DNA from: Candidatus Sumerlaeota bacterium
GTDB taxonomy: Bacteria; Sumerlaeota; Sumerlaeia; JAFGJS01
DNA: 44,271 nt
Direction: 5' to 3'
Assembly (NCBI GenBank): GCA_016928995.1
Contig: JAFGJS010000011.1
Location: forward strand, 1-44,271
Shown: positions 1 to 44,271 of the stretch, piece after piece
How positions within the stretch are numbered: the stretch's first letter is position 1
Layout: each line of letters begins with the position of its first letter
Translations under genes and position numbers: made by a program
Notes under the pieces: model-generated
Database searches by the model: none
The model's input: only the letters and a program-made list of their open reading frames with translations
Told to the model about the DNA's origin: nothing

Positions 1-760
1 AAACCCAGGCTGGCGGGATTTTTGCTCTGCAAAAATCATGACAGCCGTCAAATGCAGGATAACGGTAGCTTAAGAGAGTTGCGCCCCATCGGACATACTC
101 GCCGAGAAAAATTTTCTGTTCATCGCGCGCCAATCCAAGTTCCATCAGATCTTCAAGCAAGCACGCAGGATCTTTACGGAAATCCCGGATGGTTCCATGC
201 TCAATCCGGCGCAGCCCCTTCCAATCAATGATATGCAGCCGGCCCCTCGCTTCGGCTAAAATATTCGTGCTGGAAAAATCACCGTGCAATAAACCGGTGC
301 GATGTATCTGCGCGGAGAGCTGCGCGACCGCCTGCAACAACCGCCGCAAAGCAGCGCCGTCATGCCGCGCCTCGAAAAGAACATCCCGCAAAGGCCGGGC
401 CTCCAAGCATTCAAACACCAGCAACGTATGCAGCGGCCAGCGATAGAACCGCGTCGCGCTAGCGAAACGGCAAGCCGCGGCGGGCAGACCGGCGTCGATT
501 GCCGTTTGAGTCGCAACCTGCTCATCAACGGCGCTGATCTTACCGCGCAAAGATTTGAAATAATGGGCTGGACGGCGGGACCACTCCCACTTGACAATCC
601 ATGCCGCTTGATCACCGGACGGCTGATAACGATAAATGCGGCGGTTGTTGCCCAATCGCAACAGCCGCCATTCACCATTCTCTTCAACGCCTTTATGAAT
701 TCTTAACACAGCCTGTAAAACAGACTCAGGCAGTTGATTAACAAAAATCTTCCACGACAT
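1..760 (-). CDS. Kdo/WaaP-like small-molecule or LPS kinase, C-terminus cut by window edge
   Basis: A frame open from an ATG at 760 to the left edge encodes at least 253 residues; the stop lies outside the window. It shows protein-kinase-fold signatures: a beta-3 lysine in IVKWEW, the catalytic loop HGDFSSTNIL (Asp and Asn of HxDxxxxN) and IIDW in place of DFG. The HGD form and short length resemble the lipopolysaccharide kinase (Kdo/WaaP) and RIO-like families, which phosphorylate sugars in the LPS core, rather than Ser/Thr kinases. The substrate cannot be told from sequence. An in-frame GTG directly precedes the ATG, and no strong ribosome site is visible. It stands apart from the DUF5131 gene (stop at 813) by about 50 bases. 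Confidence 0.7.
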   Translation of the reverse strand, partial: MSWKIFVNQLPESVLQAVLRIHKGVEENGEWRLLRLGNNRRIYRYQPSGDQAAWIVKWEWSRRPAHYFKSLRGKISAVDEQVATQTAIDAGLPAAACRFASATRFYRWPLHTLLVFECLEARPLRDVLFEARHDGAALRRLLQAVAQLSAQIHRTGLLHGDFSSTNILAEARGRLHIIDWKGLRRIEHGTIRDFRKDPACLLEDLMELGLARDEQKIFLGEYVRWGATLLSYRYPAFDGCHDFCRAKIPPAWV

Positions 761-812
761 CACGGTGCTTTCAATGTTGAGATGAGATTGTATTATGTAT
801 CAACAAGTATAT

Positions 813-1529
813 TTAGACTCGCGCCCTTGGCATTTCATCATAAGTCCGGTTGTCCAGTATGCGGCCACGACGTTTCTTCCAGACTCCACCCCATTGTTTG
901 AAGAAAAAAGGCACGCGCGCCGCGTGACATTGATCACGAATATCCAACACCCAATTTTCATCCATTGGGCGCGCGCCAGGACCGGATTCGCCGCCAACGA
1001 TCACCCAATCGATTCCATTGAGATTGATGTTCGGCAATGGACCTAACAACGGCTCTAGAGATAAAAATTTTATTTTCGCGCGTGTCAATCGCAATGCGTC
1101 GATACGAGACAGATATTGCTGCGTCTCAATGCTAGTTCCCATCCATATATTATCCGTCCAATTGAGCCGGTCATCCATTCGCCGTAGACGTTCCGGACGC
1201 TTAGTCAACACCTGAAACTGATGCCAATGCGCTTGATTCATCACGGAGAAAACTTTGATGATAAATTCATCCGTCACGCTTTTATGAAAAAGATCACTCA
1301 TGGAATTGACGAAAATGACCTGCGGCTTTTTCCACTTCAACGGCATGTCCAGCGCATGGTCATGCATGGTCAACTTGAAACCGTTGGCATAATTCGGCTG
1401 CCCCATCGCCTGCAACCGCCGCGCCATGCGTTCGGCGTAACAATGCTTGCATCCCGGACTGAGCTTCGTGCAACCAGTCACCGGATTCCACGTGGATTCG
1501 GTCCACTCGATATGTGAATTATTTGCCAT
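813..1529 (-). CDS. Phage Gp37/Gp68-type three-Cys-motif protein (DUF5131), radical-SAM-like
   Basis: The 238-residue protein opens with [14 protein letters not shown] and then a C-x6-C-x2-C cluster ([14 protein letters not shown]), the hallmark of the phage Gp37/Gp68 (DUF5131) family. The later blocks [28 protein letters not shown] and [11 protein letters not shown], and PFFFKQWGG near the end, are typical of that family. The cysteines suggest an iron-sulfur, radical-SAM-like enzyme, but the reaction and substrate are not established. The gene lies 3 bases after the stop of the TcmP partner gene, so the two are almost certainly co-transcribed. The pairing matches the known association of three-Cys-motif proteins with TcmP. 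Length is full. Confidence 0.88.
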
Positions 1530-1532
1530 AGC

Positions 1533-2414
1533 TTAGTGCTCTAATATATGATTCGCAATTTTTACTGCTGTTTTTGCTCCAATAGGATTTCCTGCTGCAA
1601 AACATAATAAGAATAATGGGTTATTTCTTGAATTGAGCAGTGCAAGAGGCTTGGGACTGACGCCTGAGAATATAGTTTCCAAGCGCCTTACAAAGTATTG
1701 TCCAATTCTATCAAAATTCGCAATTTTTTCAATATATTCATGTGTCCCTAAAAGATCGTCTTCTCTCTTTTTTTCGTAGAAAGCATCGTACCAATCAGCT
1801 TCACCAAAAATTTTATTAAGCTTATTTCTCCATCCATCATCTATCTTACCATCTCGTTTCAGCATACGATTTACTCCCACTCCGAGTGGAAATAAAAGCC
1901 AAAGGTCGATGGCTTGTGTATGGGCTATAGCCTTTATTGTTTCCCATTCGACCTGCATTCCAAAGGGATCAAGAAACAATACTGCCCGACATGAGTCCCA
2001 ATTGCTGTTCAAGCATAAACTTTGTATATATTGATTCGCATCCTGCTGAACAATTTTTATATCGTCTTTCAAATGTGAAAACTGATCCTTCAATTTTCCC
2101 AATTCGGTGTTCTTTCTCGGATCTTTCTCAATAAATATATACTTATTGAATCTTGGCTCAGTTTTTAAAGCAATATAGGCAGATCCAACCAAAAATCGTT
2201 GAGACTCCTCTTCTAAAATATCGTCAAACAATTCAGATGCAAATGCATAGTCTTGTTTCTGCTCGCGATATCCTGTTCCCGCGAAAGCATCAATATATGC
2301 GATTCTATATGGATATTTCGTTAAGATTTGAGTATATGCTGAAAGATATTTTTCCAATCTCATTAATTTATCTTGTGTCCAATCACCACCGAAATCTTGG
2401 ATACCGTGGGTCAT
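1533..2414 (-). CDS. tcmP: Three-Cys-motif partner protein TcmP
   Basis: This 293-residue protein begins MTHGIQDFGGDWTQDKLMRL and continues with YAYIDAFAGTG-like (IAYIDAFAGTG) and IFIEKDP, then VLFLDPFGMQVEW, the expected pattern of TcmP. FAGTG and the following acidic strand end look like the SAM-binding part of a Rossmann methyltransferase, and DPFG sits where a DPPY-type motif IV would be; methyltransfer is an inference only. The chosen ATG at 2414 matches the family start; a longer frame reaches 2474 but would run into the neighbouring ATPase gene end. The gene is visibly AT-rich compared with the ATPase next to it, which suggests recent transfer. It is translated just upstream of the DUF5131 gene. 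Confidence 0.85.
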   Translation of the reverse strand: MTHGIQDFGGDWTQDKLMRLEKYLSAYTQILTKYPYRIAYIDAFAGTGYREQKQDYAFASELFDDILEEESQRFLVGSAYIALKTEPRFNKYIFIEKDPRKNTELGKLKDQFSHLKDDIKIVQQDANQYIQSLCLNSNWDSCRAVLFLDPFGMQVEWETIKAIAHTQAIDLWLLFPLGVGVNRMLKRDGKIDDGWRNKLNKIFGEADWYDAFYEKKREDDLLGTHEYIEKIANFDRIGQYFVRRLETIFSGVSPKPLALLNSRNNPLFLLCFAAGNPIGAKTAVKIANHILEH

Positions 2415-2446
2415 GATCAAGCCTTTAATCCATGAATATTCTTTTA

Positions 2447-3835
2447 TCACAATTCCACAAAATACAATTCGCAAAGCTGGTCGATGACGTCTTCAGTGAG
2501 TTCGGGCATCGACTTGGTGTATTTCTGGATGTCCACCATCTGATCGAGCAAGTCGCGCGGTTGGCAGGCGCGGAAACAACGGTTGTTAGCCTTGTAGTGC
2601 TTCTCGATCAGGTAATCGACGATTTTTTCGTCGTAGGCGATGTCCCGCACACGGCACATGATCTCGAAAATCTTTTTGAAGTGCTCCTCGCTCGGATCGC
2701 CCACCTCGATCTTGTAGCGGATGCGGCGCAGGAACGCCTCGTCCACCAACTCCTTCGGGTCGAGGTTCGTGCTGAACACGATCAGCGAATCGAACGGCAC
2801 CTTGGCCTTGCCGCCGGTCTTGAACGCCATGAAGTCGAAGCCTGACTCCAGCGGCACGATCCAGCGGTTGAGCAGTTCCTGCGGCTCGCAATGCTGCCGG
2901 CCGAAGTCGTCGATGAACAACACGCCGGAGTTCGCCTTCACCTGGAACGGCGCTTCGTAATACGTCGCCGCTCCACTCCAGGTCAGGTCGAGCATATTCA
3001 GCGTGAGCTCGCCGCCGACCACGACGACCGGACGCTTGGAATACACCCAGCGCGCATCGTGCGTGAATTCATCCTGCGGGATGACCTTGTGATACAAATC
3101 GTCGTACACGCGCACGATTTCGTTTTCGATAATCAGCGCATGCGGCACGAAGATCGCCCCGCCGATGGTGTCGGTGATGCACTCGGCCAGCGAGGTTTTG
3201 CCGTTTCCCGGAGGGCCGTAAAGGAAGATCGAACGGCCGGAGTTGATCGCCGGCCCGATGCGCTTGGGCACTTGCGGGTTGAGCACCAGGCGGCTGAACG
3301 CCGTCTCCACCATCTCCGGCGTCACGGTGTAATTCTTAATCGACTGGCGCTTGAGCTGCTTCACGTACTCGGAAAACGGAACGGGCGCCGGCCCGCGATA
3401 GTTGTCGCGCTTGAGCACTTCATTCGCCCGCTCCACACCCTTGTCGGTCAGCGACCAGCGCAACTTCACTCCGCCAAACGCGGCGCTGCCGCCCTCGGTT
3501 TGAGCGAGTTGCGCGCCGCGGATTTTCCCCAGCGCCTCCTCAATCACGGAAAACTCCAGGTGCATCTCATCGGCGATTTGCATCGCCTCGATCGTGCCGC
3601 GATTAAAGATCGTCTTCATCACCAGGTTCATGACAAACGTATCGTTAAGACCCGTTTCCGCAATCGTTTTAGGCGGCTGAGGGATATACTCCGGCGCCTG
3701 GATCCGCTCTTCGGCCTTCTGCGACAAAGGCGCAGTGTTATCCGCTCCTCCCTCGCCGCCTTGTTTTCTGCGCAAACGTTCGCGTTCCGCCGCCTGCTGT
3801 TTGATCCGGGCAATCATATCCTTGTCGCTGCTCAT
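2447..3835 (-). CDS. AAA+ ATPase with N-terminal winged-helix-like domain
   Basis: The 462-residue protein has a charged N-terminus (about 1-45), a likely winged-helix region (about 67-142, ending in WSLTDKGVERANEVL), and a AAA+ core: Walker A GPPGNGKT (207-214), Walker B GVLFIDDFGR (304-313), sensor-1 Asn in FSTNLDP (about 357) and an arginine-finger-like FLRRIRYK (368-375). The start at 3835 is set by AAGGAAGG 8 bases upstream; a longer frame to 3934 lacks such support. No partner domain reveals the substrate. It diverges from the zinc-ribbon/TPR gene across a 392-base region. Base composition matches the host genes rather than the AT-rich TcmP pair downstream. Role unknown; a AAA+ remodelling or regulatory ATPase is the most that can be said. 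Confidence 0.8.
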   Translation of the reverse strand: MSSDKDMIARIKQQAAERERLRRKQGGEGGADNTAPLSQKAEERIQAPEYIPQPPKTIAETGLNDTFVMNLVMKTIFNRGTIEAMQIADEMHLEFSVIEEALGKIRGAQLAQTEGGSAAFGGVKLRWSLTDKGVERANEVLKRDNYRGPAPVPFSEYVKQLKRQSIKNYTVTPEMVETAFSRLVLNPQVPKRIGPAINSGRSIFLYGPPGNGKTSLAECITDTIGGAIFVPHALIIENEIVRVYDDLYHKVIPQDEFTHDARWVYSKRPVVVVGGELTLNMLDLTWSGAATYYEAPFQVKANSGVLFIDDFGRQHCEPQELLNRWIVPLESGFDFMAFKTGGKAKVPFDSLIVFSTNLDPKELVDEAFLRRIRYKIEVGDPSEEHFKKIFEIMCRVRDIAYDEKIVDYLIEKHYKANNRCFRACQPRDLLDQMVDIQKYTKSMPELTEDVIDQLCELYFVEL

Positions 3836-4227
3836 GTTAGCACCTTCCTTTGAAGAAATCCGAAAATTCGTGTCGTGCGGCGCGGATAGCCCGATCTTTG
3901 GATCAACGGTTGGAATTCCATACCAATGATCCAAACTGACACTGAATGAATCAATCCTCTCGCCATATTGCTCACTATTGCCTCAAGTATGGCCGTCTGT
4001 CAAACGATACGTAGTAAAAAGATGGGGCGAAAAGGGCTGATTAGGCTCTGCGGGGCGGAATTTGGGAAATGCCATGGCATCGCGGATTTCCAAGCACCGA
4101 AACAGCGAGTCATCAGTCATCAGCGCAACACACCGGCTGCGACTCCAACGACATTGATTCTGCGATATGCTTTGACATTTCCATCAGAACAAAGTATGAA
4201 CTAAATCACGAGCAGGATCTATACGCC
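3836..4227. other. Divergent intergenic region, 392 bases
   Basis: This gap separates the minus-strand ATPase from the plus-strand TPR gene. It holds the ribosome site of the ATPase next to 3836 and, near the other end, a good sigma-70-type promoter for the TPR gene (4172-4200). Short open frames in it overlap both gene starts and show no family signature. I found no clear promoter for the ATPase. Confidence 0.5.
4172..4200 (+). promoter_or_regulatory. Sigma-70-type promoter for zinc-ribbon/TPR gene
   Basis: A perfect -35 TTGACA (4172-4177) is followed after 17 bases by TATGAA (4195-4200, 4 of 6 matches to TATAAT). The expected transcript start near 4207 leaves a leader of about 20 bases before the ATG at 4228, carrying AGGA. 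This supports 4228 as the start of the gene. Confidence 0.6.
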
Positions 4228-6270
4228 ATGCGTGCTATGCGCAGACTCATCGATGTGTGGAAAAATCCGCATGTCAGCGTCAAACCAGGAGTAGTCGACG
4301 TGCGATTTCATTGCCCCAATTGCTCTCATCAGTGGGAAGAAGAGCCGGAAAGCGGGTCGCAGTATGTTCAGTGTCCCGAATGCTTTCAGGTGTCCCCAGC
4401 CGTGCTCGCTCAAGGCGGCGGCAAGCCCGCCGCGCAATCGCGATCATCCGCGCCGCCCAAACGTCCGGCGCCATCCAAACCCTCAACGGCTCCGCAGTCC
4501 CGAAACAGCAATCACGCCATGCCGCGTCAGAAAACAGGCCCGAAATCGCAACTGGGATGTCCGCAATGCGGCAATCGCTGGAAAACCGATGAGCATTTGG
4601 CCGAAGGGGATTATACGCAATGCCCGGAATGTTTCGCGCCGCTCCCAGCCGTGCTGGCGCTGCGCGAAGGCTCCAAGGACAAGTCTTCATCCGCGCCGCC
4701 CAAACCTGCAGCGCCTAAATCGGCTGAGGAAAAGCAGATCCGGGCATTCAGCGACAGCCCCAAAATTCCGGCCAGCGCCCCTAAAAAAAGCAATATCGGC
4801 CTGAAACCAAAACCTGCGGGGGGCGGACAATATCCTTACAACCAGCTACAGCCGCGGAAATCGAGCCGGTCGATCCCCAACGCAGACTCACCGCCGCAAG
4901 ATTCCGCATCCAGCGTGGATCGCTCGTTGCGAAGCCGGAAAAGCGAGCCGTCGCCGCCCGCTCAGCCCGCTGCGCAGTCATCGCGGATCGAAAGGCAGCC
5001 GATAAAATCCGCTCCGCCCAAGATTGAAGAATCCAGTCCTCAGCAAAACGCGGAAGACCTTTCGCCGATCGAGGAACTCCCGAAAGATTTCCAGCTGATC
5101 GACATCAAGGCCCCGGATGCGCCCAAAGAAACTTCTGTTGGGCAATCTCGCAGATCCGATCTCATTGCGCTTGACGAAGAAATCGATCTGCCTAAACCGC
5201 TGGCAGAGCCATATCACCTGACTCCGTTCGACGCTTTGGAAGAATCGCCCATCGTGCCCAACGCGCATAGCAACGCGAACAATCCGCGGCAAGAAGCGAT
5301 CAACGCGGCCCATGTGCCGCAACCGGAAGCGGCCGACACACAGATGCGGCGCCGGCAAGCATCGGATGGCGCTCAAACGATCCCCCAAAACATCAACTGG
5401 CCCACGGCGCTCGCACAACTCGATCCTCGGATGACTCCGGTTTTCTCTTCTGATCTTGAAGCGTTGAATCATCCCGACTCCTGCTCGGAAGAACAGAAGG
5501 AACGCCTGCAAAACAGCCTGGATCAACTGCACCAGATCTACTTGGATCATCCACACGAGCTGCTGGCGGCCGAGGCCGTGACGCTGGCCCATCTGATCCT
5601 TAACAACCCGCACGCCGCGCTCAATCAGATCGACGTGTTCCAATGGGAGAACACCGACCGGCTCGAAGACACGCAGCAGCTCTACCGGCTCTTTCTGCAA
5701 CGCTGCCCGAAGCACGCTCCCGCGCTCAAGGGATACGGAAGGCTATACATCCAACTCGGCAACCGGGAACGAGGCGTTCAATACATGGAACGCGCCTTGT
5801 CGCTTGAGCCGTCCAACGACGCCTTGACCGATGAACTCATGATTCATTATCAGAAAGATCTAGGCTTGAAACCGGATCCGCTGACCCAATTCAAAATCGT
5901 GAAATTACAGCTGAAGCGCAACAACATCGACCAGGCGATTGTGACTTTGCAGCAACTCACCGAGAACAGCGATTATCGCCAGAAAGCCGGGAAGCTCCTG
6001 GGATTTTGCTTCTGGCAAAAACAGATGTACTACCTTGCCTGGCAAAAATTCAAAAACCTGCCCCCCACTGAGGAAATGATGGATATCCTCTACCGCCTCG
6101 CCGCGGATATGGAAGCGGCCGATCAGTGGATCAACGCGCAATACGCTTTGCGTTGGATCGAAAGAGTCGACGCCTCGTATCGCGACGTTAAGGAGCGTCT
6201 GGAGCAAATCAACGAACGCATCCGCAGCCAGAACAACAGCAGCGCGCCAAAAAGCGAAGCCGGAGCATAG
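4228..6270 (+). CDS. Double zinc-ribbon protein with disordered linker and C-terminal TPRs
   Basis: The 680-residue product has two CxxC...CPEC zinc ribbons of the MJ0042-like type, one at about 29-53 (CPNC and CPEC) and one at about 111-135 (CPQC and CPEC). A long Pro/Ser/Lys-rich, probably disordered stretch follows (about 140-400), then a helical C-terminal half (about 418-660) with TPR-like units such as GYGRLYIQLGNRERG. No catalytic motif is seen; a scaffold or adaptor role is an inference. The ATG at 4228 has AGGA 10 bases upstream and lies about 20 bases after a predicted transcript start. A longer frame to 4069 would span the promoter. No signal peptide is apparent, so it is probably cytoplasmic. 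Confidence 0.75.
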   Translation: MRAMRRLIDVWKNPHVSVKPGVVDVRFHCPNCSHQWEEEPESGSQYVQCPECFQVSPAVLAQGGGKPAAQSRSSAPPKRPAPSKPSTAPQSRNSNHAMPRQKTGPKSQLGCPQCGNRWKTDEHLAEGDYTQCPECFAPLPAVLALREGSKDKSSSAPPKPAAPKSAEEKQIRAFSDSPKIPASAPKKSNIGLKPKPAGGGQYPYNQLQPRKSSRSIPNADSPPQDSASSVDRSLRSRKSEPSPPAQPAAQSSRIERQPIKSAPPKIEESSPQQNAEDLSPIEELPKDFQLIDIKAPDAPKETSVGQSRRSDLIALDEEIDLPKPLAEPYHLTPFDALEESPIVPNAHSNANNPRQEAINAAHVPQPEAADTQMRRRQASDGAQTIPQNINWPTALAQLDPRMTPVFSSDLEALNHPDSCSEEQKERLQNSLDQLHQIYLDHPHELLAAEAVTLAHLILNNPHAALNQIDVFQWENTDRLEDTQQLYRLFLQRCPKHAPALKGYGRLYIQLGNRERGVQYMERALSLEPSNDALTDELMIHYQKDLGLKPDPLTQFKIVKLQLKRNNIDQAIVTLQQLTENSDYRQKAGKLLGFCFWQKQMYYLAWQKFKNLPPTEEMMDILYRLAADMEAADQWINAQYALRWIERVDASYRDVKERLEQINERIRSQNNSSAPKSEAGA

Positions 6271-6299
6271 CCGGCGGATCAAGTCCATTTCACAAATCA

Positions 6300-6348
6300 A
6301 TAATGACAAAAAATAAAATCGCGGCCGGACGCAATGTCGGCCGCGATT
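6300..6348 (-). terminator. Rho-independent terminator after SUKH-like gene
   Basis: Arms 6317-6327 and 6338-6348 form a perfect 11-base-pair GC-rich stem (core GCGGCCG / CGGCCGC) with a 10-base loop. On the minus strand the stem is followed by a T-rich tract (complement of 6304-6316). It therefore ends transcription coming from the SUKH-like gene, whose stop is at 6426; on the plus strand it may also act weakly on the TPR gene. Confidence 0.75.
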
Positions 6349-6425
6349 AACGTATGAATAATGTTCCCTCTCGTATTACCAGTTAGAAAACTTCTCCCCA
6401 TCCTCAATCCAGCATGGAGGCTTAA

Positions 6426-7010
6426 TCATGCATCGCCCAGATATACCTTGGGAATCCACTGATTGTTCGTCTCACCATCCGTAAAACGCGTATAACAGCC
6501 CAACTGCGACAACAGCTTCGCGGGATCCTTCGCAAACAGCGACAGGAAACCATTGAAGTCGTTCGCTAACTGAGTAAATTGACCCGTCTCCGCATCCGAA
6601 TAATACACCTTGCCCTTGCACCACACAAAAAAATTGCCCGACATGCAGACTTCTCCAAAGGCGATGCCGAACTTTTGAATTTCCCGCGCCGCCGGATCAT
6701 CGATCCATCGAATCCAGGAAATCCACTCCTGGTTCTTCGCTTCCCATTCTTCGATGCGGAAAAGCTCGATTGAGGACGACCCATTGTGGCAATATAAGCG
6801 GCAACCGTTATGGATGCAATAAAAGGCCTTGAGTTGTCCGCAGCCTTCGCCCAACATATTCATCAGATCTTGAAGGTCGGCATCGGATGCCGGCGGATGG
6901 ATTTCATTTTGAACCGAGGCCGTGTACTGCAAAGTTTCGGGCTGCTCGCCAGCACGGTAACAATGAAACGCTGGATTGGGTGAAGAAACATGCTCAAGAA
7001 AATCGTTCAT
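6426..7010 (-). CDS. SMI1/KNR4 (SUKH)-like protein
   Basis: The 194-residue protein carries the pattern typical of the SUKH superfamily: a helix ending in LMNMLGEGCGQLKAFYCIHNGCRLY (about 48-72), where 'L..FY...NG' is the family hallmark, then IELFRIEEW and a later FGEVCMSGNFFVW strand pair. SUKH proteins serve as immunity proteins against polymorphic toxins or as general binding modules. No toxin gene adjoins it here, so its role is open. GGAGG lies 7 bases before the ATG at 7010. It is monocistronic with its own terminator and diverges from polX. Confidence 0.6.
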   Translation of the reverse strand: MNDFLEHVSSPNPAFHCYRAGEQPETLQYTASVQNEIHPPASDADLQDLMNMLGEGCGQLKAFYCIHNGCRLYCHNGSSSIELFRIEEWEAKNQEWISWIRWIDDPAAREIQKFGIAFGEVCMSGNFFVWCKGKVYYSDAETGQFTQLANDFNGFLSLFAKDPAKLLSQLGCYTRFTDGETNNQWIPKVYLGDA

Positions 7011-7151
7011 CGGACTGCCTCCAGACTCGGTTGATCCTCATAGCAGGCGCCGTACGCCAAACATGACTTGCCATCAATTTTTTCAATACCTGATCGGCGT
7101 AAATTGAATTCAGTGAAATGAAAATTTTAAAAAAATTTTGGACGGCGGCAC

Positions 7152-8900
7152 ATGGGTTTCAATGATAAATCTATCGTGGTTCAACAACTGAAACATCTGG
7201 GCGCATTATTGGAATTAGACGGCGCCAATGTGTTCAAAGTGAATGCCTTCCGCAACGCCATCCGCACGCTGGAAACGCTGGAGGAACCGCTGGACCGGCT
7301 GATCGAAGAAGGACGCTTGTCCGAGCTGAAAGGCTTCGGCAAATCCATTGTGGCGGATGTGACGGAAATCGCCAACAGCGCGGATGGCGCCTGCGAAGCG
7401 TTGCGGGAACTGCGCGCACGCATTCCCGCCGGACTGATGGAGTTCCTGCGCATCGATGGATTCGGCGCGAAAAAAGCCCGCACGGTCTGGCAGGAACTCG
7501 GCGTGACCACGCTGGAAGAATTGCAACAAGCCTGCCAGCAAAACCGCGTTGCGGCGTTGAAGGGCTTCGGTCCAAAAAGCCAGGAGAACATTCTCAAAGG
7601 CATTGAACGGCTGGCGCAATATCGCGGACGCTTTCTGGCCGTCCAGGCCGAACGTCAAGCCGCGCCCATCCTGGAAACGCTGCGCAAGCTGCCCTGCGTG
7701 ACGCGCGCCGAAATCGCCGGCAGCCTGCGGCGCAAACGTGAAACCGTGAAAGACGCGGACATCATCGCCGCCAGCGATGATCCCGAAACCGTGATGCAGG
7801 CATTCATCGATTGCGCGAAAGAAGAAGGACAAGTCATCGCCCACGGCAAAATGAAGAGCGCGATCCGGCTTGGCGATCAACTGCAGCTCGACTTGCGCGT
7901 CGTGCCGGACGCCCAGTTCGCCTCTGCTGCGCACCACTTCACCGGCAGCAAGGAGCACAACGTGGCGATGCGCGGCCGGGCGCAACGGATGGGTTTCAAG
8001 ATCAACGAATACGGCCTCTTCAAGGAAGAAGCGGGCGAAGAAAAGCTCATCGCATGTCGAAGCGAAGAGGAGTTATTCTCCGCTCTCGGACTGCAATACA
8101 TCCCGCCGGAATTGCGCGAGGACATGGGCGAAATCGCGGCCGCGGAAAAAGGCGAATTGCCGCAGTTGGTGCAAGAGGCGGACATCAAGGGCATACTGCA
8201 CGTGCATTCGACCTATAGCGACGGCAAAAACTCGATCCGCGACATGGCTGAAGCAGCTCAAAAAATGGGCTACGCATACATCGCGATCTGCGATCACAGC
8301 CGTAGCGCCGCCTATGCCAAAGGCCTTTCGATCGACGATGTAGAACGACAACATCAGGAGATCGATGCGCTGAACAACGAGGGGCTGGGCATCCGCATCC
8401 TCAAGGGCATCGAATCCGACATTCTGCAGGACGGCGCGCTGGATTATCCCGAGAACGTGCTCAAACGCTTCGAGATTATTGTGGCTTCAGTGCACAGCCG
8501 TTTCAATCTCAGCGCGAGCGATCAAACCCGGCGCATCGTCAACGCCGTGAAAAATCCCTATTGCGACGTCATCGGCCACCCGACCGGACGCTTGCTGCTG
8601 GGACGCGAACCATACCCCGTGGACATTCGCGAGATCATCAACGCCGCGACAAGCGAAGGAAAAGCGATCGAACTGAACTGCAATCCGCATCGCATGGATC
8701 TCGATTGGCGCGAGATTCTGGCCTCGCGTGATAAAGGTCTGAAAATCGCGATCAACACCGACGCTCATTCCGTGGAAGGACTGCACGATATCCATTACGG
8801 CGTCGGCGTCGCCCGCAAAGGCTGGTGCAAAGCGGACGATGTGATCAACGCATGCGATTGCGATACGCTGCTCCGCTGGAGACGCAGCGCCGTGGAATGA
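7152..8900 (+). CDS. polX: Bacterial DNA polymerase/3'-5' exonuclease PolX
   Basis: The 582-residue length and domain order match bacterial PolX. Helix-hairpin-helix units (GFGKSIV about 61-67, GFGAKKA 103-109, GFGPKSQ 138-144) precede the polymerase palm with GSLRRKRETVKDADII (catalytic Asp201 and Asp203), then LDLRVV (third Asp, 247) and FTGSKEHN. The C-terminal PHP domain starts at LHVHSTYSDG (about 349) and contains CDHS, GIESDIL, a HPTGR block and NTDAHS, the expected metal ligands. Family knowledge: PolX fills small gaps in base-excision repair, with the PHP domain as Mn-dependent nuclease. The ATG at 7152 has GGCGG a few bases upstream and fits the homologous N-terminus. It is monocistronic. 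Confidence 0.93.
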   Translation: MGFNDKSIVVQQLKHLGALLELDGANVFKVNAFRNAIRTLETLEEPLDRLIEEGRLSELKGFGKSIVADVTEIANSADGACEALRELRARIPAGLMEFLRIDGFGAKKARTVWQELGVTTLEELQQACQQNRVAALKGFGPKSQENILKGIERLAQYRGRFLAVQAERQAAPILETLRKLPCVTRAEIAGSLRRKRETVKDADIIAASDDPETVMQAFIDCAKEEGQVIAHGKMKSAIRLGDQLQLDLRVVPDAQFASAAHHFTGSKEHNVAMRGRAQRMGFKINEYGLFKEEAGEEKLIACRSEEELFSALGLQYIPPELREDMGEIAAAEKGELPQLVQEADIKGILHVHSTYSDGKNSIRDMAEAAQKMGYAYIAICDHSRSAAYAKGLSIDDVERQHQEIDALNNEGLGIRILKGIESDILQDGALDYPENVLKRFEIIVASVHSRFNLSASDQTRRIVNAVKNPYCDVIGHPTGRLLLGREPYPVDIREIINAATSEGKAIELNCNPHRMDLDWREILASRDKGLKIAINTDAHSVEGLHDIHYGVGVARKGWCKADDVINACDCDTLLRWRRSAVE

Positions 8901-9013
8901 TTATATCCCGTCGTGCATATTCCGCTTGGCAAAAAAGGGATTTTTATTGTAATCGTCTCGAAAAGGGATGATTGTTCAGCATAAATTCAAAATTCAATCA
9001 GGCGAATCAGGGG

Positions 9014-10066
9014 ATGGGGAAAAAGGTCAACATCGTCGACATTGCCCGGGAGGCGAACGTCAATTACTCCACGGTTTCGCTTGCGCTGAACAACAGCCCC
9101 AAAGTCTCCTGCGAAACCGGCAAGCGCATCCGCGAACTCGCCTGTAAAATGGGCTATCAACCCAATTACATGGCGCGAGCGTTGAAGGGCCAGAAATCTT
9201 TCATGGTCGGGATCCAAATGCCGACGCTCAGAGATCCCTTCTTCATCGACATGCTGGTGGCCATTGAAAGCGAGCTGTCCGAACGGAAGCACTCCTGCCT
9301 GCTGTCCGTTTCCGGCTGGTCTGCGGATGAGGAAAAGGCCTCTCTGGATGAAATGATCAACCGCGCGGCCGACGGACTGATCATCGGCTATGACATCCTG
9401 ACCACGGGATTGGCCAAAAAAAAATACAACGAAATCGCTTCACTCAATAAGCCCATCGCGCTCTACACCGAATGCAATTGCCTTGATTACTATCTCGACG
9501 TCGATGTGGATCTTGTGCGCTGCGATCTGACGGACGCCTGCTACCGCATGACGCGCTATCTGATTGAACTGGGCCACACCCGCATTGCTTTCATCCTGCC
9601 GGAAACCGCGAACACAAAACGCGCTGGATATCGCAAGGCCTTGAAGGAGCATGGCATCAGTTTGGATCCGGCGCTGGAAGTGGAACTCCCTCGGCCGCAT
9701 ATCGGCTTTCCCAAATTGACCGACCAGATTCTGGAGATGCGGCCGCGGCCCACGGCGATTTTCGCTTATAACGATCAAAGCGCCGTGGAGGTCTTGCGGA
9801 GATTGCAGGAGCGCGGAATTCGAACGCCGGAAGAAATCTCCGTTGTGGGCATCAACAACAATTTGGTCGGTCAGATGGAAAAAATAAAAATCACCACGAT
9901 GAGCCTGCACGCCGATGTAATCGGCAAAACACTCGTGGAGATGTTCTTTCAACGACAGTTCAAACCGGATATACCCCGCCAGCATAAAAGCATTAATGCG
10001 CAATTGATTCCGCGAGATTCAACGGCGCCCTGTCCAGCGCAATCAAAGGACTGCGCAGCGCAATGA
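9014..10066 (+). CDS. LacI-family transcriptional regulator
   Basis: The protein (about 350 residues) starts with the LacI helix-turn-helix VNIVDIAREANVNYSTVSLALN, then the hinge MGYQPNYMARALKGQ, then a periplasmic-binding-protein-like ligand domain (IGIQMP-like strand, FAYNDQSA, SVVGINNN). The ATG at 9014 puts the helix-turn-helix at residue 3, as usual, but the nearest GGGG is only a base away. A TTG at 8972, with AAAAGGGA 5 bases upstream, is a serious alternative that adds 14 residues. The stop overlaps the next start as ATGA at 10063-10066, so the regulator is translationally coupled to a secreted FG-GAP-like protein. Effector unknown; sugars are the usual ligands of the family. Confidence 0.87.
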   Translation: MGKKVNIVDIAREANVNYSTVSLALNNSPKVSCETGKRIRELACKMGYQPNYMARALKGQKSFMVGIQMPTLRDPFFIDMLVAIESELSERKHSCLLSVSGWSADEEKASLDEMINRAADGLIIGYDILTTGLAKKKYNEIASLNKPIALYTECNCLDYYLDVDVDLVRCDLTDACYRMTRYLIELGHTRIAFILPETANTKRAGYRKALKEHGISLDPALEVELPRPHIGFPKLTDQILEMRPRPTAIFAYNDQSAVEVLRRLQERGIRTPEEISVVGINNNLVGQMEKIKITTMSLHADVIGKTLVEMFFQRQFKPDIPRQHKSINAQLIPRDSTAPCPAQSKDCAAQ

Positions 10067-11688
10067 AACTCGGAGACATCAGCTCCACAACTGCCACGCG
10101 GCGAAAACGGCGCGCAACCTTGCGCCGGCTCATCTCTTGTTGCGCGCTTCTGCTGCTCATCGCCCTCGATACGGCGCAAGCCGGAACGGAACTCGACTTC
10201 CGCCAAACGCGCATCAGGCTGGAGCGCGATTTCCCGCCTAAAACCGGTCTGACGCCGCGCGATTTCCAGCTCTTCGCTCAAAGCCTCACTGGCTCGAAGC
10301 AGGATGAAATCATCGTGGCGTATAACATCGGAATGCATGCGCACTTTTTGATTTACCAGGCTGATCCATCCACTGAGGATTACATGCCGCAGGCTCGATA
10401 TAGCGTGGACGCCTATCATAACGAAGTGTTATTCGCCTTTGGCCGCATCGAGTCCAGGGAGCATCAAAACCTGATTCTGGCGCACAGCGGACACATCGAA
10501 TATCTGCCGCTCATCGATGGCAAAGTTTCACCGGATCCGCTGGAGCTCCTGCCCCACGCCATGCTCGAATCCCAGCGCAGCGCATGCCGCTATCTGGATT
10601 TCACTGTGGATTGCGACGGCGACGGAATCGACGAACTGGCCCTGCCTGCTCTCGATGGGCCAAAACTCTGGCGCAAAACAGAAACGGGCTGGACATCCAT
10701 CGCGCTGCCTGCGCTGGAGCCCAAAAGCTATTCGCGTTTTCTCTCGAACGATTCAACGCCGCCGGATCATGGAGAAAAGATATCCTTTTCCAACGTAAAC
10801 GAAACTCCCGGTTTCTTCTTCCAGGATTTCGACAGCGACGGCGCGCGGGATCTATTCCGTATCGACGGTTTGGACGCCGTGGCGGCGCAAATGGAAAACC
10901 ACTGGCCGCACCGCCTCGGCAAACTCAGCGAACAACCGGTTCGCATCGAGGCCTATCGTTATCAGCGCGGCGCCTTCGCCGATGAGCCAGGCATGATCAT
11001 CGAAGCGGCGCAACGCCCGGGCTCGCAGCAATTTTTCTGCGACGTCAATGGAGACGGCGCGCCGGACAGGATCGAAACCTGGGCCAGTTCCGATCCGGTA
11101 TCACCGCTCTCCTGGCTGCGCCTGTATCTGGCCAAACCGGCGGACGGCGATACGTATCGCATTTCCTCCGGGAGCAATTTCGTGATGCGCTCCAAGGATC
11201 CCGTCGGCGTGCATTTTTATCCCGATCTGAACCGCGATGGACGGCTGGATTTTTTTCAGGTGCAATGGGACTATATGATCGGCTCGCACGATGACATGGC
11301 TGACATTTTTCTCGGACAAAGACTAAAATTGACGCTGGAAGGCTTCATTCAGGAAGCGCCGGGACGTTGGCCGGATCGCCCGCAAATTCGACGGCGCCTG
11401 CAATCGAAAAACTACAGTCCCGAGGAAGGCATCTTCCCCTTGATCGACTTGGAGCATGATTTCGATGGCGACGGCGCGCAGGACTTGGCTTTTCTAATCG
11501 AACCAGATCGCTTGCATGTCTATCGCTGCGATCTTCAGGCCATGCGTTTTGAGGATGACACGCTGACGGACATCTCGCTTCCACCGGGGCGCCAGGTTTT
11601 CTTCAAGGACATCAACGCCGATGGACGCGCGGATATCCTTGCCTTCGATATTGAAAAGCGAATCGTGGAACTATATATTTCCAAATAA
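10063..11688 (+). CDS. Secreted FG-GAP/VCBS-like repeat protein
   Basis: The 541-residue protein has a basic N-region and hydrophobic core (LISCCALLLLIALDTAQA, ending near 40), a likely signal peptide. At least six calcium-loop-like DxDxDGxxD motifs follow, near residues 183, 254, 326, 387, 466 and 515 (for example DCDGDGIDEL and DVNGDGAPDR). They are spaced about 50-80 residues apart, as in FG-GAP/integrin-alpha-like beta-propellers. Family knowledge: such proteins are extracellular and Ca-binding, often adhesive or polysaccharide-associated; no enzyme motif is seen. Its ATG overlaps the stop of the LacI gene, so the two form one translational unit, with the regulator first. Confidence 0.8.
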   Translation: MKLGDISSTTATRRKRRATLRRLISCCALLLLIALDTAQAGTELDFRQTRIRLERDFPPKTGLTPRDFQLFAQSLTGSKQDEIIVAYNIGMHAHFLIYQADPSTEDYMPQARYSVDAYHNEVLFAFGRIESREHQNLILAHSGHIEYLPLIDGKVSPDPLELLPHAMLESQRSACRYLDFTVDCDGDGIDELALPALDGPKLWRKTETGWTSIALPALEPKSYSRFLSNDSTPPDHGEKISFSNVNETPGFFFQDFDSDGARDLFRIDGLDAVAAQMENHWPHRLGKLSEQPVRIEAYRYQRGAFADEPGMIIEAAQRPGSQQFFCDVNGDGAPDRIETWASSDPVSPLSWLRLYLAKPADGDTYRISSGSNFVMRSKDPVGVHFYPDLNRDGRLDFFQVQWDYMIGSHDDMADIFLGQRLKLTLEGFIQEAPGRWPDRPQIRRRLQSKNYSPEEGIFPLIDLEHDFDGDGAQDLAFLIEPDRLHVYRCDLQAMRFEDDTLTDISLPPGRQVFFKDINADGRADILAFDIEKRIVELYISK

Positions 11689-11719
11689 GATGCAGGACAT
11701 TCTACGCCGTTCTTCTTGT

Positions 11720-12835
11720 TTATTCATCCAAAGTCTCGCGATAAATACGCAACGTCGCCTCGGCCATCGCATCCAGGCTGAAGACGCGCGCACGCTCCAC
11801 CGCAGCCTTAGCCATTTCTTCGCGGCGCTTGGGTTCAGCAAGCATTTTTTCCAACGCTGCGGCCAACGCGGCCTCGTCGTTCGGCGGTACGATATAGCCC
11901 GTCACCCCGTCGAGAATCGCTTCGCGATTGCCGCCCACGTCGGTCGCCACAACCGGACAGCCGCCGGCCATGGCCTCGATCACGACATTGGAAAAACCCT
12001 CCTTGTCCGACGGCAAGATGGCGAAATCCGCGGCCTTGTAATAGCGCTCCACATCGTCGCGCAATCCGGCAAACCGTACACAGTCGCTCAGTCCCCATTC
12101 CTGCGTCAACGCGCGCAGTTCGTCCTCCATTTTGCCCTCGCCGATCAACGCGGCCTTGAAATCCTTCCGCGCATCGCCCAAGCGCCGCAATGCGCTCAGC
12201 AAAAGCCGGTGATTCTTTTGCGGATGCAGCCGCGCCACAACGACGGCTAGCGCGCCGCCCGGAGGGCAACCGAGCTCCGCTCGCAATTGCATTTCAAACG
12301 GCGCGTGCTCAAAACGCTCCAGATCGATCCCGTTGTACAATACCCGCACGAAATCCTCCGGACAGCCCAGCGTCTCAGTCACGTCGCGTTTGACCTCTTC
12401 GCTGACCGCCAGCATGCCCGTGCGCCAGCGCCATAGCAAGCGATCCATCGCCCTTTGCCGCCACGAGTCCCATGTGTCCACGTTATGCACCTGCCCCAGC
12501 ATCACCGGCGTTCGCGCCAGATGCGCGGCGATCGTAGCCGGCATATAGCTGCGGTACATATGCGCATGCAGCACATCAACCTGATGCTCGCGCAGCCACG
12601 CCGCCATTTGCCGGATGCCGCGCGGCGAAAAACGGCTGTCGAACCGGATCAAATCGACCGGGATTCCCGCGTCCTCAAGCATTTCCGCCACGGGTCCGCG
12701 TTCATGGATGCACAATGCGCGACATCGGCATCCTGCCGCCGCCAAACGTGGCAGGATCGCCGCCATGCGCAGTTCAATGCCGCCTTGCGGCAGACGAGTA
12801 ATGACGCGTGCGATGTTCAAAGGGGGGGGATTCAT
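11720..12835 (-). CDS. GT4-family glycosyltransferase
   Basis: The 371-residue protein has the GT-B architecture: an N-terminal acceptor half starting IARVITRLPQGGIELRM, the linker LYNGIDLERF, and a C-terminal donor-binding half with VARLHPQKNH, ILPSDKEGFSNVVIEAMA and GCPVVATDVGGNREAI. The E-x7-E type arrangement in the last block is the GT4 nucleotide-sugar site. These enzymes transfer sugars in LPS, capsule or exopolysaccharide synthesis. The start at 12835 lies 7 bases after the gmk stop, so it forms a two-gene unit with gmk; longer frames would overlap gmk. Donor and acceptor are unknown. Confidence 0.87.
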   Translation of the reverse strand: MNPPPLNIARVITRLPQGGIELRMAAILPRLAAAGCRCRALCIHERGPVAEMLEDAGIPVDLIRFDSRFSPRGIRQMAAWLREHQVDVLHAHMYRSYMPATIAAHLARTPVMLGQVHNVDTWDSWRQRAMDRLLWRWRTGMLAVSEEVKRDVTETLGCPEDFVRVLYNGIDLERFEHAPFEMQLRAELGCPPGGALAVVVARLHPQKNHRLLLSALRRLGDARKDFKAALIGEGKMEDELRALTQEWGLSDCVRFAGLRDDVERYYKAADFAILPSDKEGFSNVVIEAMAGGCPVVATDVGGNREAILDGVTGYIVPPNDEAALAAALEKMLAEPKRREEMAKAAVERARVFSLDAMAEATLRIYRETLDE

Positions 12836-12842
12836 ATCAGCG

Positions 12843-13457
12843 TCAGGATTTTGCGTCGAAATCGACGCATTGCCGCGATGCCCGGCAACGCTCCGCATCC
12901 AGAATCGCCTGGATCGCATCGACCGTGCGGCTGAAATCGTCATTCATCACGATATAATCGTATTGCGGGGCCTTGCGCATCTCCTGCATCGCGCAGCTCA
13001 AACGCTGCTCTACGATCTGCGGCGCATCCTGCGCGCGGGCCTCGAGCCGTTCACGCAGGATCGACACGGACGGCGGAAGGATGAAGATCAGCACCGCCTC
13101 CGGACACTGGCTTTTCAGATTCAGACCGCCCTGGATGTCCAAATCCATGATCACATCCAGACCTTGCGCCAGCATCGCCTCCACCAGATCCTTGCGGGTG
13201 CCATATAGATTGCCGTACACCTCGGCATACTCATAGAAACGGCCTTCCGCGATCAGCTGCTCGAACAGCTCGCGCGAAACGAAATCGTAATCGCGGCCAT
13301 CCACTTCCGCCGGACGCTGCGGGCGGCTGGTGGTTGAAATGGAATACGACAATGAATCGTCGCGCTCCATCACCGCATGACACATAGTGGTTTTGCCGCC
13401 GCCGCTGGGCGCCGAAAGGATGAACAAAATTGGCTTGCGCGTTAATTGGATCGCCAT
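12843..13457 (-). CDS. gmk: Guanylate kinase
   Basis: The 204-residue length is standard for Gmk, which phosphorylates GMP to GDP. The P-loop SAPSGGGKTT (about 15-24) is followed by the GMP-binding block SISTTSRPQRPAEVDGRDYDFVS, then EYAEVYGNLYGT and the lid/strand DVIMDLDIQGG, all in the expected order. The ATG at 13457 gives the usual short N-terminus; the frame stays open further upstream to 13574 without family similarity. It is the first gene of a pair with a glycosyltransferase. RpoZ or YicC genes that often adjoin gmk are not here. Confidence 0.95.
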   Translation of the reverse strand: MAIQLTRKPILFILSAPSGGGKTTMCHAVMERDDSLSYSISTTSRPQRPAEVDGRDYDFVSRELFEQLIAEGRFYEYAEVYGNLYGTRKDLVEAMLAQGLDVIMDLDIQGGLNLKSQCPEAVLIFILPPSVSILRERLEARAQDAPQIVEQRLSCAMQEMRKAPQYDYIVMNDDFSRTVDAIQAILDAERCRASRQCVDFDAKS

Positions 13458-13663
13458 GGGATTCCGCTTGTTTCTTGTAAAAGATGATCTTGTGCGATTG
13501 ATCCGGCGACGGCAAGTCAAAAAAACGCAAACCACATGCGCTGGATTCATTCCGGTTATTGCGCTCAGCATCATCCGCCGTAAAAATCCGAAAATACTGT
13601 TGCTTTACTCAGACGGCATTTGATTGGCTAGCGGAGACCATGAAAGCAACAGGAGCGTGCATC

Positions 13664-14224
13664 ATGAAAGTCATCACGCTATTTGGCAGCGCAAAATGCA
13701 AAGCCGGCTCGCCGGATTACGAATTGGCCCGGGAAATCGGAAGCGGCGTGGGAACGCTGGGGCTGCAACTCTGCAATGGCGGCTACGGCGGCGTAATGGA
13801 GGCTTCCGCCCAAGGCGCCCGCGAAGCAGGAGCGCATACTATCGGCGTGACGCTGGCCAGCCTGGCGCAAAAAAATCAAGACGCGAATCCATTCATCGCG
13901 CAGGAGATTCCAGCCCGATCGCTCAAGGATCGCGTGGAAAAACTCATCGAACTGGGCGACGCGTACATCTGCCTGAGAGGCGGCACAGGCACGCTGGTGG
14001 AACTATCCGTGGCGGCTGAACTCATCCTGAAACAATTCATCGAGCCACGGCCGCTGCTCATTTACGCGCCCTATTGGCGCCCATTGATCGACATGCTGCG
14101 CGACGAAATCGATGCGCCCGATTTACGTTTCCCCGATGCGCCGTCCTCGCAGACCGATATTCTCTTCACTCCTTTTGAAAACGCGAAGGAAGCCATTGAG
14201 ATTCTGCGCCGCAATCTTGAATGA
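13664..14224 (+). CDS. LOG-family (lysine decarboxylase-like/cytokinin phosphoribohydrolase-like) protein
   Basis: The 186-residue Rossmann-fold protein starts with VITLFGSAK and contains CNGGYGGVMEA, corresponding to the family GGGGxGLMxA block, and CLRGGTGTLVEL, the PGGxGTxxE signature with its catalytic Glu. Family knowledge: LOG proteins hydrolyse N6-modified or unmodified nucleoside 5'-monophosphates, though many bacterial members are untested. AGGAG lies 10 bases before the ATG at 13664; an in-frame ATG at 13640 is weaker. It diverges from gmk, a nucleotide-metabolism neighbour, which may be coincidence. The first Gly of PGGxGT is preceded by Arg instead of the usual Pro. Confidence 0.83.
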   Translation: MKVITLFGSAKCKAGSPDYELAREIGSGVGTLGLQLCNGGYGGVMEASAQGAREAGAHTIGVTLASLAQKNQDANPFIAQEIPARSLKDRVEKLIELGDAYICLRGGTGTLVELSVAAELILKQFIEPRPLLIYAPYWRPLIDMLRDEIDAPDLRFPDAPSSQTDILFTPFENAKEAIEILRRNLE

Positions 14225-14270
14225 CCGTCCCATAACCTCTCCCGAAGACTCCGGCGTATTTGTATGCCAC

Positions 14271-14311
14271 TAAAAAAAAGCGGACGTTTCAACAAAAGAA
14301 ACATCCGCTTT
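14271..14311 (-). terminator. Strong Rho-independent terminator of the secretin operon
   Basis: Arms 14277-14290 and 14298-14311 pair over 14 positions with one mismatch around a 7-base loop. On the minus strand the stem is followed by an uninterrupted run of T (complement of the A run 14272-14279). It lies 27 bases after the secretin stop at 14338 and clearly ends the minus-strand operon. On the plus strand no T run follows, so it is not an efficient terminator for the LOG gene. Confidence 0.88.
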
Positions 14312-14337
14312 GTAGTTCATCTGAAATGATCAGCGGT

Positions 14338-17300
14338 TTAATCGACGAGTTTAGCCGTCAGGAAAATCAACAGCGTCGTCCGCTCCAGGCTCTTCATGCT
14401 GCGTCCGAACAAGAAACTGCCGATGTACGGGATATCCTTCAGCACCGGCACGCCGGATTCCAACGCACGGTTGTATTCCTGTACCCAGCCGCCCAACACG
14501 ATCGTCTGACCATTGTTTACGCGAGCGACGGTTTGCAACTGTTTCGAATCGATCAGCCGCGATGTTGTCTCGTAAACGTAATCCTCACCAGACGGCGGGA
14601 TCGGATCGTAAACGCCCGTGGCGTATCCACCGATTTCGCTCGTTAAACTGCTCGGAGTTTGATAGTAAACCTGAGTCGCTGATTCGCGCACGGGATCGTC
14701 AAGCTGGATGTCGATATCCAACGTGATGCTGCCGAGTTCCGTGATCGTCGGGGAAACCTGCATATCAACCAAATCTTCCCCGCGGCGGATTTCATTGTCA
14801 TTGGTCGTGATGACGCCGCTTTGCAGGCGGCTGATCTGGAAGTCGGCGGACTCGCCGTTCAATACGGTCACGTGCGGGCCGTTCACTACCGTGACGATGC
14901 CCTGCGCTTCATACAAGCGCAGCTGCGCCTCCACGGGCGATTCGCCGCCAAAGATGAAATTCAAAATTGTCGTGCTCTTCAAGTACGGAGAATTTGTCAA
15001 CGTTTCAAGCGAAGGCTCAAACACCGATTGCGAGGCCTCGGCCAAATCCGATCCAAATGTCGCATCGATGTAATGGCTGTCGACATCAGGCATCGCCTCT
15101 CCAAGATTGAGAATCGACCACTCCATCGACATCTGCTTGGCGCGGTTGTCGTCCACTTCGACGACCTTCGTGGTGATGTTGACCTGTTTCACCGGGCGGT
15201 CGAATTGATCGATCCAGTCCAGCACCTCGGCGAACAATGACGGATCGTCATAGCGAATCAACAGGGCGTTCAGATCGTCAAACACATCGATCGAAATCGG
15301 CGCCTCTTCCACAGCCGGTTCTTCTTCGTCCTGCTGCGTTTCCTCTTCTTGAACAGCCGTGGTATCCAGCGGCCGGTAATTGATTGTCACACGGGCGCGT
15401 CCCTCGCCGCTGCTGGAGGACGAAGGATCGACTTCTTCGGCAATAATTTCATAGTCATCGACGAATTCTGAGCGAAACTCTTCAATCGTCGTGTCACGCG
15501 AATCCGTCGGCGTCCGGACGACGAACTCGGCCGAGTCGTCATTCTCATCATTTGCGTCGTTCTCATTGACGCGCGTGAGACGGATATTGATGTCGCGGAA
15601 TCGCAACTCATCTTCGACACGCAACGTTTTCGTAACGCTGTCGCCGCTCGCCGTGCCGGTATCATCTTCCGAAGTGATTCCCAGCACGACTTCCAAACGG
15701 CTGGCCAAACTTGCCGCGTCGGCGAATTTAAGGAAGATGACCTTGGAGCGCCGGCGCCGCTCGATTTCCGGCAGCGAGGCAATATAATCAGCCACTTTGC
15801 GAATATTCACCGGAGTGTCCGTGATCGTCATTTGCAGGGTTTGCTTGTCAAACCACATCTTGCGTCCGGCTGCGCGCGCCCTCGTGATGCCCTCGCCGGT
15901 GTAAAGGATCGTTTTCACCACTTCCTCGACCTTGGCGGCGAAACGCTCACGGCTGGTCTGGTCGGCCGAGAGAGCCTCGCGCGGAGTCAGGTCGAACACC
16001 GCGACATCCAGCCTGTCCGCTTCGATGTCGCGCAGGAATTCGCGATCCTGCAACAGTTGCTCGGCCTTACGAATGTTTTCCGGCGTGTCTTTGATGATGA
16101 TCGTGTCGCCTTCCACGAAAATCTCGCGCCCGATCAGCAAATCCTCAGCCTGGGTGCGCAGGATGGCCTCCAGCAGCACTTTGATCTTCGGACCTTTGCT
16201 TTCATCGGCGATCTTGAAGTCGCGGATGATCAACTGCGGCTCAACCTGGCTGGCGATTTCCGCCAGCACTGCCGCGGCCTTCTCCAAATTGGCTGCGGAG
16301 TCGTAAAGGAACAATGTGTTGTTTTCCTCGTCCAGCAGCATCTCCACTGAAGCGACCGTAGGCTGCTCATCGTGCCAAAGAATATTCTGCAGCTGCTTTT
16401 GGTCGATCATACGTTTCAGTTTCGGCATGTTCTCCGGATCGATATGAAACATGCGCGAGTGAAGATCAAGGCTGACGATAATGATGTCTTCGCCCGGCTG
16501 GCGTTCCCATTTCAGACCGATCGGCAGCAGGACGTGATTCAAAATAGTCTTTAATGGTTTGTCTTCGAACTTAGCCTGAACCTTGGGATTGATGCCGTCA
16601 GCGATCGTGAAATTGATGCCGGAAATCAACGACAGGGTATTAAGGAAATCGCTCAGATCCAGCGGCTGCTGCGTCTCGATCGTGCGTTTGACGTTCAACT
16701 TTTCCTGCGCATCCTGCTCCGCTTGCTCCGCGGCCATCAGATCCGCTCTTTGCGCCAGATATTCCTGATATTCAGCGTCCACTTCCTCCAGAAAGATCTC
16801 AGCCCTCTGATTGCCCGGATCAACCGTCAGCGCTTCGCGCGCCAGATTGACCGCGGTTTCAATGTTATCCGGCGAGCTCTGATACGCTTGCACGGCCTTC
16901 TGAAAGAGATTCTCTGACTGGGAGCGAATCAACGCGCGTTCATTATCGGCGCTCATGCTCTGCGCTTCAGCCATACGCGATTCGGCGCGTTGCAACAAGC
17001 GTTCGGCTTTCCGATTTTCAGGATCGAGCTGCCGGGCCAGTTTCAACTTCTCAATCGCCAGCTGATATTCCTCAGCTTTCATGTGCTCTTGAGCAATTTC
17101 AATGTTGCGATCCACACGCTCCTGCGTTCCCTCGCTTTTTTGCTCGTTCAGCCGCTCACGGAGTTTGCTGATTTCCCGATCCTGCCCGTCATACATCGCT
17201 TCCAGTTCGGAAATCACCACCTCGGCGGACAACAAGTCTTCGTTCGACAGATGCTTTTTCGCGGCGGCGATTTTCTCCTCGCGCAGATCTTCCGACATCC

Positions 17301-19392
17301 GCTCCATCTGCTTGGCCTGATCAAGGTCCATGATCCGGTTCTCGGCGCGCTCCTGCAACTCCAGCGCAGCCTTCAGATCGCTGTCGATCGCGTAGGCTTC
17401 ACCCGCCAATTTTGAAGCCTTCTCATAGTTCTCTTTCTCGAATTGCTCCTGAGCTTCAGCCAGACGCTCAAGCGCTTTTTCCGCGATGGGGGGGGTGTCT
17501 TCTTCTGTCACTGGCTCCTGTTCCGCCGCATCCATCGCTTGTTCTTCAGCTTCTTGAACCACTTCAACTTCTTCTACCGCTTCCGCCTGCTCTTCCTGCG
17601 CGACTTCTTCGACAGCCGCTTCCTCAACAACTTCCTCAACGGCTTCTTCAATCGCTTCCTCAACTGTTTCCTCGGCTGCGGCTTCTTCAACATCTTCAAT
17701 AATAGTCACCTGAGGCGTTTCCTCTTCCTGCTCTATCGACTCAACCTCATCCAGATCCATCGGCGCCTCTTCCGCTTCCACTTCAGCCTCGCCGGCCTGT
17801 TCCTCAATAGCGGCCTGCAGCGCTTGCTCTTCTGCTGCGGCCTGTTCCATGGCCATTTTCTCCGCCAGCGCCCGCGCCTCGGCCGCGGCCTGCTCTTGAG
17901 CCGCTTGTTCCTGGGCCATTATTCGTTCCATTTCGGCTTTTTCAGCGGCGGCTTGCTCCAAAGCCAGCCGCTGCATCTCGGCTTTTTCCGCAGCTGCTTG
18001 CTCTTGCGCTTGCGCCAATTGATCCGCTTCGGCTTGTTCCACGGCGGCCTGTTCCTGAGCCACTCTTTCCGCCTCGGCTTGTTCCGCGGCGAGTTTCTCG
18101 GCTTCCGCCTGCGCTTCAGCCTCGGCTTTTTCACGCGCCGCCCGCTCTTCCGCGGCTTGGGCTGCAGCGGCTTCTTCTGCCGCTTCCTGTTCCGCATTCA
18201 GCTGAGCCTGGCGCTCCTTCGCCTGATCCTCGCGGAGATCCTCAATCTTTCTGATCCCGCGCTCCGCGTCGCGCTGGTCGCCGACGAGCGCCAGCACAGC
18301 TTCATAGCGCTGCTGGGCCGCATCCAGATCATTGGCTTCCATCGCCGCTTCCGCCGCGGCCAGCAGGTCGTTGATCTCATTCTGTTGCTGCAGCGCGTCG
18401 GCTTCCTCGATTTGACGCTTCAGAGATTTTTCCGAGCGAGCCAGGTATTTGCGAGCCTTGCGATGCCCCTCGTCTTTTTCCAGGATCGCATTGAACTCCC
18501 CGATGGCCTGTTTGTACTTTTCATCGCGATACAGTTGATACGCCGATTGAAATTGCCGGTCCAGTTCCTCTTCGAGCGCGCGCGCGTTACGCTTCTCCTC
18601 TTCCTTGCGCGCGTCTTCCTCCAGGTCCGCTAATTTCTTCAATCCCTTTTCAGCCTTGCGGTTTTCAGGATCGAGTTTGAGCGCCTCTTCATAAGCCTTG
18701 CGGGCTTCATCGAAGTTTTTCAACGCGGACAAATCCTGAGCGCGATCCAGCAGACTCTCGATCTGCTCCTCTGGAGCGCTTTCAGCCGCGGTTTCCGTCT
18801 CCTCATCGGCGGCGGCAAGCCGCGGAGGACGGCTCTGGACTGGCTCAGCGAGTTTGACGGCTTGCGGAGCGCCATGACGCGCCTCCAGGGCGGCCTGTTC
18901 CCGCTGCAGACGATACACATTCTGCAGCTGCCGCCATGAATCCTTATAGCCGTCGCCCGCCAGCAGCCAGATCTCCTCCAGGCTTTTCTGGGCCGTTTTC
19001 AAGTCGCCGCTGTTGATCGCCGCGAGCCCAGACCGATAACGCTCGCTCAAAGCCTCTTCTTGATCAATGCGGTTCCAATTGAGCGTGGCTTTCAGCTCGG
19101 ATTGGATGACCTGAAACTGTTTGGCGTTTTCCATCAGCACGCGGATGTCTCGATGGTCGGGCGCGATGGCGGCATAGCGATCCAAATGCCGGATGACCGC
19201 CGCAAAGTCGGCCTGTTGATAGAGTTCTCCGGCTTTTTGAACACCGCCCTGCACAGCCCGGTCCGTCGAAACAGGATTCCGTTGTTCCGCCGCGTGCAGT
19301 TGGATTGCGCCTGCGCACATCACGGCAAGCGCCAGCGTCGTCAAGAGAGTACATTTGAGACGTCGAATCATTTCTCCACGGTTAGCTATCAT
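14338..19392 (-). CDS. Giant secretin with N-terminal TPR and Ala/Glu-rich coiled-coil regions
   Basis: This 1684-residue protein starts with a signal peptide (MIRRLKCTLLTTLALAVMCA core). TPR-like units follow (about 40-350, including FDEARKAYEEALKLDPENRKAEKGL spread over about 240-265), then an Ala/Glu/Gln-rich coiled coil (about 390-525), an acidic Glu/Val/Ala tract (about 530-630) and a second TPR block (about 650-880). The C-terminal third is a secretin: an STN-like domain (INFTIADGIN, near 930), NolW/N1-type repeats, and the pore domain (about 1507-1684) with NNGQTIVLGGWVQE and VPVLKDIPYIGSFLFG. Secretins are outer-membrane channels of type II secretion and type IV pili, normally 600-800 residues. 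The start at 19392 has AAGGAG about 10 bases upstream; 19440 is an alternative. Confidence 0.88.
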   Translation of the reverse strand: MIANRGEMIRRLKCTLLTTLALAVMCAGAIQLHAAEQRNPVSTDRAVQGGVQKAGELYQQADFAAVIRHLDRYAAIAPDHRDIRVLMENAKQFQVIQSELKATLNWNRIDQEEALSERYRSGLAAINSGDLKTAQKSLEEIWLLAGDGYKDSWRQLQNVYRLQREQAALEARHGAPQAVKLAEPVQSRPPRLAAADEETETAAESAPEEQIESLLDRAQDLSALKNFDEARKAYEEALKLDPENRKAEKGLKKLADLEEDARKEEEKRNARALEEELDRQFQSAYQLYRDEKYKQAIGEFNAILEKDEGHRKARKYLARSEKSLKRQIEEADALQQQNEINDLLAAAEAAMEANDLDAAQQRYEAVLALVGDQRDAERGIRKIEDLREDQAKERQAQLNAEQEAAEEAAAAQAAEERAAREKAEAEAQAEAEKLAAEQAEAERVAQEQAAVEQAEADQLAQAQEQAAAEKAEMQRLALEQAAAEKAEMERIMAQEQAAQEQAAAEARALAEKMAMEQAAAEEQALQAAIEEQAGEAEVEAEEAPMDLDEVESIEQEEETPQVTIIEDVEEAAAEETVEEAIEEAVEEVVEEAAVEEVAQEEQAEAVEEVEVVQEAEEQAMDAAEQEPVTEEDTPPIAEKALERLAEAQEQFEKENYEKASKLAGEAYAIDSDLKAALELQERAENRIMDLDQAKQMERMSEDLREEKIAAAKKHLSNEDLLSAEVVISELEAMYDGQDREISKLRERLNEQKSEGTQERVDRNIEIAQEHMKAEEYQLAIEKLKLARQLDPENRKAERLLQRAESRMAEAQSMSADNERALIRSQSENLFQKAVQAYQSSPDNIETAVNLAREALTVDPGNQRAEIFLEEVDAEYQEYLAQRADLMAAEQAEQDAQEKLNVKRTIETQQPLDLSDFLNTLSLISGINFTIADGINPKVQAKFEDKPLKTILNHVLLPIGLKWERQPGEDIIIVSLDLHSRMFHIDPENMPKLKRMIDQKQLQNILWHDEQPTVASVEMLLDEENNTLFLYDSAANLEKAAAVLAEIASQVEPQLIIRDFKIADESKGPKIKVLLEAILRTQAEDLLIGREIFVEGDTIIIKDTPENIRKAEQLLQDREFLRDIEADRLDVAVFDLTPREALSADQTSRERFAAKVEEVVKTILYTGEGITRARAAGRKMWFDKQTLQMTITDTPVNIRKVADYIASLPEIERRRRSKVIFLKFADAASLASRLEVVLGITSEDDTGTASGDSVTKTLRVEDELRFRDINIRLTRVNENDANDENDDSAEFVVRTPTDSRDTTIEEFRSEFVDDYEIIAEEVDPSSSSSGEGRARVTINYRPLDTTAVQEEETQQDEEEPAVEEAPISIDVFDDLNALLIRYDDPSLFAEVLDWIDQFDRPVKQVNITTKVVEVDDNRAKQMSMEWSILNLGEAMPDVDSHYIDATFGSDLAEASQSVFEPSLETLTNSPYLKSTTILNFIFGGESPVEAQLRLYEAQGIVTVVNGPHVTVLNGESADFQISRLQSGVITTNDNEIRRGEDLVDMQVSPTITELGSITLDIDIQLDDPVRESATQVYYQTPSSLTSEIGGYATGVYDPIPPSGEDYVYETTSRLIDSKQLQTVARVNNGQTIVLGGWVQEYNRALESGVPVLKDIPYIGSFLFGRSMKSLERTTLLIFLTAKLVD

Positions 19393-19582
19393 CGGGCGAA
19401 ACTCTCCTTCTTTGATCTTTTCGCGGGACATTTCAGTCATCAGCGATCAACCTGAATAGGATTAGGATTTCATCTTTGTATTCGGCCTTGCATGCGTTCA
19501 TTTTCGCCTGCGCCGCCAGTTTCACACATACCTTTTCGTTCTTATCGTTCTACGCCGTTTCCGGCGCTTGCAGTTGTTTCTG

Positions 19583-20056
19583 TTATTCGGCTTTCAATTT
19601 CTCCCGGCAAAACTCGATGATCTGCCGCGCTTCCTCGCGATCCTCCATCTGGAGGATTTGCTTGCATGTTTCGATGGCGCCGCTGAAATCCCCTGTGTTG
19701 CGTTGAAGCCGGGCTTGTTGTATTTTCTCACGCACTAACCGGTCGATCTGCTCCTGGGGCAAAAAACGCACCCGGTCGAACGGATTAATTATCGTGATAT
19801 CTTCATATCTGCGATCCTGAACCTCCGCAACGTCGCCGCTCGAATGGAAAAATTCGTAAACGGTTTTGTAGTCCTCCGATTCCTCAGTCAGCGCCGGACG
19901 AACTTCATAAGGTGAACCCGCCGGAGCTTCCCCCGCTGGACTTGTGTTTTCATTTAATATGACAACACCCAGACCGCATGCAATGATGATTAGCAAGATC
20001 AATGCTATGCGGTCAATTGACTTTTTCAATAAATTCAGTATTCGCTGTGTATCCAT
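19583..20056 (-). CDS. Small inner-membrane protein with TPR-like tail, PilP/GspC position
   Basis: The 157-residue protein has one N-terminal membrane segment (about 16-37, IALILLIIIACGLGVVIL), a periplasmic linker, a block ITIINPFDRVRFL, and a helical C-terminus with a TPR-like unit (NTGDFSGAIETCKQILQME). No family is recognised with certainty. It lies between the PilM-PilN fusion and the secretin, where PilP (pili) or GspC (type II secretion) usually sits, so it may link the inner-membrane complex to the secretin; this is inference from position and topology. GGGAGG lies 9 bases before the ATG at 20056. An upstream TTG at 20062 is less likely. Confidence 0.72.
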   Translation of the reverse strand: MDTQRILNLLKKSIDRIALILLIIIACGLGVVILNENTSPAGEAPAGSPYEVRPALTEESEDYKTVYEFFHSSGDVAEVQDRRYEDITIINPFDRVRFLPQEQIDRLVREKIQQARLQRNTGDFSGAIETCKQILQMEDREEARQIIEFCREKLKAE

Positions 20057-20162
20057 AATCAATCGCCTCCCGGCGATTCAAGCCTTTCATCCACTCGATC
20101 CAGTGACTGCGATAGCCGGAATATTCAAACCAATCCCGCCCGTTTCCCGGTTCATTGACCGG

Positions 20163-22175
20163 TTATCTTCGATTTCGCATCCAAGGCGGCACAGGCCTCC
20201 CTCCTTCACCAGCGCCGGGCCGAGTCCTAGTATCGTTCGCAGGGCCTCCTCCTCTTGGGCGCGCTTCGGATTCCGCCGGATTTCCGACAGCCGCAGCCGT
20301 TTCCTCCGGCAAATCCCGCCAGCGCGAATAACTATCATTGAGTTGCGCGCTGATCGCGAAATAGATCACTTCACGGCCCATGTCGGGGTCATGCTGCATA
20401 CGGTCGTCCTCAATTGTGATGATCTTTTCACCGCTGGCGTTCACTGCGAAGTATTCATCAGCCACCGGTCCCATCGTCAGTTGATTGACGAAATTCGTCA
20501 GCGTAGGCAGACGCGGTGCAATCCCCAAAATATTGATTTTGCCGAGTGAATCAATCTCGAGCCGCACCAGGGCAATCTGACCGGCTGGCCGTGCGTCCAA
20601 AATATGCCGATAAAGATCGAACCAGAAATTATTGTTGGGCGGAAGGGCCTTGGCCAGGTTCGCGTACTGATCAGCGACCTTCTTCCGGGCCTTTTCCGCT
20701 TCCGAGAGAGCGTTCGTAAAGGCCTGGATGCGATCGATCGTCTTGCGGAACGAACTGGCCGCCGAATGATAGTTGCGCGTCGCTTCCACGCCCACGTTGA
20801 AACTGCCCACGATCATAACAAATAGAATGATCCCCATCAGCATCATCAACACGTATTTCTTTTTACGGTTTTCCGCGCTCTTCAGCGACTTCGGCAGGAA
20901 GTTGATGTCGATCTGCCCCAGACCCATCCCGCTGAGCGCCTGCCCCAGGGCGATGGAGAAGGGATTGAAGTCTTCCGGCTGCGGTCCCGCGAATTCAATA
21001 AACTCTTTTTCGGCGAATTCCGCGGAATCCGCGACAGGCAAACCGAGCTTGTCTTCAAAGTAAGAGACGATGTTCGGCTGCATCGCCTGGCCGCCCGAGA
21101 GCTCAAGCAAATCCACGGAAACGCCGTCGGGCTGGGAGATGTAAAAGTCGAGCGAACGACGCAGTTCGCTCACAATGCGGTTTACCGGCTTCACCAGAGC
21201 ACGGCAGGCATCCAGGTTATACCGGCCGCCCTCATCATCCGTGTCGTCAAAGCCCGGCGTCACGATCTTGGCGCGCCGTTTCTTGATTTCCTCGGCCTCA
21301 TTGAAGTCGCCAAGGCCCAAAGCATCACGCACAGCCTTGGTCATCTCGTTGCCCGCGATAGGCACGCTGCGCACAAAGCCAAGCTGATCGGAATTCGAGC
21401 TTTGACGCCGAATCGCCAGGTCGAAAGTGGAAGCGCCCATATGGATGTAGGCCTTAACCTCTTCATACTCATCCATCCCGCCCATCTCTTCTTCCAGCGA
21501 TTCGAGCTCTTCTTCCAGGGTTTCCTTTTCGTCCTTGCCGTCTCCGCCTTTCTTCAGCCCCAACAGTCCGCCCTTTTTGCCCCGCGCGCCCCTCTTGCCT
21601 TTTTTGCCGATCACGCCCTTGGGCATGCCCCGGTCAAGGAAGACCTTCCCGTTGTATAGATCAAAGGAACTCACGCTGATCTGAACTGTTTGCAGTCCGC
21701 AGCGCGAAACCACATCCATGAAGTCTTCAATTAGATCTTTACGAATCGCGACCAGCAGCACGTCCACATACTCGCCGGTGCTGGAGCGGTCGAACACCTG
21801 CCATTGCAGGTCGGTCTGATCCGGCGGGAAGGGAATCTGCTGCCGCGCTTCAAATTTGATGATCCGCTCCAAGCGGTCGGGCGCCGTGGCCGGCAGCCGG
21901 ATCTTCCGGGTGAACACGGATTGCCCCGGCATGCTGAAGACAGCCTGCTTAGTTTGAATGCGGTGCTTTTTGATCAGATTCCGGATAGTACGGATTACCG
22001 CGTCGCGGCGCACCTCATCGGGCGCATCGTGGGGAGCCTCGATTTCCGCCTGGCAGACGTTTTGTATAACGAGGCTTTGCTGGTCCTTGTTCCGGTTAAG
22101 GGCCAGCTCGACAATTTTGACGGAATCGGCGCCATAATCAACGCCTAAACATCGCCGATATCGCATTGCAGCCAT
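20163..22175 (-). CDS. PilM-PilN fusion protein (type IV pilus/T2SS inner-membrane platform)
   Basis: Residues 1-420 are PilM-like: an actin/FtsA-type ATPase start CLGVDYGADSVKIVEL, FSMPGQSVFTRKIRLP, FEARQQIPFPPDQ, LLVAIRKD, and ELSGGQAMQPNI near 358. A low-complexity Lys/Gly then Glu-rich stretch (about 184-238) interrupts the PilM fold. At 420-460 the PilN signature DINFLP leads into a membrane helix (441-459), and a coiled periplasmic part with a PilN/PilO-like fold follows to about 610. The tail is Pro/Arg/Gly-rich. Separate PilM and PilN normally bind through the PilN INLLP-type peptide; here they are one chain. AAGGA lies 5 bases before the ATG at 22175. First gene of the operon. Confidence 0.87.
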   Translation of the reverse strand: MAAMRYRRCLGVDYGADSVKIVELALNRNKDQQSLVIQNVCQAEIEAPHDAPDEVRRDAVIRTIRNLIKKHRIQTKQAVFSMPGQSVFTRKIRLPATAPDRLERIIKFEARQQIPFPPDQTDLQWQVFDRSSTGEYVDVLLVAIRKDLIEDFMDVVSRCGLQTVQISVSSFDLYNGKVFLDRGMPKGVIGKKGKRGARGKKGGLLGLKKGGDGKDEKETLEEELESLEEEMGGMDEYEEVKAYIHMGASTFDLAIRRQSSNSDQLGFVRSVPIAGNEMTKAVRDALGLGDFNEAEEIKKRRAKIVTPGFDDTDDEGGRYNLDACRALVKPVNRIVSELRRSLDFYISQPDGVSVDLLELSGGQAMQPNIVSYFEDKLGLPVADSAEFAEKEFIEFAGPQPEDFNPFSIALGQALSGMGLGQIDINFLPKSLKSAENRKKKYVLMMLMGIILFVMIVGSFNVGVEATRNYHSAASSFRKTIDRIQAFTNALSEAEKARKKVADQYANLAKALPPNNNFWFDLYRHILDARPAGQIALVRLEIDSLGKINILGIAPRLPTLTNFVNQLTMGPVADEYFAVNASGEKIITIEDDRMQHDPDMGREVIYFAISAQLNDSYSRWRDLPEETAAAVGNPAESEARPRGGGPANDTRTRPGAGEGGRPVPPWMRNRR

Positions 22176-22619
22176 AGAATTCCTTGGGCCTTCGCTGTTT
22201 TTCTGCCACTCAGCTTGATGCCGTCTCTTAAGGTTCGGCGGCGATACGCCAACGACTTGCTCGCCATCCCCAGAGTTATCCGAATCTTTTACACGGCCCG
22301 CGCCAATGATTCGGATTTATGTAATTAGCATCAATCATGGACGCATTGTCAAACTCGTAATGAACGGCTGTGTTTTTTTAAACATGAATAAAATACCGGA
22401 TTGAGACCGCCGTTTCACCCCTGGACACGCACCCTTCTGATTCATTTGCCCGGTTCCCATGGACTCGCCTGCAGCTCACGCGGTTTCGGCGACTCACTCG
22501 AAACCAGATGGTTCCCATGCTTGAATTAAAAAATCATATCACGCATATAGCTTTATTTGTCTTAAACGAATTCGAAAAACCAAGTCAATGCTTTTTTTAC
22601 ATGCCGGTTGTTGTTATCT
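22176..22619. other. Intergenic region upstream of the PilM-PilN/secretin operon
   Basis: A 444-base stretch without a supported gene. It holds a good sigma-70-type promoter reading to the minus strand (22324-22352), implying a leader of about 140 bases. The part next to 22620 is AT-rich and lies downstream of the peptidase gene; no hairpin with a T run was seen there. Confidence 0.5.
22324..22352 (-). promoter_or_regulatory. Sigma-70-type promoter for PilM-PilN/secretin operon
   Basis: Read on the minus strand, a perfect TTGACA (complement of 22347-22352) is followed after exactly 17 bases by GCTAAT (complement of 22324-22329), 4 of 6 matches to the -10 box. It lies about 150 bases upstream of the PilM-PilN start in an otherwise empty region. 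Confidence 0.55.
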
Positions 22620-23498
22620 TTAGATTTTGAGCCAACTCAATTCTGAAGCGTCAGCCAAAAATCGCTCGATCATCGATGCCAAATCGAGGATGTCGCCGAT
22701 GTGCACTTGCTCATCGGCCCGGTGATTCGGATGCACCGCCGCCTCCAGAGCCACGCTGACCGACGGGCGCGCGGGATCCACATTGAACTCACACCCATAC
22801 ACCAAATAGTCGTTCGAATTGTTATGCCGCGTCAGCCGCGGCTCTATTTTGACGAAAGCCTCGCAAACCTCCTCCGTACGGCGCACAAGCTCCTCGGAAG
22901 GCTCAACTTCATTGAGCTCCCAGTGGTTGGTGTAAATCGCCAGACCTAGTTTGCCCTGGAATTTCGGAGTCACATCGACCGTGATGGTCAACGCTGGCGC
23001 CGCATCCTGAGCGCGCAAATATTGAGACAACCGCTCCGCGCCGATCCCATGATGCCAGCCCTCCCCGCCGTCGCGCAATAAATGCGGATGCTCGCGCAGC
23101 CCCGTCCCCTCTTCGCACTCCGACAACAAGAGATACAGCGGCGGCCATGACTCCGGCGCGGCCTTCAACAGCAGCGAAAGGCAAATCCCCACGCCCATGC
23201 TGTCATCCAGCACGCCCGTCAGCCGATCGGCGTCACGGCCGATGTAGACCGGCTCCTCGCGATCCGCGCAGAAATGATTGATCTTATCCAGATGCGCCGC
23301 CAGCGCCACTGGCCGCAGCTCCGGCCGCCCCGGCATGCGAATGAGCAGGTTGTTCTCAGGAATGCGCTGCATCTCCGCCAGCGGCTGCATCGCGGCGATC
23401 TCGCGCACCAGCGGATGGATGCGGTCTTCGTACGTCGTGAATGACGGCACAGCAGCCAGCCGGCAAATCAAGCCGATAAGGTCATCGCGGTTCTGCAT
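22620..23498 (-). CDS. M20/M28/M42-type zinc aminopeptidase-like hydrolase
   Basis: The 292-residue protein shows the metal-site order of clan MH peptidases: ALAAHLDKINHF (His and Asp), VLDDSMGVGI (bridging Asp), LLSECEEGTG (Glu-Glu), TITVDVTP (Asp) and a C-terminal His block HPNHRADEQVH. The compact length without an obvious lid domain and the DD and EEG motifs recall M42/M20 peptidases, and the exact family is not settled. The ATG at 23498 starts with QNRDDLIGLICRLAAVPSF, a typical M20/M42 N-terminus; a TTG-started extension to 23549 has no family support. The gene is alone between intergenic gaps. Substrate unknown; peptide or acyl-amino acid hydrolysis is likely. Confidence 0.75.
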   Translation of the reverse strand: MQNRDDLIGLICRLAAVPSFTTYEDRIHPLVREIAAMQPLAEMQRIPENNLLIRMPGRPELRPVALAAHLDKINHFCADREEPVYIGRDADRLTGVLDDSMGVGICLSLLLKAAPESWPPLYLLLSECEEGTGLREHPHLLRDGGEGWHHGIGAERLSQYLRAQDAAPALTITVDVTPKFQGKLGLAIYTNHWELNEVEPSEELVRRTEEVCEAFVKIEPRLTRHNNSNDYLVYGCEFNVDPARPSVSVALEAAVHPNHRADEQVHIGDILDLASMIERFLADASELSWLKI

Positions 23499-23643
23499 GA
23501 AAGAAACTTCTCTTGTCACTGATCCCAATGCTTCTCCGGCGCCCTCCAATGGCGCCGTTCGTTAGCATAGAAACCATCAATGTGGAAAACTCGTGGAAAA
23601 CTCAGCTTCGCGCAGCATGTTATCCCGATCGGACTCCTACGCA

Positions 23644-24510
23644 TCATTCGCTGATGTCTTCATCGCTTAAATCGACTGTCGCCGAATTCTGCTGCGGCGC
23701 GAAACCGGGATTATTGACCGGCATATTAACGGCCATCATCTCCATGAAATAATCGATGTAAAAGGTCTCCATCAACGCCGGGGCGTCTTCTTCATGATTA
23801 ATCAACGCCTGCCCCAGGGCTTGGGTTTGCTCCAGTTTCGCTTCCGCCAGCACATCCATGCTATGCAACACAATGCCGCCGGGTTGAAAATTCGGATTTT
23901 GCCTTTGTTGACTTTGCATCTCCGTATCGAGCGCGGTCAAAACTTCGGCGTGCTGCAAATAAACTTTAGGCAGATCGCTCTCCTGGCGCTGCATCTCCCG
24001 CATGACGTAAGCCACCATCGCATCGGAATGATAGCGATACTCCGCATAACTCATGCCGGTTTCATTCAGATCATCGAAAAAGGACTCCGCCAGCCGGGTC
24101 ATCAGCTTGCCCCCTTCCTTCACCGCCCCAAAAATCTTGATGACTGCGCCAAATCCTCCTTGCTGTTGCTGCTGGCTTTGCGCTGCGGAAAAAATCTGTT
24201 TGATGGTCTGATAAGCCTCGGAACCCGCCAGTTCTTCATAGAGTTTCAACCGCAGGACGACCATGCGTTCAAAGGCCTCCTGATCAAAGGCATACTCCTC
24301 CGGCTCCTCGAAGGCATAAAGCTCGTTCGATTTCTCAATCTCGCTCGCCATAGTCTGCGCTGCTTGCTGATAATACTGCATCCCCTCCGCAAAATCCTTG
24401 GCTTTGCTCACGCCAAAGACAAACGCCCCGATCCCGGCGATACAAATCATGAAAACACACAATGCCACCGCTGAAAGACAGCCGATCAAAATCTTTTTAT
24501 TGTTGCTCAT
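23644..24510 (-). CDS. Unknown protein with N-terminal membrane anchor
   Basis: No family is recognised. The 288-residue protein has a short basic N-terminus and a single membrane segment (about 8-33, ILIGCLSAVALCVFMICIAGIGAF). The rest is mostly helical and acidic, with a Gln run (SAAQSQQQQQGG, near 110), and it ends in the acidic VDLSDEDISE. Topology suggests an inner-membrane anchor with a periplasmic helical domain. GGAG is 9 bases before the ATG at 24510, and a GTG directly precedes it. It follows a lipoprotein gene on the same strand after about 118 bases, so the two may be co-expressed. No catalytic motif is seen. Confidence 0.65.
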   Translation of the reverse strand: MSNNKKILIGCLSAVALCVFMICIAGIGAFVFGVSKAKDFAEGMQYYQQAAQTMASEIEKSNELYAFEEPEEYAFDQEAFERMVVLRLKLYEELAGSEAYQTIKQIFSAAQSQQQQQGGFGAVIKIFGAVKEGGKLMTRLAESFFDDLNETGMSYAEYRYHSDAMVAYVMREMQRQESDLPKVYLQHAEVLTALDTEMQSQQRQNPNFQPGGIVLHSMDVLAEAKLEQTQALGQALINHEEDAPALMETFYIDYFMEMMAVNMPVNNPGFAPQQNSATVDLSDEDISE

Positions 24511-24628
24511 CACATCCGCTCCAATTGAGATGCCGCAAGGATTCCGCGCGGCCTGTCAAGGTTCTGCCACACGGTATTGCGTGAATCAAGGCAAACCCGA
24601 TATCAGCCTTCTGGCTCACGATCAAGCT

Positions 24629-25348
24629 TCATTCCGCGCCCGCCGCGAAAGGCGCAACGCTCCACCATTCCGTCTCCGGCTGCCGCAACCGCGCCACAAG
24701 GTGCTGCGCCGCCTGTTTGCAGGCCAGTTCAACGGCCAGCCGCAGACACGTCCGGCTGGAAAACGCGCCGAAGTTGAACAAACCGGAACGCGGACCGTTG
24801 CTCACGCCATAAGAGGCGAGTTCATAAGTCATCGCCGCCGCTTCGTCCGAAGCCGTTGCTTGCGACGCGCTCACCTCCAGCCATACGCGCGCGTTGCCCG
24901 CGCCCATGCCGATCAGATAGCGCAACAGCCCATTGCCCGGCTTGACCATCGTGACCGCCAAACGGATACGCATCACGCCGAGATCCTTGAAATCGGCGTA
25001 CACCGAGCGATCCTGCGGGTTGCGCAAGACGATCACATTCCCATGCAAACCGTCGAGCGTCCACCGGCGCAGCCGTTCTTGGCAAAGCTGCTGCAGTTCC
25101 GCGCGCAACTCAGGATCGACGGACTGCGGCGCGATCCACTCCAATTCATCGAACCAGATGATCTGCGTGAGCGGCGGCAGTTCCGGCGACTGATCATGAT
25201 AGCGCAGCAGCAAATCCTTGCTCTCGCGCAAATCATCATAATGCCACAGAATGCCGTTTTGCGGAGGCAAGGGCGTGCATCCGCAGAGCACGATCAGCAG
25301 CAACGCGCTGATCGATAATGGCGATATTTTTATCAATACGTCGTACAT
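24629..25348 (-). CDS. DUF4410-like lipoprotein
   Basis: The 239-residue protein has a type II signal peptide with lipobox LCGC (hydrophobic SALLLIVLCGC, Cys near residue 22), so it is probably a lipid-anchored envelope protein. The segment MVKPGNGLLRYLIGMGAGNARVWLEV has the 'R-x-L-x-G-x-G-x-G-x-A' pattern of DUF4410 proteins. This is followed by a helical C-terminus with a conserved-looking CLRLAVELACKQAAQHLV. DUF4410 lipoproteins have no settled function. The ATG at 25348 puts the lipobox at a normal distance; the open frame extends to 25447 but would give an atypically long leader. It diverges from the NlpD-like gene, and both encode envelope proteins. Confidence 0.6.
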   Translation of the reverse strand: MYDVLIKISPLSISALLLIVLCGCTPLPPQNGILWHYDDLRESKDLLLRYHDQSPELPPLTQIIWFDELEWIAPQSVDPELRAELQQLCQERLRRWTLDGLHGNVIVLRNPQDRSVYADFKDLGVMRIRLAVTMVKPGNGLLRYLIGMGAGNARVWLEVSASQATASDEAAAMTYELASYGVSNGPRSGLFNFGAFSSRTCLRLAVELACKQAAQHLVARLRQPETEWWSVAPFAAGAE

Positions 25349-25477
25349 AACTGCTCGCTGAGGCGTGATCAGCAGAATTATTCGACTCGCCGTTTTTTCT
25401 TCCGGAAGCGAATAGTAGTTGACCCGCAAAGCGATGTCAATTTTCATACTCAGTATGCTGAGCTAAAGGCGGTGACC

Positions 25478-26281
25478 ATGATCCGAATGTTTTCCTGCAG
25501 CATCCTGATATTCATCATGCTGCCGCTATTATTCACATGCGCGCTTTCCCCTCGCAGCGACCTGATGCGCTTCCATACGGTGCTGAAAGGGCAAAATATG
25601 ACGGCTGTCGCAAAACAGTACGATGTGCCTGAGGTAGTGCTGCGCTATGTCAACAACGTGCCGGAAGGCTACCAGCCCGCGCCGGGCAGCGAACTGATGA
25701 TCCCCTATGACTACGAACTGGTTTATGTCACTCCGCCGGCAGAACATAACCAACCGGCCTCTACCCGTAAGCCTGCAAAGGCGCGGCCGGCTCAACGTCA
25801 ACCTCTGCGACGTCCTCCGCCGGAAAACACGGCGGCGGCTCGCCCCGCAGCGCCCGCCAGCGCTCCCGCCAACACCGTCACGGACGCCATGTACGCCGAT
25901 CTTCGCGCGGACCTGGCCTGGCCGGTCCAGGGGATCGTGACGAAACGCTACGAAGGTCCGCAGATGAACGCCCAAAAGGGAATTCTGATCGAAGTCCAGC
26001 AAGGCGCGCCGGTGCGCGCGGCGCGAGCGGGCACGGTGATCTACAGCAGCGACAAGATCCCGGGCTTCGGCAACTTCATCATCCTCGAACACTCCGGCGG
26101 CTACACCACCTTCTACGCGCACAACTCGATCAACCTGGCCAAGGTGGGGCAGAGTGTGAACAAAGGCGATAAGATCGCCTACGCCGGCCAAACAGGGAAC
26201 GTCAAAACAACCAGCCTCTATTTCGAACTCCGCAAAAATCACGAGGCCGTCGATCCGCTCCGCTGGCTTCCCTTGCGTTAA
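25478..26281 (+). CDS. LysM-LytM protein, NlpD/EnvC-like with degenerate catalytic site
   Basis: The 267-residue protein has an N-terminal membrane/signal segment, a LysM-like domain (FHTVLKGQNMTAVAKQYDVP, then PGSELMIPYD; about 32-75), a Pro/Ala/Arg linker and an M23/LytM domain (about 145-267: GIVTKRYEG, GFGNFIILEHSGGYTTFYAHN, DPLRWLP). The zinc ligands of active LytM enzymes are missing: the HxGxD block reads QKGILIE and the HxH block reads LYFEL. That loss and the NPLR/DPLR-W-LP ending match NlpD and EnvC, which activate amidases rather than cut peptidoglycan. A possible lipoprotein Cys occurs in LLFTC, but Thr at -1 is unusual. AAGGCGG precedes the ATG at 25478. Confidence 0.85.
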   Translation: MIRMFSCSILIFIMLPLLFTCALSPRSDLMRFHTVLKGQNMTAVAKQYDVPEVVLRYVNNVPEGYQPAPGSELMIPYDYELVYVTPPAEHNQPASTRKPAKARPAQRQPLRRPPPENTAAARPAAPASAPANTVTDAMYADLRADLAWPVQGIVTKRYEGPQMNAQKGILIEVQQGAPVRAARAGTVIYSSDKIPGFGNFIILEHSGGYTTFYAHNSINLAKVGQSVNKGDKIAYAGQTGNVKTTSLYFELRKNHEAVDPLRWLPLR

Positions 26282-26390
26282 CAACTCTCAAACCGTTTTT
26301 TCCATGGCAAAATCCGGGCTTTGCTCTTGACCGCCGCTCTTCCAGCTGCCTTAATAGCCGCCCTGAAGAACAAGGCCATGGGAGAAGAAA

Positions 26391-26672
26391 ATGCGTCTGA
26401 AACCGGAAAAAGTCGGGCAGCTCAGCCACAAGATATTCGACGTGATTAAAAAAGATCCCGAATGCCAATTCGTCCGCGACGAACAGATGGTGCTCGACAC
26501 AATCCGGCACACCTTCCTGAACGACCTCAAGCGCGAAGACGAGGTGGACAAAGAAATCTGGGCCAAACTGGACGCCCACGCGGAGCAAATCTCCAACCGC
26601 AACGTCAGCCGAGGCGATTTGTTCAACAGCGCCAAACGCATGATCGCCAAGGAGCGCGGCCTCGTCTTCTAG
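26391..26672 (+). CDS. DUF507 family protein (first of a pair)
   Basis: A 93-residue, highly charged helical protein beginning MRLKPEKVGQLSHKIFDVI and containing VRDEQMVLDTIRHTFLNDL, the standard DUF507 pattern. The function of the family is unknown; it occurs as tandem genes in deltaproteobacteria and several candidate phyla. GGGAGAAGAAA stands just before the ATG. A paralogue follows 199 bases downstream, with a palindromic element between them. Confidence 0.82.
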   Translation: MRLKPEKVGQLSHKIFDVIKKDPECQFVRDEQMVLDTIRHTFLNDLKREDEVDKEIWAKLDAHAEQISNRNVSRGDLFNSAKRMIAKERGLVF

Positions 26673-26675
26673 GCC

Positions 26676-26817
26676 CTGTCCGATAATTCCCCCGAAGGGG
26701 GGATCATATGAATAGCCCCGGGTGACTGAAGCGCTTCTGCGCGAAAGGAACCCGGGGAATGAGAAAACAAAACCGTCCCCGAAGGGGGCGAATGATTAAA
26801 AAGCACTTATTGGACAG
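26676..26817. repeat. Palindromic REP/MITE-like element between the two DUF507 genes
   Basis: The 142-base element is bounded by imperfect 11-base inverted repeats, CTGTCCGATAA (26676-26686) and TTATTGGACAG (26807-26817), with one mismatch. Inside are a hairpin CCCCC-GAA-GGGGG (about 26689-26701), a longer one with arms CCCCGGGT and ACCCGGGG around a GAAGCGCTTC palindrome (about 26716-26757), and TCCCCGAAGGGGG (about 26776-26787). It has no coding capacity. It begins 4 bases after the stop of the first DUF507 gene. Confidence 0.75.
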
Positions 26818-26871
26818 CGCCGAATAATATCGCGTCCCGAATCAACGGATAGAAATCAACGGACACAAATC

Positions 26872-27153
26872 ATGAGACTTTCCACGGACCGCATTCAGTT
26901 CATCGCCAAGCAGATCACCGAGACTCTGCTGAAGGAGCGGCGTATCCGTTACACAGGCAATAAAAATCGGCTCGCTGCGGAGATCGAGAAAATCATCCTG
27001 GACGACATGCGCCAACTCGCCAAGATCGAACGCGAGGCCGAGAACCTGGTCAACAACCTGCAGCGCGATATTCCCGAAGGCAGCGCCGAATGGCAGGCCA
27101 TCTATCAGCAGAAAAAGGACGAACTCGCCCGGCGCTATGGCTATGAACTTTAA
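26872..27153 (+). CDS. DUF507 family protein (second of a pair)
   Basis: A 93-residue charged protein beginning MRLSTDRIQFIAKQI with NRLAAEIEKIILDDMRQ and a C-terminal YQQKKDELARRYGYEL, a DUF507 pattern. It diverges strongly from the first copy, which is typical of the tandem arrangement. Both are predicted to be helical and cytoplasmic, with no known activity. It lies after a 142-base palindromic element and 50 bases before a glycosyltransferase gene. Confidence 0.82.
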   Translation: MRLSTDRIQFIAKQITETLLKERRIRYTGNKNRLAAEIEKIILDDMRQLAKIEREAENLVNNLQRDIPEGSAEWQAIYQQKKDELARRYGYEL

Positions 27154-27203
27154 GGCTGCCAGCGCAACGGGCAGCTCCTATTCACTTGCCGGACGCTAAC
27201 TCC

Positions 27204-28463
27204 ATGCTCTCCCTGCTGCGCCATTACTCGCTTCCCGACATCCTGCGCATCATCATTGAATCCTGCATCCTCATTCTACGCCAAATTTGGTTCGTTCCAT
27301 TCAACTCCATCGCCTGGCGCAAGGCGCGCGCCCAAAGCCTGCCGCGCCAGAAAGATTCCATTCTCTTTTTCTCCCAGGTGGTCTGGCAGGACGTCTGGCA
27401 GCGCCCCCAGGAAATGAGCCTGCGCCTGAGCCGGCATCGTCCGCTGATCTACATCAGCCCGATGCAAATCCATCGCCGCTACGACAGCGTCCGCGATTGG
27501 ACGCCGCATGTCGCCATTCCCGAAGCGCCCGATTGCCACGTGTTTCAACCGCTCATCCTTCCCGGCGAATACCAGTCGAAACTCATCCGCCGGATCAACC
27601 GCGGCATCATCCGCCGTTGCCTGCGCGAATTGATCCTGCGCCATGGTCTGCCGCGCCACATCATCACCAACAGCCCGTTTTACGATTTCATCGCGGATGA
27701 TACGCCCGAAGCCCGGCTGACCTACGACGTGATCGACGACTTCATCCTCGCCGGCTGGGCGCCGCGCGAAGGCGAAAGCTGTGAACGCCGCATCATCTCC
27801 CGCGCCGGTCAACTCTGGACCGGCACGCTGCAGCTGCTCGAAACCAAACAGGCGCTGCATCCGCGCGTCGAATTCATCCCGCTTGGGGTGAATTACGATG
27901 CATTTCAATTTGAAACGCCGCCGCCGGAACCCGAGGAACTGAACGGCATCCCGCGTCCGCGATTGGGCTACATTGGCACGCTCAACGAACGGCTCGACGC
28001 CGAACTGATCGAGCAGCTCGCCCGCGCCTGTCCAGAGGCCAGCGTCGTGCTGATCGGTCCGCTGCACGGCACCTTCGCCCCGCGTCCCTCGGCGCCGAAT
28101 GTGCATCTGCTCGGACCATGCCGTCACGACTGCGTGCCGCAGCTCCTCGCCCACTTCGATATCGCGCTCATCCCCTTCAAGGTCAATGCCATGACCCGCT
28201 CGCTCAATCCGATCAAGACGCTCGAATACCTCGCCGCCGGCCGCGTTGTGATTGCCGTGGATCTGCCTGATCTGCGCCGCCTATACGGCAACGTGGCGCT
28301 CATCGCCGAATCGCCCGAACGCTTCATCCAGCTCGCGCGCGAGCAGCTCGCCGCAGACCGTTCCGCCCTGGAGGCGCGCGGACGCGACGCCGCTCAAAGC
28401 CACACCTGGGACGCCATGGCGGACCGCATGCACGCCGCCCTGCTTGAAATCGAAAACGCTTAA
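27204..28463 (+). CDS. TuaH-like GT-B glycosyltransferase
   Basis: The 419-residue protein has an N-terminal hydrophobic stretch (ILRIIIESCILILRQIWFV, about 11-29), then ILFFSQVVWQDVWQRPQEMSLRLS. This 'W.RP.......L' opening is shared by TuaH-like and related GT1/GT4 enzymes that act on surface polysaccharides. The donor half shows PRLGYIGTL, LLGPCRHDCVPQLLAHFDIALIPF and NPIKTLEYLAAGRVVIA. Family members transfer sugars in cell-surface glycan synthesis; donor and acceptor are unknown. The ATG at 27204 was chosen over a TTG at 27186, and neither has a strong ribosome site. It converges with the sigma-54 activator gene. Confidence 0.8.
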   Translation: MLSLLRHYSLPDILRIIIESCILILRQIWFVPFNSIAWRKARAQSLPRQKDSILFFSQVVWQDVWQRPQEMSLRLSRHRPLIYISPMQIHRRYDSVRDWTPHVAIPEAPDCHVFQPLILPGEYQSKLIRRINRGIIRRCLRELILRHGLPRHIITNSPFYDFIADDTPEARLTYDVIDDFILAGWAPREGESCERRIISRAGQLWTGTLQLLETKQALHPRVEFIPLGVNYDAFQFETPPPEPEELNGIPRPRLGYIGTLNERLDAELIEQLARACPEASVVLIGPLHGTFAPRPSAPNVHLLGPCRHDCVPQLLAHFDIALIPFKVNAMTRSLNPIKTLEYLAAGRVVIAVDLPDLRRLYGNVALIAESPERFIQLAREQLAADRSALEARGRDAAQSHTWDAMADRMHAALLEIENA

Positions 28464-28501
28464 CTTGATGGAGTCGATTAGGTCTTGCGGAAAGAGATGG
28501 A

Positions 28502-30424
28502 TCAACCGTCCAGATCGTAGGCTTTCATTTTCTCATACAGCGTGGAGCGGCTGATGCCGAGGGCTTGAGCAGTCTTCTGCTTGTTGCCGCTGAAATGCCG
28601 CAGGCACGCCGCGATATGACGCTTCTCAATGTCGCTGAGCGACTCCGGCTCGAAGTGCGTCGCGATGTCTTCCTGACGGATCAAGCGCGGCTTCGACTTC
28701 TCACGCTGCGTGAGGTACGTGGGCAGATGCTCCCGTTCAATCGTCTGCCCTTGCGCCATCACGAGCGCATGCTCGATGGCGTTGCGCAGCTGGCGGATAT
28801 TGCCCGGCCAGTCATAATCGCTCAGCGCGGCGAGCGCGTCATCCGAAATTCCGCGTCCGGCGGTCAGCGAATCGCGCAGCTGCTGGAAGAAATACTGCGC
28901 CAGCACCGGGATGTCCTCGCGCCGCTCACGCAACGGCGGCAGTTGCAACTCCACCACGTTCAGCCGGTAATACAGGTCCTCGCGGAACTTCTCACGCTTG
29001 ACCATCTCCATCAGATTCCGGTTCGTCGCCGTGATGATCCGCACGTCCACGCGAATCGGCTTGTTGCCGCCGACGCGCATGATCTCGCCCTCTTGCAGCA
29101 CGCGCAGGAGCTTCGCCTGCGCGGAAAGCGAGAGCTCGCCCACCTCGTCGAGAAACAGCGTCCCCATGCTCGCGCTTTCGAAATGCCCCAGCTTGCGGGC
29201 ATAGGCGCCGGTGAAGGCGCCCTTCTCATACCCGAAGAGCTCGCTCTCCACCAGGTTCTCCGGCAGCCCTGCGCAGTTCACGGCCAAAAACTCGTTGTTC
29301 CCCCGCGCGCTGGACTGATGAATCGACCGGGCGACGATCTCCTTGCCCGTGCCCGACTCGCCATGAATCAGCACCGTCGCGTCCGTTACGGCCACTTGCG
29401 CGATCTGCGCATGAATCTTGCGGATTTCGGCGCTCTGTCCGATGATGTCACTAGAGCCTCCGGCGCGCTTGGCCATCACCGAGATATTGCGCTCCAAGCT
29501 CTTCATATACGACACGCGCTCAATGAAGAGGCCGATCAGCCGCGCCACCGAGGCGGCGAAATCAAGGTCGATCTTGGCAAGGTTCGCGCGCTCGGAGGGA
29601 TTGTCGATCAGGATCACGCCGTAATGCTTCCCGGCGTGCTCGATCGGAACGCCCAGCATCGAATGCTTGTCCGCGCTCGACAGCGGCGATTGCGTGGCGG
29701 TCACCGGCTTCTGCTCCGTCTGGAAAAACAGCGCGCGCCGGTCTTTCCAGACCGCGCGCAGGGCGTTCTCCGCAATCGGCGCATTGCGCAAGCGCTCCTC
29801 CAACTCCGGGGCGTAGGCGATGTGCGCCGCTTCATGCGCCAGGCGCACCCCGGCGCTTTCCCAAATGATCACGCGCTCCGCATCCATCGCCAGCAGCATC
29901 GGTTCGGCGACGGTCGTGTAAAGCCCCGTCGCGTTCTGCGCATTGGGCAGTTCCTGATTCAAACGGTAAAGCGTCTTGAGTTGCAGATACGTCGCCTTGA
30001 TCGCTCCGGTGGGCATCGCTTTAGCGTCGCCGCCCAGCGCAAAGAGCTCCGTCGGACCCTCCGGCGGCCGCAGCGCGCTCACCGGCCGCTCATGATCCAG
30101 CCGGGGCAGCGCGCCTTTTTCCAGCAATTCCTCCGGGCTGCCGGTATGGTAGATCATCTCGCTTTCGCCGATGCGAATCCGGTCGCCGGAAGAGAGAATC
30201 ATTTTGCTCACTGGAATGTCGTTGACGAACGTCCCGTTGGACGACTGATGGTCGATGATCGCGATCTGCCCGTCCAGGTGCTCGAACGTGGCGTGCTCGC
30301 GCGAAACATTCTTATCCTGGAAAACCACATGGCAATGCTCCGCCCGGCCGAACAATGTGCGCGTCCGGTCGAGCAGATACACGTTGGTGCTCTGATTTTT
30401 TTCAATGCGAATCAAATACGCCAT
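28502..30424 (-). CDS. FHA-GAF-sigma-54 interaction-Fis transcriptional activator
   Basis: The 640-residue protein contains an FHA domain (about 1-95; FGRAEH, SREHA and SSNGTFVND), a GAF-like domain (about 165-305), a sigma-54 AAA+ domain (about 325-560) and a Fis-type helix-turn-helix (about 595-638, [19 protein letters not shown]). Walker A is GESGTGKE (355-362), and the sigma-54-contact loop GAFTGA is intact (402-407). FHA domains bind phosphothreonine, so a Ser/Thr kinase may control it; no such kinase is nearby except the atypical partial one at the left edge. It should activate sigma-54 promoters. It follows glgA by 80 bases on the same strand. Confidence 0.93.
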
Positions 30425-30504
30425 TGCGCTTCATTTCTCCCGCCGCCGGGATGACATGTCAACATGATGCTTTTTACGTAACACCGATTCCGCATCAGTA
30501 TATT

Positions 30505-31980
30505 TCAAGCGCCGCGGGAAATCAAGAGTTGCAGCAGCCGCTCGTAGCGCTCCGCCGAAGCGGTCCACGTGAAATCCTGAGCCATGCCGTTGCGCTGGAT
30601 CGCGCGCCACAGTATAGGCTCTTGGGTTTTTACCTTCAGCGCCTTGCGGATCGCCGTGAGCATGGCTTCCGGAGTGTGCGCATTAAAAAGAAAACCTGTT
30701 CCCTGACCCTTTGCCACGGCTTTCTCCGTCGCCTGAACAATGGAATCGGCCAGACCGCCGGTGCGCCGCGCGACCGGCACGGCGCCGTAGCGCATCGCAT
30801 AAAACTGCGTCAAACCGCAAGGCTCATAGCGCGAGGGGATCAGAAACGCATCACTTCCCGCGAAAATCCGATGAGCCAGCTGCTCATCAAAGCCAAAACG
30901 GACATAACATTGCCGGGGACGGCGCCGGGCCATTCCAGCGAGCAAATCCTCATACAACTTGTCGCCAGAACCAAGAATGACCCACTGGCACCGGAGCCGC
31001 TCCAGCCGCGCCATGGCCGCTTCGATTAAGTCCAGCCCCTTCTGCGTGGCCAGCCGCGTGACCATGCCGATCAGCGGCAGCTCCGCATCGACGGCCAAGC
31101 CGCACTCCTGCTGCAGCGTCCGTTTGCACTTGGCTTTGCCCGCAAGGCGCTTCAGGTTGTAATGCGCCGGCAACAACTCGTCATCGGCGGGATTCCACTC
31201 CTCCCCGTCGATGCCGTTCATGATCCCGCTGAGCAGCTCGGCTCGCTCACGCAGCACACCGTCCAGGCCAAAGCCGTATTCCTCCGTCTGGATCTCCCGC
31301 GCGTGCTGCTCGCTGACTGTCGCAATCCGGTCGCAGTAGATCATGCCGCCCTTGAGCAAATTCAAACGCCCGTAAAATTCGATCCCCGCAGGCTGGAACA
31401 AATCATCCGGCAGCCGAATCTCACGCATCGCTTCGCGCGGACAAAGCCCCTGATAGCCGATGTTATGTATGACAAATAACGTCTTGATGGATTGAAAAAA
31501 AGGATCGTCCCGAAGTTCCGCCCGGTTGCGCAGATACACCGGAATCAGCGCGGTCTGCCAATCGTTGCAGATGATCGCATCCGGCCGCCAATTCAGGCGC
31601 TTCAGCAGTTCCAGCGCCGCAAGACATAAATATGCAAAACGAAGATGGTTGTCGGCATAATCCCGGCCATCTTCGCCATAGAGTTCCTTGCGCTCAAACA
31701 GCTCCGGCTGCGCGATAAAATAGACCGGCGTCGCGCCATCGGCCATCACTGTCTCCCAAACCTCGCCCCAGTACGGCCGAGAGAAGAAATCGCCGCCGAT
31801 GCGCCGCACAATGCGCTTAAGCTCCCGCTCATCAGCGCCGATATGAACATAACGCGGCATAACAGTCCGCACATCATGCCCCCTTCGACGCAATGCTTGC
31901 GGCAGCGCGGATGCCACATCCGCCAATCCTCCGGTCTTGGCATATGGCGCGATTTCCGATGTACAATACAGGATGCGCAT
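30505..31980 (-). CDS. glgA: Glycogen synthase (ADP-glucose)
   Basis: The 491-residue protein begins MRILYCTSEIAPYAKTGGLADV, with the ADP-glucose-binding KTGGL at 15-19. It also has HNIGYQG, a YCDRIATVSEQHA block, NGIDGEEWNP, VTRLATQKG and the C-terminal PSRYEPCGLTQFYAMRYG, the GT5 hallmark. It elongates glycogen chains from ADP-glucose. The ATG at 31980 matches the family start, with AAGGGATGG upstream; the longer open frame lacks similarity. A TATAAT hexamer on the minus strand (complement of 32136-32141) could be its -10 box, but no matching -35 is seen. glgC and glgB are not in the window. Confidence 0.95.
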   Translation of the reverse strand: MRILYCTSEIAPYAKTGGLADVASALPQALRRRGHDVRTVMPRYVHIGADERELKRIVRRIGGDFFSRPYWGEVWETVMADGATPVYFIAQPELFERKELYGEDGRDYADNHLRFAYLCLAALELLKRLNWRPDAIICNDWQTALIPVYLRNRAELRDDPFFQSIKTLFVIHNIGYQGLCPREAMREIRLPDDLFQPAGIEFYGRLNLLKGGMIYCDRIATVSEQHAREIQTEEYGFGLDGVLRERAELLSGIMNGIDGEEWNPADDELLPAHYNLKRLAGKAKCKRTLQQECGLAVDAELPLIGMVTRLATQKGLDLIEAAMARLERLRCQWVILGSGDKLYEDLLAGMARRRPRQCYVRFGFDEQLAHRIFAGSDAFLIPSRYEPCGLTQFYAMRYGAVPVARRTGGLADSIVQATEKAVAKGQGTGFLFNAHTPEAMLTAIRKALKVKTQEPILWRAIQRNGMAQDFTWTASAERYERLLQLLISRGA

Positions 31981-32740
31981 CGCAGGCCATCCCTTCATCA
32001 TCCAGAGTCTCAGCTGCTGAGTCTCATTCAACATACAAACTACGCAAAACGCAAGCAAAAGCAACGATCCGAGGCGAAAGGAGAGATTTCATTGAAGTTA
32101 CGGAAATTCATCTGACACCCGAGGAAAACCCCTTGATTATATTTAATCAGAAGAGTAAACTTATCTGGAAATGATGGAAGAAACCATGTTTACAGTGAAC
32201 TGTAGGATGATCTTCGAATATAATGCCAGTCAACGCCTCAACGATACCACAGTCCACTTATATCATAATGCACATTGGCGCGTTTGAACGCAACAAGCCG
32301 GCAAGCGGCGGCTGACGGCCGCCCTTGAAGGTAGTGTCATATAAAACTGATATCGAAAGCCTTTGAAGCCGATCCGGAATCACGGCTCGGCCGTCCGTGG
32401 CGCTCACCGCCGCGAGATGGATGATGAAAGGCGATAGTTGGCTCGTGGAAAATCGGCAGGTTCTCAGAAAATCAGATAATTGATAAATTAATTTCAATTG
32501 TTTGATGAGAATATCTAACTCGTAAGAACCTGCTTCAGTTGTTCCTTGACGATTGATGCCTGCTTGATTATCTTTACACATATCAGGCAGATGTGCCCTC
32601 AAAGCATCAACAAACCCGCGGGCGGAGGGACTGTTAATATCATTCGATCTTTGAGTCAAATTGCATTGTCTGCCGGTGGATAGCAACCGCAGACGTTCTA
32701 CAACATGACTATGGCAAGGCGTGGTTCAGAAAGGATCGCT
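31981..32740. other. 760-base intergenic region between glgA and the GntR regulator
   Basis: No gene is supported here. The minus strand has an open frame (32258-32686) that starts only with TTG and shows no family signature. The region is patchy in composition, with an AT-rich stretch near 32470-32520 and a GC-rich hairpin with arms GGCGGC (32307-32312) and GCCGCC (32318-32323). It may be an eroded gene or element; the promoters of both flanking genes should lie here. Confidence 0.4.
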
Positions 32741-33466
32741 ATGAAATTTGAACCCATACAGCAAAACTCACTAGCCGATATCTGCGAAGCGAAAATCCGC
32801 CGGGCGATCATTGAGGGCGGGCTGAAACCGGGAGACGCGCTGCCCGGTGAAATGGAATTAGCCAAAAAAATGGGCGTCAGCCGCAACGTTGTCCGTGAAG
32901 CACTCAGCCGGCTCCGCATGCTCGGAGTGCTGGAATCGCGCAAACGCCGCGGTATGATTCTACGCGAACCCGTGCTGCTCGACGGCATCACACGCGTCCT
33001 CGACCTTCCCGTGCTCAGTGATAAAACAAAACGCGAATTGCTCGAACTCCATATTGTCCAGGAAGTCGGACACGCGCATGTCATCATGGACCGTGTCCGC
33101 CAGGATCACCTCGAGCGGCTCGAGGAAATCGTGGCGCGCGAGGAGCGGAATCCGAATGATAAAAACCTCGCCGCCGATTGCGACATGGAATTCCATCGAG
33201 TGCTCTTCGAAGCCGCGGAAAACGAATTACTCTCTCAATTCCAGACGATGCTCCGGACCTTCATGACGGACTACGCCCGCGGTTTTCTCGCTGATCGCTT
33301 TGAAGATCCGCAATTCGTGGACCACCGCATGCTGCTGGAAGCCTTGAAACGCAAAGACGCCGTTCTGTTCCACGACTTGATGCAAAAACACCTCAGGGCC
33401 ACGTATTCTCATCAGGCTGATAAATCGGACGGCGGTGAGATAAAAAAGCCTTCCGGCGGCATGTAG
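32741..33466 (+). CDS. GntR-family (FadR/FCD-type) transcriptional regulator
   Basis: The 241-residue protein has a GntR winged helix (about 12-75: GLKPGDALPGEMELAKKMGVSR spans it, then VVREALSRLRMLG) and a helical FCD domain (about 90-220: DCDMEFHRVLFEAAENELL, HRMLLEALKRKD). The Asp and His residues in DMEFH and HRMLL are the usual FCD metal/ligand positions. These regulators respond to small carboxylic acids. AAAGGA lies 6 bases before the ATG at 32741; the frame opens further upstream at 32705 without family support. No metabolic target gene adjoins it, so the regulon is unknown. Confidence 0.88.
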   Translation: MKFEPIQQNSLADICEAKIRRAIIEGGLKPGDALPGEMELAKKMGVSRNVVREALSRLRMLGVLESRKRRGMILREPVLLDGITRVLDLPVLSDKTKRELLELHIVQEVGHAHVIMDRVRQDHLERLEEIVAREERNPNDKNLAADCDMEFHRVLFEAAENELLSQFQTMLRTFMTDYARGFLADRFEDPQFVDHRMLLEALKRKDAVLFHDLMQKHLRATYSHQADKSDGGEIKKPSGGM

Positions 33467-33482
33467 GCATACACCGTAAACG

Positions 33483-34199
33483 CTATCGCTGGTTATGCCC
33501 TGGAAGCGCAGCGGGATCGGGAAAATTGCGCCGCTGATTCAACGGGCAGCCTTCGCATCGCGGTTTCGGTTTGCACTGATGTTTCCCAACTTGCACCAGC
33601 AAGGCATGATACTCATTAAACTGCGCGGCATCGCAAGGCAGCGCGGACTCGAAAATCCGGCGCGCCTCTTCATATGAAGCGCCCTCCGCAAATAAGCCAT
33701 GCCGCGCGCCGATGCGCAGTGTATACGCATCAATCACAAACACCGGAAAGCCCAGCAAGTAAAGCAAAACGCAATCGACCGACTCCCGTCCCAAGCCATA
33801 CACTCCCAGCAATTCCTCGCGCAGTTCCATCGGATCGGCGCGCCGCATCGAGGCGTAATCGCAATCCCAGCGCTCGATGAAATACCGCGCCACGGCCTTC
33901 AGCCGCCGAGTCTTCAGATTGAAATATCCCGCCGGACGAATCAGCTCCGCCAGACGCGCATCGGGCAAAGACAGCGCGGATCGCAAGTCGCAGGCGCCCG
34001 CCTCCTTCAGCCGCGACAACGCCCGCTCCACATTGGACCACGCCGCGTTCTGCGTCAGCACAATCCCGATGATCAGTTCATCCTCCCCTTCCGCGGGCCA
34101 CCAATGCTGCGGACCATACGCCTTAAGCAGCTGTTCATAAATCCGCCGGATCAGCGTCCGTTTGCCACGCATCGAATTGTCCGATCCTTTTCGCATCAT
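33483..34199 (-). CDS. HhH-GPD base-excision DNA glycosylase, MagIII-like
   Basis: The 238-residue protein has the endonuclease III fold: WWPAEGEDELIIGIVLTQNAAW, then the helix-hairpin-helix VYGLGRESVDCVLLYLL (about 133-148) and VIDAYTLRIG with the catalytic Asp157. The lysine that bifunctional endonuclease III has right after the hairpin (GRKTA) is Glu here (GRESV), so it should be a monofunctional glycosylase, as in MagIII. The iron-sulfur loop shows three cysteines (209, 215, 218, C-x5-C-x2-C); the fourth is not visible. The start at 34199 is uncertain: Met10 at 34172 has AAAAGGA 12 bases upstream. It converges with the GntR gene. Confidence 0.8.
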   Translation of the reverse strand: MMRKGSDNSMRGKRTLIRRIYEQLLKAYGPQHWWPAEGEDELIIGIVLTQNAAWSNVERALSRLKEAGACDLRSALSLPDARLAELIRPAGYFNLKTRRLKAVARYFIERWDCDYASMRRADPMELREELLGVYGLGRESVDCVLLYLLGFPVFVIDAYTLRIGARHGLFAEGASYEEARRIFESALPCDAAQFNEYHALLVQVGKHQCKPKPRCEGCPLNQRRNFPDPAALPGHNQR

Positions 34200-34225
34200 T
34201 CATCTACTCGTCGATTGATCTTATC

Positions 34226-34431
34226 AACTGATGTTACGCAGCCAGATGAGTTTTGACAGGATGAACAGGATCGGCAGGAAATCGCTGTTCGAGAGGGGCG
34301 CGACGGGCTTTGATGTAAAACGCGGATTGGACGAGGTTTGTCCATCGATATCCGTCCGCATTGGATTCTCGTCCTCATCCAGTCCATCCTGTCGATCTTG
34401 TCAAAAAAAGCGCATTCGCGTAACATCAGTT
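34226..34431. repeat. MITE-like element with 14-base perfect terminal inverted repeats
   Basis: The termini AACTGATGTTACGC (34226-34239) and GCGTAACATCAGTT (34418-34431) are perfect inverted repeats. A second, inner pair is imperfect: TTTTGACAGGATGAACAGGAT (from 34251, about 20 bases) against ATCCTGTCGATCTTGTCAAAA (to about 34405). The 206-base element has no gene. It lies between the glycosylase start and hisS. The 'gacaggatnaacaggat' motif is familiar from intergenic repeats in other bacteria. Confidence 0.78.
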
Positions 34432-34596
34432 ATCAAAACAATAGCAGCCCATATCGCGTAAACAACAGCCAAATGCAATTGCGAATTGGCCGGAAAGACG
34501 GCAAGACAAACCCGCATTGCAGTTTTTCGTTGCGGACGCAGCCAGCCTTGGGCAAGTTGACCCATCCAAGCCAAACCACAGAGAGGGATATTTGCG

Positions 34597-35955
34597 ATGC
34601 AGCTGAAATGGGTCAAGGGCGTCAACGAATACCTCCCCGACGTTCAAATCTTGCGCGAACGCGTGATGCGCGTAATCCGGGAAACCTTTGAGCGCTTCGG
34701 CTTTGATCCGGCCGAAACCCCGGTGCTGCACCACACGGAGATCCTGTCGTCCAAGTACGCCGGCGGCGCGGAAATCCTCAAGGAGATGATGCGCGTGGCC
34801 GAAAGCGAATTTCGCGGCGCCAAACGCGACCTCAGCCTGCGCTACGACCTCACCGTCCCCTTCTCGTTGCTCATCGGCATCAACCAGAAATCGCTCACGC
34901 TGCCCTTCAAGCGCTACGAGATCGGCAAGGTCTTTCGCGACGGGCCGATCAAGCGCGGACGCCGCATGGAATTCACCCAATGCGACGCGGACATGGTCGG
35001 CGCGGCGAGCGTCGTGGCCGACGCCGAGCTGATCGCCATCGCCGACAGCGTCTTTGGCGCGTTGGAACTCGACGCCTATGCCGAAGTGAACCACCGCAAG
35101 CTGCTCTCCGCCATCATCCTGGAAGCCGGAGTGCCGGAAGCGGCCATGCCCGGCGCGATCCTGGCGCTCGATAAGTTGAAAAAAATCGGCCGGGACGGCG
35201 TCGAGGCCGAATTGCGCGAAAAGGGCGTCCATGAAACGGCATGCGCCAAGCTGTTCGAATGGCTCGGACACGAAGGCGCGGCCGATGAAAAACTCGGCTA
35301 TCTCGAATCGCAACTCTCCAGCGAACCGGCGCTGGCCGCGCTGGCCGAAACCCGCGCCTATCTCGACGCCATGAGGGCGCTGAAAATCAAGATGGAAGTC
35401 CGCTTCGAGCCCACGCTGGCTCGCGGCCTGGAAATCTACACCGGCCCCGTGTTTGAGTTCTTTCTCAAGGATCAGAACATTATTTCATCCTCGCTGGGCG
35501 GCGGCGGCCGTTACGACCGCATCATCGGACAGTTCCTCTATCCCGACAAGCCGCGCCTGCACGAGCAATTCCCCGCCACGGGCATCAGTTTCGGTCTGGA
35601 GCCGATCACCATCGCGTTGCTGGAAACGCGCGCGGCCGGCGATCAGGCCCCCATCCACACCGGCGTACAGGCTCTCGTCGCGCCCATCGGCCGCGAGATG
35701 ATCAACGCCGCGCTGGAAACCGGCGCGGCGCTGCGCAAGGCCGGCGTGCGATGCGAAATCGCCCATTATTTCGTCAAACTGAAAAAATCGCTGGACCACG
35801 CCAACAAACTGAATATTCCTTTTGTCGCGATCGTCGGCGAGGATGAAGCCGCGCAAAGCGTGTTGGCCTTGCGCGACATGACCAACTCGCAGCAAGAGAC
35901 GCTGCCCCCCGATGCAGCGGCAAAGCGCATTCTGGAACGGTGCAAGGAATCATGA
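34597..35955 (+). CDS. hisS: Histidine--tRNA ligase
   Basis: The 452-residue class II synthetase charges tRNA-His. Motif 2 (KRYEIGKVFRDGPIKRGRRM and EFTQCDADMVG, about 108-133), the His-binding RGLEIYTG (about 275-282) and the C-terminal anticodon-binding domain are present. The RDGPIKRG and QCDADMVG forms belong to a divergent clade shared with some archaea and bacteria rather than the E. coli type. In motif 3, FGLEPI has Pro where most HisRS have Arg after Glu, which is worth checking. A loosely spaced GAGGG precedes the ATG at 34597. Its stop overlaps the next start as ATGA (35952-35955). Confidence 0.93.
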   Translation: MQLKWVKGVNEYLPDVQILRERVMRVIRETFERFGFDPAETPVLHHTEILSSKYAGGAEILKEMMRVAESEFRGAKRDLSLRYDLTVPFSLLIGINQKSLTLPFKRYEIGKVFRDGPIKRGRRMEFTQCDADMVGAASVVADAELIAIADSVFGALELDAYAEVNHRKLLSAIILEAGVPEAAMPGAILALDKLKKIGRDGVEAELREKGVHETACAKLFEWLGHEGAADEKLGYLESQLSSEPALAALAETRAYLDAMRALKIKMEVRFEPTLARGLEIYTGPVFEFFLKDQNIISSSLGGGGRYDRIIGQFLYPDKPRLHEQFPATGISFGLEPITIALLETRAAGDQAPIHTGVQALVAPIGREMINAALETGAALRKAGVRCEIAHYFVKLKKSLDHANKLNIPFVAIVGEDEAAQSVLALRDMTNSQQETLPPDAAAKRILERCKES

Positions 35956-36272
35956 TCCGTCCGTGCATCCGCATCTCTTCCGCGTGCTTCGGCATTCTGG
36001 GGATGCTGCTGCTGGGAGCGGCGGCGGCGCTGGCGCAGGAGGACGCGGGTTCATCGCCGGAGACGATGCGCACAACCGCGACAAGCATCACGGTAGAGAC
36101 TCCCCCAGACGCTCCCCCTGCCGATGCGGCGCCGTCAACATCGAGCTCGACAGAAGACAGCAATCAGATGACACATCCAGCCGTCCTTCGCGCCGTTTTC
36201 GTTCTGATCGTATTGCTGCTATTTAATCTGTGGCTTTTCATGCGCAATCTCCGGCGCCGCCAGCGACAATAA
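35952..36272 (+). CDS. Small membrane protein coupled to hisS
   Basis: No family is recognised. The 106-residue protein has a signal-like hydrophobic segment ending in AAAALAQE (about 12-29), a Pro/Ser/Thr/Ala-rich linker (about 30-75) and a C-terminal membrane helix (about 78-96, AVFVLIVLLLFNLWLFM) with the basic tail RNLRRRQRQ. Topology: exported linker and a basic cytoplasmic end. AAGGA precedes the ATG, and the start overlaps the hisS stop as ATGA, so it is translated with hisS. The coupling to a synthetase has no obvious functional reason. Confidence 0.65.
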   Translation: MIRPCIRISSACFGILGMLLLGAAAALAQEDAGSSPETMRTTATSITVETPPDAPPADAAPSTSSSTEDSNQMTHPAVLRAVFVLIVLLLFNLWLFMRNLRRRQRQ

Positions 36273-36362
36273 TGCGTTACGCTCTGGACAAAGCCCAGCG
36301 AATCGCCTAGGATTCCGGCGACGGTACAAATCCTCAATTCGGACAGCTCAAACAGGAACGCC

Positions 36363-37511
36363 ATGCGCATCGGCATCGACGCAAGATATCTCAACGGCGA
36401 ATTCTCCGGCATCGCCACGTACAGCGAACGCCTGATCGAAAACATCGCCCAGCTCGACACGCACAATGAATACGTCGTGTATGTGCATCCGGGGCTGCGC
36501 CGCAAGCTCAACACCGGCGCCAATTTTAAAATCCGCACGTACAACGCGCGCGCCGTTTCGCTGCGCACGATGTGGGACTTCGGAAAGTTCATCGAACCCG
36601 ACCGGCTCGATCTGCTCCACTCGCACTTCCCACTCGCGCCGATCACCTGGGAAGGCCCGCTGCTCACCACGGTCCACGACCTGCAAGCGATCACCGTCCC
36701 CGACTTCACCGCCCGGCGAAAATGGCTCGTCCGGAAACTCTACGATCTGTTTTACCGCTTCGCCTATCCCGTCACGATCAAGCGCTCGCGCTATATCATC
36801 GCCGTGTCCAAAGCCACCGCGCATGAGATCGCCACGCTCTTCCCGGAAAAGGCGCACGATACCATCGTCACTCATTCCGGTCTTGACGAGTCCTACTTTG
36901 TGCCGCCCGATCCGCAAGTGGAGGAGGAGACGATAGAGAAACTCGGCCTTCCTCCATACTTCGTGCTCTACATCGGCTCCACGCGCCCGAATAAGAACCT
37001 GCCGAACATGATCCGCGCCTTCGGCAAGGTCATCGAGCACTCGCAAAACCTGAAGAACGACGTGCTCAACAACCTCAACCTCGTGCTGATCATCAATCCA
37101 GACCGCTTCTTCGCCCCCTGCCGGGAATTAATCAAGCGGCTCGGGATCAGCGACCGCGTCAGCATCTACCGCCAGCTCAGCGAAGAGCAGATCAAGGTTT
37201 TCTATCGCCGGGCGCGGCTGCTCAGCTTCGTCACGAAAAACGAGGGCTTCGGCTTTCCCATGCTCGAAGCGCAGGCCTGCGGCACGCCGGTGCTCGCCGC
37301 CAACCACGGAGCGCTCCCCGAAATCGCCAACGGCTCCACGCTCATCGTCGATCCCGACGACGTGGACGACATCACCGGCGGGCTGATCCGCCTGTTGATC
37401 AACGACAGCCTGATCGAGCAATGCCGCAAGGCCGGACTCGCCAACGCGCGCCGCTACACCTGGAAAAGCGCCGCCGAACGCGTCCACGAAATATACGAAA
37501 ATCTTTTCTGA
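36363..37511 (+). CDS. GT4-family glycosyltransferase
   Basis: The 382-residue protein begins MRIGIDARYLNGEFSGIATY, with the GIGRY-like acceptor loop, then HSHFPLAPITW, TTVHDLQAITVPDF, IIAVSKATAHEIATLFPE, VLYIGSTRPNKNLPNMI and FVTKNEGFGFPMLEAQACGTPVL. The last blocks are the GT4 nucleotide-sugar site (E-x7-E: EGFGFPMLE). Family members are mannosyl- or rhamnosyltransferases in surface glycan synthesis; the sugar cannot be told from sequence. AGGAACGCC precedes the ATG. It is alone, after the hisS pair, and the restriction island converges on it from the other side. Confidence 0.9.
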   Translation: MRIGIDARYLNGEFSGIATYSERLIENIAQLDTHNEYVVYVHPGLRRKLNTGANFKIRTYNARAVSLRTMWDFGKFIEPDRLDLLHSHFPLAPITWEGPLLTTVHDLQAITVPDFTARRKWLVRKLYDLFYRFAYPVTIKRSRYIIAVSKATAHEIATLFPEKAHDTIVTHSGLDESYFVPPDPQVEEETIEKLGLPPYFVLYIGSTRPNKNLPNMIRAFGKVIEHSQNLKNDVLNNLNLVLIINPDRFFAPCRELIKRLGISDRVSIYRQLSEEQIKVFYRRARLLSFVTKNEGFGFPMLEAQACGTPVLAANHGALPEIANGSTLIVDPDDVDDITGGLIRLLINDSLIEQCRKAGLANARRYTWKSAAERVHEIYENLF

Positions 37512-37595
37512 TCTGTTGGCAATATAAGAGGATAATGACTGAAATCAGAGCCTAACGTCCAAGATCACTCGCGAGAAATGACGCAGAACGAAGCG

Positions 37596-38054
37596 CTATG
37601 CCTCGTCGTGTGCATCTCCTTTTTGGGCCATGATCTTGTTCTTTGTCCGTGTGATGTATGCTGCCGCAGCCTCACGGATGACGTTCTCGTCATTGGAGGG
37701 TGGCTGGAGTTTGTAGGCCCATGCTCGCCCGGGATGGATAACGTCCCATGGAGAACGCTGCTGATTGTATCGCCCACTGCCAGGATCGTGGTTACCGAAG
37801 CCGTTGATCTTCTGATTCCACAAGGGCGAATACATCGCGACAAGCAGCGATTCCGCTAGAGGAATCCATATGTCATCCACGACCAAGAACCGGCATCGAA
37901 AATCGGAGATATTGAGGTTTTTAGCCGCTTCGATTGAACCGGCATGCTCGGCCAAGCGCTTGAATAGCGCCTGGCCGGGATCAGACCCAAGTCCGTAGCC
38001 ACCCTTGCGTGCACCAGGAGGGACTCGCAACCTCTCTGCAAGCGTGCCTCTCAA
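37596..38054 (-). pseudogene. Eco29kI-family GIY-YIG restriction endonuclease, C-terminal part only
   Basis: From VPPGARKG (residue 11) to the end, this 152-residue frame matches the Eco29kI family: ALFKRLAEH with Arg33 and His37, NLNISDFRCRFLVV, WIPLAESLL with Glu68, SPLWN, GFGNHDPGSGR and WDVIHPGRAWA. Eco29kI proteins are about 210 residues, and the N-terminal part with the two GIY-YIG tyrosines (GIY... and YVGKA) is missing. Upstream of VPPGARKG the frame reads unrelated sequence up to a TTG that overlaps the Mrr stop. The nuclease therefore lacks half its active site and is probably inactive, though it stays open and could be translated by coupling. Confidence 0.82.
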
Positions 38055-39082
38055 TCCGTGAATGTGCCGCTTGCAAACACTATGCGCGAGAACTCAAAGC
38101 CATCTACCAAGACAATGGGCCTCTTCCCAGCTTCGGTCGCCTCTCGTAACGCCGCCTTTGAAAAGTGGCTCGTTGTGACAACCGCACCACGCGCGTCCGG
38201 TTGTAGACTCCCGCGAAGCTCTGCCACTTCCTTTCGGCCCACTGTATGAAGCCAACGCTTCGCTTGAACCTGTAACAACAGGTCGCGCAGGGGCCACATC
38301 ATCTCACCCGCCAGCGCATTCACATCAATACCACCATCCTGACTGTATTTCGTGACATGCACATCACGAAATCCGGACCACACTAGCACGTCTCGGACAA
38401 GGTGCTCAAACCGATCCGGCGGCAAGACGAGCATTCGCTGCCGGAGGCGCTCTAGTTCTTCAGGATCAACCAGCGGATCCGCCGCTGGGGCAACCGACGA
38501 ACCGGATTCAACGACGGCATCATCATCGACCAATGGATCAGTCTTTTGCTGCTCCGCGATCATGTCAGCCATCAGCCTTGCATCGTGCTCTGGCGTTATG
38601 GCATCGAATGCTGAAAGCACGCGAAACTCGAATACCCAAACTGACCGGATGCCTCCGCGTACATCAACTTGTATTTCCTTGTAGTGCCTGAGGTAGTTGA
38701 GCAATCCAAGGAAACGCCAACGTCGCGGACCGTGCTTCTTGCTTCGGCGGCTTTCGACAAGAAGAAAGCAGTAGATCGGGAAGCCGTGTTCCGGCTGTTC
38801 AAGAAGCCGTCGATTCCGGCCACCAAGAGCCTGATCACCTTCTTGGCCTGCGCCTGTGTAGACTAGCACATCCCCCTCAACTCTATCATGGTAGGGATTC
38901 TCTGCCGCTATTCGCGCTGAAGGAACTGATGTTAGCAACACAGCGCGCCGCACTGTGCTGTCGTCATTTGTCTTCAAACGAATGCCGCCGGCATTGCCCA
39001 CGGAAAGAGTACGGTAGATATCGTCGTGTGTGTAGAGCTCGGAGGGGCGAAAGATATTCACACTAGCCTCTTCAGTCTGCAT
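38051..39082 (-). CDS. SRA-like + Mrr-catalytic restriction endonuclease (type IV-like)
   Basis: The 343-residue protein has an N-terminal SRA/YDG-like domain (about 8-160: FRPSELYTHDDIY, GNAGGIR, NPYHDRVEGDVLVYTGAGQEGDQ and LGGRNRRLLE), of the kind that recognises modified cytosine. An acidic linker (about 180-215) follows, then an Mrr-type PD-(D/E)XK nuclease (about 220-335: PPDRFEHLVRDVL, QDGGID with Asp253 and VQAKRW with Gln273-Lys275). This architecture fits a modification-dependent restriction enzyme. The ATG at 39082 overlaps the stop of the preceding small gene by 11 bases; a longer frame to 39151 overlaps that gene further. Its stop overlaps the Eco29kI remnant. Confidence 0.83.
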   Translation of the reverse strand: MQTEEASVNIFRPSELYTHDDIYRTLSVGNAGGIRLKTNDDSTVRRAVLLTSVPSARIAAENPYHDRVEGDVLVYTGAGQEGDQALGGRNRRLLEQPEHGFPIYCFLLVESRRSKKHGPRRWRFLGLLNYLRHYKEIQVDVRGGIRSVWVFEFRVLSAFDAITPEHDARLMADMIAEQQKTDPLVDDDAVVESGSSVAPAADPLVDPEELERLRQRMLVLPPDRFEHLVRDVLVWSGFRDVHVTKYSQDGGIDVNALAGEMMWPLRDLLLQVQAKRWLHTVGRKEVAELRGSLQPDARGAVVTTSHFSKAALREATEAGKRPIVLVDGFEFSRIVFASGTFTD

Positions 39083-39356
39083 GACCCGCCGATGCTGCCG
39101 TGTGCTGCAAACAGACGTCGGTATAGTCTCCGACTTCCACGACTGCGGCAAGCGTAAACAGTCGACTGCGAATCTCTCGGGGGATGCTCATGTCATCAGT
39201 GCTCTCTTTAGTGATCTGCCGGAACGCAGATTCCGTCAAAATAATGCCAAACTCACCTTCGGCCCAGCAGCTAAGGGCTAACAGCGTCTTCCACTGCTGA
39301 TACTCAGAATAGCTCTCGGGGATGAGACAAAACGTGTGAGTCTGGTCGGTCTTCAT
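39072..39356 (-). CDS. Small unknown protein coupled to the SRA-Mrr nuclease
   Basis: I do not recognise the family. The 94-residue protein begins MKTDQTHTFCLIPESYSEYQ and contains LLALSCWAEGEFGIILTESAF and SIPREIRSRLFTLAAVVEVGDY. It has no signal or membrane segment and no zinc pattern. GGAG lies 8 bases before the ATG at 39356. Its end overlaps the SRA-Mrr start by 11 bases, so the two are translationally coupled and likely act together, perhaps as regulator or partner of the nuclease (inference). It lies between the truncated methyltransferase and the nuclease. Confidence 0.6.
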   Translation of the reverse strand: MKTDQTHTFCLIPESYSEYQQWKTLLALSCWAEGEFGIILTESAFRQITKESTDDMSIPREIRSRLFTLAAVVEVGDYTDVCLQHTAASAGHAD

Positions 39357-39405
39357 GCTGCCAACTCCAGCCCGCACTGGCAATGTCGAGAATCTGGCAA
39401 CGCCA

Positions 39406-39858
39406 TCATGTTCTCCCCGCCGGACACGTCATATACTGAAGAATGATATAGTGGAAGTAGCTCGCGAAGCTTTGGCGAAGCAAGCCTTTCACATTCTCGA
39501 AAACAAAGCATTCTGGACGCAGTTCGCGGACGGCGCGAACCGCTTCGGGAAACAAGTCACGCTTGTCCTGATAGGCCCTGTGCTTGCCTCCGAGAGAGAA
39601 GGGCTGGCACGGTGGCCCTCCTGCCACCATATTAACATGGTCGGCAAGTTCGGAGTAGTGGATGGTTCGCACGTCATCAGGGAAGAGCTTCCATCCCTTG
39701 ACCAAGGGATGGCCAAGGGACTCATTCATGTGAATAGTCGAGCAAGCATGTTCGTTCCGCTCGATCAGGGCGGAATGATGCCATCCGCTTTGCGCCAACC
39801 CAAGCGCAAGACCGCCTGCCCCCGTGAACAACTCGATTGATGACTGTCCGTTCTTCAT
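39406..39858 (-). pseudogene. Cytosine-5 DNA methyltransferase, N-terminal half only (M.Eco29kI-like)
   Basis: The 150-residue frame has C5-methyltransferase motif I (ELFTGAGGLALGL, about 9-21), motif IV with the catalytic Cys84 (GGPPCQPFSLGG, 80-91) and motif VI (FVFENVKGLLRQSF, 118-131). After ILQ (residue 141) it runs into YMTCPAGRT and stops. Motifs VIII to X and the target-recognition domain, about 200 residues in this family, are absent, and I found no continuation in the other frames up to the next gene. It should be inactive alone. Its ATG at 39858 overlaps the vsr end by 4 bases, an intact operon-like joint. Confidence 0.85.
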
Positions 39859-40271
39859 GTTCCTTCCAAGAACCGCTTGATCCGGCTCCTGAGAACCGAT
39901 TCCTTCCCGACTTGGCACTCCCAAATAACCATCACACCCCAGCCACGCTTGCGGAGTTCCCACTTGATAGCAGCGTCTCGCACCTTGTTCTTGGCGAGTT
40001 TTGGTTCCCAAAATGAGCGCTTCGTACGTGGCTGACGATATTGTCTACAGCCGTGCTGGTGCCAGAAGCACCCATGGACGAAGATTACCTTCTTTCTAGA
40101 GCGAAAGACAAGATCAGGTTTGCCCGGCAGGTCGCGCGCGTGCAGACGGTATCTGTAACCCATGCCGTGAACAAGCCGTCGGACCGTCATTTCCGGTTTG
40201 GTGTTAGCATTTCGGATACGTGACATGCGTTCGCTACGCTCTGACGGAGTCAGCGGATCGTATCGAGACAT
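39855..40271 (-). CDS. vsr: Very short patch repair endonuclease
   Basis: The 138-residue length is standard. It begins with TPSERSERMSRIRNANTKPEM and contains RRLVHGMGYRYRLH, LPGKPDLVF (catalytic Asp), VIFVHGCFWHQHGC (the zinc/His/Cys block) and GWGVMVIWECQV, the complete Vsr signature. Vsr nicks T:G mismatches that arise from deamination of 5-methylcytosine and so accompanies C5 methyltransferases. GGAG lies 8 bases before the ATG. It is the first gene of the restriction island and overlaps the methyltransferase remnant. A TTGTCA (complement of about 40336-40341) might be a -35 box, weakly supported. Confidence 0.93.
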   Translation of the reverse strand: MSRYDPLTPSERSERMSRIRNANTKPEMTVRRLVHGMGYRYRLHARDLPGKPDLVFRSRKKVIFVHGCFWHQHGCRQYRQPRTKRSFWEPKLAKNKVRDAAIKWELRKRGWGVMVIWECQVGKESVLRSRIKRFLEGT

Positions 40272-40445
40272 GCCATCGTCTCCTCTGGTCCAACAAATAA
40301 TTGAATGGTTTAATCAGATATTGCTTAAAGTTTGCACTGACAATCAAGTGAAATTAGCACATATCCAATCGTTCTAGCATTTGTTTATTCATAAACGATA
40401 GCATCAAAAAATATCCTTTGATTGCATTAAACGAATCAATTGCCT

Positions 40446-41396
40446 TCAGCTATCCCGCGGCACGGCCAGCATGCGTTCCAGCGAGCGGCGGGCGCCTTCG
40501 GCGACTTCGGGATCGACATCGATTTCGTGAATTTCCTCTTCCAGCGAGCGCTTGAGGTGCTCGAGCGTGATGCATTTCATGTAGGGGCAATTCAACCGGC
40601 AGCCGATGCAGCCGTCGGCCATGATGAATTCCTTATCTGGATAGCGCTTCTTGAGCTGATGCAGCATGCCGTTTTCCGTGGCGATCAGGAAGGTCTTCGC
40701 CTGCGGGTATTTCGCCACGCGCTCCAGCATCGCCGTGGTGCTGCAGACTTCGTCGGCAATGGCGATGATGTCCTCGCGGCACTCCGGATGGGCGATGATC
40801 ACACAGCCCGGATACCGGTCGCGCGTCTTGCGCACATTGGCGCCGCGCAGAATGTCATGCACCGAGCAGCAGCCGTCGTAAATCACGATGTCGCTGCCCG
40901 GCAGCTGCTCCGCCGTCCAGCGGCCCAAGTTGCGGTCCGGCGTGAACAGCACCGGCGCATCGCCCAGGCTGCGCACCACGCTGACGGCGTTGGCCGAGGT
41001 GCAGCAGATGTCCGAGACGGCCTTCACCGCCGCGGTGGAATTGATGTACGTCACCACCTTGCGGCCGGGATAGCGCTGCTTCCATTCCTCCAGGCTCTCC
41101 GGCGTGATCGAGTCGGCCAGGGAGCAGCCGGCGGCCAGGTTCGGCAGGAGCACCTTCTTCTGCGGCGAGAGCAGCTTCGCCGACTCGGCCATGAAATGCA
41201 CGCCGCAAAAAACGATGATCGCCGCGTCCGTCTTGCTCGCCTCGATGGACAGCCCCAGGCTGTCGCCGGTGATGTCCGCCACGTCCTGAATTTCCGGGAA
41301 CTGATAATTATGCGCTAAAATGACCGCGTTCTTTCTGCGAGCCAAATCACGAATTTCTTCCTGCAACTCTGTATAATTTTCAGCCGAAGCCGTCAT
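40446..41396 (-). CDS. nadA: Quinolinate synthase NadA
   Basis: The 316-residue protein condenses iminoaspartate with dihydroxyacetone phosphate to quinolinate in NAD synthesis. It has ILAHNYQFPEIQDVADITGDSL, VHFMAESAKLLSP, LAAGCSLAD (Cys91), IAHPEC (Cys206) and CIGCRLNCPYMKC (Cys270 the likely ligand), the three cysteines of the 4Fe-4S cluster, and the YINSTAAVKA and TENGMLHQL blocks. The ATG at 41396 is preceded by GGGAGGGATAGG; the longer frame to 41531 lacks similarity. nadB and nadC are not adjacent. It follows the restriction island on the same strand after a 174-base AT-rich gap. Confidence 0.95.
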   Translation of the reverse strand: MTASAENYTELQEEIRDLARRKNAVILAHNYQFPEIQDVADITGDSLGLSIEASKTDAAIIVFCGVHFMAESAKLLSPQKKVLLPNLAAGCSLADSITPESLEEWKQRYPGRKVVTYINSTAAVKAVSDICCTSANAVSVVRSLGDAPVLFTPDRNLGRWTAEQLPGSDIVIYDGCCSVHDILRGANVRKTRDRYPGCVIIAHPECREDIIAIADEVCSTTAMLERVAKYPQAKTFLIATENGMLHQLKKRYPDKEFIMADGCIGCRLNCPYMKCITLEHLKRSLEEEIHEIDVDPEVAEGARRSLERMLAVPRDS

Positions 41397-41746
41397 GGTT
41401 CCTATCCCTCCCTGCCTCGAAATGACGAATGATCGCTCCGCGCCGTCCGATCCGCCGAAATCACGCCCATCGGGCGATTCCCAGCGCTGAGCCGTTCCAA
41501 CAATGCTTGTTGAATTGCGCCGCATGGTCAAGGCCGGAATTCAAGCGACGTGGATCGCCCCTGCGGCAGCAACGCGCAAAATTCAACATGCAATGTATCG
41601 CATATTGACATGGTCAGGGGCGGTGTGATTAAATTCAGTATAGGTGGGATTCGCGGAAACTCACTGGAGCTCACGGCCAGTACGACAATCAAACCGTTCC
41701 GCGAAAATCCGGCTTTCATCGTATGTTGACACAAGGTAAATCCACC
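41397..41746. other. Divergent intergenic region between nadA and the STAS-like gene
   Basis: 350 bases without a supported gene. A probable promoter for the plus-strand gene lies at 41605-41634; the nadA ribosome site is at the left end. Short open frames extend the nadA frame or overlap both genes and have no family signature. Confidence 0.45.
41605..41634 (+). promoter_or_regulatory. Possible sigma-70-type promoter of the STAS-like gene
   Basis: A perfect TTGACA (41605-41610) followed after 18 bases by TTAAAT (41629-41634, 4 of 6 matches). The leader to the ATG at 41747 would be about 105 bases. The 18-base spacer and weak -10 make this tentative. Confidence 0.35.
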
Positions 41747-42157
41747 ATGCCGATTCATGTAACTTACACTCAAGATGGCGGATTATTGGTGACTGGCGAA
41801 GGCGCGGTCAGCGGCAGCGATTTGGTTGAAGCCAACAAAAAAATCTACGCGTCCGAAGAAAAGATCAAACAAATCGTCTATCAACTGGTTGACTTCAGCG
41901 ACATCAGCGAGCTGCATGTCATCCTGGGGGACGTGGAAAAAATCGCCGTCCAGGATAGAGCGGCGGCCAGAGTGAATCCCGATATGTTCATCGCGATTGT
42001 CGGCAAACGCGATTTGGTCTACGGTCTGTCACGGATGTGGGAGGCGATGACGGAAGAAGCGCCCTTTGAAACCAAGGTCTTCCGGGAACTGAGCGACGCC
42101 CAGGAATGGATTCAAAGCAAATTGCTCAACAACAACCGTAAACATATGCAATTATAG
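41747..42157 (+). CDS. SpoIIAA/STAS-like small protein
   Basis: The 136-residue protein looks like the SpoIIAA-like (STAS) family: the start MPIHVTYTQDGGLLVTGEGAV, the central IVYQLVDFSDISEL, then VNPDMFIAIVGKRDLVYGLSRMWEAM and ELSDAQEWIQSKL. This is the typical 'D.s' strand plus 'R.....a' helix order. Such proteins bind membranes or lipids or act in regulation; no phosphoacceptor-Ser context is clear. The ATG at 41747 fits the family; the open frame starts at 41723. It is followed by an inverted-repeat element rather than a partner gene. Confidence 0.6.
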   Translation: MPIHVTYTQDGGLLVTGEGAVSGSDLVEANKKIYASEEKIKQIVYQLVDFSDISELHVILGDVEKIAVQDRAAARVNPDMFIAIVGKRDLVYGLSRMWEAMTEEAPFETKVFRELSDAQEWIQSKLLNNNRKHMQL

Positions 42158-42201
42158 CCGCCCGATACAGCGTCCGCAGGCGCTCCCTGGAATATATTAA
42201 G

Positions 42202-42285
42202 AACTACGAAAGGCACGAAATACACGAAAAGCGCATCACCATGATCCAATGGTTTCATTTTCGTGTATTTCGCGGCTTTCGTGGT
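42202..42285. repeat. Long inverted-repeat element, copy 1
   Basis: Arms 42202-42230 and 42257-42285 are 29 bases each and pair with about three mismatches; the core is CACGAAATACACGAAAA. The loop (42231-42256) includes ATGATCCAATGG. A near-identical element lies at 44009-44092. The right arm ends about 25 bases before the VOC gene start, so it forms its leader. Confidence 0.8.
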
Positions 42286-42310
42286 TAATAATTACAGATC
42301 GGAAGGTCCA

Positions 42311-42715
42311 ATGATCAAACAACTCGCTCATATCTGCATCAATTCCCCTGACCTGGAGTTGACCAAACGCTTCTACATTGAAGCTCTCGGGCTCGAAATC
42401 GGCTTCGAATTCGAGAAAGATGGAGAGCCATTCGGCTACTACATCAAGGCGGGCAATATGACCTTTATTGAGGTGTTCAAAGGCGATCCCGGCCCGGTCG
42501 GCAACATTAGTCATGTGGCGATCCAAGTAACCGACCTGGATGCACTGATCGCCAGGATTCGGGACGCAGGATTTAAGGTCGATGACAAGAAACTGGGCGC
42601 CGACAACGCATGGCAGGCCTGGACGACTGATCCAAGCGGCATCCGGATTGAGTTCCACGAATACACTGAGCATTCAAATCAGTTGGCCGGCGGCAAATGC
42701 ATCGTGAACTGGTGA
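42311..42715 (+). CDS. VOC-family (glyoxalase/dioxygenase-like) protein
   Basis: The 134-residue protein has two beta-alpha-beta-beta-beta modules: LAHICINSPDLELTKRFYIEALGLEIGFEF and later ISHVAIQVTDLDALIARIRDAGF. The potential metal ligands are His in AHICIN, Glu in FIEVFK, His in SHVAIQV and Glu in GIRIEFHEY, the His-Glu-His-Glu set of glyoxalase I-like members. Substrate unknown. GGAAGG is 4 bases before the ATG at 42311; an open frame from 42263 runs into the inverted repeat and has no similarity. Confidence 0.83.
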   Translation: MIKQLAHICINSPDLELTKRFYIEALGLEIGFEFEKDGEPFGYYIKAGNMTFIEVFKGDPGPVGNISHVAIQVTDLDALIARIRDAGFKVDDKKLGADNAWQAWTTDPSGIRIEFHEYTEHSNQLAGGKCIVNW

Positions 42716-43115
42716 CCGAACTGTAACCAGCAAATGCGCTCGGACGCCCTTCGGGACGCCGGTGATTTGCATCGTTCGAGCCCTGGCGGACGCGCGTCAT
42801 TGCCGCCATCCTTCCAAACGCTCTTCGCTCACAAAAGGGCGCAAAGATAGAGTAATGGATCGCGGTCTGCCCGCCACTGACCGCCTGTTATAAAGTAAGC
42901 CGGCCGATCATGTGGAAACCATCAATCGCGGCACTGCACCACCATACCCCTCAATGCATCGACTTTTCAAAATATTTACAAATTCATGAAACCTGCACCC
43001 GCGAATGGTGTCAAAAGTAGCAAGAACGATACGTTCCAATGCTTTTCGCACGGATGGAATTTTACCGTTATTTGTATCATCCGTTTGAAAATCCGGCGCC
43101 GGAAAGGATTGGATC
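42716..43115. other. 400-base intergenic region between VOC and CPBP genes
   Basis: No gene is supported. An imperfect hairpin with a TTCG-like loop (about 42737-42770) follows the VOC stop, but no T run follows, so it is not called a terminator. The rest shows nothing distinctive; the ribosome site AAAGGATTGGATC of the CPBP gene is at its right end. Confidence 0.4.
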
Positions 43116-43781
43116 ATGGAAATCATCTTGATTGGTCTGGTCATTCTCGCGTTCTTCGCCTCGCAAATCATTCTGCTCGACACCATGCCCGCGCAAGCGA
43201 TGGTCCTCGCCAATATCGCCCCCAATGTGCTGATGCTGGGGCTGGCCTGGTCGTGGGTCGTGAAAGGCCCCAGCCTGATCGCATTGCACAACAGCAAAGG
43301 CAGCCCTGCATCGAAACTGCTCAAACCCGCCTGTATGACTTTCGCCATGTTCATCGCGCTGAAAGTGTTGTTCGCGGACGGAGAGAGTTATGTAAAAAGA
43401 GACGTCATGTCCGTGGCGATTTTCACGCTGCTGGCGCCCTGCGCCGAGGAACTTTTCTTTCGCGGATATGTGCTGAATTATCTCTGGCGCGGCGTCGGCG
43501 TTGTTCCGGCGATATTCATTTCGAGCGCGTTGTTCACCGTGCTGCATTCGCCCGGCAGCGGCATGTTGCTGTTGTTTTCATTCAGCGGCTTGCTGGCCTG
43601 CGTCACTGTTGTAACGAAATCTTTGAATTGGGCGGTGATTTTTCATATCATGTGGAATTCATACATCGAGCTTCCGCGGATCGAATCGTTGCAGGCACGA
43701 GCGATCCTGACTGCTGTAGTTCTGATTGTTATTGTGCGGCTCTGCGTCAAGAATGCGAAGACAATGCGGGGAGTGTTATAG
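43116..43781 (+). CDS. CPBP-family intramembrane metalloprotease-like protein
   Basis: The 221-residue protein is strongly hydrophobic, with about six membrane segments. It carries the CPBP/Abi motifs: APCAEELFFRGYVLN (EExxxR, about 108-122), FTVLHSP (conserved His) and FHIMWN near 185. Family knowledge: CAAX-prenyl protease/bacteriocin-processing-like proteases, several of them bacteriocin self-immunity proteins. AAAGGATTGG lies before the ATG at 43116. It lies between the two copies of the inverted-repeat element with the VOC gene and has no evident partner. Confidence 0.82.
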   Translation: MEIILIGLVILAFFASQIILLDTMPAQAMVLANIAPNVLMLGLAWSWVVKGPSLIALHNSKGSPASKLLKPACMTFAMFIALKVLFADGESYVKRDVMSVAIFTLLAPCAEELFFRGYVLNYLWRGVGVVPAIFISSALFTVLHSPGSGMLLLFSFSGLLACVTVVTKSLNWAVIFHIMWNSYIELPRIESLQARAILTAVVLIVIVRLCVKNAKTMRGVL

Positions 43782-44199
43782 AATTAAAGCGACGATTGAC
43801 GACCGCTCCAGCATTGCGCTTGACCTTAGCACAGTTTGTATACGTAATTGACTGTTACTGGATCTCCGATTTTGCTCGAGCACCGGAAAACTCGTTGCCA
43901 TGGCTTCAGGAAGAAATACCAGTTGGGAAGCAGCCCCAAGACGGGACTTGAGCGGCGTAATCTGCAACCAGGAGCGAAGAAATCGAGAAACCCGTAGAAT
44001 ATATTTACAACTACGAAAGCCACGAAATACACGAAAAACGTATCACCTTGATCCAATGGATTCTTTTTGTGTATTTCGTGGCTTTCGTAGTTAATAAATG
44101 CCAACTAACGGCATGAGTGGGCCGGAATGCTCCGATTGTGTTTCAACATTGCTTTTCAATATCTGGCCGAATGGCAGGTATCATCAGGGCGCATCTTGA
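43782..44199. other. Right-hand intergenic region
   Basis: About 420 bases with no supported gene, containing the second inverted-repeat element (44009-44092). The open frames here read through the repeat and show no family signature. Confidence 0.4.
44009..44092. repeat. Long inverted-repeat element, copy 2
   Basis: Arms 44009-44038 and 44064-44092 pair over about 29 positions, the first 24 (AACTACGAAAGCCACGAAATAC plus AC) perfectly. The loop contains TTGATCCAATGG as in copy 1. It is in the same orientation as copy 1 and about 1.8 kb away. Confidence 0.85.
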
Positions 44200-44271
44200 T
44201 CAAGCTACCAAGCGTTCGCTCCAGATTTCGTCCCAGTCGTCGTTTCTTCGCGCGAGTTCGAGCAGCAACAG
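44200..44271 (-). CDS. Possible C-terminus of an unknown gene cut by the right edge
   Basis: A minus-strand frame open from the window edge reads LLLLELARRNDDWDEIWSERLVA and stops at 44200. The composition looks protein-like, but 23 residues are too few to identify a family or exclude chance. A plus-strand frame from an ATG at 44171 is also open to the edge, so the strand is uncertain. Confidence 0.25.
   Translation of the reverse strand: MLLLELARRNDDWDEIWSERLVA

Follow-up and report, generated by a model that had tools for sequence, protein, structure and literature searches.

The question raised by this locus is why a gene for a probable 5-methylcytosine (5mC)-dependent nuclease lies between the broken methylase and nuclease genes of a restriction-modification (RM) system of the Eco29kI type. 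The window, that is, the whole stretch of DNA that was analysed, is one entire contig (C48; 44,271 nucleotides) from a 4.5 Mb genome in 161 contigs, which belongs to a small phylum. The reading preferred here, with a probability of roughly 0.55, is that Eco29kI-type systems repeatedly give way to an MspJI-like gene, which leaves a modification-dependent defence behind; part of this reading is a conflict with the methylase that we infer.

Layout of the locus and remains of the RM genes

Five minus-strand frames had been described from the sequence-only reading and all were found. In order, they are vsr, the N-terminal part of a C5-methyltransferase gene (M), a small gene (X), SRA-Mrr, and the C-terminal part of an Eco29kI-type nuclease gene (R). 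The locus is flanked by nadA (40446-41531, minus strand) and by a frame named glycosyltransferase-like from its sequence (36363-37511, plus strand). The T:G mismatch endonuclease gene vsr (39855-40271, minus strand; PF03852) scored 140.5 bits against TIGR00632, for which the cut-off is 97.85, so that its earlier description as intact was upheld. It overlaps the start of M by 4 bp. Elsewhere in the window, close to a PilM-like gene (20163-22175), positions 14338-19440 encode a 1700-residue protein that has TPR repeats and, at its C-terminus, a secretin domain; for the secretin of a type II secretion system or type IV pilus this size is unusual.

The M gene starts with an ATG at 39858. Its first remnant (39436-39858, minus strand) comprises residues 1-136, the last of which ends at 39436, and the open frame continues to 39406. 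It matches PF00145 at profile positions 3-127 of 324, retains the catalytic motif PPCQPF and shows 81% identity to the intact M of two control loci, L115 and L125. A second, out-of-frame remnant (39394-39432, minus strand) was revealed by tblastn with intact M proteins and corresponds to codons ~321-334 with the GGENMM motif. Its sequence, DVSGGENMMALP, has 82% DNA identity to the intact M of L115 over 39 bp (blastn, E 3e-5). Between the two remnants 543 bp of M are gone, and what is left, codons 1-136 and ~321-334, does not make up a complete C5-methyltransferase.

The remnant of R (37596-38024, minus strand) begins at residue ~77 and is 76% identical to the R of L115. Its match to PF09517 (RE_Eco29kI) covers only positions 41-163 of 164, and the GIY and YIG motifs are therefore lost. 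Y49 and Y76 are missing, and the downstream residues R104, H108, E142 and N154 are present. As the PF00145 and RE_Eco29kI matches are both partial, M and R each lack essential parts, and both are dead in the window.

Intact relatives of the system were sought and found, L115 and L114 among them, and in these the cassette is absent. The closest one found was L115, where vsr is cut by the end of the locus and full-length M and R lie 9 bp apart without X and SRA-Mrr. M and R are likewise adjacent in L125 (with a shortened R), L114 and others, at a tight and conserved spacing of -4 to 9 bp in those that could be cleanly measured. DNA homology between L115 and the window runs over 40058-39435, is followed by 543 bp of L115 that the window lacks, and resumes at 39432-39394. 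The blastn blocks against L115 delimit an inserted segment of 1369 bp (38025-39393, minus strand) carrying X and SRA-Mrr, which stands in place of 413 bp of L115, namely M codons 335-390 (the last 56), the stop codon, the 9-bp spacer and R codons 1-76.

The earlier proposal that a cassette had replaced the 3' end of M and the 5' end of R is supported by this comparison, but it needs to be extended, since M also lost the internal 543 bp and the event recurs in Eco29kI-type loci of other lineages. The junction proposed on the R side was correct, as R resumes at 38024. On the M side, the break seen at 39435 is real, but it belongs to the separate internal deletion; the second M remnant (39432-39394) places the border of the insert at ~39393/39394. 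No convincing terminal repeats or target duplications were detected flanking the segment.

The SRA-Mrr protein and the small gene X

The SRA-Mrr frame (38051-39082, minus strand, ATG at 39082) encodes 343 residues. Its C-terminal domain matches PF04471 (Mrr_cat) above the cut-off (E 5e-22), and the PD-QxK residues D249 and Q273-A-K275 are invariant in an alignment of 14 homologues. The SRA-like domain claimed earlier was not recovered by sequence, the SAD_SRA match (E 0.16) being below the Pfam cut-off, but it was borne out by fold. A structure model built from 12 homologues (mean pLDDT 71.5) was matched by Foldseek to MspJI (E 2.7e-16) and AspBHI (E 2.5e-14), and also to the SRA domains of KRYPTONITE, SUVH and ScoMcrA. 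The protein combines an SRA-like N-terminal domain, recognised by fold, with an Mrr-type PD-QxK domain, the two parts of the MspJI family architecture (PMC12707154). Because the model resembles MspJI and AspBHI, SRA-Mrr is probably a nuclease dependent on 5mC or 5hmC; that it cleaves 5mC DNA and serves in defence is what we infer from this likeness. The gene is under purifying selection (pN/pS 0.17, window versus the related locus L030). A search for close relatives in viral contigs, plasmids and phages gave only distant SRA-HNH or Mrr-domain matches.

The X gene (39072-39356, minus strand, 94 residues) overlaps the start of SRA-Mrr by 11 nt. It has no match in Pfam, NCBIfam or PADLOC, and its model (pLDDT 70) has no PDB match under E 1. 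Homologues, 56-60% identical, occur in L030 and L031 only. In L035 and L039 a gene of 86-87 residues without Pfam match follows SRA-Mrr in place of X (L111:7044-7307 and L112:7639-7899). An apparent M tail overlapping the X start in the window, L030 and L031 had been considered as a sign that X and SRA-Mrr are an old part of the operon. This was dropped because the 13 conserved bp resemble the ribosome-binding site of X and the intact M of L115 ends differently.

Recurrence of the association and loss of the methylase

When 84,980 species genomes were scanned with an SRA alignment, 12 close relatives of SRA-Mrr (L030-L041) emerged; two loci, L109 and L110, were added by genome searches, giving 15 with the window. 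SRA-Mrr is full-length in all of them except L041, where only residues 5-120 aligned. In 13 of the 15, vsr, M or R, usually broken, lies near SRA-Mrr in one of several layouts, and none of the three was found near it in L032 and L041. The component families are known, but none of the papers searched was found to describe MspJI-like genes that repeatedly displace RM systems. Likewise, no published description of SRA-Mrr within broken Eco29kI-type loci was found in the open-access literature with the terms tried.

Two loci share the gene order of the window with other breakpoints. L030 has vsr, M 1-45, X, SRA-Mrr and R 39-62, and L031 has M 1-121 with a frameshift, X, SRA-Mrr and R from ~135. 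The stretch of the window homologous to L030 (37558-40289, minus strand; blastn blocks 40289-39730, 39370-38048 and 37631-37558) begins a short distance ahead of vsr and extends ~35 bp beyond the R stop. A chimeric assembly of this metagenome-assembled (MAG) contig might be suspected in a genome of 161 contigs, but it is scarcely credible, because L030 and L031, from other assemblies, share the order and the partial M and R while differing in breakpoints.

The remaining layouts are more diverse. In L035 and L039, vsr and the N-terminal part of M are on the strand opposite to SRA-Mrr, and L039 also has an N-terminal part of R. L038 has vsr, M to ~284 with stops, and SRA-Mrr; L109 has an R-like frame, SRA-Mrr and a C-terminal part of M. 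L036 has vsr 2-81, SRA-Mrr and a full R between ureG-like and ureF-like genes, and L040 has SRA-Mrr and a full R. L034 and L037 have vsr fragments, and L033 a distant R. In L110 (3850-6028), a compact trio of genes without M lies within an acyl-CoA metabolism cluster and encodes SRA-Mrr, an intact Vsr and a GIY-YIG protein that belongs to another family.

Alternatively, SRA-Mrr, a GIY-YIG protein and Vsr could act as a joint defence without M, of which the truncated forms would be remnants. Such a design is suggested by the trio of L110, by the full-length R-like frame that overlaps SRA-Mrr in L109, and by purifying selection on the R of L036 and L040 (pN/pS 0.27 [0.20-0.35]). This explanation is nevertheless most improbable: an intact R is missing from most loci, the window included, SRA-Mrr of L032 is without such neighbours, and the R-like frame of L109 lacks several catalytic residues. 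In the R of L040, a Cys takes the position of the catalytic R104, a residue whose replacement by alanine leaves ~2% activity (PMC1952068).

The R that adjoins SRA-Mrr in L036 (L036:6040-6711, also L113) is full-length and of Eco29kI type, with all catalytic residues. No cognate methylase for it was found in that genome, which has CCGCGG sites. A DraR1-like N4-methylase was considered as its partner and rejected, as the match was only 27%. Avoidance of CCGCGG was likewise rejected: there are 0 sites in the 13 kb around L036, where R is intact, yet 109 in 400 kb, and most sister genomes without SRA-Mrr show an equal shortage.

The state of M was compared with control loci obtained by PF09517 searches in two other phyla. 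M is whole in none of the seven SRA-Mrr loci that retain some of it (window, L030, L031, L035, L038, L039 and L109) and in all 14 matched C5-type controls without SRA-Mrr. The corresponding probability, 1/C(21,7) = 8.6e-6, is optimistic because there is kinship among the 7 and the 14 loci, most of which come from MAGs. Six loci from plasmids, phage and class-mates (L016-L022) likewise have a whole M. A shortened R beside a whole M, the reverse of the SRA-Mrr loci, is seen in controls L124 and L125. Decay of R first, while M stays whole, is the usual safe order. As a separate observation, the Eco29kI-type R family pairs with two unrelated methylase types, since in four further control loci (L131-L134), from four genomes of one phylum, it accompanies an N4-type methylase, judged from the SPPY motif.

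These counts bear on a simpler explanation, namely that X and SRA-Mrr formed a defence-island insertion that hit the RM locus by chance, after which M and R rotted without conflict. RM genes often decay, and the internal deletions of the window and L030 lie away from the cassette, as such decay would allow. It is quite unlikely all the same, for the genes are found together repeatedly and in several layouts, and the gene that is broken is always M, where decaying controls lose R instead. An R family so rare, present in 17 of 318 and 6 of 304 genomes of two phyla, would also seldom be struck by random insertion. The earlier logic of a modification-dependent nuclease set against a methylase is plausible as judged from sequence and fits the skewed loss of M.

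Trees and selection give a more mixed picture. On the tree of the N-terminal part of M, the remnants associated with SRA-Mrr need four changes, and their grouping in one clade was rejected (AU p 0.0036); the starred branches of that tree alone force only two entries. For R, one clade was not rejected (p 0.07). SRA-Mrr has entered at least two separate lineages by the starred branches, and probably four, the number given by parsimony. Between the window and L030, both vsr (pN/pS 0.17 [0.11-0.25]) and M codons 1-46 (0.16 [0.04-0.42]) are under purifying selection. It follows from the latter that M was functional until after the two had split, and therefore the segment with SRA-Mrr either came into the two lineages independently or coexisted for a while in one cell with a live M. 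The order of events in the sequence-only reading, in which the nuclease made sense once the methylase was gone, was not shown by these data, which have M alive late.

A different history could be read from the same values. An ancient vsr-M-X-SRA-Mrr-R operon may have worked as a combined system, R acting against unmodified DNA and SRA-Mrr against otherwise modified DNA; M and R then decayed in each lineage, and the intact vsr-M-R loci lost the extra genes. Selection on vsr and M codons 1-46 in step with SRA-Mrr (window/L030, dS 0.6-1.0) agrees with this, as do the common order in the window, L030 and L031, the order vsr-M-SRA-Mrr in L038 and vsr-SRA-Mrr-R in L036. Still, it is unlikely. A full-length five-gene locus was looked for and none was found in the scans made, the M-R spacing of intact relatives is tight and conserved, and about six changes would be needed on the M tree as against four.

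Repeated displacement by the MspJI-like gene is preferred, with a confidence that is limited mainly because M codons 1-46 were under purifying selection. If the segment preceded the window/L030 split, a working M coexisted with SRA-Mrr, which speaks against a strict conflict. Further points against the preferred reading are that in L036 R is full-length and no M was found, and that the R tree is undecided.

Proposed conversion and comparison with known systems

In the proposed scheme, the ancestral locus would be a complete vsr-M-R system of Eco29kI type, in which M makes 5mC, R cuts unmethylated sites and Vsr mends the T:G mismatches left by 5mC. A segment with X and the MspJI-like SRA-Mrr would then replace M at its 3' end and R at its 5' start, with a further internal stretch of M lost as well. 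In the remaining locus, modified cytosines of incoming DNA may be read by the SRA domain, with the Mrr domain making a cut next to them. The 5mC marks of M would turn the host chromosome into a target of SRA-Mrr, which may explain why M is in every case either broken or missing. Within CCGCGG, it is the second cytosine that M.Eco29kI methylates, giving C(m5C)GCGG (PMC3039593), and the MspJI-type site is mCNNR (PMC12707154). Since the methylated site fits mCNNR, a cell with active M and SRA-Mrr would be expected to attack itself, the specificity of SRA-Mrr being assumed to be MspJI-like. The locus would act as one arm of an alternative of the DpnI/DpnII type.

That related genes sit in broken loci of other bacteria suggests that methylating and methyl-cutting defences exclude each other. 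Such conflicts are usually argued from laboratory strains. Here the genetic outcome could be read across many genomes, with the methylase dead and the methyl-dependent nuclease alive. A broader generalisation, held tentatively and with some doubt, is that 5mC-dependent nuclease genes enter C5-RM lineages chiefly by insertion into the methylase, so that Eco29kI-type loci would time and again turn into methyl-dependent restriction loci, in a one-way epigenetic switch. If so, vsr and the gene stumps would be its fossil record.

Eco29kI RM systems with vsr, as in Burkholderia phage Milagro and a Paraburkholderia plasmid, belong to the same families as the Vsr and the M and R remnants of the window, and the order vsr-M-R is that of L018 and L019, both of Eco29kI type; in classical eco29kI, R precedes M (PMC3039593). 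The window differs from them in its truncated M and R and in the 1369 bp with X and SRA-Mrr between the two. Members of the MspJI/AspBHI family, the best fold matches, share the N-terminal SRA-like and C-terminal Mrr-like PD-QxK domains; SRA-Mrr is shorter (343 versus ~390-450 residues), is 16-18% identical to them and, unlike them, is located in a broken Eco29kI-type RM locus.

Pectobacterium provides a documented case, PcaRCI/PcaRCII, in which an RM system conflicts with a methyl-dependent nuclease (PMC8989522). There, as in the present proposal, a C5-methyltransferase RM system and a 5mC-dependent nuclease are opposed; the nuclease gene is silenced by methylation in that case, whereas in the window the methylase is destroyed. 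At the pneumococcal Dpn locus, methyl-dependent and methyl-blocked restriction occur as alternatives (PMC12707154), and the proposal made here would likewise have the two alternate at one locus. As for alleles of this kind, the intact vsr-M-R of L115 and the SRA-Mrr forms come from different organisms, with no same-species pair seen. DpnI and DpnII deal with adenine marks and are cleanly swapped, whereas in the window the marks would be on cytosine and the old system has been left as wreckage.
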